DNA from: a virus
DNA: 37,068 nt
Direction: 5' to 3' (one strand)
Virus record (IMG/VR): IMGVR_UViG_3300026184_000107
Location: 1 to 37,068 of that record
Shown: in pieces, positions 1 to 37,068 of the stretch
How positions within the stretch are numbered: the stretch's first letter is position 1
Layout of the letters: each line of letters starts with the position of its first letter
Made by a program: the position numbers and the translations under genes
Notes under the pieces: generated by a model
Database searches by the model: none
Seen by the model: the letters and a program-made list of their open reading frames with translations, nothing else
Told to the model about the DNA's origin: nothing

Positions 1-7
1 AGCGCGC

Positions 8-63
8 TGGTGTAAGGCGCCACATGGTTTGAGAAACGGTGCCGCTTGGTTTGATAGTGGTGC
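8..63. repeat. Phage right attachment end (attR-like) with three tandem transposase-binding repeats
   Basis: Reading inward from position 8 there are three related direct repeats: TGGTGTAAGGCGCC (8-21), TGGTTTGAGAAACGGTGC (25-42) and TGGTTTGATAGTGGTGC (47-63). The first begins with TG, and the opposite window end finishes in ACACCA, the inverse of TGGTGT, so the termini match as 6-base inverted ends. Closely packed sites at one end and widely spaced sites at the other is the known layout of Mu attR and attL. Positions 1-7 would then be flanking host DNA. The assignment is inferred from repeat layout, not from a known recognition sequence. Confidence 0.65.
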
Positions 64-73
64 ATTTTTCACC

Positions 74-112
74 AATCGGCCGATTTAAACGCTCCTTCAA
101 ACGCTCTGAAGG
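74..112. repeat. Palindrome, direct repeat and hairpin beside the right phage end
   Basis: A perfect 12-base palindrome (AATCGGCCGATT, 74-85) is followed by two copies of TTYAAACGCTC (84-94 and 96-106) with a 12-base period. The second copy lies in a hairpin with the stem CCTTCA/TGAAGG (94-112). There is no clear U-tract for minus-strand transcription, so calling it a terminator of the last tail operon is uncertain. It could equally hold extra transposase or host-factor sites. Confidence 0.35.
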
Positions 113-145
113 TCCCTTTTCGGCCCGATCATAGCAGCCCACCGC

Positions 146-337
146 TCACCCTCGCGGCCGCCACCCGTGGCCGCCAGCTGCTCCAGCCTCCGCCGGCCGG
201 GCGAGAAAGCCGAAACCGCGGCCGCTCCATTCGACACAGAGAAGCTCCCAGCCGCCCATGACGGCGTCGAGCCCGGCCTCGATGCGCTCGGATTCGGTAA
301 TCGGCACCCAGCCTACGAAAAGCGGCCCGAGCCGCAT
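146..337 (-). CDS. Small hypothetical protein at the end of the tail operon
   Basis: A 63-residue protein of unknown function, the last gene before the phage right end. The ATG at 337 is preceded by GGAG with an 8-base spacing and lies 4 bases after the stop of the upstream gene; the longer in-frame reading upstream looks like non-coding translation. The sequence starts MRLGPLFVGWVPITESERIE and ends in a Gly/Arg-rich tail. I recognise no family. Its position after the tail-tip genes suggests a small tail-associated or post-tail accessory protein, but this is inference from context. Confidence 0.55.
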   Translation of the reverse strand: MRLGPLFVGWVPITESERIEAGLDAVMGGWELLCVEWSGRGFGFLARPAEAGAAGGHGWRPRG

Positions 338-341
338 TTGG

Positions 342-632
342 TCAGCTCCCGGAGGACGCCTTCGTCGCCGCCTGCTCCTTCGCCACCGCCTCGCTCGCGA
401 GGTCGGTTGCATCGAGCACCTTGCCGGGGCGGTACTTAGTTACGTCGCTGTCGCTGGGAGCGTGGATCAGGATGTCGAAGCGCATGAGCGCCTGCTGCGG
501 GTTGCCGCCCTCCGGGATCGCGGTCACGCGCAACTGCTCGACCTCGCGGGTACCGGTCTGCTGCCCCGTCTTGGCGTCGTGGATGGGCTGCGGGGTGCTG
601 TAGCTCTGAGAGCCGATGATTTTGAGCTTCAC
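342..632 (-). CDS. Hypothetical protein of the post-tail-tip region
   Basis: A 96-residue protein starting at a GTG (632) with GGAG 8 bases upstream. It begins MKLKIIGSQSYSTPQ and contains a Gln/Thr-rich middle and a polar Ala/Ser/Lys C-terminus; there are no membrane segments or cysteines. I do not recognise the family. It lies 14 bases after the previous gene and 4 bases before the next, so it is part of the tail operon. A structural or tail-assembly role is possible from position only. Confidence 0.6.
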   Translation of the reverse strand: MKLKIIGSQSYSTPQPIHDAKTGQQTGTREVEQLRVTAIPEGGNPQQALMRFDILIHAPSDSDVTKYRPGKVLDATDLASEAVAKEQAATKASSGS

Positions 633-646
633 GGTTGCTTCTCCGG

Positions 647-1018
647 TCAGGTTACAAAGGCCGCGGCGGTGATCGCGTCGCGGATGTCGTCGTCGATGTC
701 TACCACCGCGTCGGGCTCGCCGAGGACAACTTCGAGCATCTGCTTCTTAACGGCGTCGATGCCGCCGTCGGCCACGATGTCGGGCGGCGCGTGAGGATGG
801 ACGCGCATAGCGGTGATGGGCTTGCCCATCGCGTCGGTCACGGCGCTCCCGTCGGTGCTCACCTGGCGCGCGTACCAGATGCAGTCGAGCACCTGGTTCT
901 TGCGGCGCTTGCACTCCCACCGGCAGGCGACATAGGTGCCCTTGCCAGGATCGCTCGTCAGCTGGTAGCCGGTCTCGCCATCGGCCAGGTTCTGGATCGT
1001 CGCGGTCTTGTAGCTCAT
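647..1018 (-). CDS. Hypothetical protein downstream of the tail tip protein
   Basis: A 123-residue protein beginning MSYKTATIQNLADGETGYQL. It has two cysteines near the middle (ACRWECKRRKNQVLDC region) and an acidic C-terminal third with VVDIDDDIRDA. It starts 15 bases after the J-like tail tip gene and is co-oriented with it. I do not recognise a family. The location directly after the receptor-end protein suggests a tail-tip accessory or chaperone, but the sequence itself does not show that. Confidence 0.6.
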   Translation of the reverse strand: MSYKTATIQNLADGETGYQLTSDPGKGTYVACRWECKRRKNQVLDCIWYARQVSTDGSAVTDAMGKPITAMRVHPHAPPDIVADGGIDAVKKQMLEVVLGEPDAVVDIDDDIRDAITAAAFVT

Positions 1019-1033
1019 GGCTCTACCTGTGAT

Positions 1034-4000
1034 CTACGGGCAAACGGTGTTATGCCCGATCATGAAGTTGCCCCAATCCTCGCCGGCGCCGTAGCTCATC
1101 CCGGGCGGGGTGGTGGTGATCGTCATCAGCTTCTGCGTGCCGAGGTCCTCGACGCCGGTGACCACGGACTCGCCCTTGGCCGTCAGCACGGGTTTGCCGA
1201 GCATGTCTTCGGCGAGCACCGTCGAGCCGTCAGGCTGCTCAAAGCCGGTGCCCTTCGCCCAGACGCAGGCCGCGCCGTTCTCGGCGACGAGGCGCACCGC
1301 AGGGCCCGAGCGCGGATGGGTAGCCGAGGCGCGGCAGACACCGCGAAGCTTGAAACCGTGGGCGAGCACGAGGCGTGCCCCGGGACAGGCGCGCGAAGCG
1401 CGGAAGGCGTGGTTGAGCAGCATCGAGGCGCCGACGCATATCTTGCCGCCGCCACCACCACCGCCGCCACCTCCCGAGGCGCCGGTCGTCCAGTCGCCCA
1501 GATAAAATAGGCCGTCCTGATTCATCACCTGCTTGGGATCGGTCGAGTAGACGAGCGTCACCGCGCCTCCGGCGTAGCCGGGGTCGTTCGCGGCGAAGTG
1601 GAACTTAGTGCCCGGCGCCAGATGCGGGCTCGCCCAGCTGTTGTAATCAACCTGCGCGCTTCCGACCTGGTAGACGGATGCGCCCTCGTTCACGGTGTAG
1701 GTGTTGTCACCGCTGTTGTAGATCTCGCTCCAGCCGCCGCTCACCTGGTACTGGGTTGCGTATCCGGCGGTGTTGAGCGCGATCAGGTTGCGTCCATCGC
1801 CGATGCGCGCGCCGCCCGGTTTCGTGATCGTCTGAGAATCTACGAGCAGACGCGGGTTTCCCAGCACAGGCGCTGTGCCTCCTGAGCCGCTGTCGTGAGT
1901 CTCAAACACCAACCGGACCCACGCAGCCGCCGCCGGGACGGGAACCACTGTGCCATAGTCGGTCCCGACCGCTGACTCGCGCGCCGGGCCGCAGTAACCT
2001 TTGATCGAGCTGCGCGCCTCATCAACGAAGACCGCGTAGAAGCGCGCAGCACTCGTGCCGGTCGCCGCCGTGCGCACATCGAAATAGACTCCCACCTGCT
2101 GACCGGGCTTGACCCTGTGGTATGCGATATTGCCTCGGCCATCCTTGTTGGCCGCCGAGCCGCCGCCTCCTGCGCTCACGGGGTTCCCGCCGAACCCGCC
2201 GTCGCCTGTCAGCGCCGCACCGCGCCAGAAATCGGCGCTGGTCCCGGCTGGATCGATGACTTCGTTGTCAGCGGCCTTCTGCGTTAGAAGCGCCGTCTGC
2301 TGGGTGGCTTTCCATGCGAAGCGGTCCGCGCTGTCGGGGACTGATCCCATGTCATTCGGGTCGCCCGGACTGCCCTTCAGGAACCCGTGATCCAGCGTGG
2401 TGGCGATGCCGCTTCCGGCGGGGATGTTGCCGCCGTGCTTGTTGGCGTAGCCGAGGGAGAAGTCCACACCGGCGGGGCCGACCACCGGGTTGTTCAGGCC
2501 GCCGAGGTGCTGGCTGACCTCGTCGTGTTTGGAAAGGTCGTCGGCGGTAACATCGATGCCACCCGTCTGGCGCCAGAGCTTGATCGGGCGCCCGGCGCTG
2601 TCGCGGTGCGACATGGCGAAACGCCCGTAGGTCGAGCCGTCATGCGCCTGCGTGTCGAGCCCGATCCAGTTCTGGCCGAGTCCGCCGATGTGGTTCGTGA
2701 CCTCGGAGTGCTGCGAGAAGTCATCCGCTGACACGTCAATGCCGCCGGTCGGGCGGTGCAGCTTGATCGGGCGCCCCGTGTCGAGGAAGGTGACATCAGT
2801 CGTGCCGCGGCTGTTACCGTCCGGCACATTGTCCGCGGAGCCGCCGGTCGTGGCGCCCGGCGTCGTCGTCCAGTTGCTGAATTGGTAGCTGTTCCCCCTC
2901 GATGCGACGCGGTAGTAGTAGGCGGCGGGGCCGTCGAAGTGATGATCGACTGATTCGCCGCCCACGACGCGCAGATCCGACCAGGTGTTGCCGTCGGTCG
3001 AGTACTGCACGCTTGACTCGACGACGGCGGCCGGGTTCGGCAGCTTCCAGGCGATGTGGTTACCGTTCGCCCGCGGGCTCACCGCGAGATCGATCGGGTC
3101 GGCCGGCACGTCGGGGATCTCCTCGGCCTGCCCGAGCGTGTAGGTCACGGCCGTGAGATTCGCCAGATCCTCCGTGCCGCCGCCGTAGAGATTGAACGCC
3201 TGCAGCTTGATGTAAACCGTCTTCCCGGCATCGCCCGGGTCGAATGGCCAGCGGAAGAAGTGATCATCGAGGCGCAGCCACGGCGCGCCGGCGGCGTGGG
3301 CCGCGATCGCCGTGTTGTAGCATCCGCGGCGCAGGTAGCCGCCGCCGAGCGTGTAGGTGCCGTCGCCGTTGAGCGTCGTCGAGGAATAGGCGACGAGCTC
3401 CTGGTCGACCAGCATCAGCGTGACCATCTCGTCGGCGTCGGCCTGGGATCCACCGTTCAGCTCGCCTGGGCCATCGAGCGCGACCCCGAAGTTGTTCGCG
3501 GTGTCCGGGTCGGACGCAGAGGTCGCGAGACCGGCGGAGAGCGTCCCGTAACGGCATCCCGGGTAGACGGTTCCGACCTGCGTGTACGAGACGTTGTCGT
3601 AGCTGACCCACACATGTGCGCCGCCCCAGTTCTTGCCGGTGCCGGCCACGCCCATCCACACTTCAGGCTGGTCGCATAGGAACTGCGGCGCGCGGAAGAG
3701 TACGGGAACCTGGGTGGTGTCGGGAGCGCCCTCGGTGTTCGGCGTGAACCCCGCGGCCGGCTCGATCGCGTAGCCGGCACTCTCGCTCACGCCCTCGGCG
3801 AATTCCTCGGCGACGATCTCGAGCTCATTGTCGGAGGACTCGTGCACCTCGGTGAGGCGCACCGGCAAGTGGTCCAGGTTGAGCTGCGGATCCGTGAGGG
3901 TGACGATTTCGCCTGGCGAGCGGGCAAAGTGGCGCATGTCGATCGTCGTCCGGAACGTGTTCCGGATGTAGAGATTGCGCTGGAGCGCCCACTGCGCGAC

Positions 4001-5023
4001 GCGCTGCGCGAGCGCGCCGTCCTTGATCGCGTGCGCCTGGATCGTCTCCATCGATCGCACGCCGCGCCGGTCGATGTCCGCCTGGTCCTTCGCCTCGGCG
4101 ACACTCGTGACATAGTTGTTGCTGCGGTCGACGTACTCGACGCGGATGCAGTTGTAGGCCGAGGAGAGCGGCTTGCGCTCGATCCGGAGCGGCTTCTTGA
4201 AGTCGTCGGGGCCCAGGTCCGCCTTGGAGGTGAAGTCGGGCGTATAGGTGACGCCGTTCCCGGTCGCGGTCTGGTCGCTGTAGGGGATGATCTCCAGCGT
4301 CCCGCCGGACCATACCGCGTTGGAGTTGGTGACGGCGAGCAGCTTCTTGATCAGCTGCAGCATGGTCGTTTCCTGGTCGACCACCGGGCTGATGAAGATG
4401 CTGTTCGCGACGCAGTAGTCACGGAAGAGGCTCAGGTCGCCGAGTGCCCCGAAGCCGATGCCGTGCGTGGCGCTCGTGAGCAGGTCCTGCAGGATCGCCG
4501 AGGGCTCCGCATCGTCGACGGTCCCGCTGTTGAACGGGAGGAGCCCGTAGACCTCGAAATTCAGGTTCGGGACGTGCGGGCTCGAGCCGAGTTTGATGTT
4601 GAGGCAGCCGACATAGGCGACATACGGATAGGAGAGCGCCTCGTTGCCGCTCCAGTGCGACCAGGGCGACTGTCCGGCCGCGCCCGTCTTGAGCGTGCCG
4701 TTGATGTCGCCGAGCGCGAGCGTCCCGCTTCCCTTCCAGATGGTCCCGAGCTTCTGGATCGGGCCCTCGCAGAGCGCGAGCGCGAAGCTCGAGCTGTAGG
4801 TGTAGGAGGTGGACGCGCCGCCGCCGCCGCCCTTTCCGACCTGCTGCTTGTGCTCCACCGCCTGGAAGTCGCCGTACCAGATCAGGTTCCCGCTGACCCG
4901 CGCCCGGCCGTAGACGATCGGCAGCCCCTTGCCCCAGTTCGACGCCTGCACCTGGACGCCGTTGGCCCGCTGGGCCTGCGTCGCCATCGGCTTGCCCTGG
5001 CCGCTGCCGAAAAGGCCGCTCAA
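1034..5023 (-). CDS. Tail tip / host-specificity protein (J-like, GTA gp15 type)
   Basis: A 1329-residue tail tip protein, the largest gene here and the last of the conserved tail-tip set (DUF2460, DUF2163, NlpC/P60, this). The N-terminal third (GLPIVYGRARVSG, then CEGPIQKLGTIWKG) matches the J/GTA-type central tip proteins of flexible tails, which contact the cell surface. A fibronectin-like section follows at about residues 640-720. Two copies of a GRPIKL...GGIDV...EV..H.GGL motif lie 61 residues apart. A run of ten glycines (1445-1474) separates a cysteine-containing C-terminal domain, probably the receptor-contact part. Translation appears to start at TTG (5023), overlapping the NlpC/P60 stop; an internal ATG at codon 13 is the alternative. 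Confidence 0.88.
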   Translation of the reverse strand: MSGLFGSGQGKPMATQAQRANGVQVQASNWGKGLPIVYGRARVSGNLIWYGDFQAVEHKQQVGKGGGGGASTSYTYSSSFALALCEGPIQKLGTIWKGSGTLALGDINGTLKTGAAGQSPWSHWSGNEALSYPYVAYVGCLNIKLGSSPHVPNLNFEVYGLLPFNSGTVDDAEPSAILQDLLTSATHGIGFGALGDLSLFRDYCVANSIFISPVVDQETTMLQLIKKLLAVTNSNAVWSGGTLEIIPYSDQTATGNGVTYTPDFTSKADLGPDDFKKPLRIERKPLSSAYNCIRVEYVDRSNNYVTSVAEAKDQADIDRRGVRSMETIQAHAIKDGALAQRVAQWALQRNLYIRNTFRTTIDMRHFARSPGEIVTLTDPQLNLDHLPVRLTEVHESSDNELEIVAEEFAEGVSESAGYAIEPAAGFTPNTEGAPDTTQVPVLFRAPQFLCDQPEVWMGVAGTGKNWGGAHVWVSYDNVSYTQVGTVYPGCRYGTLSAGLATSASDPDTANNFGVALDGPGELNGGSQADADEMVTLMLVDQELVAYSSTTLNGDGTYTLGGGYLRRGCYNTAIAAHAAGAPWLRLDDHFFRWPFDPGDAGKTVYIKLQAFNLYGGGTEDLANLTAVTYTLGQAEEIPDVPADPIDLAVSPRANGNHIAWKLPNPAAVVESSVQYSTDGNTWSDLRVVGGESVDHHFDGPAAYYYRVASRGNSYQFSNWTTTPGATTGGSADNVPDGNSRGTTDVTFLDTGRPIKLHRPTGGIDVSADDFSQHSEVTNHIGGLGQNWIGLDTQAHDGSTYGRFAMSHRDSAGRPIKLWRQTGGIDVTADDLSKHDEVSQHLGGLNNPVVGPAGVDFSLGYANKHGGNIPAGSGIATTLDHGFLKGSPGDPNDMGSVPDSADRFAWKATQQTALLTQKAADNEVIDPAGTSADFWRGAALTGDGGFGGNPVSAGGGGSAANKDGRGNIAYHRVKPGQQVGVYFDVRTAATGTSAARFYAVFVDEARSSIKGYCGPARESAVGTDYGTVVPVPAAAAWVRLVFETHDSGSGGTAPVLGNPRLLVDSQTITKPGGARIGDGRNLIALNTAGYATQYQVSGGWSEIYNSGDNTYTVNEGASVYQVGSAQVDYNSWASPHLAPGTKFHFAANDPGYAGGAVTLVYSTDPKQVMNQDGLFYLGDWTTGASGGGGGGGGGGKICVGASMLLNHAFRASRACPGARLVLAHGFKLRGVCRASATHPRSGPAVRLVAENGAACVWAKGTGFEQPDGSTVLAEDMLGKPVLTAKGESVVTGVEDLGTQKLMTITTTPPGMSYGAGEDWGNFMIGHNTVCP

Positions 5024-5445
5024 AGCACGCTCCAGTAGCCCACAAGGCGATGTTGAAGGCTCGTGCGCTCGAGCCGCTCGACCACATGGGCATCCACGTA
5101 GGCGTGGATAATGAACTCCTCATCCAGGACGATCGCCCCGTGGCTCGCGCAGCGCCCGAAGCGGTAGAGCGCGACGTCGCCGGCGAGCGCACGGTCGACC
5201 GGGCGCGCGAAGCGCTCGACCGTCTGCCGGAATCGCTCCTCGTTGCGGTGCACGTGCCAGTCGGCCGGATAAGGCTCCGGTCGGAACCAGGGCACTAGGC
5301 CGACGGCCGAATAGACGCCGATCAGGAAGTGCGCGCAGTCGACGCCGACGCCCTTCACGCACTGGGCATGGTGGAACGGCGTCCCCAGCCAGGAGAGCGC
5401 CTCGGCGCAGATCGCCGCGCGGTCAGCGGAGACGGATAAGGCCAT
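5020..5445 (-). CDS. NlpC/P60-family tail tip peptidase
   Basis: A 141-residue cysteine peptidase-like protein. It shows the NlpC/P60 pattern: the catalytic Cys at residue 37 in KGVGVDCAHF and a histidine at residue 102 in ASHGAIVL, with a further HAY at 114-116. In GTA-like and lambda-like tails this protein (TIGR02219 type) is a tail-tip enzyme or scaffold that may cut peptidoglycan during DNA entry. The chosen ATG (5445) overlaps the end of the DUF2163 gene by 23 bases; the longer frame upstream is only a shadow of that gene. It overlaps the J-like gene start. Confidence 0.88.
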   Translation of the reverse strand: MALSVSADRAAICAEALSWLGTPFHHAQCVKGVGVDCAHFLIGVYSAVGLVPWFRPEPYPADWHVHRNEERFRQTVERFARPVDRALAGDVALYRFGRCASHGAIVLDEEFIIHAYVDAHVVERLERTSLQHRLVGYWSVL

Positions 5446-6385
5446 GCCGCCCCCTGCCGCCACGCGCCGGGCCGCCGCCGGCCGAGCCCCCGCCGGATCC
5501 GCCGTTGCCGCCCGCATCGGTGCTCCCGCCGCTGTATTGCGTCGACGGGTCCGGCACATACGGGAAGCCGCGGAAGTGGGCGAGATTGGCGAACCGGCCC
5601 TGGCAGGTCGCGCGGGTCTTGTCGCAGCCGGCGACAATCGAGACCCCGTCGCCCTGGGCCGGAATGTCGTAGAGCGGATAGGCGAGTGTCACCACGCCGC
5701 CCTTGAACGTCTTGATCTGGCGCACCTGGCCGCTGTTCACCCCGCTGGTGAACTCGACCTTGCCCTGGGCGAAATAGTCGTCGGGCTGCGAGACGCCAGA
5801 GAGCGTGAAGCTCGTCGCCGTCGGGCTCGAGCCCACGGTGCCCGCATAGGTGAAGTTCGCGGCAAGCAGCCCGCAGACTCCGTCGAAGAGCGTGTTCGCG
5901 CAGTGCGGGAGCACCTGCGTGCGCGGCATCGTGGCCTTGAGCTGTGCGAGCTCGGACTCGACTGTCACCGTCACCTTCTTGCCCTGCGCCTTCACGTCGC
6001 CCACGATGCCAGTGAACATGTTCACGCTCCCGACGCTCGTGTGGTCCCAACTGTCGGAGATGAACCGGTCGACCGTGACCTTCGCGTCGTCGAGCAGGTT
6101 CTTCCACGCGGCCGAAATCAAGGGCTCCCCGTTGATCTGCGTGCTCCCGTCATCCGTCAGCGTGATGTCGAGCGAGTCCACCGATAGCCCGAGCTTCCAG
6201 CTGATCTTCTTGCGCGAGATCGGGGGGCCGAGCTCGAAGGTGTTACCGCCGACAGTGAGCGCCGCCTGGGAGCCGGTCCAGCGGAGCACCGTCCCGTCCG
6301 AGAGTGTGAACGTATAAAGATCGGCGATCTTGAAGGGACCGCCGGCATCGAGCACCGCCTGCATCGCCGCCGGCACCGTCTTCAT
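5423..6385 (-). CDS. DUF2163 / BR0599-family tail protein
   Basis: A 320-residue tail-tip assembly protein of the DUF2163 plus BR0599 type, the GTA hub family. Evidence is the N-terminal KTVPAAMQAVLDAGGPF, the central LFDGVCGL and the C-terminal CDKTRATCQGRFANLAHFRGFPYVP-like segment with conserved cysteines. The final 35 residues are Gly-rich and low in complexity. It overlaps the DUF2460 gene by 4 bases (ATGA) and the NlpC gene by 23 bases. Known relatives form the distal hub between the tail tube and the J-like protein. Confidence 0.85.
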   Translation of the reverse strand: MKTVPAAMQAVLDAGGPFKIADLYTFTLSDGTVLRWTGSQAALTVGGNTFELGPPISRKKISWKLGLSVDSLDITLTDDGSTQINGEPLISAAWKNLLDDAKVTVDRFISDSWDHTSVGSVNMFTGIVGDVKAQGKKVTVTVESELAQLKATMPRTQVLPHCANTLFDGVCGLLAANFTYAGTVGSSPTATSFTLSGVSQPDDYFAQGKVEFTSGVNSGQVRQIKTFKGGVVTLAYPLYDIPAQGDGVSIVAGCDKTRATCQGRFANLAHFRGFPYVPDPSTQYSGGSTDAGGNGGSGGGSAGGGPARGGRGRHGLIRLR

Positions 6386-6951
6386 CGGTGCGTCCTCAGA
6401 ACGACATTGCCCTGGTGCAGCTGCGAGAGAAACTCGTCCGCGCTCAGGTGGTCATTCTTGAACCGCACCTTGTAGTAGTAGTTCCCCGTCCAGGTGAGCG
6501 CAGCGCCGCTTGCCGGCGCCGTGGCGAACGTCACCTCACCAGGAGAGGGACTATCGAAGGTGGCCGAAGCGGCGGCCCCTGCAACATAGGCCGTGCGGGC
6601 GCCGAAGGTGGCATCGACCGGCAGCACGAAACCGCCGATCGAGCGCAGCAGCGGAAATGTCTTGGTCGCGCCGTCGCCCGCTCCGAAGGACGCCTGGTCG
6701 ACCGAATCATCGCCGGGCCCCGCATCGAACAGAAACGGCGCGCCGCCGGCGCTCTCGAGGAACAGCCCGAGCAGTTGGTCCATATCGCCCGGCTCGAACC
6801 AGGCGTAGGTCAGGTTGAACTCGAAGAGTGGGTACTGGAAGTAGGTGCCGCCGACATAGCGGCCGGAGACCGATTCACCCCCGACGGCCGTCATGATGAC
6901 GTTGCGCGTGATCGGCCACGTCAGACCGGCGAGCGTCGGGTAGACATTCAT
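6382..6951 (-). CDS. DUF2460-family distal tail protein
   Basis: A 189-residue protein with the hallmarks of the DUF2460 (TIGR02217) distal tail family: PLFEFNLTYAWFEPGDMDQL in the N-terminal half, a phrase resembling GDGATKTFPLLR in the middle, and YYYKVRFKNDHLSADEF near the C-terminus. Relatives in GTAs and siphoviruses form the distal tail ring linking tube and hub. It starts 4 bases inside the end of the tape measure gene (ATGA overlap), as expected for coupled translation in this operon. Confidence 0.82.
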   Translation of the reverse strand: MNVYPTLAGLTWPITRNVIMTAVGGESVSGRYVGGTYFQYPLFEFNLTYAWFEPGDMDQLLGLFLESAGGAPFLFDAGPGDDSVDQASFGAGDGATKTFPLLRSIGGFVLPVDATFGARTAYVAGAAASATFDSPSPGEVTFATAPASGAALTWTGNYYYKVRFKNDHLSADEFLSQLHQGNVVLRTHR

Positions 6952-9900
6952 GCGAAGGCCCCGTCACGGTGCGCCATCCCGAGCGCCTCGGCCAGGATGT
7001 CGCGGTTCTGTCGGGCGTAGTCCCGGAAGCTCTCGGCATCCATCGCATGGATGTGGTAGGTGTTGCTGCCGCCATTACCGCCGCCGCGCACCAGGTTGCG
7101 GATGCCCTCGGCCTCGCGGGCCGGGAGCACCATCTCCTGCTTGTGGACCATCGCCATCTGGTCCTGCGGGATTTCCCACCAGCCGCCGGCGGCGGAGGCC
7201 ACGCGCCCGGCCCAGGAGGCGACCAATGCGCCAGCCGCGATCGCCATGACCGGCGCGAGGAACGGGCCGACGTAGGGGATGCTCGCGATCGCCGAGTAGA
7301 CGCTCGTCATGACGTCCCACATCTTCATGAGGATCTTCTTCGTGACGGTCGCCGCCGTCTTCAGCAGGCTCTGCTTGTTGGCCGCATCCTCGATCGCCGC
7401 GCGGGAGCTCTCGCCGGCCGCGGTGACGGTCGTCAGTGCGATCTGCGTGGCGACCCAGTGCGAGACGCGCTTCATGGCCGTGTCGATGAACTCGCCGGTC
7501 ATCGACTGGAGGAAGTTCCGCTCGGCGTTTCGCCAGGTGAGCGTGCCGCGGATCATCCCCTTGACCGACTGGTCGATCGCATTTGTGACAACCCCGAAAC
7601 TCTGGATCCACTTCTTGCGCACGGAGAGCTGCATGCGTTCATTCAGCTGGGTGATCTTCTGCGCGTGCTGCTCCTGCAGGGACTGGATCTGCAGCATGAT
7701 CCGCTTCTGCGTGCCCTCGTCGCCGGAGGCGAGCGCGAGCTTGCGCAGCAGCGCCTGGCGCTCGACGCGATACTTCGCGTTCTCCAGCGCGCGCAGCTGC
7801 TGGACCTCCTGCTCCCCACCGATCTGGCCCATCGCCAGGCGATGGTGGACCATCTCCCGCGCGATCTGGAGCTGAGAGAGGGCCGCGTGACGCGTGCTCT
7901 CAATCTCCACCTGGCGCACCTGGCGTCGCTTCATCGCCATCTGCTGGTCGATTCGGAGCATGGCCTGCCCGTGCTCCTGCTCGAGGCGTTCGATCTGCAG
8001 CTGCACCTGGCGCTTGGCCACCTCGTCGCTCTTGTCGACCCCGAGCTTCTGCTGGAGCGCGGCGCGCTCGACGCGATACTTCGCCTCCTCGAGCGTGCGC
8101 AGCTGCTGGAGCTCCTGCTGCCCTCCGATCTGCCCCATCGCGAGGCGCTCCTTGACCATCTGCGAGGCGATCTGAATCTGAGCGACGCCGGCGGCGCGGG
8201 CCGACTCGATCCCGATCTCCTTGATCTGGCGCGAGGTGCGGTCGTACTTCTTGAGGATGTCGTTGTGGAGCTGGCCCCAGTTCGTGGTGTTCAGGGTGGT
8301 CCGGGCGGCGGCACGATCCGAGGAGCTCGCGTGTGAATCGTTGGCGAGCTTCTCCGCGGCGGCGCGGGCCTCAGCCAGGTGGGCCAGCTCGCGCTGCATC
8401 CTGACCTTCTTGTCCAGCGAGCCCGACTCGCTGTCGATCCAGTGCTTCTGCTGGATGTAGCTCTGCGTCTCCGCATCGACCGCAGCCTTTGCGCGAGCCG
8501 CCTCCTTGTTGCCGTGGATCTTCCCGGCGAGGCTCGCCTGTTCCTGCCCGAGGCGGTGCAGCTTCTCGCGCACCTTTTCGATATCGCCCGGGGAAGTGGG
8601 GATGAACTCGCGGCCGTCCCACACGCCGCCGCCGGACTTCAGGCGGTCGAGCTCCTTGGCGGTCTGATGGATCGCCTGGTCGACGGCATTGAGCTTCTGC
8701 TGGAGCGTGTCGGGCGTCGCCGCCTGCTTGATCGTGTCCCACAGCGAGGACCACATCCACTTCTCGGCATGCAGCCATAGAAGGATGCCGCTCTCCTGGT
8801 GCGTGACGTCGGAGGCCCGCTGCGCCATCGCGCTCGACAGACTCTGGACCGCGACGCGCGCCGCCGCCTCGGTGTCGCCTTCCCGCTGGAGCGCCGCGAT
8901 CTGGTCGTAGGTCGAGGCCGTGAGGAAGTGGTACTGGTCGTTGAGCTTGGTCACCGCCTGGACGGGATTGTCGGCGAGCTTGGTGAACTCGCCCACGACG
9001 CTCTTCAGGCTGTCGCCGGTGAGCTGAGCCATCGACGCCGCGCCGATCCCCACCTGGCGCAGCTCGTCGCCAGTAAAGCGCCCCGTCTCCGCGACCGCCT
9101 GGAGCGCGGCGCGCCCCTGGCCGATCGTCACCGAGTCGCCGGCGATCTCCTTGGCCATCGCGTGGTATTCATCCCGCGTGACTCCGAGATAGCCGCCACT
9201 CTCCTCGACGGCCCGGTTGAAGGCCGCCTCTTCCTCTTCCGCTTTGAGCGCCGCCGTGGCGAATACGCCAATGCCGGCAGCCGCCCCGACCGCCGCCAGG
9301 CCCGTCCCGGTGAACAGGTACTTCATCAGGCCGATGCGATTGCTGAGCGTGGCCAGCGTTCCGGGGATGCGCCGCGTGCGCCCCGAGAGCATCTCGTCGA
9401 CCAGCGCGCTGTACTCACGCGTCGCGCCGCCGCTGGAGAGCTTGAGACCCTCCATCGCCGCCGCCTCGGTACCGGCCGCGGCAGCGCCTTCTTCCTCGGC
9501 CGTGGCGGCCGCGCGCTGCTCGACAATGAAACCGGAGAGCGAGTCCCGGACGCCGTTCTGCTCGTCCCTCAACGCCTGGAGCGCGACGGTGTCCCCGGCG
9601 GCCGCCGCAGTCGCGGCCGTGGAGGACTCGACGATCCGGTCCCAGCTCGCCCGGAGCGCCGCGGCCTCGCCGGACGCCTCGGCCTCCATCGCGGCCGCGC
9701 CACGCGACGAGAGCGCGATCGAATCGATGGCGCCGGCGGCTTTCTGCGCCGACTCCTCCACGCCTTTGTTCGCTTCCTCGAGGGCGGCGCCGGCGCCCGC
9801 GTATCCGACGGCCGACGGTGCCGAGGGCGCGGCGCTACTGGAAGCCTCGGCTCCGGTGCTCGCCGCGGCCGCGCCGGCGCCGCCGGACACTGCCATCGAG

Positions 9901-10106
9901 GCGTTCGCGCGATCGACGGCCGCCGCGGCCGCGTTGGCGCTCGCCGTGACGGAGTCCAGGCCCGCGGACGCCGACGTCGTCCCCGAGTCAGCGCTGGCGC
10001 CGGCGGCGCCGATCCCCTTGAGCTGGTCCGAGACCGTGCGGAGCGCCGCGGCCGCCTGGTCGACGCTCGCCTTGATCTTGAGTGCCAGCTCCATTTCCGT
10101 GGCCAT
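6948..10106 (-). CDS. Tail tape measure protein
   Basis: A 1052-residue tape measure protein that sets tail length and travels through the tail at DNA ejection. It is very Ala-rich at the N-terminus. A hydrophobic segment (YLFTGTGLAAVGAAAGIGVF) lies at about residues 268-287. A lambda-H-like middle follows, then long charged helices and a hydrophobic C-terminal stretch (YVGPFLAPVMAIAAGALVAS). Residues about 650-690 and 752-792 are a repeat with a 102-residue period (LAMGQIGGQQELQQLRTLEE versus LAMGQIGGEQEVQQLRALEN). Large plus-strand frames across this gene are shadows of it. Confidence 0.9.
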   Translation of the reverse strand: MATEMELALKIKASVDQAAAALRTVSDQLKGIGAAGASADSGTTSASAGLDSVTASANAAAAAVDRANASMAVSGGAGAAAASTGAEASSSAAPSAPSAVGYAGAGAALEEANKGVEESAQKAAGAIDSIALSSRGAAAMEAEASGEAAALRASWDRIVESSTAATAAAAGDTVALQALRDEQNGVRDSLSGFIVEQRAAATAEEEGAAAAGTEAAAMEGLKLSSGGATREYSALVDEMLSGRTRRIPGTLATLSNRIGLMKYLFTGTGLAAVGAAAGIGVFATAALKAEEEEAAFNRAVEESGGYLGVTRDEYHAMAKEIAGDSVTIGQGRAALQAVAETGRFTGDELRQVGIGAASMAQLTGDSLKSVVGEFTKLADNPVQAVTKLNDQYHFLTASTYDQIAALQREGDTEAAARVAVQSLSSAMAQRASDVTHQESGILLWLHAEKWMWSSLWDTIKQAATPDTLQQKLNAVDQAIHQTAKELDRLKSGGGVWDGREFIPTSPGDIEKVREKLHRLGQEQASLAGKIHGNKEAARAKAAVDAETQSYIQQKHWIDSESGSLDKKVRMQRELAHLAEARAAAEKLANDSHASSSDRAAARTTLNTTNWGQLHNDILKKYDRTSRQIKEIGIESARAAGVAQIQIASQMVKERLAMGQIGGQQELQQLRTLEEAKYRVERAALQQKLGVDKSDEVAKRQVQLQIERLEQEHGQAMLRIDQQMAMKRRQVRQVEIESTRHAALSQLQIAREMVHHRLAMGQIGGEQEVQQLRALENAKYRVERQALLRKLALASGDEGTQKRIMLQIQSLQEQHAQKITQLNERMQLSVRKKWIQSFGVVTNAIDQSVKGMIRGTLTWRNAERNFLQSMTGEFIDTAMKRVSHWVATQIALTTVTAAGESSRAAIEDAANKQSLLKTAATVTKKILMKMWDVMTSVYSAIASIPYVGPFLAPVMAIAAGALVASWAGRVASAAGGWWEIPQDQMAMVHKQEMVLPAREAEGIRNLVRGGGNGGSNTYHIHAMDAESFRDYARQNRDILAEALGMAHRDGAFA

Positions 10107-10112
10107 TGGCTA

Positions 10113-10130
10113 TACTCCGGAAACACCAAC
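10113..10130 (+). promoter_or_regulatory. Candidate promoter and divergent gap before the zinc-ribbon moron
   Basis: The 39 bases between the tape measure start (minus) and the plus-strand gene contain TATACT (5 of 6 matches to a -10 box) just after GGC, followed by GGAGGG ahead of the plus-strand ATG. No good -35 box is visible at the right distance, so any promoter would be weak or activator-dependent. The boxed region overlaps the 5' end of the tape measure operon segment. Confidence 0.35.
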
Positions 10131-10145
10131 GGGAGGGTTCAGGCA

Positions 10146-10601
10146 ATGGCCCTGGTCACGTGCACCGAATGCGGCCGCGAGATCTCCGATCAGGCGGTGA
10201 GCTGTCCTGGCTGCGGCGCAGCACCGAACGCGGCGAAGCGAGAGGCTCCCAAGCCGAAGCGCAGCAGCCGCGCCGCCGCGATCATCATCGGAGGCATCGT
10301 CGTGGTCGTCGCGGTGGTCGGCATCGAGATCGCCACGGCGCCGAATAACGCCGCGGATCCGGAAACGTCGCAGTCCATCTGCTCGCAGAGCGCGCAGGCC
10401 GCCCACTACATCGCCGCGGAGAGCGCGAACAACCCGGGAGGCGTCGTCGCCGTCACCGGCGACCTGGTCGCGAAGGACAGCTACCCGGCCCTCGGCGACA
10501 AGCTGCTCGCCCACATCGGCGCCGCCGTCGCGGCCGACCTCAAGGTCGGGAAGACCCCGGCCGAGATCTCCGCGGACGTGCGCTCGAGCTGCAAGCAATA
10601 A
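10146..10601 (+). CDS. Zinc-ribbon, single-pass membrane protein (plus-strand moron)
   Basis: A 151-residue protein encoded against the surrounding late operon. Residues 6-23 form a zinc ribbon (CTEC...CPGC, Cys 6, 9, 20, 23). A basic linker follows (residues 31-42), then a strong membrane segment (AAAIIIGGIVVVVAVVGIEIA, about 43-63). The rest is an ~85-residue domain with two cysteines, probably extracytoplasmic. The ATG at 10146 has GGAGGG 8 bases upstream; the much longer frame that contains it is a shadow of the tape measure gene. It sits exactly between tail chaperone and tape measure, a classic moron position. A role in host envelope modification or superinfection exclusion is inference. 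Confidence 0.8.
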   Translation: MALVTCTECGREISDQAVSCPGCGAAPNAAKREAPKPKRSSRAAAIIIGGIVVVVAVVGIEIATAPNNAADPETSQSICSQSAQAAHYIAAESANNPGGVVAVTGDLVAKDSYPALGDKLLAHIGAAVAADLKVGKTPAEISADVRSSCKQ

Positions 10602-10609
10602 CGCCGGCA

Positions 10610-11184
10610 TCACGCCCCTCGTTTCATCCGCCCCAGCAACCCCTTCAGCTCGCTGCGCTTCATGCGCCGCGGCTTCGGCGGCGGCTTGTAGCCGACGTAC
10701 GCGGCCAGCAGCGCCCGAGCGGGAGGGCACCTGCGCCACTCCCGGTTGAGCGCCGCCAGCCGCGGCAACGTCATGCACTGGGCGATATACTCCCAGGTCC
10801 ATCCGGTGTCGGCGATGAGGGCTGCGTAGAGCGCGTCCCAGTCGACGCGCTCCCAGCTTCCCCCGACGGCGAACCCTCCTCGGGCTCGACCTTGCGCAGG
10901 CCGGAGACCCCCATCACCGCGTCGAAGACGTCATTGAGGTTGTTGAGGTCCACCCACTTCTTGACGTCCTCGAGGGACACGTCCGGGTAGTTGCGGCGGA
11001 CCGCCACGTGGATCACGCGCAGCATGGCGGCGCGCCGCTCCTTCAGGGCACGGAAGCCCCCGCTCTCGTCGGCGCGCTGGGAGATGAGCTCGAGGTCCGC
11101 CTCGCACTCTTCCAGCTGCTCCATATTGAGGGCCGGGACTATGTAGTCCCGGCCGTTAAGCGAAATTGAAACGCCCTTGATCAT
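10610..11184 (-). CDS. Tail assembly chaperone, long form made by probable -1 frameshift
   Basis: The short chaperone frame and the -1 frame overlap. After a slip at the G5 run (10860-10864, minus strand GGGGGAAG) translation would continue as GSWERVDWDALYAALI... to ...MKRSELKGLLGRMKRGA and stop at 10610. This gives about 191 residues. The extension has the look of a lambda gpT-like domain (WDALYAALIADTGWTWEYI, then LPRLAALNREWRRCPPARAL). The frame has no good start of its own, which favours frameshifting. In lambda-like tails, G and GT are made in a fixed ratio this way and coat the tape measure protein. Confidence 0.65.
10771..11184 (-). CDS. Tail assembly chaperone, short (unshifted) form
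   Basis: A 137-residue product of the zero frame, between tail tube and tape measure genes, as for lambda gpG. It begins MIKGVSISLNGRDYIVPALN and has a helical middle (LEECEADLELISQRADES, then RVIHVAVRRNYPDVSLEDVK). After the slip site the frame runs into a Ser/Thr/Pro-rich tail that looks like out-of-frame translation, in contrast to the well-formed -1 extension. This is the expected pattern for a G/GT pair. Confidence 0.8.
   Translation of the reverse strand: MIKGVSISLNGRDYIVPALNMEQLEECEADLELISQRADESGGFRALKERRAAMLRVIHVAVRRNYPDVSLEDVKKWVDLNNLNDVFDAVMGVSGLRKVEPEEGSPSGEAGSASTGTRSTQPSSPTPDGPGSISPSA
10860..10864 (-). promoter_or_regulatory. Putative -1 ribosomal slippery site in the tail chaperone
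   Basis: On the minus strand the zero-frame codons TCG GGG GAA GCT contain a run of five G. A peptidyl tRNA-Gly on GGG can re-pair with GGG one base back, moving into the frame that encodes the gpT-like extension. It is not a perfect X XXY YYZ heptamer, because the A-site GAA would not re-pair well. The position agrees with where the coding character switches frame. Confidence 0.5.
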
Positions 11185-11195
11185 GGATTAAGTCC

Positions 11196-11957
11196 TCACT
11201 CGAACCATTCGTCGAAGACCTTCCCGGCCGGATCCGCCTGCGCGGCGAAATCGAGCTCGGGAATGTTGAAGTCGCCCTTCTTCGTCGCGAACGCGAGCTT
11301 GTCGCTCGAGCATGCGTACAGACGGATCCCGTGCTTACCCCCGTCGTCCTCGTTCCAGACGATGATCTGGAAGGTCGACGCGACCCCGGCGAGCGTGTTC
11401 CCGACCGACAGCGTGTGCCCGGAGGTGTCGCTGTATGTGTAGGAGATGAGCACCGCGCGGCCCTGATCGTCGGTCGAGAAGGTGTAGGTCCCCGTGGAGG
11501 GATCCACGCTGTAGGCGCCCTGCACCTCGGAGCCCGCGGCAACCTTCTCGAAGACCGCGCCGGTGTTCGCATCCTTCACGCCGAGGTCGGTCTTGAAGTT
11601 CGCGCCGTTCGATGCGACCACCGTGAACGGCGTCGCCGCCGGCACGCTCGCGGCCTCGCCGGCGGCGAGGAGCTCGCGCCCCGTGGCCATCGTGCCAAAG
11701 TCGAAGAACAGCTGCTTGAACAGCACCGGATTGATCCGGCCCATCTTCGCCTTGCCCGTGATCTTCGCCTCGGCGCGGCCGATCTTCTCCGGGAAGAGGT
11801 TCTGACCGCGGAGCTCCTTCTTCGTGAGACTGAAGTCAATGCTCACGTCCTGGAGGGTGCCGAACTCGGTCGGCGTGGAAAGCGTGTCGCCCCCGACGCC
11901 GTAGAGGCGCCCGGACCCGAAGATCGCCTGTTCCTGGAAAACTGCATCGGCTGCCAT
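11196..11957 (-). CDS. Major tail tube protein
   Basis: A 253-residue tail tube protein of a flexible tail. The N-terminus (MAADAVFQEQAIFGSGRLYG) leads into VSIDFSLTKKELRGQNLFPEKIGRAEAKITGKAKMG, a region typical of tube subunits in transposable siphoviruses. A Ser/Thr-rich beta section and a conserved C-terminal FNIPELDFAAQADPAG follow. It lies 11 bases before the tail chaperone gene and 6 bases after a small gene, in the usual tail order. A siphovirus tube is favoured because no tail sheath gene is present in the window. Confidence 0.82.
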   Translation of the reverse strand: MAADAVFQEQAIFGSGRLYGVGGDTLSTPTEFGTLQDVSIDFSLTKKELRGQNLFPEKIGRAEAKITGKAKMGRINPVLFKQLFFDFGTMATGRELLAAGEAASVPAATPFTVVASNGANFKTDLGVKDANTGAVFEKVAAGSEVQGAYSVDPSTGTYTFSTDDQGRAVLISYTYSDTSGHTLSVGNTLAGVASTFQIIVWNEDDGGKHGIRLYACSSDKLAFATKKGDFNIPELDFAAQADPAGKVFDEWFE

Positions 11958-11963
11958 CGCTGA

Positions 11964-12212
11964 TTACTCCTTCGTCGCCGAGGCCAGGCGAACCTTGAGG
12001 TCGTCGATCGCCTGGCGCAGGTGGTTGTAGGAAGGGGTGTGCCGTGACACCGGGCTTCCGTGGATCTGTTCCTGGAACCATCGATCGATCTCCCGATCGA
12101 TGGCGCTTTTCTTCCTGGACGGCGCGGGAGCCGGAGCCGGAGCGGAAGTCGAGCCCGGCTTCGGGTCCGCCCCCGTGGCGTCGTCCGTCGTCGACTTCTC
12201 GTCCTTCTTCAC
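11964..12212 (-). CDS. Small hypothetical protein between tail terminator and tail tube
   Basis: An 82-residue protein starting at GTG (12212) with GGAG 7 bases upstream. The first 35 residues are acidic, then Pro/Ala-rich (PAPAPAPS) and disordered. The C-terminal half (IDREIDRWFQEQIHGSPVSR, then LRQAIDDLKVRLASATKE) is predicted helical. I do not recognise a family; Mu carries a small gene at a comparable position. It is likely a tail-assembly accessory protein, inferred from neighbours. Confidence 0.65.
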   Translation of the reverse strand: MKKDEKSTTDDATGADPKPGSTSAPAPAPAPSRKKSAIDREIDRWFQEQIHGSPVSRHTPSYNHLRQAIDDLKVRLASATKE

Positions 12213-12222
12213 GATCGGTCTC

Positions 12223-12684
12223 CTACGTGGTGAACTGGGTGATGCGCGCGCGCCAGCGAAGCGGCACGTACAGGGTGCCCGCCGAACTCGGCAGCGGCGG
12301 GACGCCCGGCGGTTCGGCCTCGAGCGGCATGACGCCGTCGGTCGCCTTCCAGCCGGTGAGCGTCTTGACCAGGCGCCCGCAGAGTGGTCCGGCGACTTCC
12401 ATCGCGCCGGTGAGGCGCTTCGGGTCCTTGGCCGATCGCACGACCACGACCGTCATCCAGTCCTGGTCCCAGGCGACCTTCCCGGCCGGCGGAGGCGCGG
12501 CGGCCTGCAGCTGCGTACCGATGCGCGCGCCCAGGTAGACGATGTGGCAGGCCGGCGTGATCTGCGCCGAATCCTTCACGCCGGCGAGGTCCGCCGCGTG
12601 CGCCACGAGCTGGAAGTCGGACGGCAGCTCGGTCTTGACCCGCTCGATGACCAGGTCGCCCAGCGCGAGGAAGTTCGCGAGCAT
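12223..12684 (-). CDS. Mu gp37-like protein (DUF1834), putative tail terminator
   Basis: A 153-residue protein of the DUF1834/gp37 family. Features are the N-terminal NFLALGDLVIERVKTELPS, the central HIVYLGARIG and the C-terminal TLYVPLRWRARITQF. Family members act at head-tail joining or tail completion in Mu-like phages. It overlaps the upstream DUF1320 gene by 1 base (TGATG) and so is translationally coupled. The gp36-gp37 gene order matches Mu. Confidence 0.8.
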   Translation of the reverse strand: MLANFLALGDLVIERVKTELPSDFQLVAHAADLAGVKDSAQITPACHIVYLGARIGTQLQAAAPPPAGKVAWDQDWMTVVVVRSAKDPKRLTGAMEVAGPLCGRLVKTLTGWKATDGVMPLEAEPPGVPPLPSSAGTLYVPLRWRARITQFTT

Positions 12685-13127
12685 CAGTACTCCGGCCAGT
12701 CACTGGTGAAGTCCTCGAGCGAGCCCGTGGTGAAGGTGCGGTCCGGCGCGTTCGGGTCCGTCGCCGGCGCATCGCTCGGCGCGGGCTGGCTCGCCTCGGC
12801 GAGGCCGAGCGTCGCCTTCCCGGACTGAATCGCCTGCAGCAGCTTGATCGCCGCATCGTGGCGCTGCTGCACGAGCTCGGGCACCGCGTCGCTGTAGAGC
12901 TCGTAGCGTGCGAGGTCTGCGCAGATCCGCGTAAGCAGCGGCGGCGTGGACGTTAGGGGCAGCTCGTAGCGGCCGCCGATGTAGGCGTCGATCGTCTCGC
13001 CGCCCGCGGCGATTGCCGCGTCGATCACGCCCGGGTCCGGCTGGCCGTCGCCGTTGCGATCGGCGAGCGCGTCGATCTCCGGCTCGCCGAACCGGTCGTA
13101 GAGATCCTGCTGCGTCGCGTAGGTCAT
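12684..13127 (-). CDS. Mu gp36-like head-tail connector (DUF1320)
   Basis: A 147-residue DUF1320 protein: MTYATQQDLYDRFGEPEIDAL, the Asp-rich NGDGQPDP segment, then IDAYIGGRYELPLTS and LTRICADLARYELY. This is the conserved gp36 fold of Mu-like phages, a connector that bridges portal and tail. A proline/alanine-rich acidic C-terminal tail of about 35 residues extends it. It sits just before the gp37-like gene and just after a 64-residue gene. Confidence 0.86.
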   Translation of the reverse strand: MTYATQQDLYDRFGEPEIDALADRNGDGQPDPGVIDAAIAAGGETIDAYIGGRYELPLTSTPPLLTRICADLARYELYSDAVPELVQQRHDAAIKLLQAIQSGKATLGLAEASQPAPSDAPATDPNAPDRTFTTGSLEDFTSDWPEY

Positions 13128-13318
13128 CGGTCAGCGCCGCACCGCGTGAAATCGACGTAGAACTCGTCGCCTTCCTGGAACCGGCCAATCAACGCCGAAT
13201 TCTGCACGGTCATCCGGAACTCGGCGTTCGGCGTGAACTTGGCGAACGTGTTGTTCTCGTCGGAGCCGTCCTCGGGATAGGCGCCGTCCTTCGCGCGCAT
13301 GATGGGTAAATCGCTCAT
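13124..13318 (-). CDS. Small hypothetical protein before the gp36-like connector
   Basis: A 64-residue protein with the ATG at 13318 chosen, because residues upstream of it in the longer frame are Arg/Pro/Ala-rich and look non-coding. It begins MSDLPIMRAKDGAYPEDGSD and ends EFYVDFTRCGADR, so a compact beta protein is likely. It overlaps the DUF1320 start by 4 bases. I do not recognise a family. A minor head or connector protein is plausible from position. Confidence 0.6.
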   Translation of the reverse strand: MSDLPIMRAKDGAYPEDGSDENNTFAKFTPNAEFRMTVQNSALIGRFQEGDEFYVDFTRCGADR

Positions 13319-13426
13319 CGCTGCCCTCCAGGGCCCCGGCGCACGCTGCGGCGCGCGCCGGGCCAACGGGCGGCTCGACCGTTGTGTATCCGCAGTTCAA
13401 ACGGTGTCATCGCCATCACGGGGGCA

Positions 13427-13795
13427 TTACTGCGCCGCGTCGCCGCCGGAGGCGCCGTCGCCGGTGCCCTCCGACTCCGGTGCGGATCCGGCGCCGTCGG
13501 CTTCTTTCTTGCGTGTCTCCTGGATGAGCTCCTGGAGCGTGGTCTTGTTCGCGTTGCCCGGGAACTCGACCTGGTGCGCCTGCAGCCAGCTCTGCATCTC
13601 GGCCTTGGTGCCGTCCAGGACGTCCTTCGTGACGCCTTCGATCTCAGCGATGCCCTCGTGCACCAGGTCCTCGACCTCGTGCCACAGGGCTTCGAACGGC
13701 TTGCCGATCGCGTAGAGGATCCCGCCGTGCTTGACCGGCGCCGTTTTCGGCGTGACGGTGACGGCGTCCTTCGGGTTCGGTGTCTGCTCTGCCAC
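13427..13795 (-). CDS. Hypothetical head-region protein
   Basis: A 122-residue protein starting at GTG 13795, chosen because GGAG lies 7 bases upstream and the longer reading would run through the hairpins after the capsid gene. It has a helical region (ILYAIGKPFEALWHEVEDLV, then GIAEIEGVTKDVLDGTKAEM) and an acidic Gly/Ser-rich C-terminus. The central part, with LQAHQVEFPGNANKTTLQEL, resembles a small LEM/HeH-like helical domain, seen in some phage head-tail genes. The function is unknown. The 108 bases after it (13319-13426) hold no gene I can support. Confidence 0.6.
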   Translation of the reverse strand: MAEQTPNPKDAVTVTPKTAPVKHGGILYAIGKPFEALWHEVEDLVHEGIAEIEGVTKDVLDGTKAEMQSWLQAHQVEFPGNANKTTLQELIQETRKKEADGAGSAPESEGTGDGASGGDAAQ

Positions 13796-13819
13796 GACTG
13801 TCTCCGTGGTGGGTGGTTT

Positions 13820-13884
13820 CGCTTTCCGAAACGGTCCGGCCCACGGGCCGCTTCGGAAAGCGGCCGGCCGCGTGGCCGGCCGCT
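13820..13884 (-). terminator. Two adjoining GC hairpins directly after the major capsid gene
   Basis: On either strand the arms CGCTTTCCGAA (13820-13830) and TTCGGAAAGCG (13852-13862) pair, enclosing a second perfect stem CGGCCC/GGGCCG. Next to it AGCGGCCGGCC (13859-13869) pairs with GGCCGGCCGCT (13874-13884) around a 4-base loop. There is no U-run, so this is better read as an mRNA-stabilising or partial-termination element that sets capsid mRNA apart from the downstream genes. The two structures share 4 bases and may compete. Confidence 0.5.
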
Positions 13885-13911
13885 CCATCTACGCCCTTGC
13901 GGGCATCACCC

Positions 13912-14985
13912 TTACGCCGGGGTCTGGATCAGGAAGCCGGCGCTGAACGCCGAGTCCACCGGCACCCGCTCGTAGTTGACCGGGTAGATCCAGCTGCGGG
14001 CGTTGCGGTCCTGGTACGGGACCTCCGCCATCGGGTGGCCGATCATCTGGTAGGTGTACCCGAAGGACGGCTCCTGGTTGGAGGTCGCGCCCTGGGCGAC
14101 GTAGGCGAGCACCGCGTTGTTGCCCCACACGTCGACCATCGCGCCGGTCGAGTCGTCCCAGTAGACGTCGTCGCCGATGAGCACCTTGTCCAGGTCCCAC
14201 AGGTTCGCGAGCATCTCGGCGGTGATCGACTCCTTCGACGTGTACTTGAACCGATCGACGATGTTGGGGTTCGTGCGCGCTGCCTTGTACGCCTGGGCCG
14301 AGAGGACCAGGACGTTCGGCCGCACGCCGATGCCGGTACGCACCGTCTCCTTGTAGTCGTCGATGTCGGTCGTGGGGTTGCTGGAGGCGTCGCTCCACTT
14401 GCTCGTCCCCGAGAGGGCGACCTTGTGGTTCGCGTCGTAGTTGTTCGCATCGAGCGCGAGCGCCGCCTGGTCCGCCTCCAGGCTCTTGCGCACGATCTGC
14501 ATCGTGCCCCGCAGGTAGATCTGCGCGAGGTTGATGTGCGGCACGCGCTGCGCGTCCTCCAGGATCTCGAAGGGCACCTTGCCCTCGATCGCATCCTGGA
14601 CGAGCGCGAACTTGTCGCCCTGGTAGCCGAAGTCCGCCCGCTTGGTGGCCGCGCCGGGCGTGCGGCGCATGTTGTACCGGCGGAACGCCTCGGGGCCGAA
14701 CTGGATCACCTGGCCGCCGCGGGTCGTGACCGGGACCTCCGGGAACAGACCCGAGCCGACGAGGTTCGGGAACTTGTAGCCCTGGACGACCTCGGTGATG
14801 ATCGGATCGATGACGCGCGCGCCCGCGGGCGAGAGCTGACCGATGCCGAAGAGCATCCCGAGACCGCCGAGCCCGTGGCCCGCCGCGGGGGAAAGGGCCG
14901 CGAAGGCCGGATGCGTCGCCGTGACCAGGCCGATGGCCGCGATGGCCACCGCCAGGAAGACGCGCTGGAACTGCTGACTGCGCAT
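13912..14985 (-). CDS. Major capsid protein
   Basis: A major head subunit of 357 residues. The body (PIITEVVQGYKFPNLVGSGL, then FPEVPVTTRGGQVIQFG, then ALALDANNYDANHKVALSG and VLIGDDVYWDD) is the pattern of capsid proteins in transposable siphoviruses. It follows the protease/scaffold and decoration genes, as expected. The ATG at 14985 is preferred over 14994, since GGAGG lies 10 bases before it but only 1 base before the upstream one. The first 30 residues look like a Sec signal peptide with an AFA cleavage motif, which is odd for a capsid protein. It may instead be the part removed by the phage protease. Confidence 0.85.
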   Translation of the reverse strand: MRSQQFQRVFLAVAIAAIGLVTATHPAFAALSPAAGHGLGGLGMLFGIGQLSPAGARVIDPIITEVVQGYKFPNLVGSGLFPEVPVTTRGGQVIQFGPEAFRRYNMRRTPGAATKRADFGYQGDKFALVQDAIEGKVPFEILEDAQRVPHINLAQIYLRGTMQIVRKSLEADQAALALDANNYDANHKVALSGTSKWSDASSNPTTDIDDYKETVRTGIGVRPNVLVLSAQAYKAARTNPNIVDRFKYTSKESITAEMLANLWDLDKVLIGDDVYWDDSTGAMVDVWGNNAVLAYVAQGATSNQEPSFGYTYQMIGHPMAEVPYQDRNARSWIYPVNYERVPVDSAFSAGFLIQTPA

Positions 14986-15000
14986 GGCGTGCATACCTCC

Positions 15001-15417
15001 TTAGCGCCGGGTGATGACTTCGATGATGTCGCCGGCCGCGGCGGCCGCTTCCAGCGCATCGGCGAAGATGTACTCGGGCGGGATCGAGCCCGAGAGGATG
15101 TTGCCGTTGGCCGCGGTCGAGGTGACCTGCGTCGCGCCGGCGGCGACCCCCAGCTGCGAGGCCGGGATCGCCCGACCCTGGGCGTCGACGATCAGCGCAT
15201 CGCCCACATTGATCGCGGCGCCGGCCTCGACCAGGACGGTGTCGTCGACATTGACCGGGAACTCCTGGCCGTCCACGGCGTCGTAGGCCGCCACGCCGAG
15301 GACCTTCTGGCCCTGGACGGTGGCCTGCGCGCCGTCGAAGCCGACGGCCCGGTACTGCGTGACCGCGCCCGAGGCCTTCTTGGTGAGCGCGAGAGTGACA
15401 AGTGACTGGCGTCCCAT
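15001..15417 (-). CDS. Head decoration protein (DUF2190)
   Basis: A 138-residue DUF2190-type protein: ALTKKASGAVTQYRAVGFDG, then VNVDDTVLVEAGAAINVGDALIVDA-like beta strands, ending GDIIEVITRR. Relatives are small trimeric decoration proteins that stabilise the capsid surface or fill its fold axes. It lies between the protease/scaffold gene and the major capsid gene, 15 bases from the latter's GGAGG, which is the usual order. Confidence 0.84.
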   Translation of the reverse strand: MGRQSLVTLALTKKASGAVTQYRAVGFDGAQATVQGQKVLGVAAYDAVDGQEFPVNVDDTVLVEAGAAINVGDALIVDAQGRAIPASQLGVAAGATQVTSTAANGNILSGSIPPEYIFADALEAAAAAGDIIEVITRR

Positions 15418-15423
15418 TGGTGG

Positions 15424-16701
15424 TTACTCCTCCGTTTCCAGGGCAGCCACCGCCTCGGCGAAGCTGCACTCGTGTTTGCTCGCGTACGCCTTCGCCTTGC
15501 GGTGAAGCGCGGCACGCTCCGGGTCGACCTGCAGGCCGGGCTCGTGGGTGAACGAGGCGGCCGCGCGTGCGGCGTGACCGTCGCCTTCGGCGCCCGCGCG
15601 CTCGCTGAAGTCCACGCGCGAGGGCAGCGAGCCCAGGAGATCGCGCAGGATCTCCGCCGAGGGCTTCTTGACGGTGCCGTCGCCCTCGGCAAACTCGACC
15701 TGGGCGTCCTCGCCGAACGAGGCCAGGAGCTCGGTGAGCGGGGCCTGTTCGCGCGGGAGCACCTTGCCCGCCTTGGCGAGCCCCTCCACGAACTCGACGG
15801 CGTCACGCTTGCGCGCCTCGGCCGCCTTCTTCTGCGCCTCGCGCTCGCGGGCCGTGATCGCCTCGTCACGCTCGGAGAACTCGGCCTCCTTCTCCGCGAC
15901 GGCCTTCTCACGCGCGGCGATCTCCGCCTCGCGCGCCTTGATCTGCTCTTCGGTCTGCACGGTGGTGCTCTCCTCGGAAAAGGAAATGGAATGCGCCTTG
16001 GCCCAGTCGCGGGCGCTCTGCGGCAACGCGCCGGTCCAGCCGTGGCGCCTGGCGATGTCGAGGATCCGGCGGCGCACGGCCTCGGGATCTTCGGCGTGGC
16101 CGGCGAGATCCCAGGCGTCCTTCACGTCCGCCGGGCCCTTGATGGGGAAACTCTTGTGCGGGCCCGCGTAGTCCGGGTCCGCGAATTCGGGTGCGCGCAC
16201 GAGCCGGCGGAGCGCCGTCGTGAGAAGTGAGAGCAGACCGGGCTCGTCCTCGCCGAACTCGACCTCGAGCACGCCTTCCTCGTCGGCGGCGAACTCGGCC
16301 GCCTTGAGGCCCTTCACGGCCGGCGGGTGCGCGCCCAGGAATCCCACGTGGCGCACGTAGTAGGCATCGGCGCCTGGGCCTTCCTGGATCGGATGGCTGC
16401 GGTGGCCCGGCGGGTAGAAGCTCGCGCTCACCTTCTTGAAGCGGCCCGCCTGGACCATCTCGGCGAAGTCGGTGTCGACCTGGTCGGGGACGGCCGAGAG
16501 GCCGTCGGTGCCGTATTCAAGCGAGCGCACCCAGCCGTAGGCGGGCGCGTCGGTCGAGGGATGGCCGACGACGATCGGCGCCTCGTGCTTCGCCGGGTCG
16601 TAGGCCGCGGCCGAGGCCCTCAGTTGGGCCTCGGTGAACTCGATCGTCTCGCCCTGGCGGGATCGGTGACGCCCGGGGCGGAAGATGTGAATGCGCTTCA
16701 T
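15424..16701 (-). CDS. Prohead protease with C-terminal scaffold (Mu gpI/Z-like)
   Basis: A 425-residue protease/scaffold. The N-terminal ~150 residues match Mu gpI-type prohead proteases: MKRIHIFRPGRH, APIVVGHPSTDAPAYGWV, and VSASFYPPGH with candidate Ser residues. A middle segment (DVKDAWDLAGHAEDPEAVRR, then ILDIARRHGWTGALPQSARD) resembles the DUF6582 element found in phage proteases. Residues about 245-300 form a charged coiled coil typical of scaffolding proteins. It is the first gene of the second late operon, and a putative late promoter ends 30 bases upstream. An internal start could make the scaffold alone, as in Mu. Confidence 0.85.
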   Translation of the reverse strand: MKRIHIFRPGRHRSRQGETIEFTEAQLRASAAAYDPAKHEAPIVVGHPSTDAPAYGWVRSLEYGTDGLSAVPDQVDTDFAEMVQAGRFKKVSASFYPPGHRSHPIQEGPGADAYYVRHVGFLGAHPPAVKGLKAAEFAADEEGVLEVEFGEDEPGLLSLLTTALRRLVRAPEFADPDYAGPHKSFPIKGPADVKDAWDLAGHAEDPEAVRRRILDIARRHGWTGALPQSARDWAKAHSISFSEESTTVQTEEQIKAREAEIAAREKAVAEKEAEFSERDEAITAREREAQKKAAEARKRDAVEFVEGLAKAGKVLPREQAPLTELLASFGEDAQVEFAEGDGTVKKPSAEILRDLLGSLPSRVDFSERAGAEGDGHAARAAASFTHEPGLQVDPERAALHRKAKAYASKHECSFAEAVAALETEE

Positions 16702-16731
16702 GGCACCGCAGTCTGCCCACCGGGCGAGCGC

Positions 16732-16753
16732 GGCATAAGTTGGAAGGCGCTTC
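16732..16753 (-). promoter_or_regulatory. Putative late promoter element 2 (head/tail operon)
   Basis: The plus-strand bases GGCATAAGTTGGAAGGCGCT plus TC form a near copy of 25335-25356, with 18 of 22 identical positions. On the minus strand it reads as the inverted repeat GAAG-4-CTTC followed by ACTTATGCC. It ends 30 bases before the first start codon of the operon, the same distance as its partner. The inverted repeat fits binding of a dimeric Mor/C-type activator near -35; TTATGC could be the -10 box. Confidence 0.6.
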
Positions 16754-16834
16754 CCACGCCGGCGCCAGGACGAATGCGGCGCGAGCGGCGTCGAGAATAC
16801 CCCTCCGGCGCGGGTGGCGCAATCGCCGCGACGG

Positions 16835-16843
16835 TGCTAGAGT
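16835..16843 (+). promoter_or_regulatory. Candidate extended -10 promoter of the plus-strand island
   Basis: TGCTAGAGT combines a TGn extension with TAGAGT (4 of 6 matches). No good -35 is visible at 17 bases, as allowed for extended -10 promoters. Transcription would begin near 16850 and run through a possible short stem with T6 (16883-16908) and the structured RNA to the two plus-strand genes. This is the only plausible sigma70-type start seen in the gap 16702-17037. Confidence 0.4.
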
Positions 16844-16921
16844 TGGATTGCGGGGCTGACTACCCCTTGACCATAGGCGGATCCGCACCCGACAGAGGCG
16901 GCTTTTTTATGCGAGTTCCAA

Positions 16922-17001
16922 GGCCGGGTGGCGACGGGAATACAAGACCCTTCGGGGGAATACCGTCGGCCGCACCTATGGGCGGTAGTCACCACCCGGC
17001 C
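16922..17001 (+). ncRNA. Structured RNA leader of the plus-strand island
   Basis: Arms of 14 bases, GGCCGGGTGGCGAC (16922-16935) and GTCACCACCCGGCC (16988-17001), pair with one mismatch. They enclose a CCC-TTCG-GGG hairpin with a UUCG tetraloop (around 16948-16957) and a second TACCG/CGGTA stem (16961-16987). Together they look like a three-way junction. The UUCG loop is stable only as a plus-strand RNA. It ends 36 bases before the first gene of the island and 25 bases before its AGGAG, so a cis-acting leader or small RNA is likely. I do not recognise a known riboswitch class. Confidence 0.5.
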
Positions 17002-17037
17002 GCCCAAACCAACTGACTTGAACCATAGGAGATTCGA

Positions 17038-17247
17038 ATGGCCATTCCCACCGATCGCCCGATCGACCGGGCCGAGTCCGCGGCCAGCGAGCTGCGGGCC
17101 GTAGCTGACCTCATCACCTCGGCCGATGACTTGCACTGCGTGCGAGCCGACGAGCTCGCCATGCTGATGAGCAACGTCGCACGGCGCCTGGACGCCGCAC
17201 TCGATGATCTGGCGAGCGTTCCGCGCCGCCGACTGCATTCCGTTTGA
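17038..17247 (+). CDS. Small helical hypothetical protein of the plus-strand island
   Basis: A 69-residue protein with ATG at 17038 and AGGAGA 7 bases upstream. It is nearly all helix (AESAASELRAVADLITSADD, then RADELAMLMSNVARRLDAAL) with a basic C-terminus. It resembles the many small helical prophage proteins that lack a known function. It is followed 12 bases later by the second island gene, so the two form an operon encoded against the head genes. It could be a small regulator or host-takeover protein; this is inference. Confidence 0.6.
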   Translation: MAIPTDRPIDRAESAASELRAVADLITSADDLHCVRADELAMLMSNVARRLDAALDDLASVPRRRLHSV

Positions 17248-17259
17248 GGAGGGACTTCC

Positions 17260-17742
17260 GTGGAACTTACGCTCAACGACGAATACGCCATCGCCTCCGA
17301 TAGGCGCCAATACATCGTTCGACGCCGCGAAGGTACTGACTGGAAGAACCGCTGCTACTGGCGTTCTCCTGCACTCCTGCGAGCATGGCTTGCGGATTCC
17401 GGCAGGGGCGCTGGATTGCCGCAAAGCGACCTTGAGGGTCTCGACCGGTTCGTCGAGGTATGGGACGCCGTACGCAAACAGGCGAAGAACGCGGCGCCAG
17501 GTCACGCAGTCGACGCGGACATGTTCGCGGTGGACTGGGACGGGCGCCAATGGGTGCTGACGCAGACCGCCCACTCGGATCGGTTCTACTTCGCCGAGCG
17601 CGGAGACGCGCTCCTCGCGGCCTGGGACAATATCGCCAGGGCGGCCAAGGGGAGGTCAGCCGAAGAATTGGAGGCCGAACTTCGGCGTCTCGGCAACGAA
17701 TTCCTGAAGGCCATCGGAAAGGAGGCCCTAGAACCCGTTTAA
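17260..17742 (+). CDS. Hypothetical phage protein (DUF5405-like repeats)
   Basis: A 160-residue protein starting at GTG 17260, after GGAGGGAC. Two halves share a pattern: ELTLNDEYAIASDRRQYIVR...CYWRSPALLRAWLAD and MFAVDWDGRQWVLTQTAH...FYFAERGDALLAAW. Each looks like the small DUF5405-type fold seen in P2-like and other phages (strand, strand, then a helix over a residue-selection step). The function of that family is unknown. It is the last gene before a strong plus-strand terminator, so the island is an independent transcription unit. Confidence 0.65.
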   Translation: MELTLNDEYAIASDRRQYIVRRREGTDWKNRCYWRSPALLRAWLADSGRGAGLPQSDLEGLDRFVEVWDAVRKQAKNAAPGHAVDADMFAVDWDGRQWVLTQTAHSDRFYFAERGDALLAAWDNIARAAKGRSAEELEAELRRLGNEFLKAIGKEALEPV

Positions 17743-17801
17743 ACCCCATTTAAATTTTGAGATCGCGGTTCCCACGGGCCCACGCCCCCGCGACACCACT
17801 C

Positions 17802-17818
17802 AGGCGCTCTGAGCGCCT
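17802..17818 (+). repeat. Perfect inverted repeat before the terminator of the island
   Basis: AGGCGCTC (17802-17809) and GAGCGCCT (17811-17818) form an 8-bp palindromic stem. The single-base centre makes it more likely a protein-binding palindrome than an RNA hairpin. It lies 5 bases before the terminator stem. Its function is not known. Confidence 0.3.
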
Positions 17819-17822
17819 CTCA

Positions 17823-17851
17823 GGGCCCCGTCCGCGACGGGGCCCTTTTTT
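17823..17851 (+). terminator. Rho-independent terminator of the plus-strand island
   Basis: A perfect 10-bp stem (GGGCCCCGTC / GACGGGGCCC, loop CGC) is followed by six T on the plus strand. It closes the island at 17038-17742, 80 bases after its last gene. There is no T-run in the opposite direction, so it does not obviously stop the first late operon, which ends at 17876. Confidence 0.9.
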
Positions 17852-17875
17852 GACCACTGGACACTTTTGCACCAG

Positions 17876-18334
17876 TCACGGCGCGGCCTCCGAGAGCCAT
17901 GCCTGGAAGATCTCGAGGATCTCCTGCTTGTCGGCTGCCGTGACGCCGAGGAAAGGCCGCGCCGGCAGGTTGATCTCGGGGCGCCCGAACTGCTGCGCGG
18001 CCGCATAGACGCGGTTCGACCCCCACTCGGCACTGCGGCTGTCGGCCTGCCAAGCGAGCTGGTCCGCCAGGTGCCCGTGGAGGACCAGGACGAGGTCGGC
18101 GCCGCGCGATGCGCGCTTGCGCTTGCTCGCCAGGTAGCGCTCGGTGAGCGGCGCCCAGCTCGCGATCGGGTCGTCCGCGTTCTGGCTCTCGATGCGCTCG
18201 CGCGTGGAGGCGACGCCGTACTGCGCGAGCTCGGCCATCGCCGGTTGCGGATCCTCGAGCTTGTCCAGGAGCTGGCGCAGCATCGCGAGCACCGCCTCGT
18301 CCTGGTACTCGATCTCGATCCGCGCGCCGCTCAC
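17876..18334 (-). CDS. Virion morphogenesis / tail completion protein (Mu gpG-like)
   Basis: A 152-residue protein of the Mu gpG (phage virion morphogenesis) family. Evidence is the VLAMLRQLLDKLEDPQPAMAE helix, WAPLTERYLASKRKRAS, and the C-terminal FGRPEINLPARPFLGVTAAD, where AARPFLG-like wording is diagnostic. Family members act in head-tail joining. It starts at GTG (18334), overlapping the gp30-like stop. It is the last gene of the first late operon and lies just before the plus-strand terminator. Confidence 0.86.
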   Translation of the reverse strand: MSGARIEIEYQDEAVLAMLRQLLDKLEDPQPAMAELAQYGVASTRERIESQNADDPIASWAPLTERYLASKRKRASRGADLVLVLHGHLADQLAWQADSRSAEWGSNRVYAAAQQFGRPEINLPARPFLGVTAADKQEILEIFQAWLSEAAP

Positions 18335-19221
18335 GAGCCGCCGTCCTTCGAGCCCTTGTGCCCCGCGCCGCCCGCGGCGCCGATCTGGCCGGCCGGCGCC
18401 TCGAGCTCATCGAGCGCCGGGGCCGGCGGCGCGGTCGGGATCGAGGAGAGATAGTGCGCGAGCGCCGTCTGGAAATCGTGCTCGAGCTCGTGCTGGAGGA
18501 TCTCCTGGACCGCGCGCTGCGTCTCCTGGTAGACGGTCTGGCCGGGCGCATAACCGAAGCCGGGGTCGATGCCCTCCGGCACCGAGACGGTGCGCGGGCT
18601 TGGGCCCTTCGTGCCCACGGTGACCGTGCGCGTCTTTACCGCCGGGGCCTCGTCGGGGCCGTTCTTGCCGAGCTTGCGCAGCCGGTGCTCGCTCACGCCT
18701 TCGACGTAGCAGGTGCAGCCCCAGCCGTTCGGGGGGAAGTGCGTGTCCCACCACGGGTCGTCATGACGCAGTACAAGGCCGTTCCAGCCCTCCGGCGGGT
18801 GCGCGATATGCAGCGGTCGGGGAACCTTGTCCAGATGCGAGTGCTTGTAGATCCAGTAGGGGAAGGCGCGCGTGTTGGCCTTGAGCTGGGCATAGCGCCC
18901 GGCGGCGTAGCTGGTGCGCAGGTTCGTCTCGTAGATGATGCGCGTTCGCCAGTTGCGCCCGCCCGTGTAGCTCCAGCCGTGGCGTGCGACGATCTCGTCG
19001 AAGTCCTTGCGGAATTCCTCGAGCGTGGTGCCGTCGCGGATCGCCTTGTTGACCGCCTCGCGCAGATCCTGCAGAAGCTCGGCCTTGGCGGCGCCGGCGA
19101 CCATGAAGCCCGAGTCGTGGTCCGCCTGCCAGAGATCCGTCCAGGACGCGGTCGGCACGTTGACCTTCCGCAGGAAGAAGGCGATCTGCTCGCGGAAGTT
19201 GAGGCTTCCGTAGGAGGCCAT
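18331..19221 (-). CDS. Minor head protein (Mu gp30/F-like, SPP1 gp7 family)
   Basis: A 296-residue minor capsid / head morphogenesis protein. The middle holds the family signature: IYETNLRTSYAAGRYAQLKA, then RPLHIAHPPEGWNGLVLRHDD and THFPPNGWGCTCYVEGVSEH with conserved His and Cys. The C-terminal ~100 residues are variable. Mu F is bound to the portal in procapsids. It overlaps the portal gene by 1 base and the gpG-like gene by 4 bases. Confidence 0.88.
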   Translation of the reverse strand: MASYGSLNFREQIAFFLRKVNVPTASWTDLWQADHDSGFMVAGAAKAELLQDLREAVNKAIRDGTTLEEFRKDFDEIVARHGWSYTGGRNWRTRIIYETNLRTSYAAGRYAQLKANTRAFPYWIYKHSHLDKVPRPLHIAHPPEGWNGLVLRHDDPWWDTHFPPNGWGCTCYVEGVSEHRLRKLGKNGPDEAPAVKTRTVTVGTKGPSPRTVSVPEGIDPGFGYAPGQTVYQETQRAVQEILQHELEHDFQTALAHYLSSIPTAPPAPALDELEAPAGQIGAAGGAGHKGSKDGGS

Positions 19222-20783
19222 TATTCGGCCTCGTCAGCGGCGTCCGCGCGGCCCTGCAGGTTGGCGAGCGTGAGTGCGTGGCTCATGACGGTCGCGAACT
19301 CCCGGGCGTCGAGCTCGGAAAATGCGGCCGTCAGACGCCGCGAGAGATCCGGGAGACTCGTCGCATCGGCCGCGATCGCGCGGATCTGCCCGAGCCACTT
19401 CTCAACCGCCGGCTGCGCGCGGTGCTCGAGCTGGCTGGCGATCGCCTGCTCCGGCGCGACCTCGGCGAAGGATGGCGCCGGCACGTCGCTTGCGGAAGCG
19501 GGCGCTTCGCCGGGCGCCGGCGCCGGCCCCGAGCCCTGCGCCTTGATGTCCTCGAACTCGGTATCGAACATCTCCTCCATTTTCTCCCGCGTCGGGCGGT
19601 AACCGGCCTTGGCGAGATTGGAGATGGCGGTCGACATGTTCACCCAGTCGGTCGGCTCCTTGGTCTGGCGCCATACGCGCGGGTAGGCCGCGCCGGGGTA
19701 ATTCCAGTCCGTCAGCCACTTCGCGGGGCCGGCGTTGAAGCTCGAGCATAGTTCGTCGGCGTCGGCCTTGACGAGGTCGCTGCGCACCTCCTGCGCCATG
19801 CCCTCTCCGCCGAGACGCCCGGGTGTCGCATCCGCCGCGCCGGTGTGCCCCACAACCATCTTCGAGATCGCATCGTCCATGCGCTTCTGCAGCGACTCGT
19901 AGTCGGCGGTCCCGCTGCGCGCGGCCTCGATCAGCTCGATGGCCATCCCGTCGGGAATGATGACGCCGGAGTCGGTCGTGATCGCCGCGAGCGCCTGGAG
20001 CAGTCGCTGCTTTTCCTCGTAGGTCGCGCCGGGCTGGTAGGTGCCCTTGGCCGTCGGCATGCCGAACTTCTCCAGGAAGATCAGCCAGAAGCGCAGCCCG
20101 TTGCGCTTGAACAGCACCGGCCAGTAGACGAAGTGGCCGACGCCGAGGCCGTAGGGCTCGTCGTCGTTGTCGGTCCCGGCCGTGTAGAGCCAGAACTTGC
20201 GCTCGGGCAGCAGCTCGCCCATGAGGTCGCCGAAGGTGAGAAGACGCATCCGCTGCGCTCCGTCGAAACGGAAACGGCGCGCCTTTCGCACCTTGATGCG
20301 CTCGATCACGACCTCGCGGCCGTCGCGTCCGTAGAGCAGCTCGCCGACCGAGTAGCCGTAGAAGCGCCCGTAGAGCATCTTGTCGGTGACCGCGTCCCAG
20401 TTGAGGTTCGAGATCTGGGCCTTGAGCGATTCCGCGGCCTTCTTGTCGATCGCGCGCGTGCCCCCGGGCTCGACGAACCAGTCCTTCGAGACCACCGCGC
20501 CGCGGCGCTGCTGGAAGGTGGCCGCGACCTGGCTGTCGCGCAGCAGGTCCTCGTAGAGCCTGAGATCGCCGCCGCCGCGCTGGCGCAGGACCTGGTCCTG
20601 CGGCAGCATGAGGATCTGCGGGGTGACATAGCCGCGGGTGATGTCGCGGCCGTCCAGCGTGGTCGCGACCTGGTTGGGATCCGGCCGGACGCTGCGCGCG
20701 GGCTTGAGCTCCCCGACCGCGGGGTCCGCGAAGTCCGCGGGCACCAGGACGCCGCTGGGGCGCTTGACGTGCGAGTCAGCCAT
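19221..20783 (-). CDS. Portal protein (Mu gp29-like, DUF935)
   Basis: A 520-residue DUF935 portal: ITRGYVTPQILMLPQDQVLR, then LYEDLLRDSQVAATFQQRRG, WFVEPGGTRAIDKKAAE and GLGVGHFVYWPVLFKRNGLR. It forms the DNA channel at the capsid vertex and docks the terminase. The start (20783) overlaps the terminase stop by 1 base (TGATG). It lies in the expected order: small terminase, large terminase, portal, F. Confidence 0.92.
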   Translation of the reverse strand: MADSHVKRPSGVLVPADFADPAVGELKPARSVRPDPNQVATTLDGRDITRGYVTPQILMLPQDQVLRQRGGGDLRLYEDLLRDSQVAATFQQRRGAVVSKDWFVEPGGTRAIDKKAAESLKAQISNLNWDAVTDKMLYGRFYGYSVGELLYGRDGREVVIERIKVRKARRFRFDGAQRMRLLTFGDLMGELLPERKFWLYTAGTDNDDEPYGLGVGHFVYWPVLFKRNGLRFWLIFLEKFGMPTAKGTYQPGATYEEKQRLLQALAAITTDSGVIIPDGMAIELIEAARSGTADYESLQKRMDDAISKMVVGHTGAADATPGRLGGEGMAQEVRSDLVKADADELCSSFNAGPAKWLTDWNYPGAAYPRVWRQTKEPTDWVNMSTAISNLAKAGYRPTREKMEEMFDTEFEDIKAQGSGPAPAPGEAPASASDVPAPSFAEVAPEQAIASQLEHRAQPAVEKWLGQIRAIAADATSLPDLSRRLTAAFSELDAREFATVMSHALTLANLQGRADAADEAE

Positions 20784-22351
20784 CAGAACCCTCCGAAGTC
20801 GTTGAGGCCGCCGACGACGCCGAAACCGGCGTCATCGACGATACGGCGCCTGGGCAGATTCTCGACCCCGATGGACTGGCGCGGGCCGAGGGATTCGAAC
20901 TCGACCGGCACCACGTCCTGGCGACTCGCGAAGTGCGCGAGCCATAGCGCGATTGCCGAGTCCGCGTGGCGGGGCTTGCCGTCGGTGCCGTTCATGCGGG
21001 CGTTGTCCGGGACCTTGGCGACGCCCTTGTCCATGCGGATCGCGCGCAGGTCCGCGCGCACGTCGGCATCCTTCGGGATCACGATGGTGCCGTCCTCGAA
21101 CGCCGCCTTGAACGCCGGCCCGTTCTCCCTGTACCACTCGGTCGTGAGCATCACCGGCACGATGCGGCTCATGCCGTAGCGCTGCCAGGCGTGCTCGGCG
21201 ATCATCTGGCCGTTGCCGCGCGCGTCATTCGCGCCGCACTGGAACTTCGGCAGGTGGTCGATGATGTAAAAGAGCACCTGCTCCTGCTGGTCAAAGGGGA
21301 TATTGCGCATCTCGACCAGGAAGGTCGTGCGCACCGTGAGATCCCGGCCGCGCTCCCACGGGCCGATCACCGAGAGGTCGCCGCTGCGCCCGAAGTCCAT
21401 GCCGTAGCCGTGCTCGAGGTTCTCGTCCAGCGCATCCAGAAGCGGCGCCAGGTGGTCCTCGATCCACGCCTCGCACTGGCCGTGGCGCTCGGCCTTGGAC
21501 AGCGCCGCGAAGGCGTCCTTCGCCTCGTAGCGCAGCACCGGCGCGGGCTGCATGCAGGACTCGATCAAGACGCCCGAGAGGAAGCTCCCGGAGCCGGATT
21601 TGGGGATCGCATCCAGCTCCTCGGCCGCATCGTCTCCGTAGAAGGCGTAGGCGTCGGCGACCCAGCGGTCCTGTTTCTCCTGGCTCCAGGGCTCCTCGGC
21701 GAGCTCGCAGATGCGCCTGTACATGCCGTCGGCCACGGCCTTCGCGAAAGGGTAGCGGTGCACGGTGCCCTTGCGGCGCCCGGCGCGGATCTCGGTGATG
21801 AGCTCGTTGAACTCGTTGTCCTCGCCGTTGTGGGTCGAGATCACGCGCACCTTGCCGCCGCGCAGGATGGTCGCCAGAACCGCCTTTAGAACGCCCTTCA
21901 AATCCGGGTGGAAGGCCGCCTCATCCAGGACGAATACGCCCTGCTTGCCGCGCGCGCGGCTGGGCGCCGAGGACAGCGCCACGATCCGATTGCCGGAGGG
22001 GAAGCGGATCTTGTAGGTCTGGATGCCCTTGTCGGGATCGTCCTTCGGGAGCACCACGCCGAGTTCGTCCTCCCAGCTCCCGATCTCGGTCTCGCTCGAG
22101 GCCTTGTTGAAGACCTTCGCCCACTTGGCGCAGGTCTCGATGTACTCGATCGCGTCTTCCTTCGCCTGGGGGAAGTAGTAGACGTTCTGGCCGCCGTCGC
22201 CGCGGTTGGTCGAGGCGATCAGGACGTCATCGGCCGCCTCCGCCCAGGTGATGCCCGTGCGCCGGCCCTTCTCCTGGACCTTGAGCGGGGAGGGATCGGC
22301 GATCCACTCCCGCTGGCCGCGGAGCAGCATCCCCTCGGAGAGCGTGCTCAT
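20783..22351 (-). CDS. Terminase large subunit (Mu gp28-like)
   Basis: A 522-residue DNA packaging ATPase/nuclease. The Walker-A-like loop is EKGRRTGIT (residues 27-35) and Walker B is GVFVLDEAA with D143-E144. The RNase-H-like nuclease part has YGMDFGRSGDLS (D319), NDARGNGQ and a C-terminal GTDGKPRHADSAIAL. Mu-type terminases package about one headful from an inserted copy, cutting just outside the phage end. The ATG at 22351 overlaps the small subunit stop (ATGA); the longer upstream frame is a shadow of it. Confidence 0.92.
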   Translation of the reverse strand: MSTLSEGMLLRGQREWIADPSPLKVQEKGRRTGITWAEAADDVLIASTNRGDGGQNVYYFPQAKEDAIEYIETCAKWAKVFNKASSETEIGSWEDELGVVLPKDDPDKGIQTYKIRFPSGNRIVALSSAPSRARGKQGVFVLDEAAFHPDLKGVLKAVLATILRGGKVRVISTHNGEDNEFNELITEIRAGRRKGTVHRYPFAKAVADGMYRRICELAEEPWSQEKQDRWVADAYAFYGDDAAEELDAIPKSGSGSFLSGVLIESCMQPAPVLRYEAKDAFAALSKAERHGQCEAWIEDHLAPLLDALDENLEHGYGMDFGRSGDLSVIGPWERGRDLTVRTTFLVEMRNIPFDQQEQVLFYIIDHLPKFQCGANDARGNGQMIAEHAWQRYGMSRIVPVMLTTEWYRENGPAFKAAFEDGTIVIPKDADVRADLRAIRMDKGVAKVPDNARMNGTDGKPRHADSAIALWLAHFASRQDVVPVEFESLGPRQSIGVENLPRRRIVDDAGFGVVGGLNDFGGF

Positions 22352-22860
22352 GCGACGACGCCCAACAGCTCCCGGCGCAGGTCCTCGGCCTGTTTCTCCG
22401 ACAGGCCGTTGCGGCTGGCGTAGGCATCGGCCCGCTGCTGGATCTTGGCGCGCACCTGCTCGGCCCACTTCTTCTGCGTGACGCTCGCGCGGGCGAGCTC
22501 GGCCACCATGTGCCCGATCTTCGAGAGGTTCTTCGTCTGCTCGGCCTCGTCGAGTTCCAGGAGTATCTCGAACGTCTTGGTCTGCACCAGGCGCAGCAGC
22601 GCCTCGTTCATGGCGCCCTCGTCGTCGCCGGCCTCCGCGGCGAGCGTCTTCGCCTGATCGGTGGCGACCTTGAGGGCCGACATGCGCTGCTCGAACTGGC
22701 GTCCGTAGCGGTGCACGGAGCTTTTCGAGATCTCGTAGCCCGCCTCGCACAGCCAGTCGGCCAGGTCCTGGTAGTTGGAGAAAGCATTGCGCAGCAGCCG
22801 CCGCTCGAGCTCCTCGCGGACCTCGCCGGGCAGCTGAGCGACGGCGCTGCGCTGTGCCAT
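22348..22860 (-). CDS. Terminase small subunit (DUF3486, Mu gp27-like)
   Basis: A 170-residue DUF3486 protein. The N-terminal helix-turn-helix part (LRNAFSNYQDLADWLCEAGY, then EISKSSVHRYGRQFEQRMSA) recognises the packaging site in Mu-like phages. The C-terminal part is helical and charged, ending LRRELLGVVA. It starts 6 bases after the preceding gene and overlaps the large subunit by 4 bases. Confidence 0.88.
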   Translation of the reverse strand: MAQRSAVAQLPGEVREELERRLLRNAFSNYQDLADWLCEAGYEISKSSVHRYGRQFEQRMSALKVATDQAKTLAAEAGDDEGAMNEALLRLVQTKTFEILLELDEAEQTKNLSKIGHMVAELARASVTQKKWAEQVRAKIQQRADAYASRNGLSEKQAEDLRRELLGVVA

Positions 22861-22866
22861 GCGGGC

Positions 22867-23187
22867 TTACCAGTACTTCGGCGGCCGGGCGATGCCGGGC
22901 TCGCAGTCGATCTCGTACTCGGCGAGATCCACGCCGTGTCGGGTGAGCTTGCAGTCCCAGTTCGGCTGCATACCGCGCCCGGCGACGACCAGGAGCTCGC
23001 GGGTCTCCAGATAGTCGATCTCGCGGCGCAGGTCATGCTGCGTGAGCGGCATGTCGGGGCCGGCTACGGCCTGCATCAGGATATCTTCGGAAACCGGAAA
23101 GGGGCGCCCGATGTTCAGCGTCTGGAGGATCCTCCAGCGCAGGGTCTCCCGGCGCGTCTTTTCAATATGATCACGATCCACGACCAT
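22867..23187 (-). CDS. Winged-helix phage protein (VpaChn25_0724-like)
   Basis: A 106-residue protein with the ATG at 23187 chosen over an earlier in-frame start at 23235, because the extra residues are not typical of the family. Pattern: TRRETLRWRILQTLNIGRPF, then SEDILMQAVAGPD, DLRREIDYLETRELLVV and LTRHGVDLAEYEID. This is the winged-helix family common just before terminase genes of Mu-like phages. A DNA-binding role in packaging or regulation is likely, though unproven for the family. Confidence 0.75.
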   Translation of the reverse strand: MVVDRDHIEKTRRETLRWRILQTLNIGRPFPVSEDILMQAVAGPDMPLTQHDLRREIDYLETRELLVVAGRGMQPNWDCKLTRHGVDLAEYEIDCEPGIARPPKYW

Positions 23188-23518
23188 TGAACCTCTCGTG
23201 TAGGAATTGCCAGATTGCGTCGACCTTCTGCTCAAAGCGAGCGAAGTACACGAGCGCGTCCTCTCTCCGGATGTAGTTCTTCGCTACGTCGACCTTGTGA
23301 TCACTGAGCTCGCGGCGCACCGCCTGGATGTCGTCGTCCTGGGAGGTGTCGCGCTCCATCAGCTCCATGAGCTTCGAGGCGGTGTCCTCGCTCTGGCGTT
23401 TGAGGAGCATCTTCACCGCCCACAACAGGATCGCGGAGTAGACGGCCAGGAGCGCCGCGAGCGTCCCGACCATCGCGGCGATGTAGTGCCAGTCCCAGCC
23501 GCCGGATGCCGCCGTCAT
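23171..23518 (-). CDS. Membrane-anchored coiled-coil protein (DUF2730-like)
   Basis: A 115-residue protein with an N-terminal membrane segment (IAAMVGTLAALLAVYSAILL, about residues 12-36) and a charged coiled-coil C-terminus (LMELMERDTSQDDDIQAVRR, then FARFEQKVDAIWQFLHERF). Mu-like phages often carry such a DUF2730-type protein in the lysis-to-terminase interval. A lysis (spanin-like) or membrane role is possible. It starts at an ATGA overlap with the TraR-like gene and overlaps the next gene by 17 bases. Confidence 0.65.
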   Translation of the reverse strand: MTAASGGWDWHYIAAMVGTLAALLAVYSAILLWAVKMLLKRQSEDTASKLMELMERDTSQDDDIQAVRRELSDHKVDVAKNYIRREDALVYFARFEQKVDAIWQFLHERFNGRGS

Positions 23519-23763
23519 TGCCGCCTCCGCTCGTGGTCGCCCTCGCACTCCGCGCAGCGCTCGGCGTGCGGCACCAGGCGGATCCGCGCGGCCGGGATCG
23601 GCTCGCCGCACTCGACGCAGTGGCGCACCAGCATCCCCGACTCACGCAGCCGCTGCGCGATACGCTCCTCCTCGGCCCGGCGCGCCGCACGCAGCGAGAG
23701 CGCCCGCTCTCGGTCGCTCTGCTCGATGCGCGCCGCGCTCTCGAAATACGACTCGTCAGCCAT
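23515..23763 (-). CDS. DksA/TraR-type C4 zinc-finger protein
   Basis: An 82-residue TraR-like protein. The zinc finger is C49-x2-C52-x17-C70-x2-C73 in HCVECGEPIPAARIRLVPHA, followed by ERCAEC. An N-terminal helix with Asp/Glu precedes it. TraR family proteins insert in the RNA polymerase secondary channel and copy the effect of DksA with ppGpp. It overlaps the holin gene by 8 bases. It may tune host or late phage transcription. Confidence 0.9.
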   Translation of the reverse strand: MADESYFESAARIEQSDRERALSLRAARRAEEERIAQRLRESGMLVRHCVECGEPIPAARIRLVPHAERCAECEGDHERRRQ

Positions 23764-24202
23764 GCCGCCCGTTGACGCCCTTTATCTTCTCGACCGTGCG
23801 GTAGCCGCCGAGGCCCAGAAGCCCCAGCAGAACCGGCATCATCTGGCTCATGTCGAGCGACGGCAGCTGCACCGGATGGCCGAGCGCGGCGGCCGACCAG
23901 GAAGCGATCGGCTCCAGCACGAACTGCCACGCGAACGCCGCGCCGCAGACCCACAGCAGGAAGGGCCGCGCGCCGGCCACGAACAAATTCCCGCTCGCCG
24001 CCTCCTTGGCGTTGATGTCGGTCTGCGCCTGCACCAGCGTGGTGTAGGCGTCGATCCGCTTGAACTCGCCGCTCTGCTGCATCTTCAGCAGCTCGAGCTT
24101 GGCCTCCTTAGCCTTCTCGGGATCCGGGAAAAAATGGTCGATCAGCTTCGAGCCGATATCGCCGATGATTCCGAGCGGGTTGAGGTCGGAGAGGATGCTC
24201 AC
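23756..24202 (-). CDS. Holin of the 3TM / GTA-release family
   Basis: A 148-residue holin. It has an N-terminal amphipathic segment (LGIIGDIGSKLIDHFFPDPE), a helical linker, a first membrane span (residues about 80-101, GARPFLLWVCGAAFAWQFVL) and a second (about 119-134, SQMMPVLLGLLGLGGY), then a basic tail ending VEKIKG. This matches the Holin_3TM family. It permits endolysin action at the end of infection and lies two genes after the endolysin. Confidence 0.85.
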   Translation of the reverse strand: MSILSDLNPLGIIGDIGSKLIDHFFPDPEKAKEAKLELLKMQQSGEFKRIDAYTTLVQAQTDINAKEAASGNLFVAGARPFLLWVCGAAFAWQFVLEPIASWSAAALGHPVQLPSLDMSQMMPVLLGLLGLGGYRTVEKIKGVNGRHG

Positions 24203-24205
24203 GGG

Positions 24206-24745
24206 TCAGGCCCTCCAGTGTCCGGGGTATGCGCGGATCGCCCAGGTGACGACGTAGATGCAAACCCAGGCGGTCGCGATCTTCTCCTGCCACGCCGTCT
24301 CCTCGCGCCACTTCCACCACACGAAGGCGACCGTGACCGGGTAGGCGATCGCAAGACCGAGGAGAAGCCCGCTGTGCGCCTGGACCGCGACCAGGACCTC
24401 GAGCACCGCGGCGAGCACAAAGGCGACGCCGGCCGAGGCGAGGTGGACCCGGCGGTGTTCGCTCCCGAACAGGAACGCCCAGGTGTCGCTCAGCATCGCC
24501 ATGAGGACCGCCGCGGAGATCGTCGCGGCCAAGGCGAAGGCTGCAATGCTCAACTGGCAGCCCATGAGGAGCAGCGCGAGCGCCAGCGCGCAGAACCCCG
24601 CGTCCTCCGCGAGATGGTGTGGCCCGGTCAGGAAGTAGGAAATCGGCTCCTGGGTGACATCTACGCTCCCGTCGCGGGCGAGTTCGACGTAGCTGCAGAG
24701 GATGACGAATGCGAGGACCAGAGCGCCGATCAGGATCTCTATCAT
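24206..24745 (-). CDS. Polytopic membrane protein in the lysis cassette
   Basis: A 179-residue protein with five to six hydrophobic spans (about residues 3-22, 50-66, 69-87, 103-121, 126-145 and 157-171). It includes DVTQEPISYFLTGPHHLAED, a pattern that weakly recalls DUF998-type membrane proteins. It overlaps the endolysin stop (ATGA) and lies 3 bases before the holin gene. It may be a second lysis regulator or a host-membrane-modifying accessory protein. The family is not certain. Confidence 0.65.
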   Translation of the reverse strand: MIEILIGALVLAFVILCSYVELARDGSVDVTQEPISYFLTGPHHLAEDAGFCALALALLLMGCQLSIAAFALAATISAAVLMAMLSDTWAFLFGSEHRRVHLASAGVAFVLAAVLEVLVAVQAHSGLLLGLAIAYPVTVAFVWWKWREETAWQEKIATAWVCIYVVTWAIRAYPGHWRA

Positions 24746-25305
24746 CGGTCCCCCTGAAGCGCCTTGAAGCCGCCGTGCGCGCGTACGGTATCGACGTAGC
24801 CCTGATTCACCCACTTGCCGTCATCGCCGCGCCGCGGGCTGCCCGCGTTGTAGGCCGCCACGACGCCCTCCCAGCCGTAGTGGTCCAGGAATCGCGTCTT
24901 GAGGCTCAGTAGGTGCTGGCAGCCCCACTGCAGCCCGATGTAGGCGTCGCAGAGCGCGCCGAACGGCCGCAGGAAGCCAAGCTCGCGGGCGACCGCGCCC
25001 ATCACCTGCATCGGACCCCAGCTCATGCGCTGACCCCACCATTCCGTTGCGATGGATTCGTTATCGATCGCCGAGAAGCCATTGGGTGGCTCCGCGGCGT
25101 GAAGCTCCTCGCCGGTGAGCTCGCGGAAGGGCTTCTTGTTCGCCACGTCCCACATGTAGCGATAGCCGGGCTCGGCGCGCACCGCTCCGCGCACGCCGCT
25201 CGACTCCGTCGCGACGATCGCCGCGATCAGGGAGGCGGGCAGCCCGTATGCACGCGAACACTGCGCGATGTCGGCGGGGCTGACGGTTCCGGTGACTTGT
25301 GCCAT
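24742..25305 (-). CDS. Endolysin: lytic transglycosylase-type
   Basis: A 187-residue SLT-type lytic transglycosylase. The catalytic Glu is E34 in VATESSG. The conserved WGPMQ (residues 96-100) and AYNAG (150-154) motifs are both present. It cleaves peptidoglycan for host lysis. No signal peptide is obvious, so holin-dependent release is expected. It is the first gene of the late operon, and the late promoter element begins 30 bases upstream of its ATG. The intervening bases lack a strong ribosome binding site. Confidence 0.9.
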   Translation of the reverse strand: MAQVTGTVSPADIAQCSRAYGLPASLIAAIVATESSGVRGAVRAEPGYRYMWDVANKKPFRELTGEELHAAEPPNGFSAIDNESIATEWWGQRMSWGPMQVMGAVARELGFLRPFGALCDAYIGLQWGCQHLLSLKTRFLDHYGWEGVVAAYNAGSPRRGDDGKWVNQGYVDTVRAHGGFKALQGDR

Positions 25306-25334
25306 GCGGCCAAGGCTACGGGCCGCATGACAAG

Positions 25335-25356
25335 GGCGTAAGTGGGAAGCGGCTTC
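25335..25356 (-). promoter_or_regulatory. Putative late promoter element 1 (lysis/packaging operon)
   Basis: Plus-strand GGCGTAAGTGGGAAGCGGCT plus TC, matching 16732-16753 at 18 of 22 positions and lying the same distance (29-30 bases) from its start codon. On the minus strand, the inverted repeat GAAGCCGCTTC is followed by ACTTACGCC. It is the likely target of the Mor-like activator encoded at 26362-26763. Confidence 0.6.
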
Positions 25357-25396
25357 TAATCGGTATCGCGGATGCCGCGAGGCTCATCATAACGCC

Positions 25397-25425
25397 AAAA
25401 AAGAGGGCCGCGAACTGCGGCCCTC
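25397..25425 (-). terminator. Rho-independent terminator after the lipoprotein gene
   Basis: On the minus strand, the perfect 9-bp stem GAGGGCCGC / GCGGCCCTC with a 5-base loop is followed by six T (plus-strand A at 25397-25402). It ends the lipoprotein transcript 37 bases after its stop and separates it from the late endolysin operon, whose promoter element lies just beyond. Confidence 0.9.
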
Positions 25426-25461
25426 CGGTGGCGTGATCCGGCTAGGCCGGCATGGATTCGG

Positions 25462-26295
25462 TCAGGGATTCGACGGGAGCACCGGCCCGGGCCGAGGAGC
25501 CGAAGCGGCGCCGGTGACGGTCGGGTCGTTCTGCATCACCTGGCGCACCTCGGTCATCTGGAACGGCTGCGCAGGCGTGTTGCAGCCCGACTGGTACTGC
25601 CAGGTCGAGGCCGCCTGGACGCTCGTCGCCGCGGCCGCCGCAGGCACATACCAGTAGTAGGCGGGGTTGGAGTAGTCGCTCGGCGTCATCACGCCCGCCT
25701 GCGGGTTCAGCGTGAAGACGACGCCGGCGATGAACGCCGCCACCGAGTAGCCGGAGTTGCCGTTGACATACATCGTCCCGGTGCAGCCGGTTCCGGTGAA
25801 ATAGGTCTGCGCGGCGAAGCCCGAGGCGTGCGGCTCCTGGATGTAGCCGTTCCCGCTCGCCGACGCCTCGGACACATCCAGGTAGTAGCCGTCGCAGGTG
25901 GACACGCTAAGGATGCTGCTGGTGAGCGCATCGGCCGAATCCGGGTGCCCCTGCACCGTCCAGGTGCAGCTCGCCGTCGTCGAGCTCGCCGTTGCGTAGG
26001 TAATGCCCCGCGTGGTGGCCCCGGATCCGCCGCTGGAGACGGCGAGCTTGAGCTTCGCAGCGCTCTGCACGCTCGCGAGCTGGGACTGCAGCGTCTGGAT
26101 GGTTGCCGCCTGGCTCGAGATCTGCGCCTTGAGCGGCGCGACGGCCGAGGCGATCGCCGCGGTCATCTGCGCCTGGGTCACATAGCCCGAGTCGTCGTCC
26201 GCCCGGCTCGACCCGCCGTTGCAGGCGCTCACCAGGGCCCCGACGGCGAGCGACGCCGCCACGGTAATCAGTGCTCTCTTGAAGATCGTATTCAC
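25462..26295 (-). CDS. Outer-membrane-type lipoprotein, probable moron
   Basis: A 277-residue lipoprotein. It has a basic start, a hydrophobic core and a lipobox LVSAC with the lipidated Cys at residue 25. Asn at +2 gives no inner-membrane Asp retention signal, so outer membrane sorting is possible. A Gly/Ser/Asp linker, a coiled coil (residues about 42-78, AMTAAIASAVAPLKAQISSQ) and a C-terminal beta-rich domain with four cysteines follow. GTG is the start. It lies between the Mor-like activator and the late operon with its own terminator. Such lipoproteins often block re-infection at the cell surface; this is inference. Confidence 0.85.
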   Translation of the reverse strand: MNTIFKRALITVAASLAVGALVSACNGGSSRADDDSGYVTQAQMTAAIASAVAPLKAQISSQAATIQTLQSQLASVQSAAKLKLAVSSGGSGATTRGITYATASSTTASCTWTVQGHPDSADALTSSILSVSTCDGYYLDVSEASASGNGYIQEPHASGFAAQTYFTGTGCTGTMYVNGNSGYSVAAFIAGVVFTLNPQAGVMTPSDYSNPAYYWYVPAAAAATSVQAASTWQYQSGCNTPAQPFQMTEVRQVMQNDPTVTGAASAPRPGPVLPSNP

Positions 26296-26309
26296 GGTTT
26301 CATACCCCC

Positions 26310-26328
26310 AAAGTGCCGGATTCCCGGC
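26310..26328 (-). promoter_or_regulatory. Possible activator-type promoter of the lipoprotein gene
   Basis: On the minus strand, the inverted repeat GCCGG/CCGGC around GAAT is followed by ACTTTGGGGG. This has the same inverted-repeat-then-ACTT order as the two late elements but a different sequence, and it lies 15 rather than 30 bases from the start codon. It may be a variant Mor site or an unrelated hairpin. Confidence 0.3.
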
Positions 26329-26338
26329 GTTCGCGTTT

Positions 26339-26354
26339 GCGGCCGTGCGGCCGC
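26339..26354 (-). terminator. Hairpin after the early operon
   Basis: GCGGCC and GGCCGC form a 6-bp GC stem around GTGC, 8 bases after the stop of the Mor-like gene. No U-run follows, so it is a weak terminator or an mRNA 3' end protection structure. It would partly separate early from middle transcripts. Confidence 0.35.
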
Positions 26355-26361
26355 GCCTCCC

Positions 26362-26763
26362 TCAGTCCGACGTTGCGAACAGGTCGAACTGGGGATCATA
26401 CCCACGCTCGCGGGCCCGCTGGATGGCCAGCGTCACGCCGCGCATGGTGAGTTCGTGCTTCTCGGCGAGCTCGGAGATGCTGCGGCCCGCCTCGTGTTCC
26501 TCGGCGATCGCCCGGTCGCGCATCGCCTGGACGAGCTTTCTGACGCGCGGGATCTCGACGGTCTCGCGCGGGTACTGGCCGATCAGCCAGCGAAAGGCAT
26601 GGCGCCCGAGGCGCCTCTCGATCTCGTGCCCCGGCACGTAGCGCTCGGGCACATACAGGCGCCGGCCGCCGAGCCAGCGCGCGAGCGCAAGCGCCGGCGA
26701 GACGCCGTGCGATTCGGCCAGCTCTCCGAGTATCCCGGGCAGCTCCAGATCGGCCTCAGTCAC
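26362..26763 (-). CDS. Mor/C-family transcription activator
   Basis: A 133-residue activator of the Mu Mor family. Evidence: an N-terminal helical dimer part, RRLYVPERYVPG, and a C-terminal helix-turn-helix (AEEHEAGRSISELAEKHELT, then MRGVTLAIQRARERG; about residues 90-120). Mor and C dimers bind inverted repeats upstream of middle and late promoters and recruit RNA polymerase. Only one such gene is seen here, so it probably drives both late operons. The start is GTG 26763, overlapping the preceding gene by 8 bases. It is the last gene of the early operon. Confidence 0.9.
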   Translation of the reverse strand: MTEADLELPGILGELAESHGVSPALALARWLGGRRLYVPERYVPGHEIERRLGRHAFRWLIGQYPRETVEIPRVRKLVQAMRDRAIAEEHEAGRSISELAEKHELTMRGVTLAIQRARERGYDPQFDLFATSD

Positions 26764-27289
26764 GGTTTCCCCCTTCGCCGCGGCGTGAGAGTTGGGCGTT
26801 TCCGCGTTCCTGGCTGCGGCGGTAGAGCGCATCGAGGCGCGCTTCGGCCTCGGCGTTGCCGCGCGGATCCTCGGCCGGGAGGCCGGGCTCGGGCCGCGTC
26901 GGCGCGCTCTCCGCGCGCTTGGTCGCCAGCGAAAAGACGGTCTGGTACAGGTAGCCGTGGCCGGTGAGCGGCAGGTCCAGGAGGTCGCGGCGCGTGACCA
27001 TCTGCTCGAGCGCCGCGCGCCACACGCTCGCGGGCGCCGGCGCCTGCTGGCGAGCCCGGCGGATAATCCCCGATTGAACGGCCTTCGAAAGCTCCTCGAC
27101 GATGGCTGCAACCCGGCGCCAGGCGAGCGCGCGGCCCTCGTGCCGGAAGAGCCCGGCGTACTGCAGCGCCAGCTCGCCCAGCTGCGGCGGCAGCGCCGCC
27201 ACGGCCTGGCAGGCCCGGCGCGCATCGGCGTCGGTGAGCGCGGCCTCGAGCGCGAAGCGGGCGAAACACACGGGGCACGTCACCTGCAT
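26756..27289 (-). CDS. Early protein with N-terminal CxxC motif
   Basis: A 177-residue protein starting MQVTCPVCFARFALEAALTD, a half zinc-ribbon, followed by helices (ARRACQAVAALPPQLGELAL, then LFRHEGRALAWRRVAAIVEE) and a disordered Arg/Glu C-terminus. The same type of gene is common next to gp16-like genes in transposable siphoviruses; its function is not known. It overlaps the GemA-like gene by 1 base (TAATG) and the Mor-like gene by 8 bases. Confidence 0.7.
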   Translation of the reverse strand: MQVTCPVCFARFALEAALTDADARRACQAVAALPPQLGELALQYAGLFRHEGRALAWRRVAAIVEELSKAVQSGIIRRARQQAPAPASVWRAALEQMVTRRDLLDLPLTGHGYLYQTVFSLATKRAESAPTRPEPGLPAEDPRGNAEAEARLDALYRRSQERGNAQLSRRGEGGNRD

Positions 27290-27855
27290 TACGCGCGGCT
27301 CCGACGCCGCTGGTCGATCTCCAGCGCCGCGATCAGGTCATGCAGCTGCCAGGCGACCAGGTGTTCCCACCGATCCACATGGAACATGTGCCGCGCCATC
27401 GAGTCGGCGTAGCGGTGCCCGCGGCCGTTCGCGGCAAGCATCGCGCAGACCTTTCGGCCCATCCGCCAGCGCCCCTCCGGCAGCGTGATGCGGGGCTGGA
27501 CCCAGCGGCCGCGCGGGATGCGCTCGGGCAGCCGGCTCGCCAGGTGCTTGATCAACTGTCCGCGCTCCCAGCTGTCCAGTTCGCGCGCGGTGCGCGTGCG
27601 GCCGCGGCTGAACATTCCGACGAGGCTCCGGTAGTCGTCCTCGATGAGACGCAGGTCGCGCTTCAAGGCGTGGATGCGGGCCAGTTCGCGCCGGCGCTTG
27701 TCCTGTGGCTCGTGCATGATCACCTCCAGCCGCTGGGCGTCGCGGCGCAGGAAACGTGCCCGGTCTCGGTCGGCCGCGCTCGCGAAGGGGCCGCGCTCCA
27801 TGCGCGACGCCTGCTCGTAGAGCTCGCGGATCCGCTGGGTGAGATCGAGGCTCAC
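27289..27855 (-). CDS. gemA: GemA / Mu gp16-like regulatory protein
   Basis: A 188-residue protein of the gp16/GemA (DUF1018) family: RIHALKRDLRLIEDDYRSLV (residues about 60-79), then SRGRTRTARELDSWERGQLI and the C-terminal helix HLVAWQLHDLIAALEI. In Mu this protein modulates host gene expression and DNA topology; the mechanism is unclear. It starts at GTG (27855), overlapping the preceding gene by 4 bases. The larger frame upstream is a shadow. Confidence 0.8.
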   Translation of the reverse strand: MSLDLTQRIRELYEQASRMERGPFASAADRDRARFLRRDAQRLEVIMHEPQDKRRRELARIHALKRDLRLIEDDYRSLVGMFSRGRTRTARELDSWERGQLIKHLASRLPERIPRGRWVQPRITLPEGRWRMGRKVCAMLAANGRGHRYADSMARHMFHVDRWEHLVAWQLHDLIAALEIDQRRRSRA

Positions 27856-28085
27856 CGGCGCCCCCGCTTCGTCACCGGGAGCGGCTTGTAGGTGTAGGTC
27901 AGGCCCGCGCCCTTGAGCCGGTGCTGGACGGATCCACCGCACCGGGCGCAGAGCACGGTCGCGCTGCAGCTCCCGTCCTTCTTCGCCAGGAACAGCTGCA
28001 GGTAGAAATTGCGCGAATGCCCGAGCGCGAAGCACGCGACGCGCCGCGCGGTCTTGCCAATGCGCTGGCGCCGGTCAGTGGACAT
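27852..28085 (-). CDS. Small basic protein with CxxC motif
   Basis: A 77-residue basic protein, starting MSTDRRQRIGKTARRVACFA, with a CARCGG knuckle (residues about 46-51) and a Lys/Arg-rich C-terminus. A zinc-binding knuckle of this kind plus positive charge suggests nucleic acid binding. It overlaps the gene before it by 11 bases and the GemA-like gene by 4. I do not recognise a family. Confidence 0.6.
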   Translation of the reverse strand: MSTDRRQRIGKTARRVACFALGHSRNFYLQLFLAKKDGSCSATVLCARCGGSVQHRLKGAGLTYTYKPLPVTKRGRR

Positions 28086-28461
28086 GCTTGCCTCGCAGCG
28101 TTCCGCCGGCCGCCAGCCGCTGGCCGCCGACCAGGTGGTACAGGTCGGCCTTGACCGAGATCGGATCCCCGCAGCGCTCGCAGTGGCTCTTGATCGCCCG
28201 CAGCGACGCGAGTTCGAAGGTCAGGTCCACCTTCACCGCATGCCCGCGGGCCATGCAGACGAGACGGCGCCAGGCTTTGCGGGCCGGCTGCAGCCAGCCG
28301 CCGATCGGGCGAGCGCTCCGGAGCGCCTTGCGGATGTCCCCGGCCCAGCCGACGGCGAGGAAGACCAGGATCAGGCAGATCGCGAGCGCCCAAATGGTGA
28401 GGGCGATCCATCCCGCGACGTAGGCCGCGTCGCTCAGCACATGGAAAAACGTAGCCATCAC
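28075..28461 (-). CDS. Membrane protein with zinc-knuckle C-terminus
   Basis: A 128-residue protein with an N-terminal membrane span (AAYVAGWIALTIWALAICLI, residues about 12-38), then a basic domain and a CxxC knuckle (SHCERCGDPI, about residues 92-101). Start is GTG 28461 or ATG 28458, both overlapping the Gam-like stop. An early, membrane-bound, zinc-binding protein could act on host envelope or replication; the function is unknown. Confidence 0.6.
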   Translation of the reverse strand: MMATFFHVLSDAAYVAGWIALTIWALAICLILVFLAVGWAGDIRKALRSARPIGGWLQPARKAWRRLVCMARGHAVKVDLTFELASLRAIKSHCERCGDPISVKADLYHLVGGQRLAAGGTLRGKHVH

Positions 28462-28994
28462 TTCACCTCCAGGTGTCGGGCGGCGCCCGCGATCAGCTTG
28501 TCGACGTCGGGGTCCACGGCCTTGACGAGCGGCACGTCGGAGTCCTCGACGATGCCGATGCCGAGGCGCTTTAGATCGCCGACCTGCAGGTCCTTGACCG
28601 CCTGCAGGTCCACTTCCTCCTGCACGCGGATCAGGAGCTCGGCCTGCTCTTCCGGAAGGAGCCTGCGGATACGCGCGATGGTGCGTTCCTGGTCGCTCAC
28701 CTCGACCTTGCCGCGTTGCTTGCGCAGGCCGAACTTGATGCCGTAGGCCACGCGGGTCTTCGGCTTGTCGAAAAGGTGCGTGCTCTCGGCAATCATCGCC
28801 TCGAGCGCGGTCCGGTACTCGATCGTCTTTCCGAGCAGGCAGCGGATGTGGTCGGCGTGCTTGGCGCGCACGTCCTGGAGTTCGCGCTCGGCCTCGGTCG
28901 CCGCGGCCGCAAGTTCCGTCCGGACCCGGGCGAAGCGCTCCGCCAGCTCCTCCATCCGATCCATTTCGGTCATCTTCTCGGCTGGTCTGCTCAC
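28458..28994 (-). CDS. gam: Gam-like host-nuclease inhibitor (Mu Gam family)
   Basis: A 178-residue protein, close to Mu Gam in length (174). After an N-terminal coiled coil (RMEELAERFARVRTELAAAA) comes the family-like core: KTRVAYGIKFGLRKQRGKVE, then VSDQERTIARIRRLLPEEQA, VQEEVDLQAVKDL and LKRLGIGIVEDSDV. Mu Gam binds DNA ends as a Ku-like dimer and protects phage DNA from exonucleases. It starts at GTG 28994. The core similarity is clear at the motif level but not proven by alignment. Confidence 0.75.
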   Translation of the reverse strand: MSRPAEKMTEMDRMEELAERFARVRTELAAAATEAERELQDVRAKHADHIRCLLGKTIEYRTALEAMIAESTHLFDKPKTRVAYGIKFGLRKQRGKVEVSDQERTIARIRRLLPEEQAELLIRVQEEVDLQAVKDLQVGDLKRLGIGIVEDSDVPLVKAVDPDVDKLIAGAARHLEVK

Positions 28995-29377
28995 GCGCGC
29001 ACCTCCTTTCTCGGTCGCATCCAAATGCCGTTCTCGTGTTCTTCCAGCAGCCCGCGCAGCCGCAGATACCGGCACGCGGTCTCGAATGTCTCTCGGTCCT
29101 CGGCGTCGCGCGGCGCGCGCCACCAGGCGTTGCGGAAGCGCTCCAGCTCGGAGTCGCCTGCGCCGGGATGCATGTGCCCGCAGGTGGTGATGTCGGCCTG
29201 GGCGGCCGACTCGGCGAGTTCGCGCTCCAGGCGTGCGATCTGCGGATCGAGTTGGCGCCGGGCTTCGATCAGCTCGCCGTCTTGCGCGACCGGCTCGTGC
29301 TGGCAGCCGGTTACGTAGCCGCGATTCGGGGCGTCGTAGATCCCCGCGCCGCAGACGTGGCATTGATAGTTGTTCAC
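28991..29377 (-). CDS. Early protein with N-terminal zinc-binding region
   Basis: A 128-residue protein. The N-terminus holds CHVCGAGIYDAPNRGYVTGC followed by QHE, so C6, C9 and C25 with H27 may bind one metal. It continues into a coiled coil (residues about 35-60) and a second CGHMHPG. GTG 29377 starts it in a GTGA overlap. The family is not recognised. A regulatory or nucleic-acid-binding role is possible. Confidence 0.62.
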   Translation of the reverse strand: MNNYQCHVCGAGIYDAPNRGYVTGCQHEPVAQDGELIEARRQLDPQIARLERELAESAAQADITTCGHMHPGAGDSELERFRNAWWRAPRDAEDRETFETACRYLRLRGLLEEHENGIWMRPRKEVRA

Positions 29378-29667
29378 CGTCTCCCTCCACAGCCGGCCTC
29401 GAGCCGGCGCTTGGCGATCTCACCGTAGGCGCGGCGCAGCGTTCGATCGCCCTGGATGCGAGCCCAGCGGATCGCGCGCCATCCCTGCGGCGAGACGAAG
29501 ACCACCCACTCCGGGCGCCGGCACTCGGTCAGCGCGATCGCGGTAGGCGTGAAAGCTGGCGCGCGGCGCTCCCGCAGCGTCGAGCCGAACAGGACGCCGC
29601 CGGCGAAGGCGCAGCCCAGGACGAGGGCCAGCAGGATCGCGGTGCTCTGGCGGCCGCGGAAGCTCAT
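29374..29667 (-). CDS. Small membrane-anchored early protein
   Basis: A 97-residue protein with a basic N-terminus and one hydrophobic segment (STAILLALVLGCAFAGGVLF, residues about 8-28), possibly a signal anchor. The remainder is soluble with a Cys (TECRRPEW) and ends CGGRR. ATG 29667 is used, since the longer frame upstream is a shadow of the next gene. It overlaps both neighbours. A periplasmic-facing accessory role is inference. Confidence 0.6.
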   Translation of the reverse strand: MSFRGRQSTAILLALVLGCAFAGGVLFGSTLRERRAPAFTPTAIALTECRRPEWVVFVSPQGWRAIRWARIQGDRTLRRAYGEIAKRRLEAGCGGRR

Positions 29668-29855
29668 GCTTTCCCCCAGTCGCGGCAGACAGCGCGCGCA
29701 CGGGTCGCGAAGTTGTGGCGCAAGCATTGGCGTCCCGAGCCGGTAGAGCGCGACAGATGCACGCAGTTGGCGCAGGTGCTCGCGCCCACCGCCGGGGCCC
29801 AGGCGGCGCGGGCACGTTGCTGCTCGACCCAGCTGCCGGACGGATCCGCCTTCAC
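29664..29855 (-). CDS. Small cysteine-rich early protein
   Basis: A 63-residue protein from GTG 29855. Its four cysteines (CANC, then C and C at residues about 50 and 58) with histidines (CVHLS, RHNFA) suggest metal binding. Pattern CANCVHLSRSTGSGRQCLRH. This is similar in style to the small phage proteins with CxxC-x(12)-C-x(8)-C seen in many Mu-like early regions. Overlaps with both neighbours indicate coupled translation. Confidence 0.62.
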   Translation of the reverse strand: MKADPSGSWVEQQRARAAWAPAVGASTCANCVHLSRSTGSGRQCLRHNFATRARAVCRDWGKA

Positions 29856-30196
29856 GACGGCAACCGGTGCTGGCCGACCAGGTCCGGGATGGCCTGCTTG
29901 GTCATCGCCGAGACCTGGCGCAGGCTCTTCATGGCCCGCTCGGTGAGATAGGCGCAGGAGTCGAGCAGCTCTTCCTCGCTGGCGGCCAGGAAGTAGCCGC
30001 TCGCCGGGTGCGCGCAGACGTGGTGGCCCTCGAGGCGCAACTCCTCGACCAGGTGGCGCACCTGGCGCTCGGCGCCGGCGTCGGGCAGGAGATCCCCGCG
30101 GACCTCCTGGACGAGCTTGCGCACACTCGCGCCGTTTTCGCGGCCGATGTGGCGGCTGAGCGCCACGAGCAGCTGGTGGCGGCTGATCCGGCTCAT
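29852..30196 (-). CDS. Winged-helix-like early protein
   Basis: A 114-residue protein beginning MSRISRHQLLVALSRHIGRE with a winged-helix pattern (ASVRKLVQEVRG, then RQVRHLVEELRLEGHHVCAH, wing PASGYFLAASEEE). A C-terminal helix ends DLVGQHRLPS. DNA binding is probable from the fold-like pattern; the target is unknown. It overlaps the regulator before it by 4 bases. The type is common in transposable siphovirus early regions. Confidence 0.66.
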   Translation of the reverse strand: MSRISRHQLLVALSRHIGRENGASVRKLVQEVRGDLLPDAGAERQVRHLVEELRLEGHHVCAHPASGYFLAASEEELLDSCAYLTERAMKSLRQVSAMTKQAIPDLVGQHRLPS

Positions 30197-30897
30197 GCCG
30201 AGAACTCCCGGACGGCAGCGCGGGCTGCGTCCCGGTGGGCCTTGAGCACGGCGAGCTTCTGCGGGTCGCAGCAGGCGACGACGTACTCGTCGAGCGCCGC
30301 ATGCGCCTGGTCGGCGTTGCGCTGCAGCAGATCTCCGAGCGTTCCGGACGTCGCGGTCGGTGCGCGGCGACCGCACCGGGCGATCTTCTCGTGGGCATTG
30401 CCCGGCCCGCTCGTTTTGCGCCGCCGTGGTGCAGCCTTCGCCGGATCGGTCTTCGTTTCTGTTCCGTTCGCGCCGAAGGAACCGGGTAGCCCGATGCGCC
30501 GGGAGTGTGTAGCCCCTACCGCCTCGACCAGTCCCTCAAAGACAGCCACTTGGAGACGCTTGTAGCCTCGACTGCCAGAGATTGTCGCCCACCTCAGCTG
30601 CTCCAGCGCCTCGCGCGGGCGAATCGGCCCCGTGCTCCTGAGCAGGGTGACAATCTCGTGCCGCCAGTCGTCGAGTTCGGGCGCCGGCGTCTTCGGCAGC
30701 TTCACGCCCTTCGCCACGCTGTAGAGCTGGACGTCGCCCACCTCCTCGTGGCGCACCTTCCCCTCCGCGACAAGCGCCTCGAGCGCGGCGCAAACGACGC
30801 GGTGCCCGAGCCCGGCGCGCTCCATGACATCGGCCGCTTCAGCACGCTCGCCAATGTCGGCGAGCGTGCGAAGGACCACGTCGTTGGCCGCACTCAC
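30193..30897 (-). CDS. Early winged-helix regulator-like protein
   Basis: A 234-residue protein from GTG 30897. Two winged-helix-like units lie at the N-terminus: residues about 5-60 (VVLRTLADIGERAEAADVME, then LEALVAEGKVRHEEVG) and about 78-120 (EIVTLLRSTGPIRPREALEQ). A basic linker and an alpha-helical C-terminus (QAHAALDEYVVACCDPQKLA) follow. It overlaps both neighbours by 4 bases. A transcription regulatory role in the early region is likely; no operator is known. Confidence 0.65.
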   Translation of the reverse strand: MSAANDVVLRTLADIGERAEAADVMERAGLGHRVVCAALEALVAEGKVRHEEVGDVQLYSVAKGVKLPKTPAPELDDWRHEIVTLLRSTGPIRPREALEQLRWATISGSRGYKRLQVAVFEGLVEAVGATHSRRIGLPGSFGANGTETKTDPAKAAPRRRKTSGPGNAHEKIARCGRRAPTATSGTLGDLLQRNADQAHAALDEYVVACCDPQKLAVLKAHRDAARAAVREFSA

Positions 30898-31094
30898 TTG
30901 ACCGCCCCGGGCGCGAGGCTCGGCGCGTAGGCCGAGCGTGGGTAGCGCGCCTTGGCGGCGATCTGGCGCCGGGCATAGGCCCGCTCCTGCGCCTCGCGTT
31001 TGCCGCGGCACCGCGGGCACTCGCCGGACACCAGGTGGTGGTCGACGATGCCGCAGACCTCGCAGTCTCCGATGGTTTCCGGTTTCACGTTCAC
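30894..31094 (-). CDS. Small zinc-ribbon protein
   Basis: A 66-residue protein with a full zinc ribbon: CEVC at residues 11-14 and CPRC at about 26-29, separated by GIVDHHLVSGE. The rest is a basic helix (REAQERAYARRQIAAKARYP). It is the shortest of the early zinc-binding proteins. It overlaps the gene before it by 4 bases. Nucleic acid or protein binding is likely; the function is unknown. Confidence 0.7.
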   Translation of the reverse strand: MNVKPETIGDCEVCGIVDHHLVSGECPRCRGKREAQERAYARRQIAAKARYPRSAYAPSLAPGAVK

Positions 31095-31492
31095 GACTGG
31101 CCCTCCACTTTCTTCGGGTGGAACATCGAGGCGTTGTAGTGGCGCGGATGCCGGTGGTGTGAGAGCGCCTCGACGGGCGTTCCATTGCGCCGCGGCAGAT
31201 GCTCGATCTCGCGCGCGGCGGGGATGTCCCGCTCCAGGTGCTCATCCATCTGCAGCCGCAGCCGCACGGCGTCCTGTTTGGGCAGGAGCGCTTCGTACTC
31301 GGTGACGGCGATCCGCGAGGCGGCGGCGTGGCCGGCATCGCGGAAGCTCGCCGGCAGCCCGAAGAGCTCCAGCTCGCGCAGGTAACGGCGCGGATCCGCC
31401 AGGAACTGGCAGAAGGTGATGCAGAGAGCCTCACCGATGCCGAGCAGGACGAACATGTCGCCCCACAGATCCAGTGCTTCGTCGGTGTACAT
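31091..31492 (-). CDS. Hypothetical early protein
   Basis: A 133-residue protein: MYTDEALDLWGDMFVLLGIG, then LCITFCQFLADPRRYLRELE and EALLPKQDAVRLRLQMDEHL. Mostly helical, soluble, and with a basic His-rich C-terminus (SHHRHPRHYNASMFHP). It starts 3 bases after the XRE-like gene and overlaps the next by 4. I do not recognise a family. It may belong to the replication/regulation block. Confidence 0.55.
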   Translation of the reverse strand: MYTDEALDLWGDMFVLLGIGEALCITFCQFLADPRRYLRELELFGLPASFRDAGHAAASRIAVTEYEALLPKQDAVRLRLQMDEHLERDIPAAREIEHLPRRNGTPVEALSHHRHPRHYNASMFHPKKVEGQS

Positions 31493-31495
31493 GGT

Positions 31496-31816
31496 TCAGT
31501 GCCTCCGGTGCGGGCAGGTGCGGCAGGCGATCGCCAGCTGCACCCGCAGCGGATTGGTGGCGGCCGGCTTGCGGCGCTGGTATTCCTCGCAGCGGTTGCG
31601 CGCGAGTTCGCCGATCACCGGGCAGTCGACGGTCGCGCCCATGAAGGCGCCTTCGACCCGCGCCTGAACGCGGTTTAAATTCCCGGCGTAGGTGCCCTTG
31701 AGCACCTGGTTTACGACGCTCGGGGAATAGCCGATGCGCTGGCCGACGGCCTTCTGGCTGGTCCGACGGCATTCCTCGTCGAGACGCTTGATCCAGTCCG
31801 GACGTTGTTCAGCCAC
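31496..31816 (-). CDS. Helix-turn-helix protein of the early region
   Basis: A 106-residue protein from GTG 31816. An XRE-like HTH lies near the N-terminus (RRTSQKAVGQRIGYSPSVVN, then QVLKGTYAGNLNRVQARVEG; about residues 18-55). A C-terminal part with four cysteines (DCPVIGELARNRCEEYQRRK, then IACRTCPH) could bind metal. This gene type follows the MuB-like gene in several transposable siphoviruses and is annotated there as a transcriptional regulator. It overlaps its upstream neighbour by 8 bases. Confidence 0.75.
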   Translation of the reverse strand: MAEQRPDWIKRLDEECRRTSQKAVGQRIGYSPSVVNQVLKGTYAGNLNRVQARVEGAFMGATVDCPVIGELARNRCEEYQRRKPAATNPLRVQLAIACRTCPHRRH

Positions 31817-32150
31817 GGGGCACCTCCTGGGGAATGAATTCCCGCCCGAGGTTGCGGTCCCACACGATCCGGTCCGTCTGCACGTGCGGGCGCAGCGGGC
31901 CGGTATCGCGCACCAGGCGCCAGCCCATCGGCCGGTGGACGCGCGTCGCCTTGTTGTGGGTGACGACCAGGTAGCCGGCACGCTGGATCGCCTTCATGAA
32001 CTGGCTCAGCGTCGTCGGATTGCACTCGGCGATGGCCACGATGTCCGGCGCCGTGAACTCGCGCATGATTCGCATCGCCTGCCACGCCCGGTCCAGCCCC
32101 GTGTTCGTGAGCTGACGATTGCGGCGGGCACGCGATCGGCGCGGGGCCAT
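31809..32150 (-). CDS. Winged-helix early protein after the transposition ATPase
   Basis: A 113-residue basic protein. After an Arg-rich start it reads LDRAWQAMRIMREFTAPDIV, then AIAECNPTTLSQFMKAIQRA, GYLVVTHNKATR and a wing-like VHRPMGWRLVRDTG. This is a winged-helix pattern in which the second helix would contact DNA. ATG 32150 overlaps the MuB-like stop by 1 base (TGATG). The function is unknown; regulation of early genes is plausible. Confidence 0.65.
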   Translation of the reverse strand: MAPRRSRARRNRQLTNTGLDRAWQAMRIMREFTAPDIVAIAECNPTTLSQFMKAIQRAGYLVVTHNKATRVHRPMGWRLVRDTGPLRPHVQTDRIVWDRNLGREFIPQEVPRG

Positions 32151-32881
32151 CAGGCGACCCTCCGCACGCCACGCTTGCGCACCGGCTCGATGAAGAAGTC
32201 GCGCTCGCGCGGCCAGTCGCTCGTCCCGATCTTGTTCTTGCCGCGGGTCTTTGCGAGGTCTTCGACGGCCGACAGGCCGACGACTAGAAGGCGCGTACTG
32301 CCGGCGGCCTTGGCGTGGATCTGCTCGACCAGGTCGTCCTCGACGCTGACCTCGCACAGCTCGCGCGCCATGAGCCGGGCATCGTCCAGGTCGAGCGGGT
32401 AGAACTGCACGCGCTGGGCAATGCGCCCGGAGAGCTGCTCGCGGGCCGCGATCTTGCGCTGGATGCCGGCCATTCCGATCATCACAACCGGCACCGTCGC
32501 CAGGTCGTGGATGTCTCGGAGTGTGTCGACCAGGCGCCGCTGCTCGACGAGATAGTCCGCCTCGTCCACGAGTAGAGGCCGGCGCGTCTCGGCGAGCTTG
32601 CCGACGATTCGCTCGACCATCTCAGCGCAGCTGCCGCGGGGCTCGATGTCGAGCTCGCGAAGGATGGACCCCAGCAGGCTCAGCGGCGAGCTCGTGGCCA
32701 TCGCGCGGATGAAGACGCCGTGGCAGCGGGTGACGAACCAGGTGACGGCGGTCGTCTTGCCGTAGCCGGTGTGACCGTCGACGAGGCCCATGCCGGGCAT
32801 GCCGAGCGGACGCTCTATGAGGGCATTGCCGGCCTCGGCGAGGCGGGCGACGTTCTTTACGGGTACAATTTTGTAGCGCAT
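32150..32881 (-). CDS. MuB-like transposition ATPase (AAA)
   Basis: A 243-residue AAA ATPase. Walker A is GHTGYGKTT (residues 36-44) and Walker B is RRPLLVDEADYL with D106-E107. A sensor-like region (VPVVMIGMAGIQRKIAAREQ) follows. MuB proteins bind target DNA, stimulate the transposase and protect the phage from inserting into itself. It is shorter than Mu B (312 residues), lacking much of the N-terminal HTH domain, as in other B3-like phages. It lies just after the transposase and a small gene. Confidence 0.88.
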   Translation of the reverse strand: MRYKIVPVKNVARLAEAGNALIERPLGMPGMGLVDGHTGYGKTTAVTWFVTRCHGVFIRAMATSSPLSLLGSILRELDIEPRGSCAEMVERIVGKLAETRRPLLVDEADYLVEQRRLVDTLRDIHDLATVPVVMIGMAGIQRKIAAREQLSGRIAQRVQFYPLDLDDARLMARELCEVSVEDDLVEQIHAKAAGSTRLLVVGLSAVEDLAKTRGKNKIGTSDWPRERDFFIEPVRKRGVRRVA

Positions 32882-32884
32882 CGA

Positions 32885-33244
32885 TCAGCTCCCATTGGTT
32901 GGTTCATGCGTGGAAAGCGCCGGATCGGACCCGGCGCTTTCTTTATTGGCCTGGTGGTTGCTAGCCACCAGGCGCAACGGCGGCGACCCGGTTTCCCGGG
33001 GCGGGTAATAGGCATTGATGTAGGCGAGGACGGAGCGCCCGACCTGAAGCCCCGCGCGCATGCCGCGCAGGTACTCGTCCTTCCGCAGCGCCGCTTCGGC
33101 CGGCGCGTAGCGCTTCTGGATGCGCTCCACCTCAGCGGCCGCGTCATAGATGGCGTCTCGCTCCAACACACGCAGGTGCGAGCGCAGGAACCGGATCTCG
33201 TTCATGAGATCGGTGATGCGGGCGCGCAGCTCCGACTCGCTCAT
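32885..33244 (-). CDS. Small hypothetical protein between transposase and ATPase
   Basis: A 119-residue protein with ATG 33244 overlapping the transposase stop. The first ~60 residues are a charged coiled coil (ELRARITDLMNEIRFLRSHL, then DAAAEVERIQKRYAPAEAAL). A hydrophobic central part (GLQVGRSVLAYINAYYP) and a disordered C-terminus follow. I do not recognise a family. Its place between MuA- and MuB-like genes suggests a transposition accessory protein, which is inference. Confidence 0.6.
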   Translation of the reverse strand: MSESELRARITDLMNEIRFLRSHLRVLERDAIYDAAAEVERIQKRYAPAEAALRKDEYLRGMRAGLQVGRSVLAYINAYYPPRETGSPPLRLVASNHQANKESAGSDPALSTHEPTNGS

Positions 33245-35418
33245 TCGTCGATCCCCATGAAGCGGCCGCCGAAGTCCTCGAACATCGCCTGCATCGCGCG
33301 CCACTGCGGGCTGCGCTCGTAATCGAGCTTCCAGGCCATGTCCTCGGCACTGATGGGCTCAGCGGACTTCTCGAGGGCGTACCAGCGGCGGAAGTTCTGG
33401 ATCCGCATCACGTCGTCGTCGGAGCCCGGGTCCTCGCTGCGCGCGGATTCTTGCGCCAACTGCTCGGAGACCGCGGCGACGGCGGAAGCCGAGACCGGCG
33501 GCGCTTCCTCGGGCGGCGCATCGCGTGCATCGCGGGCATCGGCGGCTTCGCCGGCGGCGCGTAGTGCCGGTGTGGTATAGGATTCGTCGCGCGCAGGGAA
33601 GGCGTGCACGTTCGATCCGTCGCGCGCCTTCTCCGCCTCGGTGAGGATCTCCTGGGCGATGTCGCGCACGCGCTCCTTGCGGGCGGCGGCGCGCAGCTGG
33701 CGGCGCTCCTCCTGGATCCGCTCCTTCTGGCGTGCACGCGCCCGGATGGCAACCTCGCGCCGGCTGACGCCGGCGTAAATCGGATTTTCGGCAACACACA
33801 GGAACTGGCCGTCGCGGAAGACGAAGATGCGCCCGAGGTCTTCCGGGTCCATCAGGACATGGACCTTCGCGCCGACGCAGTCGAGGTCGGCGCTGATGTA
33901 GTCGATGCGGTCGATCGAGATGCCGTTCTTGGTGACGGTGCGCACCCCGCAGTCCGCGAGCAGAATGTCGAGCGCGCGCTCGTCCTCTATGCGCCGCGCC
34001 GGGTGCCCGGCGCCCTTCGTGTTCGGGGAGACGTCGAGTTTTCCGTGCGGCTCGACGTGATAGATGGAATCGACCCAGCGGTCGCACAGCTCCTGGAACT
34101 CGGCGGCGGTCATCTTGATTTCGATGACCTCGTTCTTCTTCATCAGACGGTCGGCGAAGCTCTTCCGGGCCTCGATCTGCTTGCGCTCGGCTACGTTGTG
34201 GCCGCTGTAGCCCGGCAGGTACTCGACGATGCCGTGCGAGAAGGTGCGGAAAAAACGCTCGATGTGCGGCTTTTGCCAGCCGCTGAAGGGGTCGGCGACC
34301 AGGTGCTCGATGCCGAGCTGCTGGAAGACGCGCCGCACGCGCTTGGACTTGTAGTCGCTGCCGTTGTCGGTCTTGACCTGCTCAGGAACACCCCAGTCGA
34401 GGATTGACCGGCGCAACGACGTCGCCACTGCCTGCGCGGTGCTGGTCTTGGTGACCAGTAGCTTTCCGCGGCGGCTGAAGATATCGACCCAGCCCATGAC
34501 GTGGTGGCGCCCGTCGAGGAGCATGACGTCGCCGGGCGTCGCGTCGCCCTCCCAGCGCTGATTGAGGCGCACCACATCCTCGTCGGCGCTCCCGTAGGCG
34601 GTCATGTACTTGTTCTTCCAGCCGTCGGGGTTCGCTATCGCCGTGATCAGCTCGGCGTTCTCGCGCCGGAAGGACGAGAGCCAGCGCTGCACCGCGCGCT
34701 TGCTCGGGAGCTGCACGTCGTCTCGGCCCCCGAATCGGGCCCGGATGCCCCGGAGCAGATTCGTCCCCGTGGTGTGCGGATGCTGTGTAAGCATCGCGAC
34801 ACAGAAGTCATGGAGCGGTTCCTGGCTGTCGATGACGCCGGAGCCCTTGCGGTTGCCGTAGTCCCCGGCGAGCGCGGCGGCGCCGCGGGCCTTGAGTTCT
34901 CGGCGCCAGCGGTACACGGTCGGGGGATTGAGCGACTCGACCGCGTCTCGAACCTCGTCCTCGATCTTGAGCGAACCGTCGTTGTACGCCGCGCAGAAGG
35001 CGGTTAATGCCGCCGTCTTCGTCAGGTGAGAATGTGCGGTGAAGTCCTCAATGGCCTCGAGGATGGAGAGCTTTGCCTCGGCGCGGGCGCGGTCTGCGCC
35101 GTCCAGATGCACGAGCTTCGCGAGCCCCTGCGCGGCGACGCGAAGAGCCACCCGCTCGGCGATCTGTCCGGTCACCTGGCGGCGCCTGGCGTAGGCGTCA
35201 ATCTGCGGGTCCGACTTCTCCCGGGCGAGCGAGACCCGGTGTGCGGCGATACGTTGGCGCCATTCGGTAGGGAGGGACGCCAGGTGGTATTCGCGGCCGC
35301 CGCCGCGACCCTGGCGCCGGCGGCTCTGGCAGTTCTCCGCTGTGGCACGGCGCGAAACGCTCTGCTGGCGGATACCGAGGATTGCCGCCAGCTCTGCCGA
35401 ACCAATCCATGTGTTCAT
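33241..35418 (-). CDS. MuA-like DDE transposase
   Basis: A 725-residue transposase that cuts and joins phage ends for integration and replicative transposition. The N-terminus holds a MuA-type DNA-binding HTH (IGSAELAAILGIRQQSVSRR). Residues about 130-190 form a second HTH (LNPPTVYRWRRELKARG). The catalytic triad is D292 (WEGDATP), D351 (KTDNGSDY) and E387 (WQKPHIERFF), a DD35E spacing. A charged C-terminal part, where Mu contacts MuB and ClpX, completes it. It is slightly longer than MuA (663 residues). It overlaps both neighbours by 4 bases. Confidence 0.93.
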   Translation of the reverse strand: MNTWIGSAELAAILGIRQQSVSRRATAENCQSRRRQGRGGGREYHLASLPTEWRQRIAAHRVSLAREKSDPQIDAYARRRQVTGQIAERVALRVAAQGLAKLVHLDGADRARAEAKLSILEAIEDFTAHSHLTKTAALTAFCAAYNDGSLKIEDEVRDAVESLNPPTVYRWRRELKARGAAALAGDYGNRKGSGVIDSQEPLHDFCVAMLTQHPHTTGTNLLRGIRARFGGRDDVQLPSKRAVQRWLSSFRRENAELITAIANPDGWKNKYMTAYGSADEDVVRLNQRWEGDATPGDVMLLDGRHHVMGWVDIFSRRGKLLVTKTSTAQAVATSLRRSILDWGVPEQVKTDNGSDYKSKRVRRVFQQLGIEHLVADPFSGWQKPHIERFFRTFSHGIVEYLPGYSGHNVAERKQIEARKSFADRLMKKNEVIEIKMTAAEFQELCDRWVDSIYHVEPHGKLDVSPNTKGAGHPARRIEDERALDILLADCGVRTVTKNGISIDRIDYISADLDCVGAKVHVLMDPEDLGRIFVFRDGQFLCVAENPIYAGVSRREVAIRARARQKERIQEERRQLRAAARKERVRDIAQEILTEAEKARDGSNVHAFPARDESYTTPALRAAGEAADARDARDAPPEEAPPVSASAVAAVSEQLAQESARSEDPGSDDDVMRIQNFRRWYALEKSAEPISAEDMAWKLDYERSPQWRAMQAMFEDFGGRFMGIDE

Positions 35419-35690
35419 GCGCCGTCACTCCGATGCCCGAGAAGGCGGGGGGTTACGATCGCCACCAGGCGCATCCCGTGGAACTCATGCGTCCGGAGGA
35501 GCCCCTGCTGCTTTAGGGCATTGACCTGGTTGAAGACCGAGAGGGCCGTGACCGTCAGATCGGGGCCGGATACGACGTCGACAAGGGTTCTCTCAGGGAG
35601 GATGCTTGCGACCAGGAGGGCCGCTAGAATGCGGTAGCGGATCGCCTCGACCTTGAAGCGCCCGTTGAACGGTTGTCCGTCGAACCTCAT
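35415..35690 (-). CDS. Small winged-helix-like protein before the transposase
   Basis: A 91-residue protein with ATG 35690 overlapping the preceding stop (ATGA); residues upstream in the same frame are a shadow. Pattern: KVEAIRYRILAALLVASILP, then LTVTALSVFNQVNALKQQGL and LLRTHEFHGMRLVAIVTPR. The last two parts look like a recognition helix and a wing. DNA binding is likely. Its position between the regulator block and transposase suggests a role in early control. Confidence 0.65.
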   Translation of the reverse strand: MRFDGQPFNGRFKVEAIRYRILAALLVASILPERTLVDVVSGPDLTVTALSVFNQVNALKQQGLLRTHEFHGMRLVAIVTPRLLGHRSDGA

Positions 35691-36127
35691 TCGCCCGCTC
35701 CCATCTGGCGCTTGAGCTCGCGGATGCGCCGGCTCGTCTCGTCGTGGATGCGCTGCAGCTTGCCGAGCTCGGCGTCCAGCGCCTGGCGTCCGACGAGCAG
35801 CCGGCCGCCGCGGATGGTGGTCAGCCAGTTGGTGAGGGCGTGGCTCTTGCAAGCGACCTCGATGGCCGCGACGAGCCAGAACGGAAGGTTGAATTCCTCA
35901 CGGGCCGGGCTTGTGTAGGCGTCGAGCATCCACTTGCTGACTTCCTTGCCGGTCAGGCGGCTCACCCGGGCGCCGATGTCGAAGCGATCGCCGTCGGCCT
36001 GGCGCAGCACTTCCGCGACCAGCTCGGCCACATGCTCGCGGAAGTCGTATGCAGCAGGCGCCTGGACGTGCGCTTCGGGGACCGCAAAAAGGTCGCCGGT
36101 GAGCGCGTCTTTGCGCCTGGGCGCCAT
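35687..36127 (-). CDS. Conserved early protein of transposable siphoviruses
   Basis: A 146-residue protein. It shows a recognisable pattern shared by B3/D3112-like early regions: ALTGDLF near the start, FDIGARVSRLTGKEVSKWML with DAYTSPAREEFNLPFWLVAA, then ATKSH-like CKSHALTNWLT, RGGRLLVGRQALDAELGKLQ and a C-terminal coiled coil. The family has no settled function. It follows the ner-like gene directly (2-base gap) and overlaps the next gene by 4 bases. Confidence 0.75.
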   Translation of the reverse strand: MAPRRKDALTGDLFAVPEAHVQAPAAYDFREHVAELVAEVLRQADGDRFDIGARVSRLTGKEVSKWMLDAYTSPAREEFNLPFWLVAAIEVACKSHALTNWLTTIRGGRLLVGRQALDAELGKLQRIHDETSRRIRELKRQMGAGE

Positions 36128-36129
36128 AT

Positions 36130-36459
36130 CTATGCGACCTCCCGGTCTTGTATATCGCCAGAGCGGTCCTTCCTGCTACGCTTTGGCTGTGACGGCCTGA
36201 AACGTCCGCGGGTGGGCGTGCCGTCCAGGTTGTAGCGGCTTGGCCAGATGGCGTTCGGCGGCAGATGCAGGGCGCGGGCAATGATGGCCTCCATGCGGGG
36301 CCACTGCTGGTCCAGCGCCATCCCGACCGCGCGACGGCTGAAACCGTGCGCGAGCGAGAGCCCGGCGAGGGTCCACCCGGCCTTCTCCAGGGCGGCCTTG
36401 ATGTCCGCCCGGTGCCAGTCCTGGGGGCTGGCCTTTTTTCGGTATGTCTGCTTGCTCAT
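36130..36459 (-). CDS. ner: Ner-like DNA-binding early regulator
   Basis: A 109-residue Ner/Nlp-family protein. Evidence: QDWHRADIKAALEKAGWTLA, then GLSLAHGFSRRAVGMALDQQ and ARALHLPPNAIWPSRYN. The helix-turn-helix lies at about residues 27-50. In Mu, Ner represses early and repressor promoters to allow the lytic switch. The ATG at 36459 lies only about 9 bases after the -10 box, so the mRNA may be leaderless. A basic C-terminal tail of about 25 residues is longer than in Mu Ner (75 residues). Confidence 0.87.
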   Translation of the reverse strand: MSKQTYRKKASPQDWHRADIKAALEKAGWTLAGLSLAHGFSRRAVGMALDQQWPRMEAIIARALHLPPNAIWPSRYNLDGTPTRGRFRPSQPKRSRKDRSGDIQDREVA

Positions 36460-36467
36460 ACGAAATA

Positions 36468-36496
36468 AACATAGCGTCGTTTTTGGTGTCAGTCAA
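36468..36496 (-). promoter_or_regulatory. Early promoter (Pe-like)
   Basis: On the minus strand TTGACT (36496-36491) and TATGTT (36473-36468) are separated by exactly 17 bases, 5 of 6 and 4 of 6 matches to sigma70 boxes. It drives ner and the early operon. It overlaps the divergent region of the putative repressor gene, so repressor and Ner would compete here. Expected transcription start is about 36461. Confidence 0.75.
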
Positions 36497-36511
36497 GTCT
36501 TTTGTTGTGGT

Positions 36512-36627
36512 GTTCAGGTTCGTATATGACCATCAAGGTGGCACAGGTGACACAAATGTCTGAAAAACAAGGAAAATCGACCAAGATGCACATCAGCCGC
36601 GAAGTTGAACATCGACGTTCAGGTTCG
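36512..36627. repeat. Direct 11-base repeats, candidate operators
   Basis: GTTCAGGTTCG occurs at 36512-36522 in the divergent control region and again at 36617-36627 inside the start of the plus-strand repressor-like frame, 105 bases apart in the same orientation. In Mu-like phages, repressor binds several copies of a short element in this region and operators may extend into the gene. The match could also be chance. Confidence 0.35.
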
Positions 36628-36788
36628 GAGTTGGAACTTGCACAGCGCATTGAGGCGCTCGCGGGGCTGTTTGAAAGCCGCCTGGCGGCGAACGCCACCG
36701 CCTGGATTCGGCCCAGAATGCCTTCGCTGGCGCGGACGCGCAGCCGCTCGAGCCGGATTACGATCCGGAGGAAGACATGGACCGGTGA
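36556..36788 (+). pseudogene. Repressor-like gene, probably frameshifted or internally deleted
   Basis: In the place of the Mu c repressor, divergent from ner, AGGTGA precedes ATG 36556. The frame reads MSEKQGKSTKMHISREVEHR then ELAQRIEALAGLFESRLAAN, like the N-terminal part of a phage HTH repressor. After about residue 45 it becomes Arg-rich and unconvincing, continuing to 36900. One base back, another frame supplies LDSAQNAFAGADAQPLEPDY then DPEEDMDR and stops at 36788, 6 bases before a transposase site, like a real acidic C-terminus. The gene would be far shorter than Mu c (196 residues). An out-of-frame deletion is the simplest reading; a short functional 114-residue protein is the alternative. 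Confidence 0.5.
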
Positions 36789-36794
36789 TGCCGG

Positions 36795-36809
36795 GGCACT
36801 ATCAAACCA
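36795..36809. repeat. Putative transposase site L3
   Basis: Read inward from the right (minus strand) this is TGGTTTGATAGTGCC, sharing the 13 bases TGGTTTGATAGTG with the site at 47-59 near the other phage end, in inverted orientation. It lies about 259 bases from the phage end, like an internal L-type site of Mu. Confidence 0.6.
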
Positions 36810-36941
36810 TGCGGCGCGCCCGCTGGCGCGGCGCGGATCCATGTGTCACTTCACCTGGCCCCCTTTTATTATTGAATTCGCTTCAAAGCCTGATAAATAG
36901 GGGCTTTCGTCCCGGTTAAGCCCGTCTCATCCCGGCACTTC

Positions 36942-36956
36942 CCACCTCTCAGACCA
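36942..36956. repeat. Putative transposase site L2
   Basis: Minus-strand TGGTCTGAGAGGTGG, preceded by A, matches the site at 25-42 (ATGGTTTGAGA, 10 of the first 11 bases). It begins 112 bases from the phage end, near the L1-L2 distance of Mu. Confidence 0.5.
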
Positions 36957-37054
36957 TCTGTCGCCCCACAGCTGAGCGCGCCGCCATCGCTGCAGGTCGG
37001 GTTTGCCCCGGACCGATCGTGCCGGGTGCGTATGCCGGGCGCGAATATACGCGT

Positions 37055-37068
37055 GGATGACAACACCA
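37055..37068. repeat. Phage left attachment end (attL-like), terminal site L1
   Basis: The window ends in ACACCA, so that reading inward the phage begins TGGTGTTGTCATCC. The TGGTGT terminus is the exact inverse of the one at 8-13, and begins with the TG that Mu-family elements share. The absence of bases past 37068 means that no target-site duplication can be tested. The stretch 36901-37062 contains no gene that I can support, only this end region. Confidence 0.6.

Follow-up and report, generated by a model that had tools for sequence, protein, structure and literature searches.

The stretch of DNA analyzed here, referred to below as the window, comprises positions 1 to 37,068 (37,068 nucleotides) of the IMG/VR virus record IMGVR_UViG_3300026184_000107 and represents a Mu-like phage, encoding transposase A and B, a Gam-like protein, a late activator, a portal, F, G, the I protease and tail genes. 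A 1.1-kb island, which consists of an RNA and two genes (P0001 and P0002) on the plus strand and is closed by a strong terminator, interrupts this gene order between the I-like protease and the G-like gene:

15424-16701, minus strand: Mu I-like protease, flanking the island
16757-17855: accessory (moron) island
17038-17247, plus strand: P0001, a 69-aa helical protein
17260-17742, plus strand: P0002, a 160-aa protein
17822-17846, plus strand: strong intrinsic terminator that closes the island operon, with an 11-bp stem and a T run
17876-18334, minus strand: Mu G-like gene, flanking the island

A close relative (L244) aligns with the window up to position 16756 and again from 17856, with flanks that are about 81-86% identical, and has approximately 320 nt in place of 16757-17855; as the island is missing from this relative, it is cargo. 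In a more distant Mu-like phage (L245:11489-13219), the same gap holds DUF5131-like and three-Cys-motif-like genes (named by eye), and the G/I gap looks like a cargo hotspot.

P0001 has a coding-like GC content by codon position and is homologous to the open reading frame that follows sRNA-Xcc1 in L182 (41% identity over 58 aa, pairwise E 5e-9). Its match to XAC0095 is sub-threshold (E 0.021); judged from its sequence, it is possibly a distant XAC0095-like protein. For P0002, the search for homologues returned a single near-identical viral contig, none in phages and one chance-level match in plasmids; its match to phrog_154 is weak (E 0.0017), and the AlphaFold model, made without an alignment, was unusable (pLDDT 50). 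P0002 (17260-17742) runs through strands and then a helix twice, in ..IASDRRQYIVRR..LLRAWL.. and ..VDWDGRQWVLTQ..LLAAWD.., and thus looks like an internal duplication.

The first-pass annotation had placed a structured RNA on the plus strand in a gene-free gap ahead of two small genes, and had assigned it to no class that it recognized. Both the gap, which is protein-free and followed by two small plus-strand open reading frames, and the structure are real: the fold of 16922-17001 (+) reaches -45.2 kcal/mol, compared with -31.2 ± 3.1 kcal/mol for dinucleotide shuffles (z -4.57, 0/200). The class, however, is a known one. An Rfam covariance search identified 16922-17001 as RF02221 (sRNA-Xcc1), with 69.5 bits against a gathering score of 53 and a full-length alignment to the model (1-87), and the element is therefore a member of this family, with the following parts:

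16922-17001, plus strand: sRNA-Xcc1 (RF02221), by fold and covariance match; the Rfam match extends to 17009
16922-16931/16992-17001, plus strand: stem P1, 10 contiguous pairs
16933-16937/16963-16967, plus strand: stem P2, 5 bp, enclosing AAUACAA and the CCC-UUCG-GGG hairpin
16948-16957, plus strand: UUCG hairpin, CCC-UUCG-GGG
16970-16973/16982-16985, plus strand: stem P3, 4 bp, with the loop ACCUAUGG

The RF02221 core, AAUACAA-N-ACCC-N4-GGGGAAU, is present at 16939-16961, within the three stems. The outer stem had previously been given as 14 bp; it has 10 contiguous pairs, to which the single-sequence fold adds three more past a bulge. Although the UUCG hairpin, also noted earlier, is a conserved structure of RF02221, it is not part of the single-sequence minimum: with the RF02221 pairs forced, the fold reaches -43.8 as against -45.2 kcal/mol, a gap of 1.4 kcal/mol, and the two folds differ inside P1.

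The diagnostic feature of the locus, which was absent from the first-pass annotation, is a pair of flanking target sites, both on the strand of the RNA, that are complementary to two of its segments:

16857-16864, plus strand: a1, UGACUACC, 8-nt complement of sRNA positions 16984-16991
16871-16877, plus strand: b1, CCAUAGG, 7-nt complement of the b′ loop
16975-16981, plus strand: b′, CCUAUGG, part of the P3 loop and complementary to both b1 and b2
16986-16991, plus strand: a′, UAGUCA, joining P3 to P1 and complementary to both a1 and a2
17014-17018, plus strand: a2, UGACU, complement of a′
17023-17029, plus strand: b2, CCAUAGG, overlapping the Shine-Dalgarno sequence AGGAG (17027-17031) of P0001

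Thus, a1b1 (16857-16877) lies at the presumed transcript start, and a2b2 (17014-17029) lies over the P0001 Shine-Dalgarno sequence. The composite pattern TGACTN{2,12}CCATAGG has only three matches on both strands of the 37 kb (a1b1, a2b2 and, reversed, the RNA itself), compared with 0.00 in shuffles, and the window has no further CCATAGG site beyond the three in these matches. Exact composite patterns were adopted in place of a whole-window duplex-energy scan with the a′b′ segment, which was uninformative because the genome is GC-rich and 6% of the scanned windows reach the energy of a2b2. Since the b′ loop matches both the transcript start and the ribosome-binding site of P0001, the element is most likely an antisense off-switch. 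An alphaproteobacterial copy (L172:3884-4319) shares its b′ loop (CCUAUGG) and its flanking CCATAGG sites with the window but differs in the a′ strand.

The leader upstream of the RNA contains three further candidate signals:

16815-16843, plus strand: candidate promoter TGGCGC-17 nt-TAGAGT with a TGC extension, consensus-weak (6/12 matches)
16852-16866, plus strand: hairpin GGGG-CUGACUA-CCCC, which can present a1 in its loop, in an IsrK- or c4-a1b1-like layout
16883-16908, plus strand: CCGC...GCGG-CTTTTTT, a weak terminator-like hairpin that follows a1b1 and precedes the sRNA

A stricter consensus scan did not report the promoter candidate, and a terminator scan made no call at 16883-16908; in an unconstrained fold, the leader hairpin stretch was no more stable than shuffles. 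The promoter candidate ends 14 nt 5′ of a1, within the peak at -20 to -11 found in relatives (110 loci among the matches listed).

To assess these relatives, we searched with the core motif, which returned at least 120 viral and at least 118 genome stretches and yielded 126 non-redundant loci; because the loci were selected by this motif, invariance of the core is not evidence. Among the matches listed, an upstream complement is present in 112 of the 126 loci (28% expected by chance) and a downstream complement in 92 (15% expected by chance). Complements of seven bases cluster at -140 to -80 and +80 to +100 from the core, about 23-fold above background (126 loci among the matches listed), with a peak of up to 133 observed and 5.3 expected per bin. 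A first complement test, which used broad windows and showed a weak contrast between own and other flanks, was superseded by position-resolved and Shine-Dalgarno-restricted tests. Among the matches listed, the P3 region forms duplexes with the upstream and downstream flanks of its own locus at energies that beat all 20000 partner permutations. Furthermore, a b′ complement run of at least six bases occurs in 43.5% of the loci in their own Shine-Dalgarno window but in only 4.7% after swapping, and 0 of 20000 permutations gave as strong a contrast (124 loci among the matches listed), even though the automatic hairpin call used in this test was wrong in some loci, including that of the window. Near-identical scaffolds among the matches listed bear differing loops, each of which fits its own downstream site.

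P1, tested by direct pairing against swapped controls, is present in 126 of 126 relatives among the matches listed, and most of its positions show several kinds of standard base pair, while P3 shows many compensatory changes and P2 pairs modestly more often than swapped controls (44% versus 25%) in the same set. RNAalifold shows no P1 because the MAFFT alignment misplaces it.

Sigma-70-like sites peak 11-20 nt 5′ of a1 (61, versus mostly 1-9 in other bins, among the matches listed), and the transcript therefore most likely starts at a1b1, crosses the RNA and enters the gene. A TTTTT run separates a1b1 from the RNA in 81 of 126 loci among the matches listed, as against 26 and 6 in control intervals. 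Since RCC, as found in RNase P substrates, lies 3′ of P1 in 81 of 125 loci among the matches listed (background 3.8%), processing by RNase P is plausible for the window RNA, in which GCCC follows P1.

The genes that usually follow RF02221 RNAs, among the matches listed, are phage antirepressors: 98 proteins in first or second downstream position include, with overlaps, 24 Bro-N, 13 KilA-N, 9 Rha, 9 AntA, 7 P22_AR_N and 5 ORF6N matches, and 10 downstream proteins among the matches listed match XAC0095. In three loci (L059, L063 and L133), a small open reading frame recurs between the RNA and the antirepressor; phage P1 has the same gene order, c4-icd-ant. In another (L109:4014-7052), sRNA-Xcc1 with matching flanks precedes a small open reading frame and an 882-aa primase/Toprim-like protein, an arrangement reminiscent of P4 CI controlling the P4 replication operon. 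A set of similar viral contigs (L002, L005, L013, L019, L021, L041 and others) forms a separate subgroup with the core GGGATGGCCCG-AATACAA, in which the flank layout differs and an antirepressor-like gene was not seen directly downstream.

A purely cis-acting, riboswitch-like leader, in which the RNA stays in the mRNA and a ligand or condition switches translation through a pseudoknot between the P3 loop and the Shine-Dalgarno sequence, could make use of the short distance of about 40 nt between these partners and of the structured core, whose AAUACAA and GGGGAAU strands are invariant in loci collected by that core. However, such a leader does not explain a1b1, which is equally conserved (112/126, among the matches listed), the family member of Xcc has had its ends mapped and is a discrete RNA of 88 nt (PMC2996969), and the downstream genes among the matches listed are antirepressors rather than members of one metabolic pathway; we regard it as improbable.

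Nine Xanthomonadaceae chromosomal copies of sRNA-Xcc1 (L128, L136, L149, L161, L171, L176, L192, L205 and L226) lie mostly 5′ of XAC0095 family genes. The Xanthomonadaceae group, among the matches listed, retains the upstream site but mostly lacks the Shine-Dalgarno match, so that the full two-target plan is not universal in RF02221; these nine copies are possibly domesticated and trans-acting. This group, together with the control by HrpG/HrpX published in Xcc (as cited in PMC12189769 and PMC12444791), would suit a trans-acting virulence or host-regulation sRNA with host mRNA targets, as has been proposed in Xanthomonas and Xylella. For the window RNA, we consider this highly improbable, as its target sites are both in cis and specific, and the loops are rewritten in step with the local Shine-Dalgarno sequence across phages (among the matches listed).

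The first-pass annotation had also suggested a toxin-antitoxin RNA, but neither a tandem RNA repeat array nor a ToxN-like gene, as expected of type III systems, was found in the island, and family searches with P0001 and P0002 yielded no toxin family and no antirepressor match. That P0001 or P0002 is a toxin silenced by the RNA is thus hard to credit: antisense control of a small open reading frame resembles type I toxin-antitoxin logic, but repression of P0001 by Shine-Dalgarno pairing is already part of the proposal below, and the PADLOC ZorA score is a weak match of the coiled-coil type.

Instead, we consider the element likely to be a phage antisense control RNA of the c4/CI type, which guards two small cargo genes of a Mu-like phage. 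The earlier suggestions of a regulatory leader and of a phage sRNA were both essentially right, as a member of an sRNA family forms part of the leader ahead of the island genes and shows complementarity to their operon. Transcription would start just 5′ of a1b1 and proceed through the sRNA into P0001 and P0002. The stem-closed RNA would then be excised from the leader, with RNase P as the probable enzyme and the foot of P1 as the cut site, by analogy with c4. Its b′ and a′ segments could pair with a2b2, in cis or, when supplied by another copy, in trans, masking the Shine-Dalgarno sequence of P0001 and shutting off translation; a1b1, at the start of the nascent transcript, would be their second target, and pairing there would likely favor termination 5′ of the sRNA. 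Under this proposal, P0001 and P0002 would stay off while the RNA is present, because it blocks a2b2 and favors early termination, and an incoming phage that shares the a/b code would likewise be silenced.

More tentatively, and stopping somewhat short of favoring the idea, we suggest that RF02221 as a whole may be a mobile, re-programmable phage immunity RNA, sequence-independent of C4, which phages place in front of varied operons (those of antirepressors, of a primase-like gene or of late-region cargo), with changes confined to a′/b′ and the sites that match them. In that case, the 'virulence' sRNA of Xanthomonas would be a domesticated copy without its former downstream target, acting in trans and possibly directed at incoming phages.

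In many genomes, RF02221 carries no annotation beyond that of a plant-pathogen sRNA, and current work predicts targets for it in hosts and plants; the present reading gives the family a testable function. It would place the c4/CI logic in a second RNA scaffold and extend it beyond lysogeny switches to the cargo genes of Mu-like phages. A short two-part a/b code would set which phages or operons silence one another, and superinfection groups would become predictable.

Published accounts describe sRNA-Xcc1 from integron cassettes with symE (PMC12444791) and predict targets for Xylella copies (PMC12189769). The window RNA shares the conserved core and three-stem fold of this family, but while published sRNA-Xcc1 is a virulence-linked, integron-encoded, trans-acting sRNA of Xcc under HrpG/HrpX, the window RNA has flanking targets in cis. 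Neither flanking targets nor an antirepressor context of sRNA-Xcc1 was found in the literature searched, which leaves room for an earlier link with c4; the functional reading of RF02221 is likely new.

The c4 RNA, as described in PMC5320573, folds into three stems, undergoes processing by RNase P, occludes ribosome-binding sites with its b′ loop and derives its specificity from a′. The window RNA has three stems in common with C4 of phages P1 and P7, and its tRNA-like foot would suit RNase P; likewise, its a′ and b′ are complementary to flanking a1b1 and a2b2, with b2 on the ribosome-binding site. Control of an antirepressor operon is seen in many RF02221 relatives (among the matches listed) but not in the window, where, unlike for C4, the controlled genes are late-region cargo. 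Furthermore, 16750-17300 contains no covariance match to C4 (RF01695) or c4-2 (RF02944) at E up to 10, and C4 belongs to clan CL00128, whereas RF02221 is reported without a clan. Thus, the RNA would function like c4 but is not filed as C4, because a C4 sequence match is undetectable. The two scaffolds stand side by side, with a common logic, in L027 (2422-3753), where tandem isrK-C4, sRNA-Xcc1 and isrK-C4 units surround an antirepressor-type gene, all on one strand. One of the two Rfam C4 elements of this locus served as a positive control and has a flanking complement pair at -80 and +87; the second has no 7-base flanking complement at that threshold.

The CI RNA of P4 pairs with seqA upstream and seqC downstream, leading to termination, and IsrK is a structural homologue of SeqA (both according to PMC4825925). 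Like P4 CI, the window RNA has a complement on either side of it, upstream and downstream, within its own transcript; pairing of CI causes premature termination, whereas in the window b2 lies on the Shine-Dalgarno sequence and termination is what we infer. Finally, although a covariance search of the leader with isrK (RF01394) gave only 11.7 bits (E 6.5) against a gathering score of 50, the stretch 16852-16908 presents the same order of hairpin, single-stranded target and T-run terminator as the IsrK and c4-a1b1 leaders.
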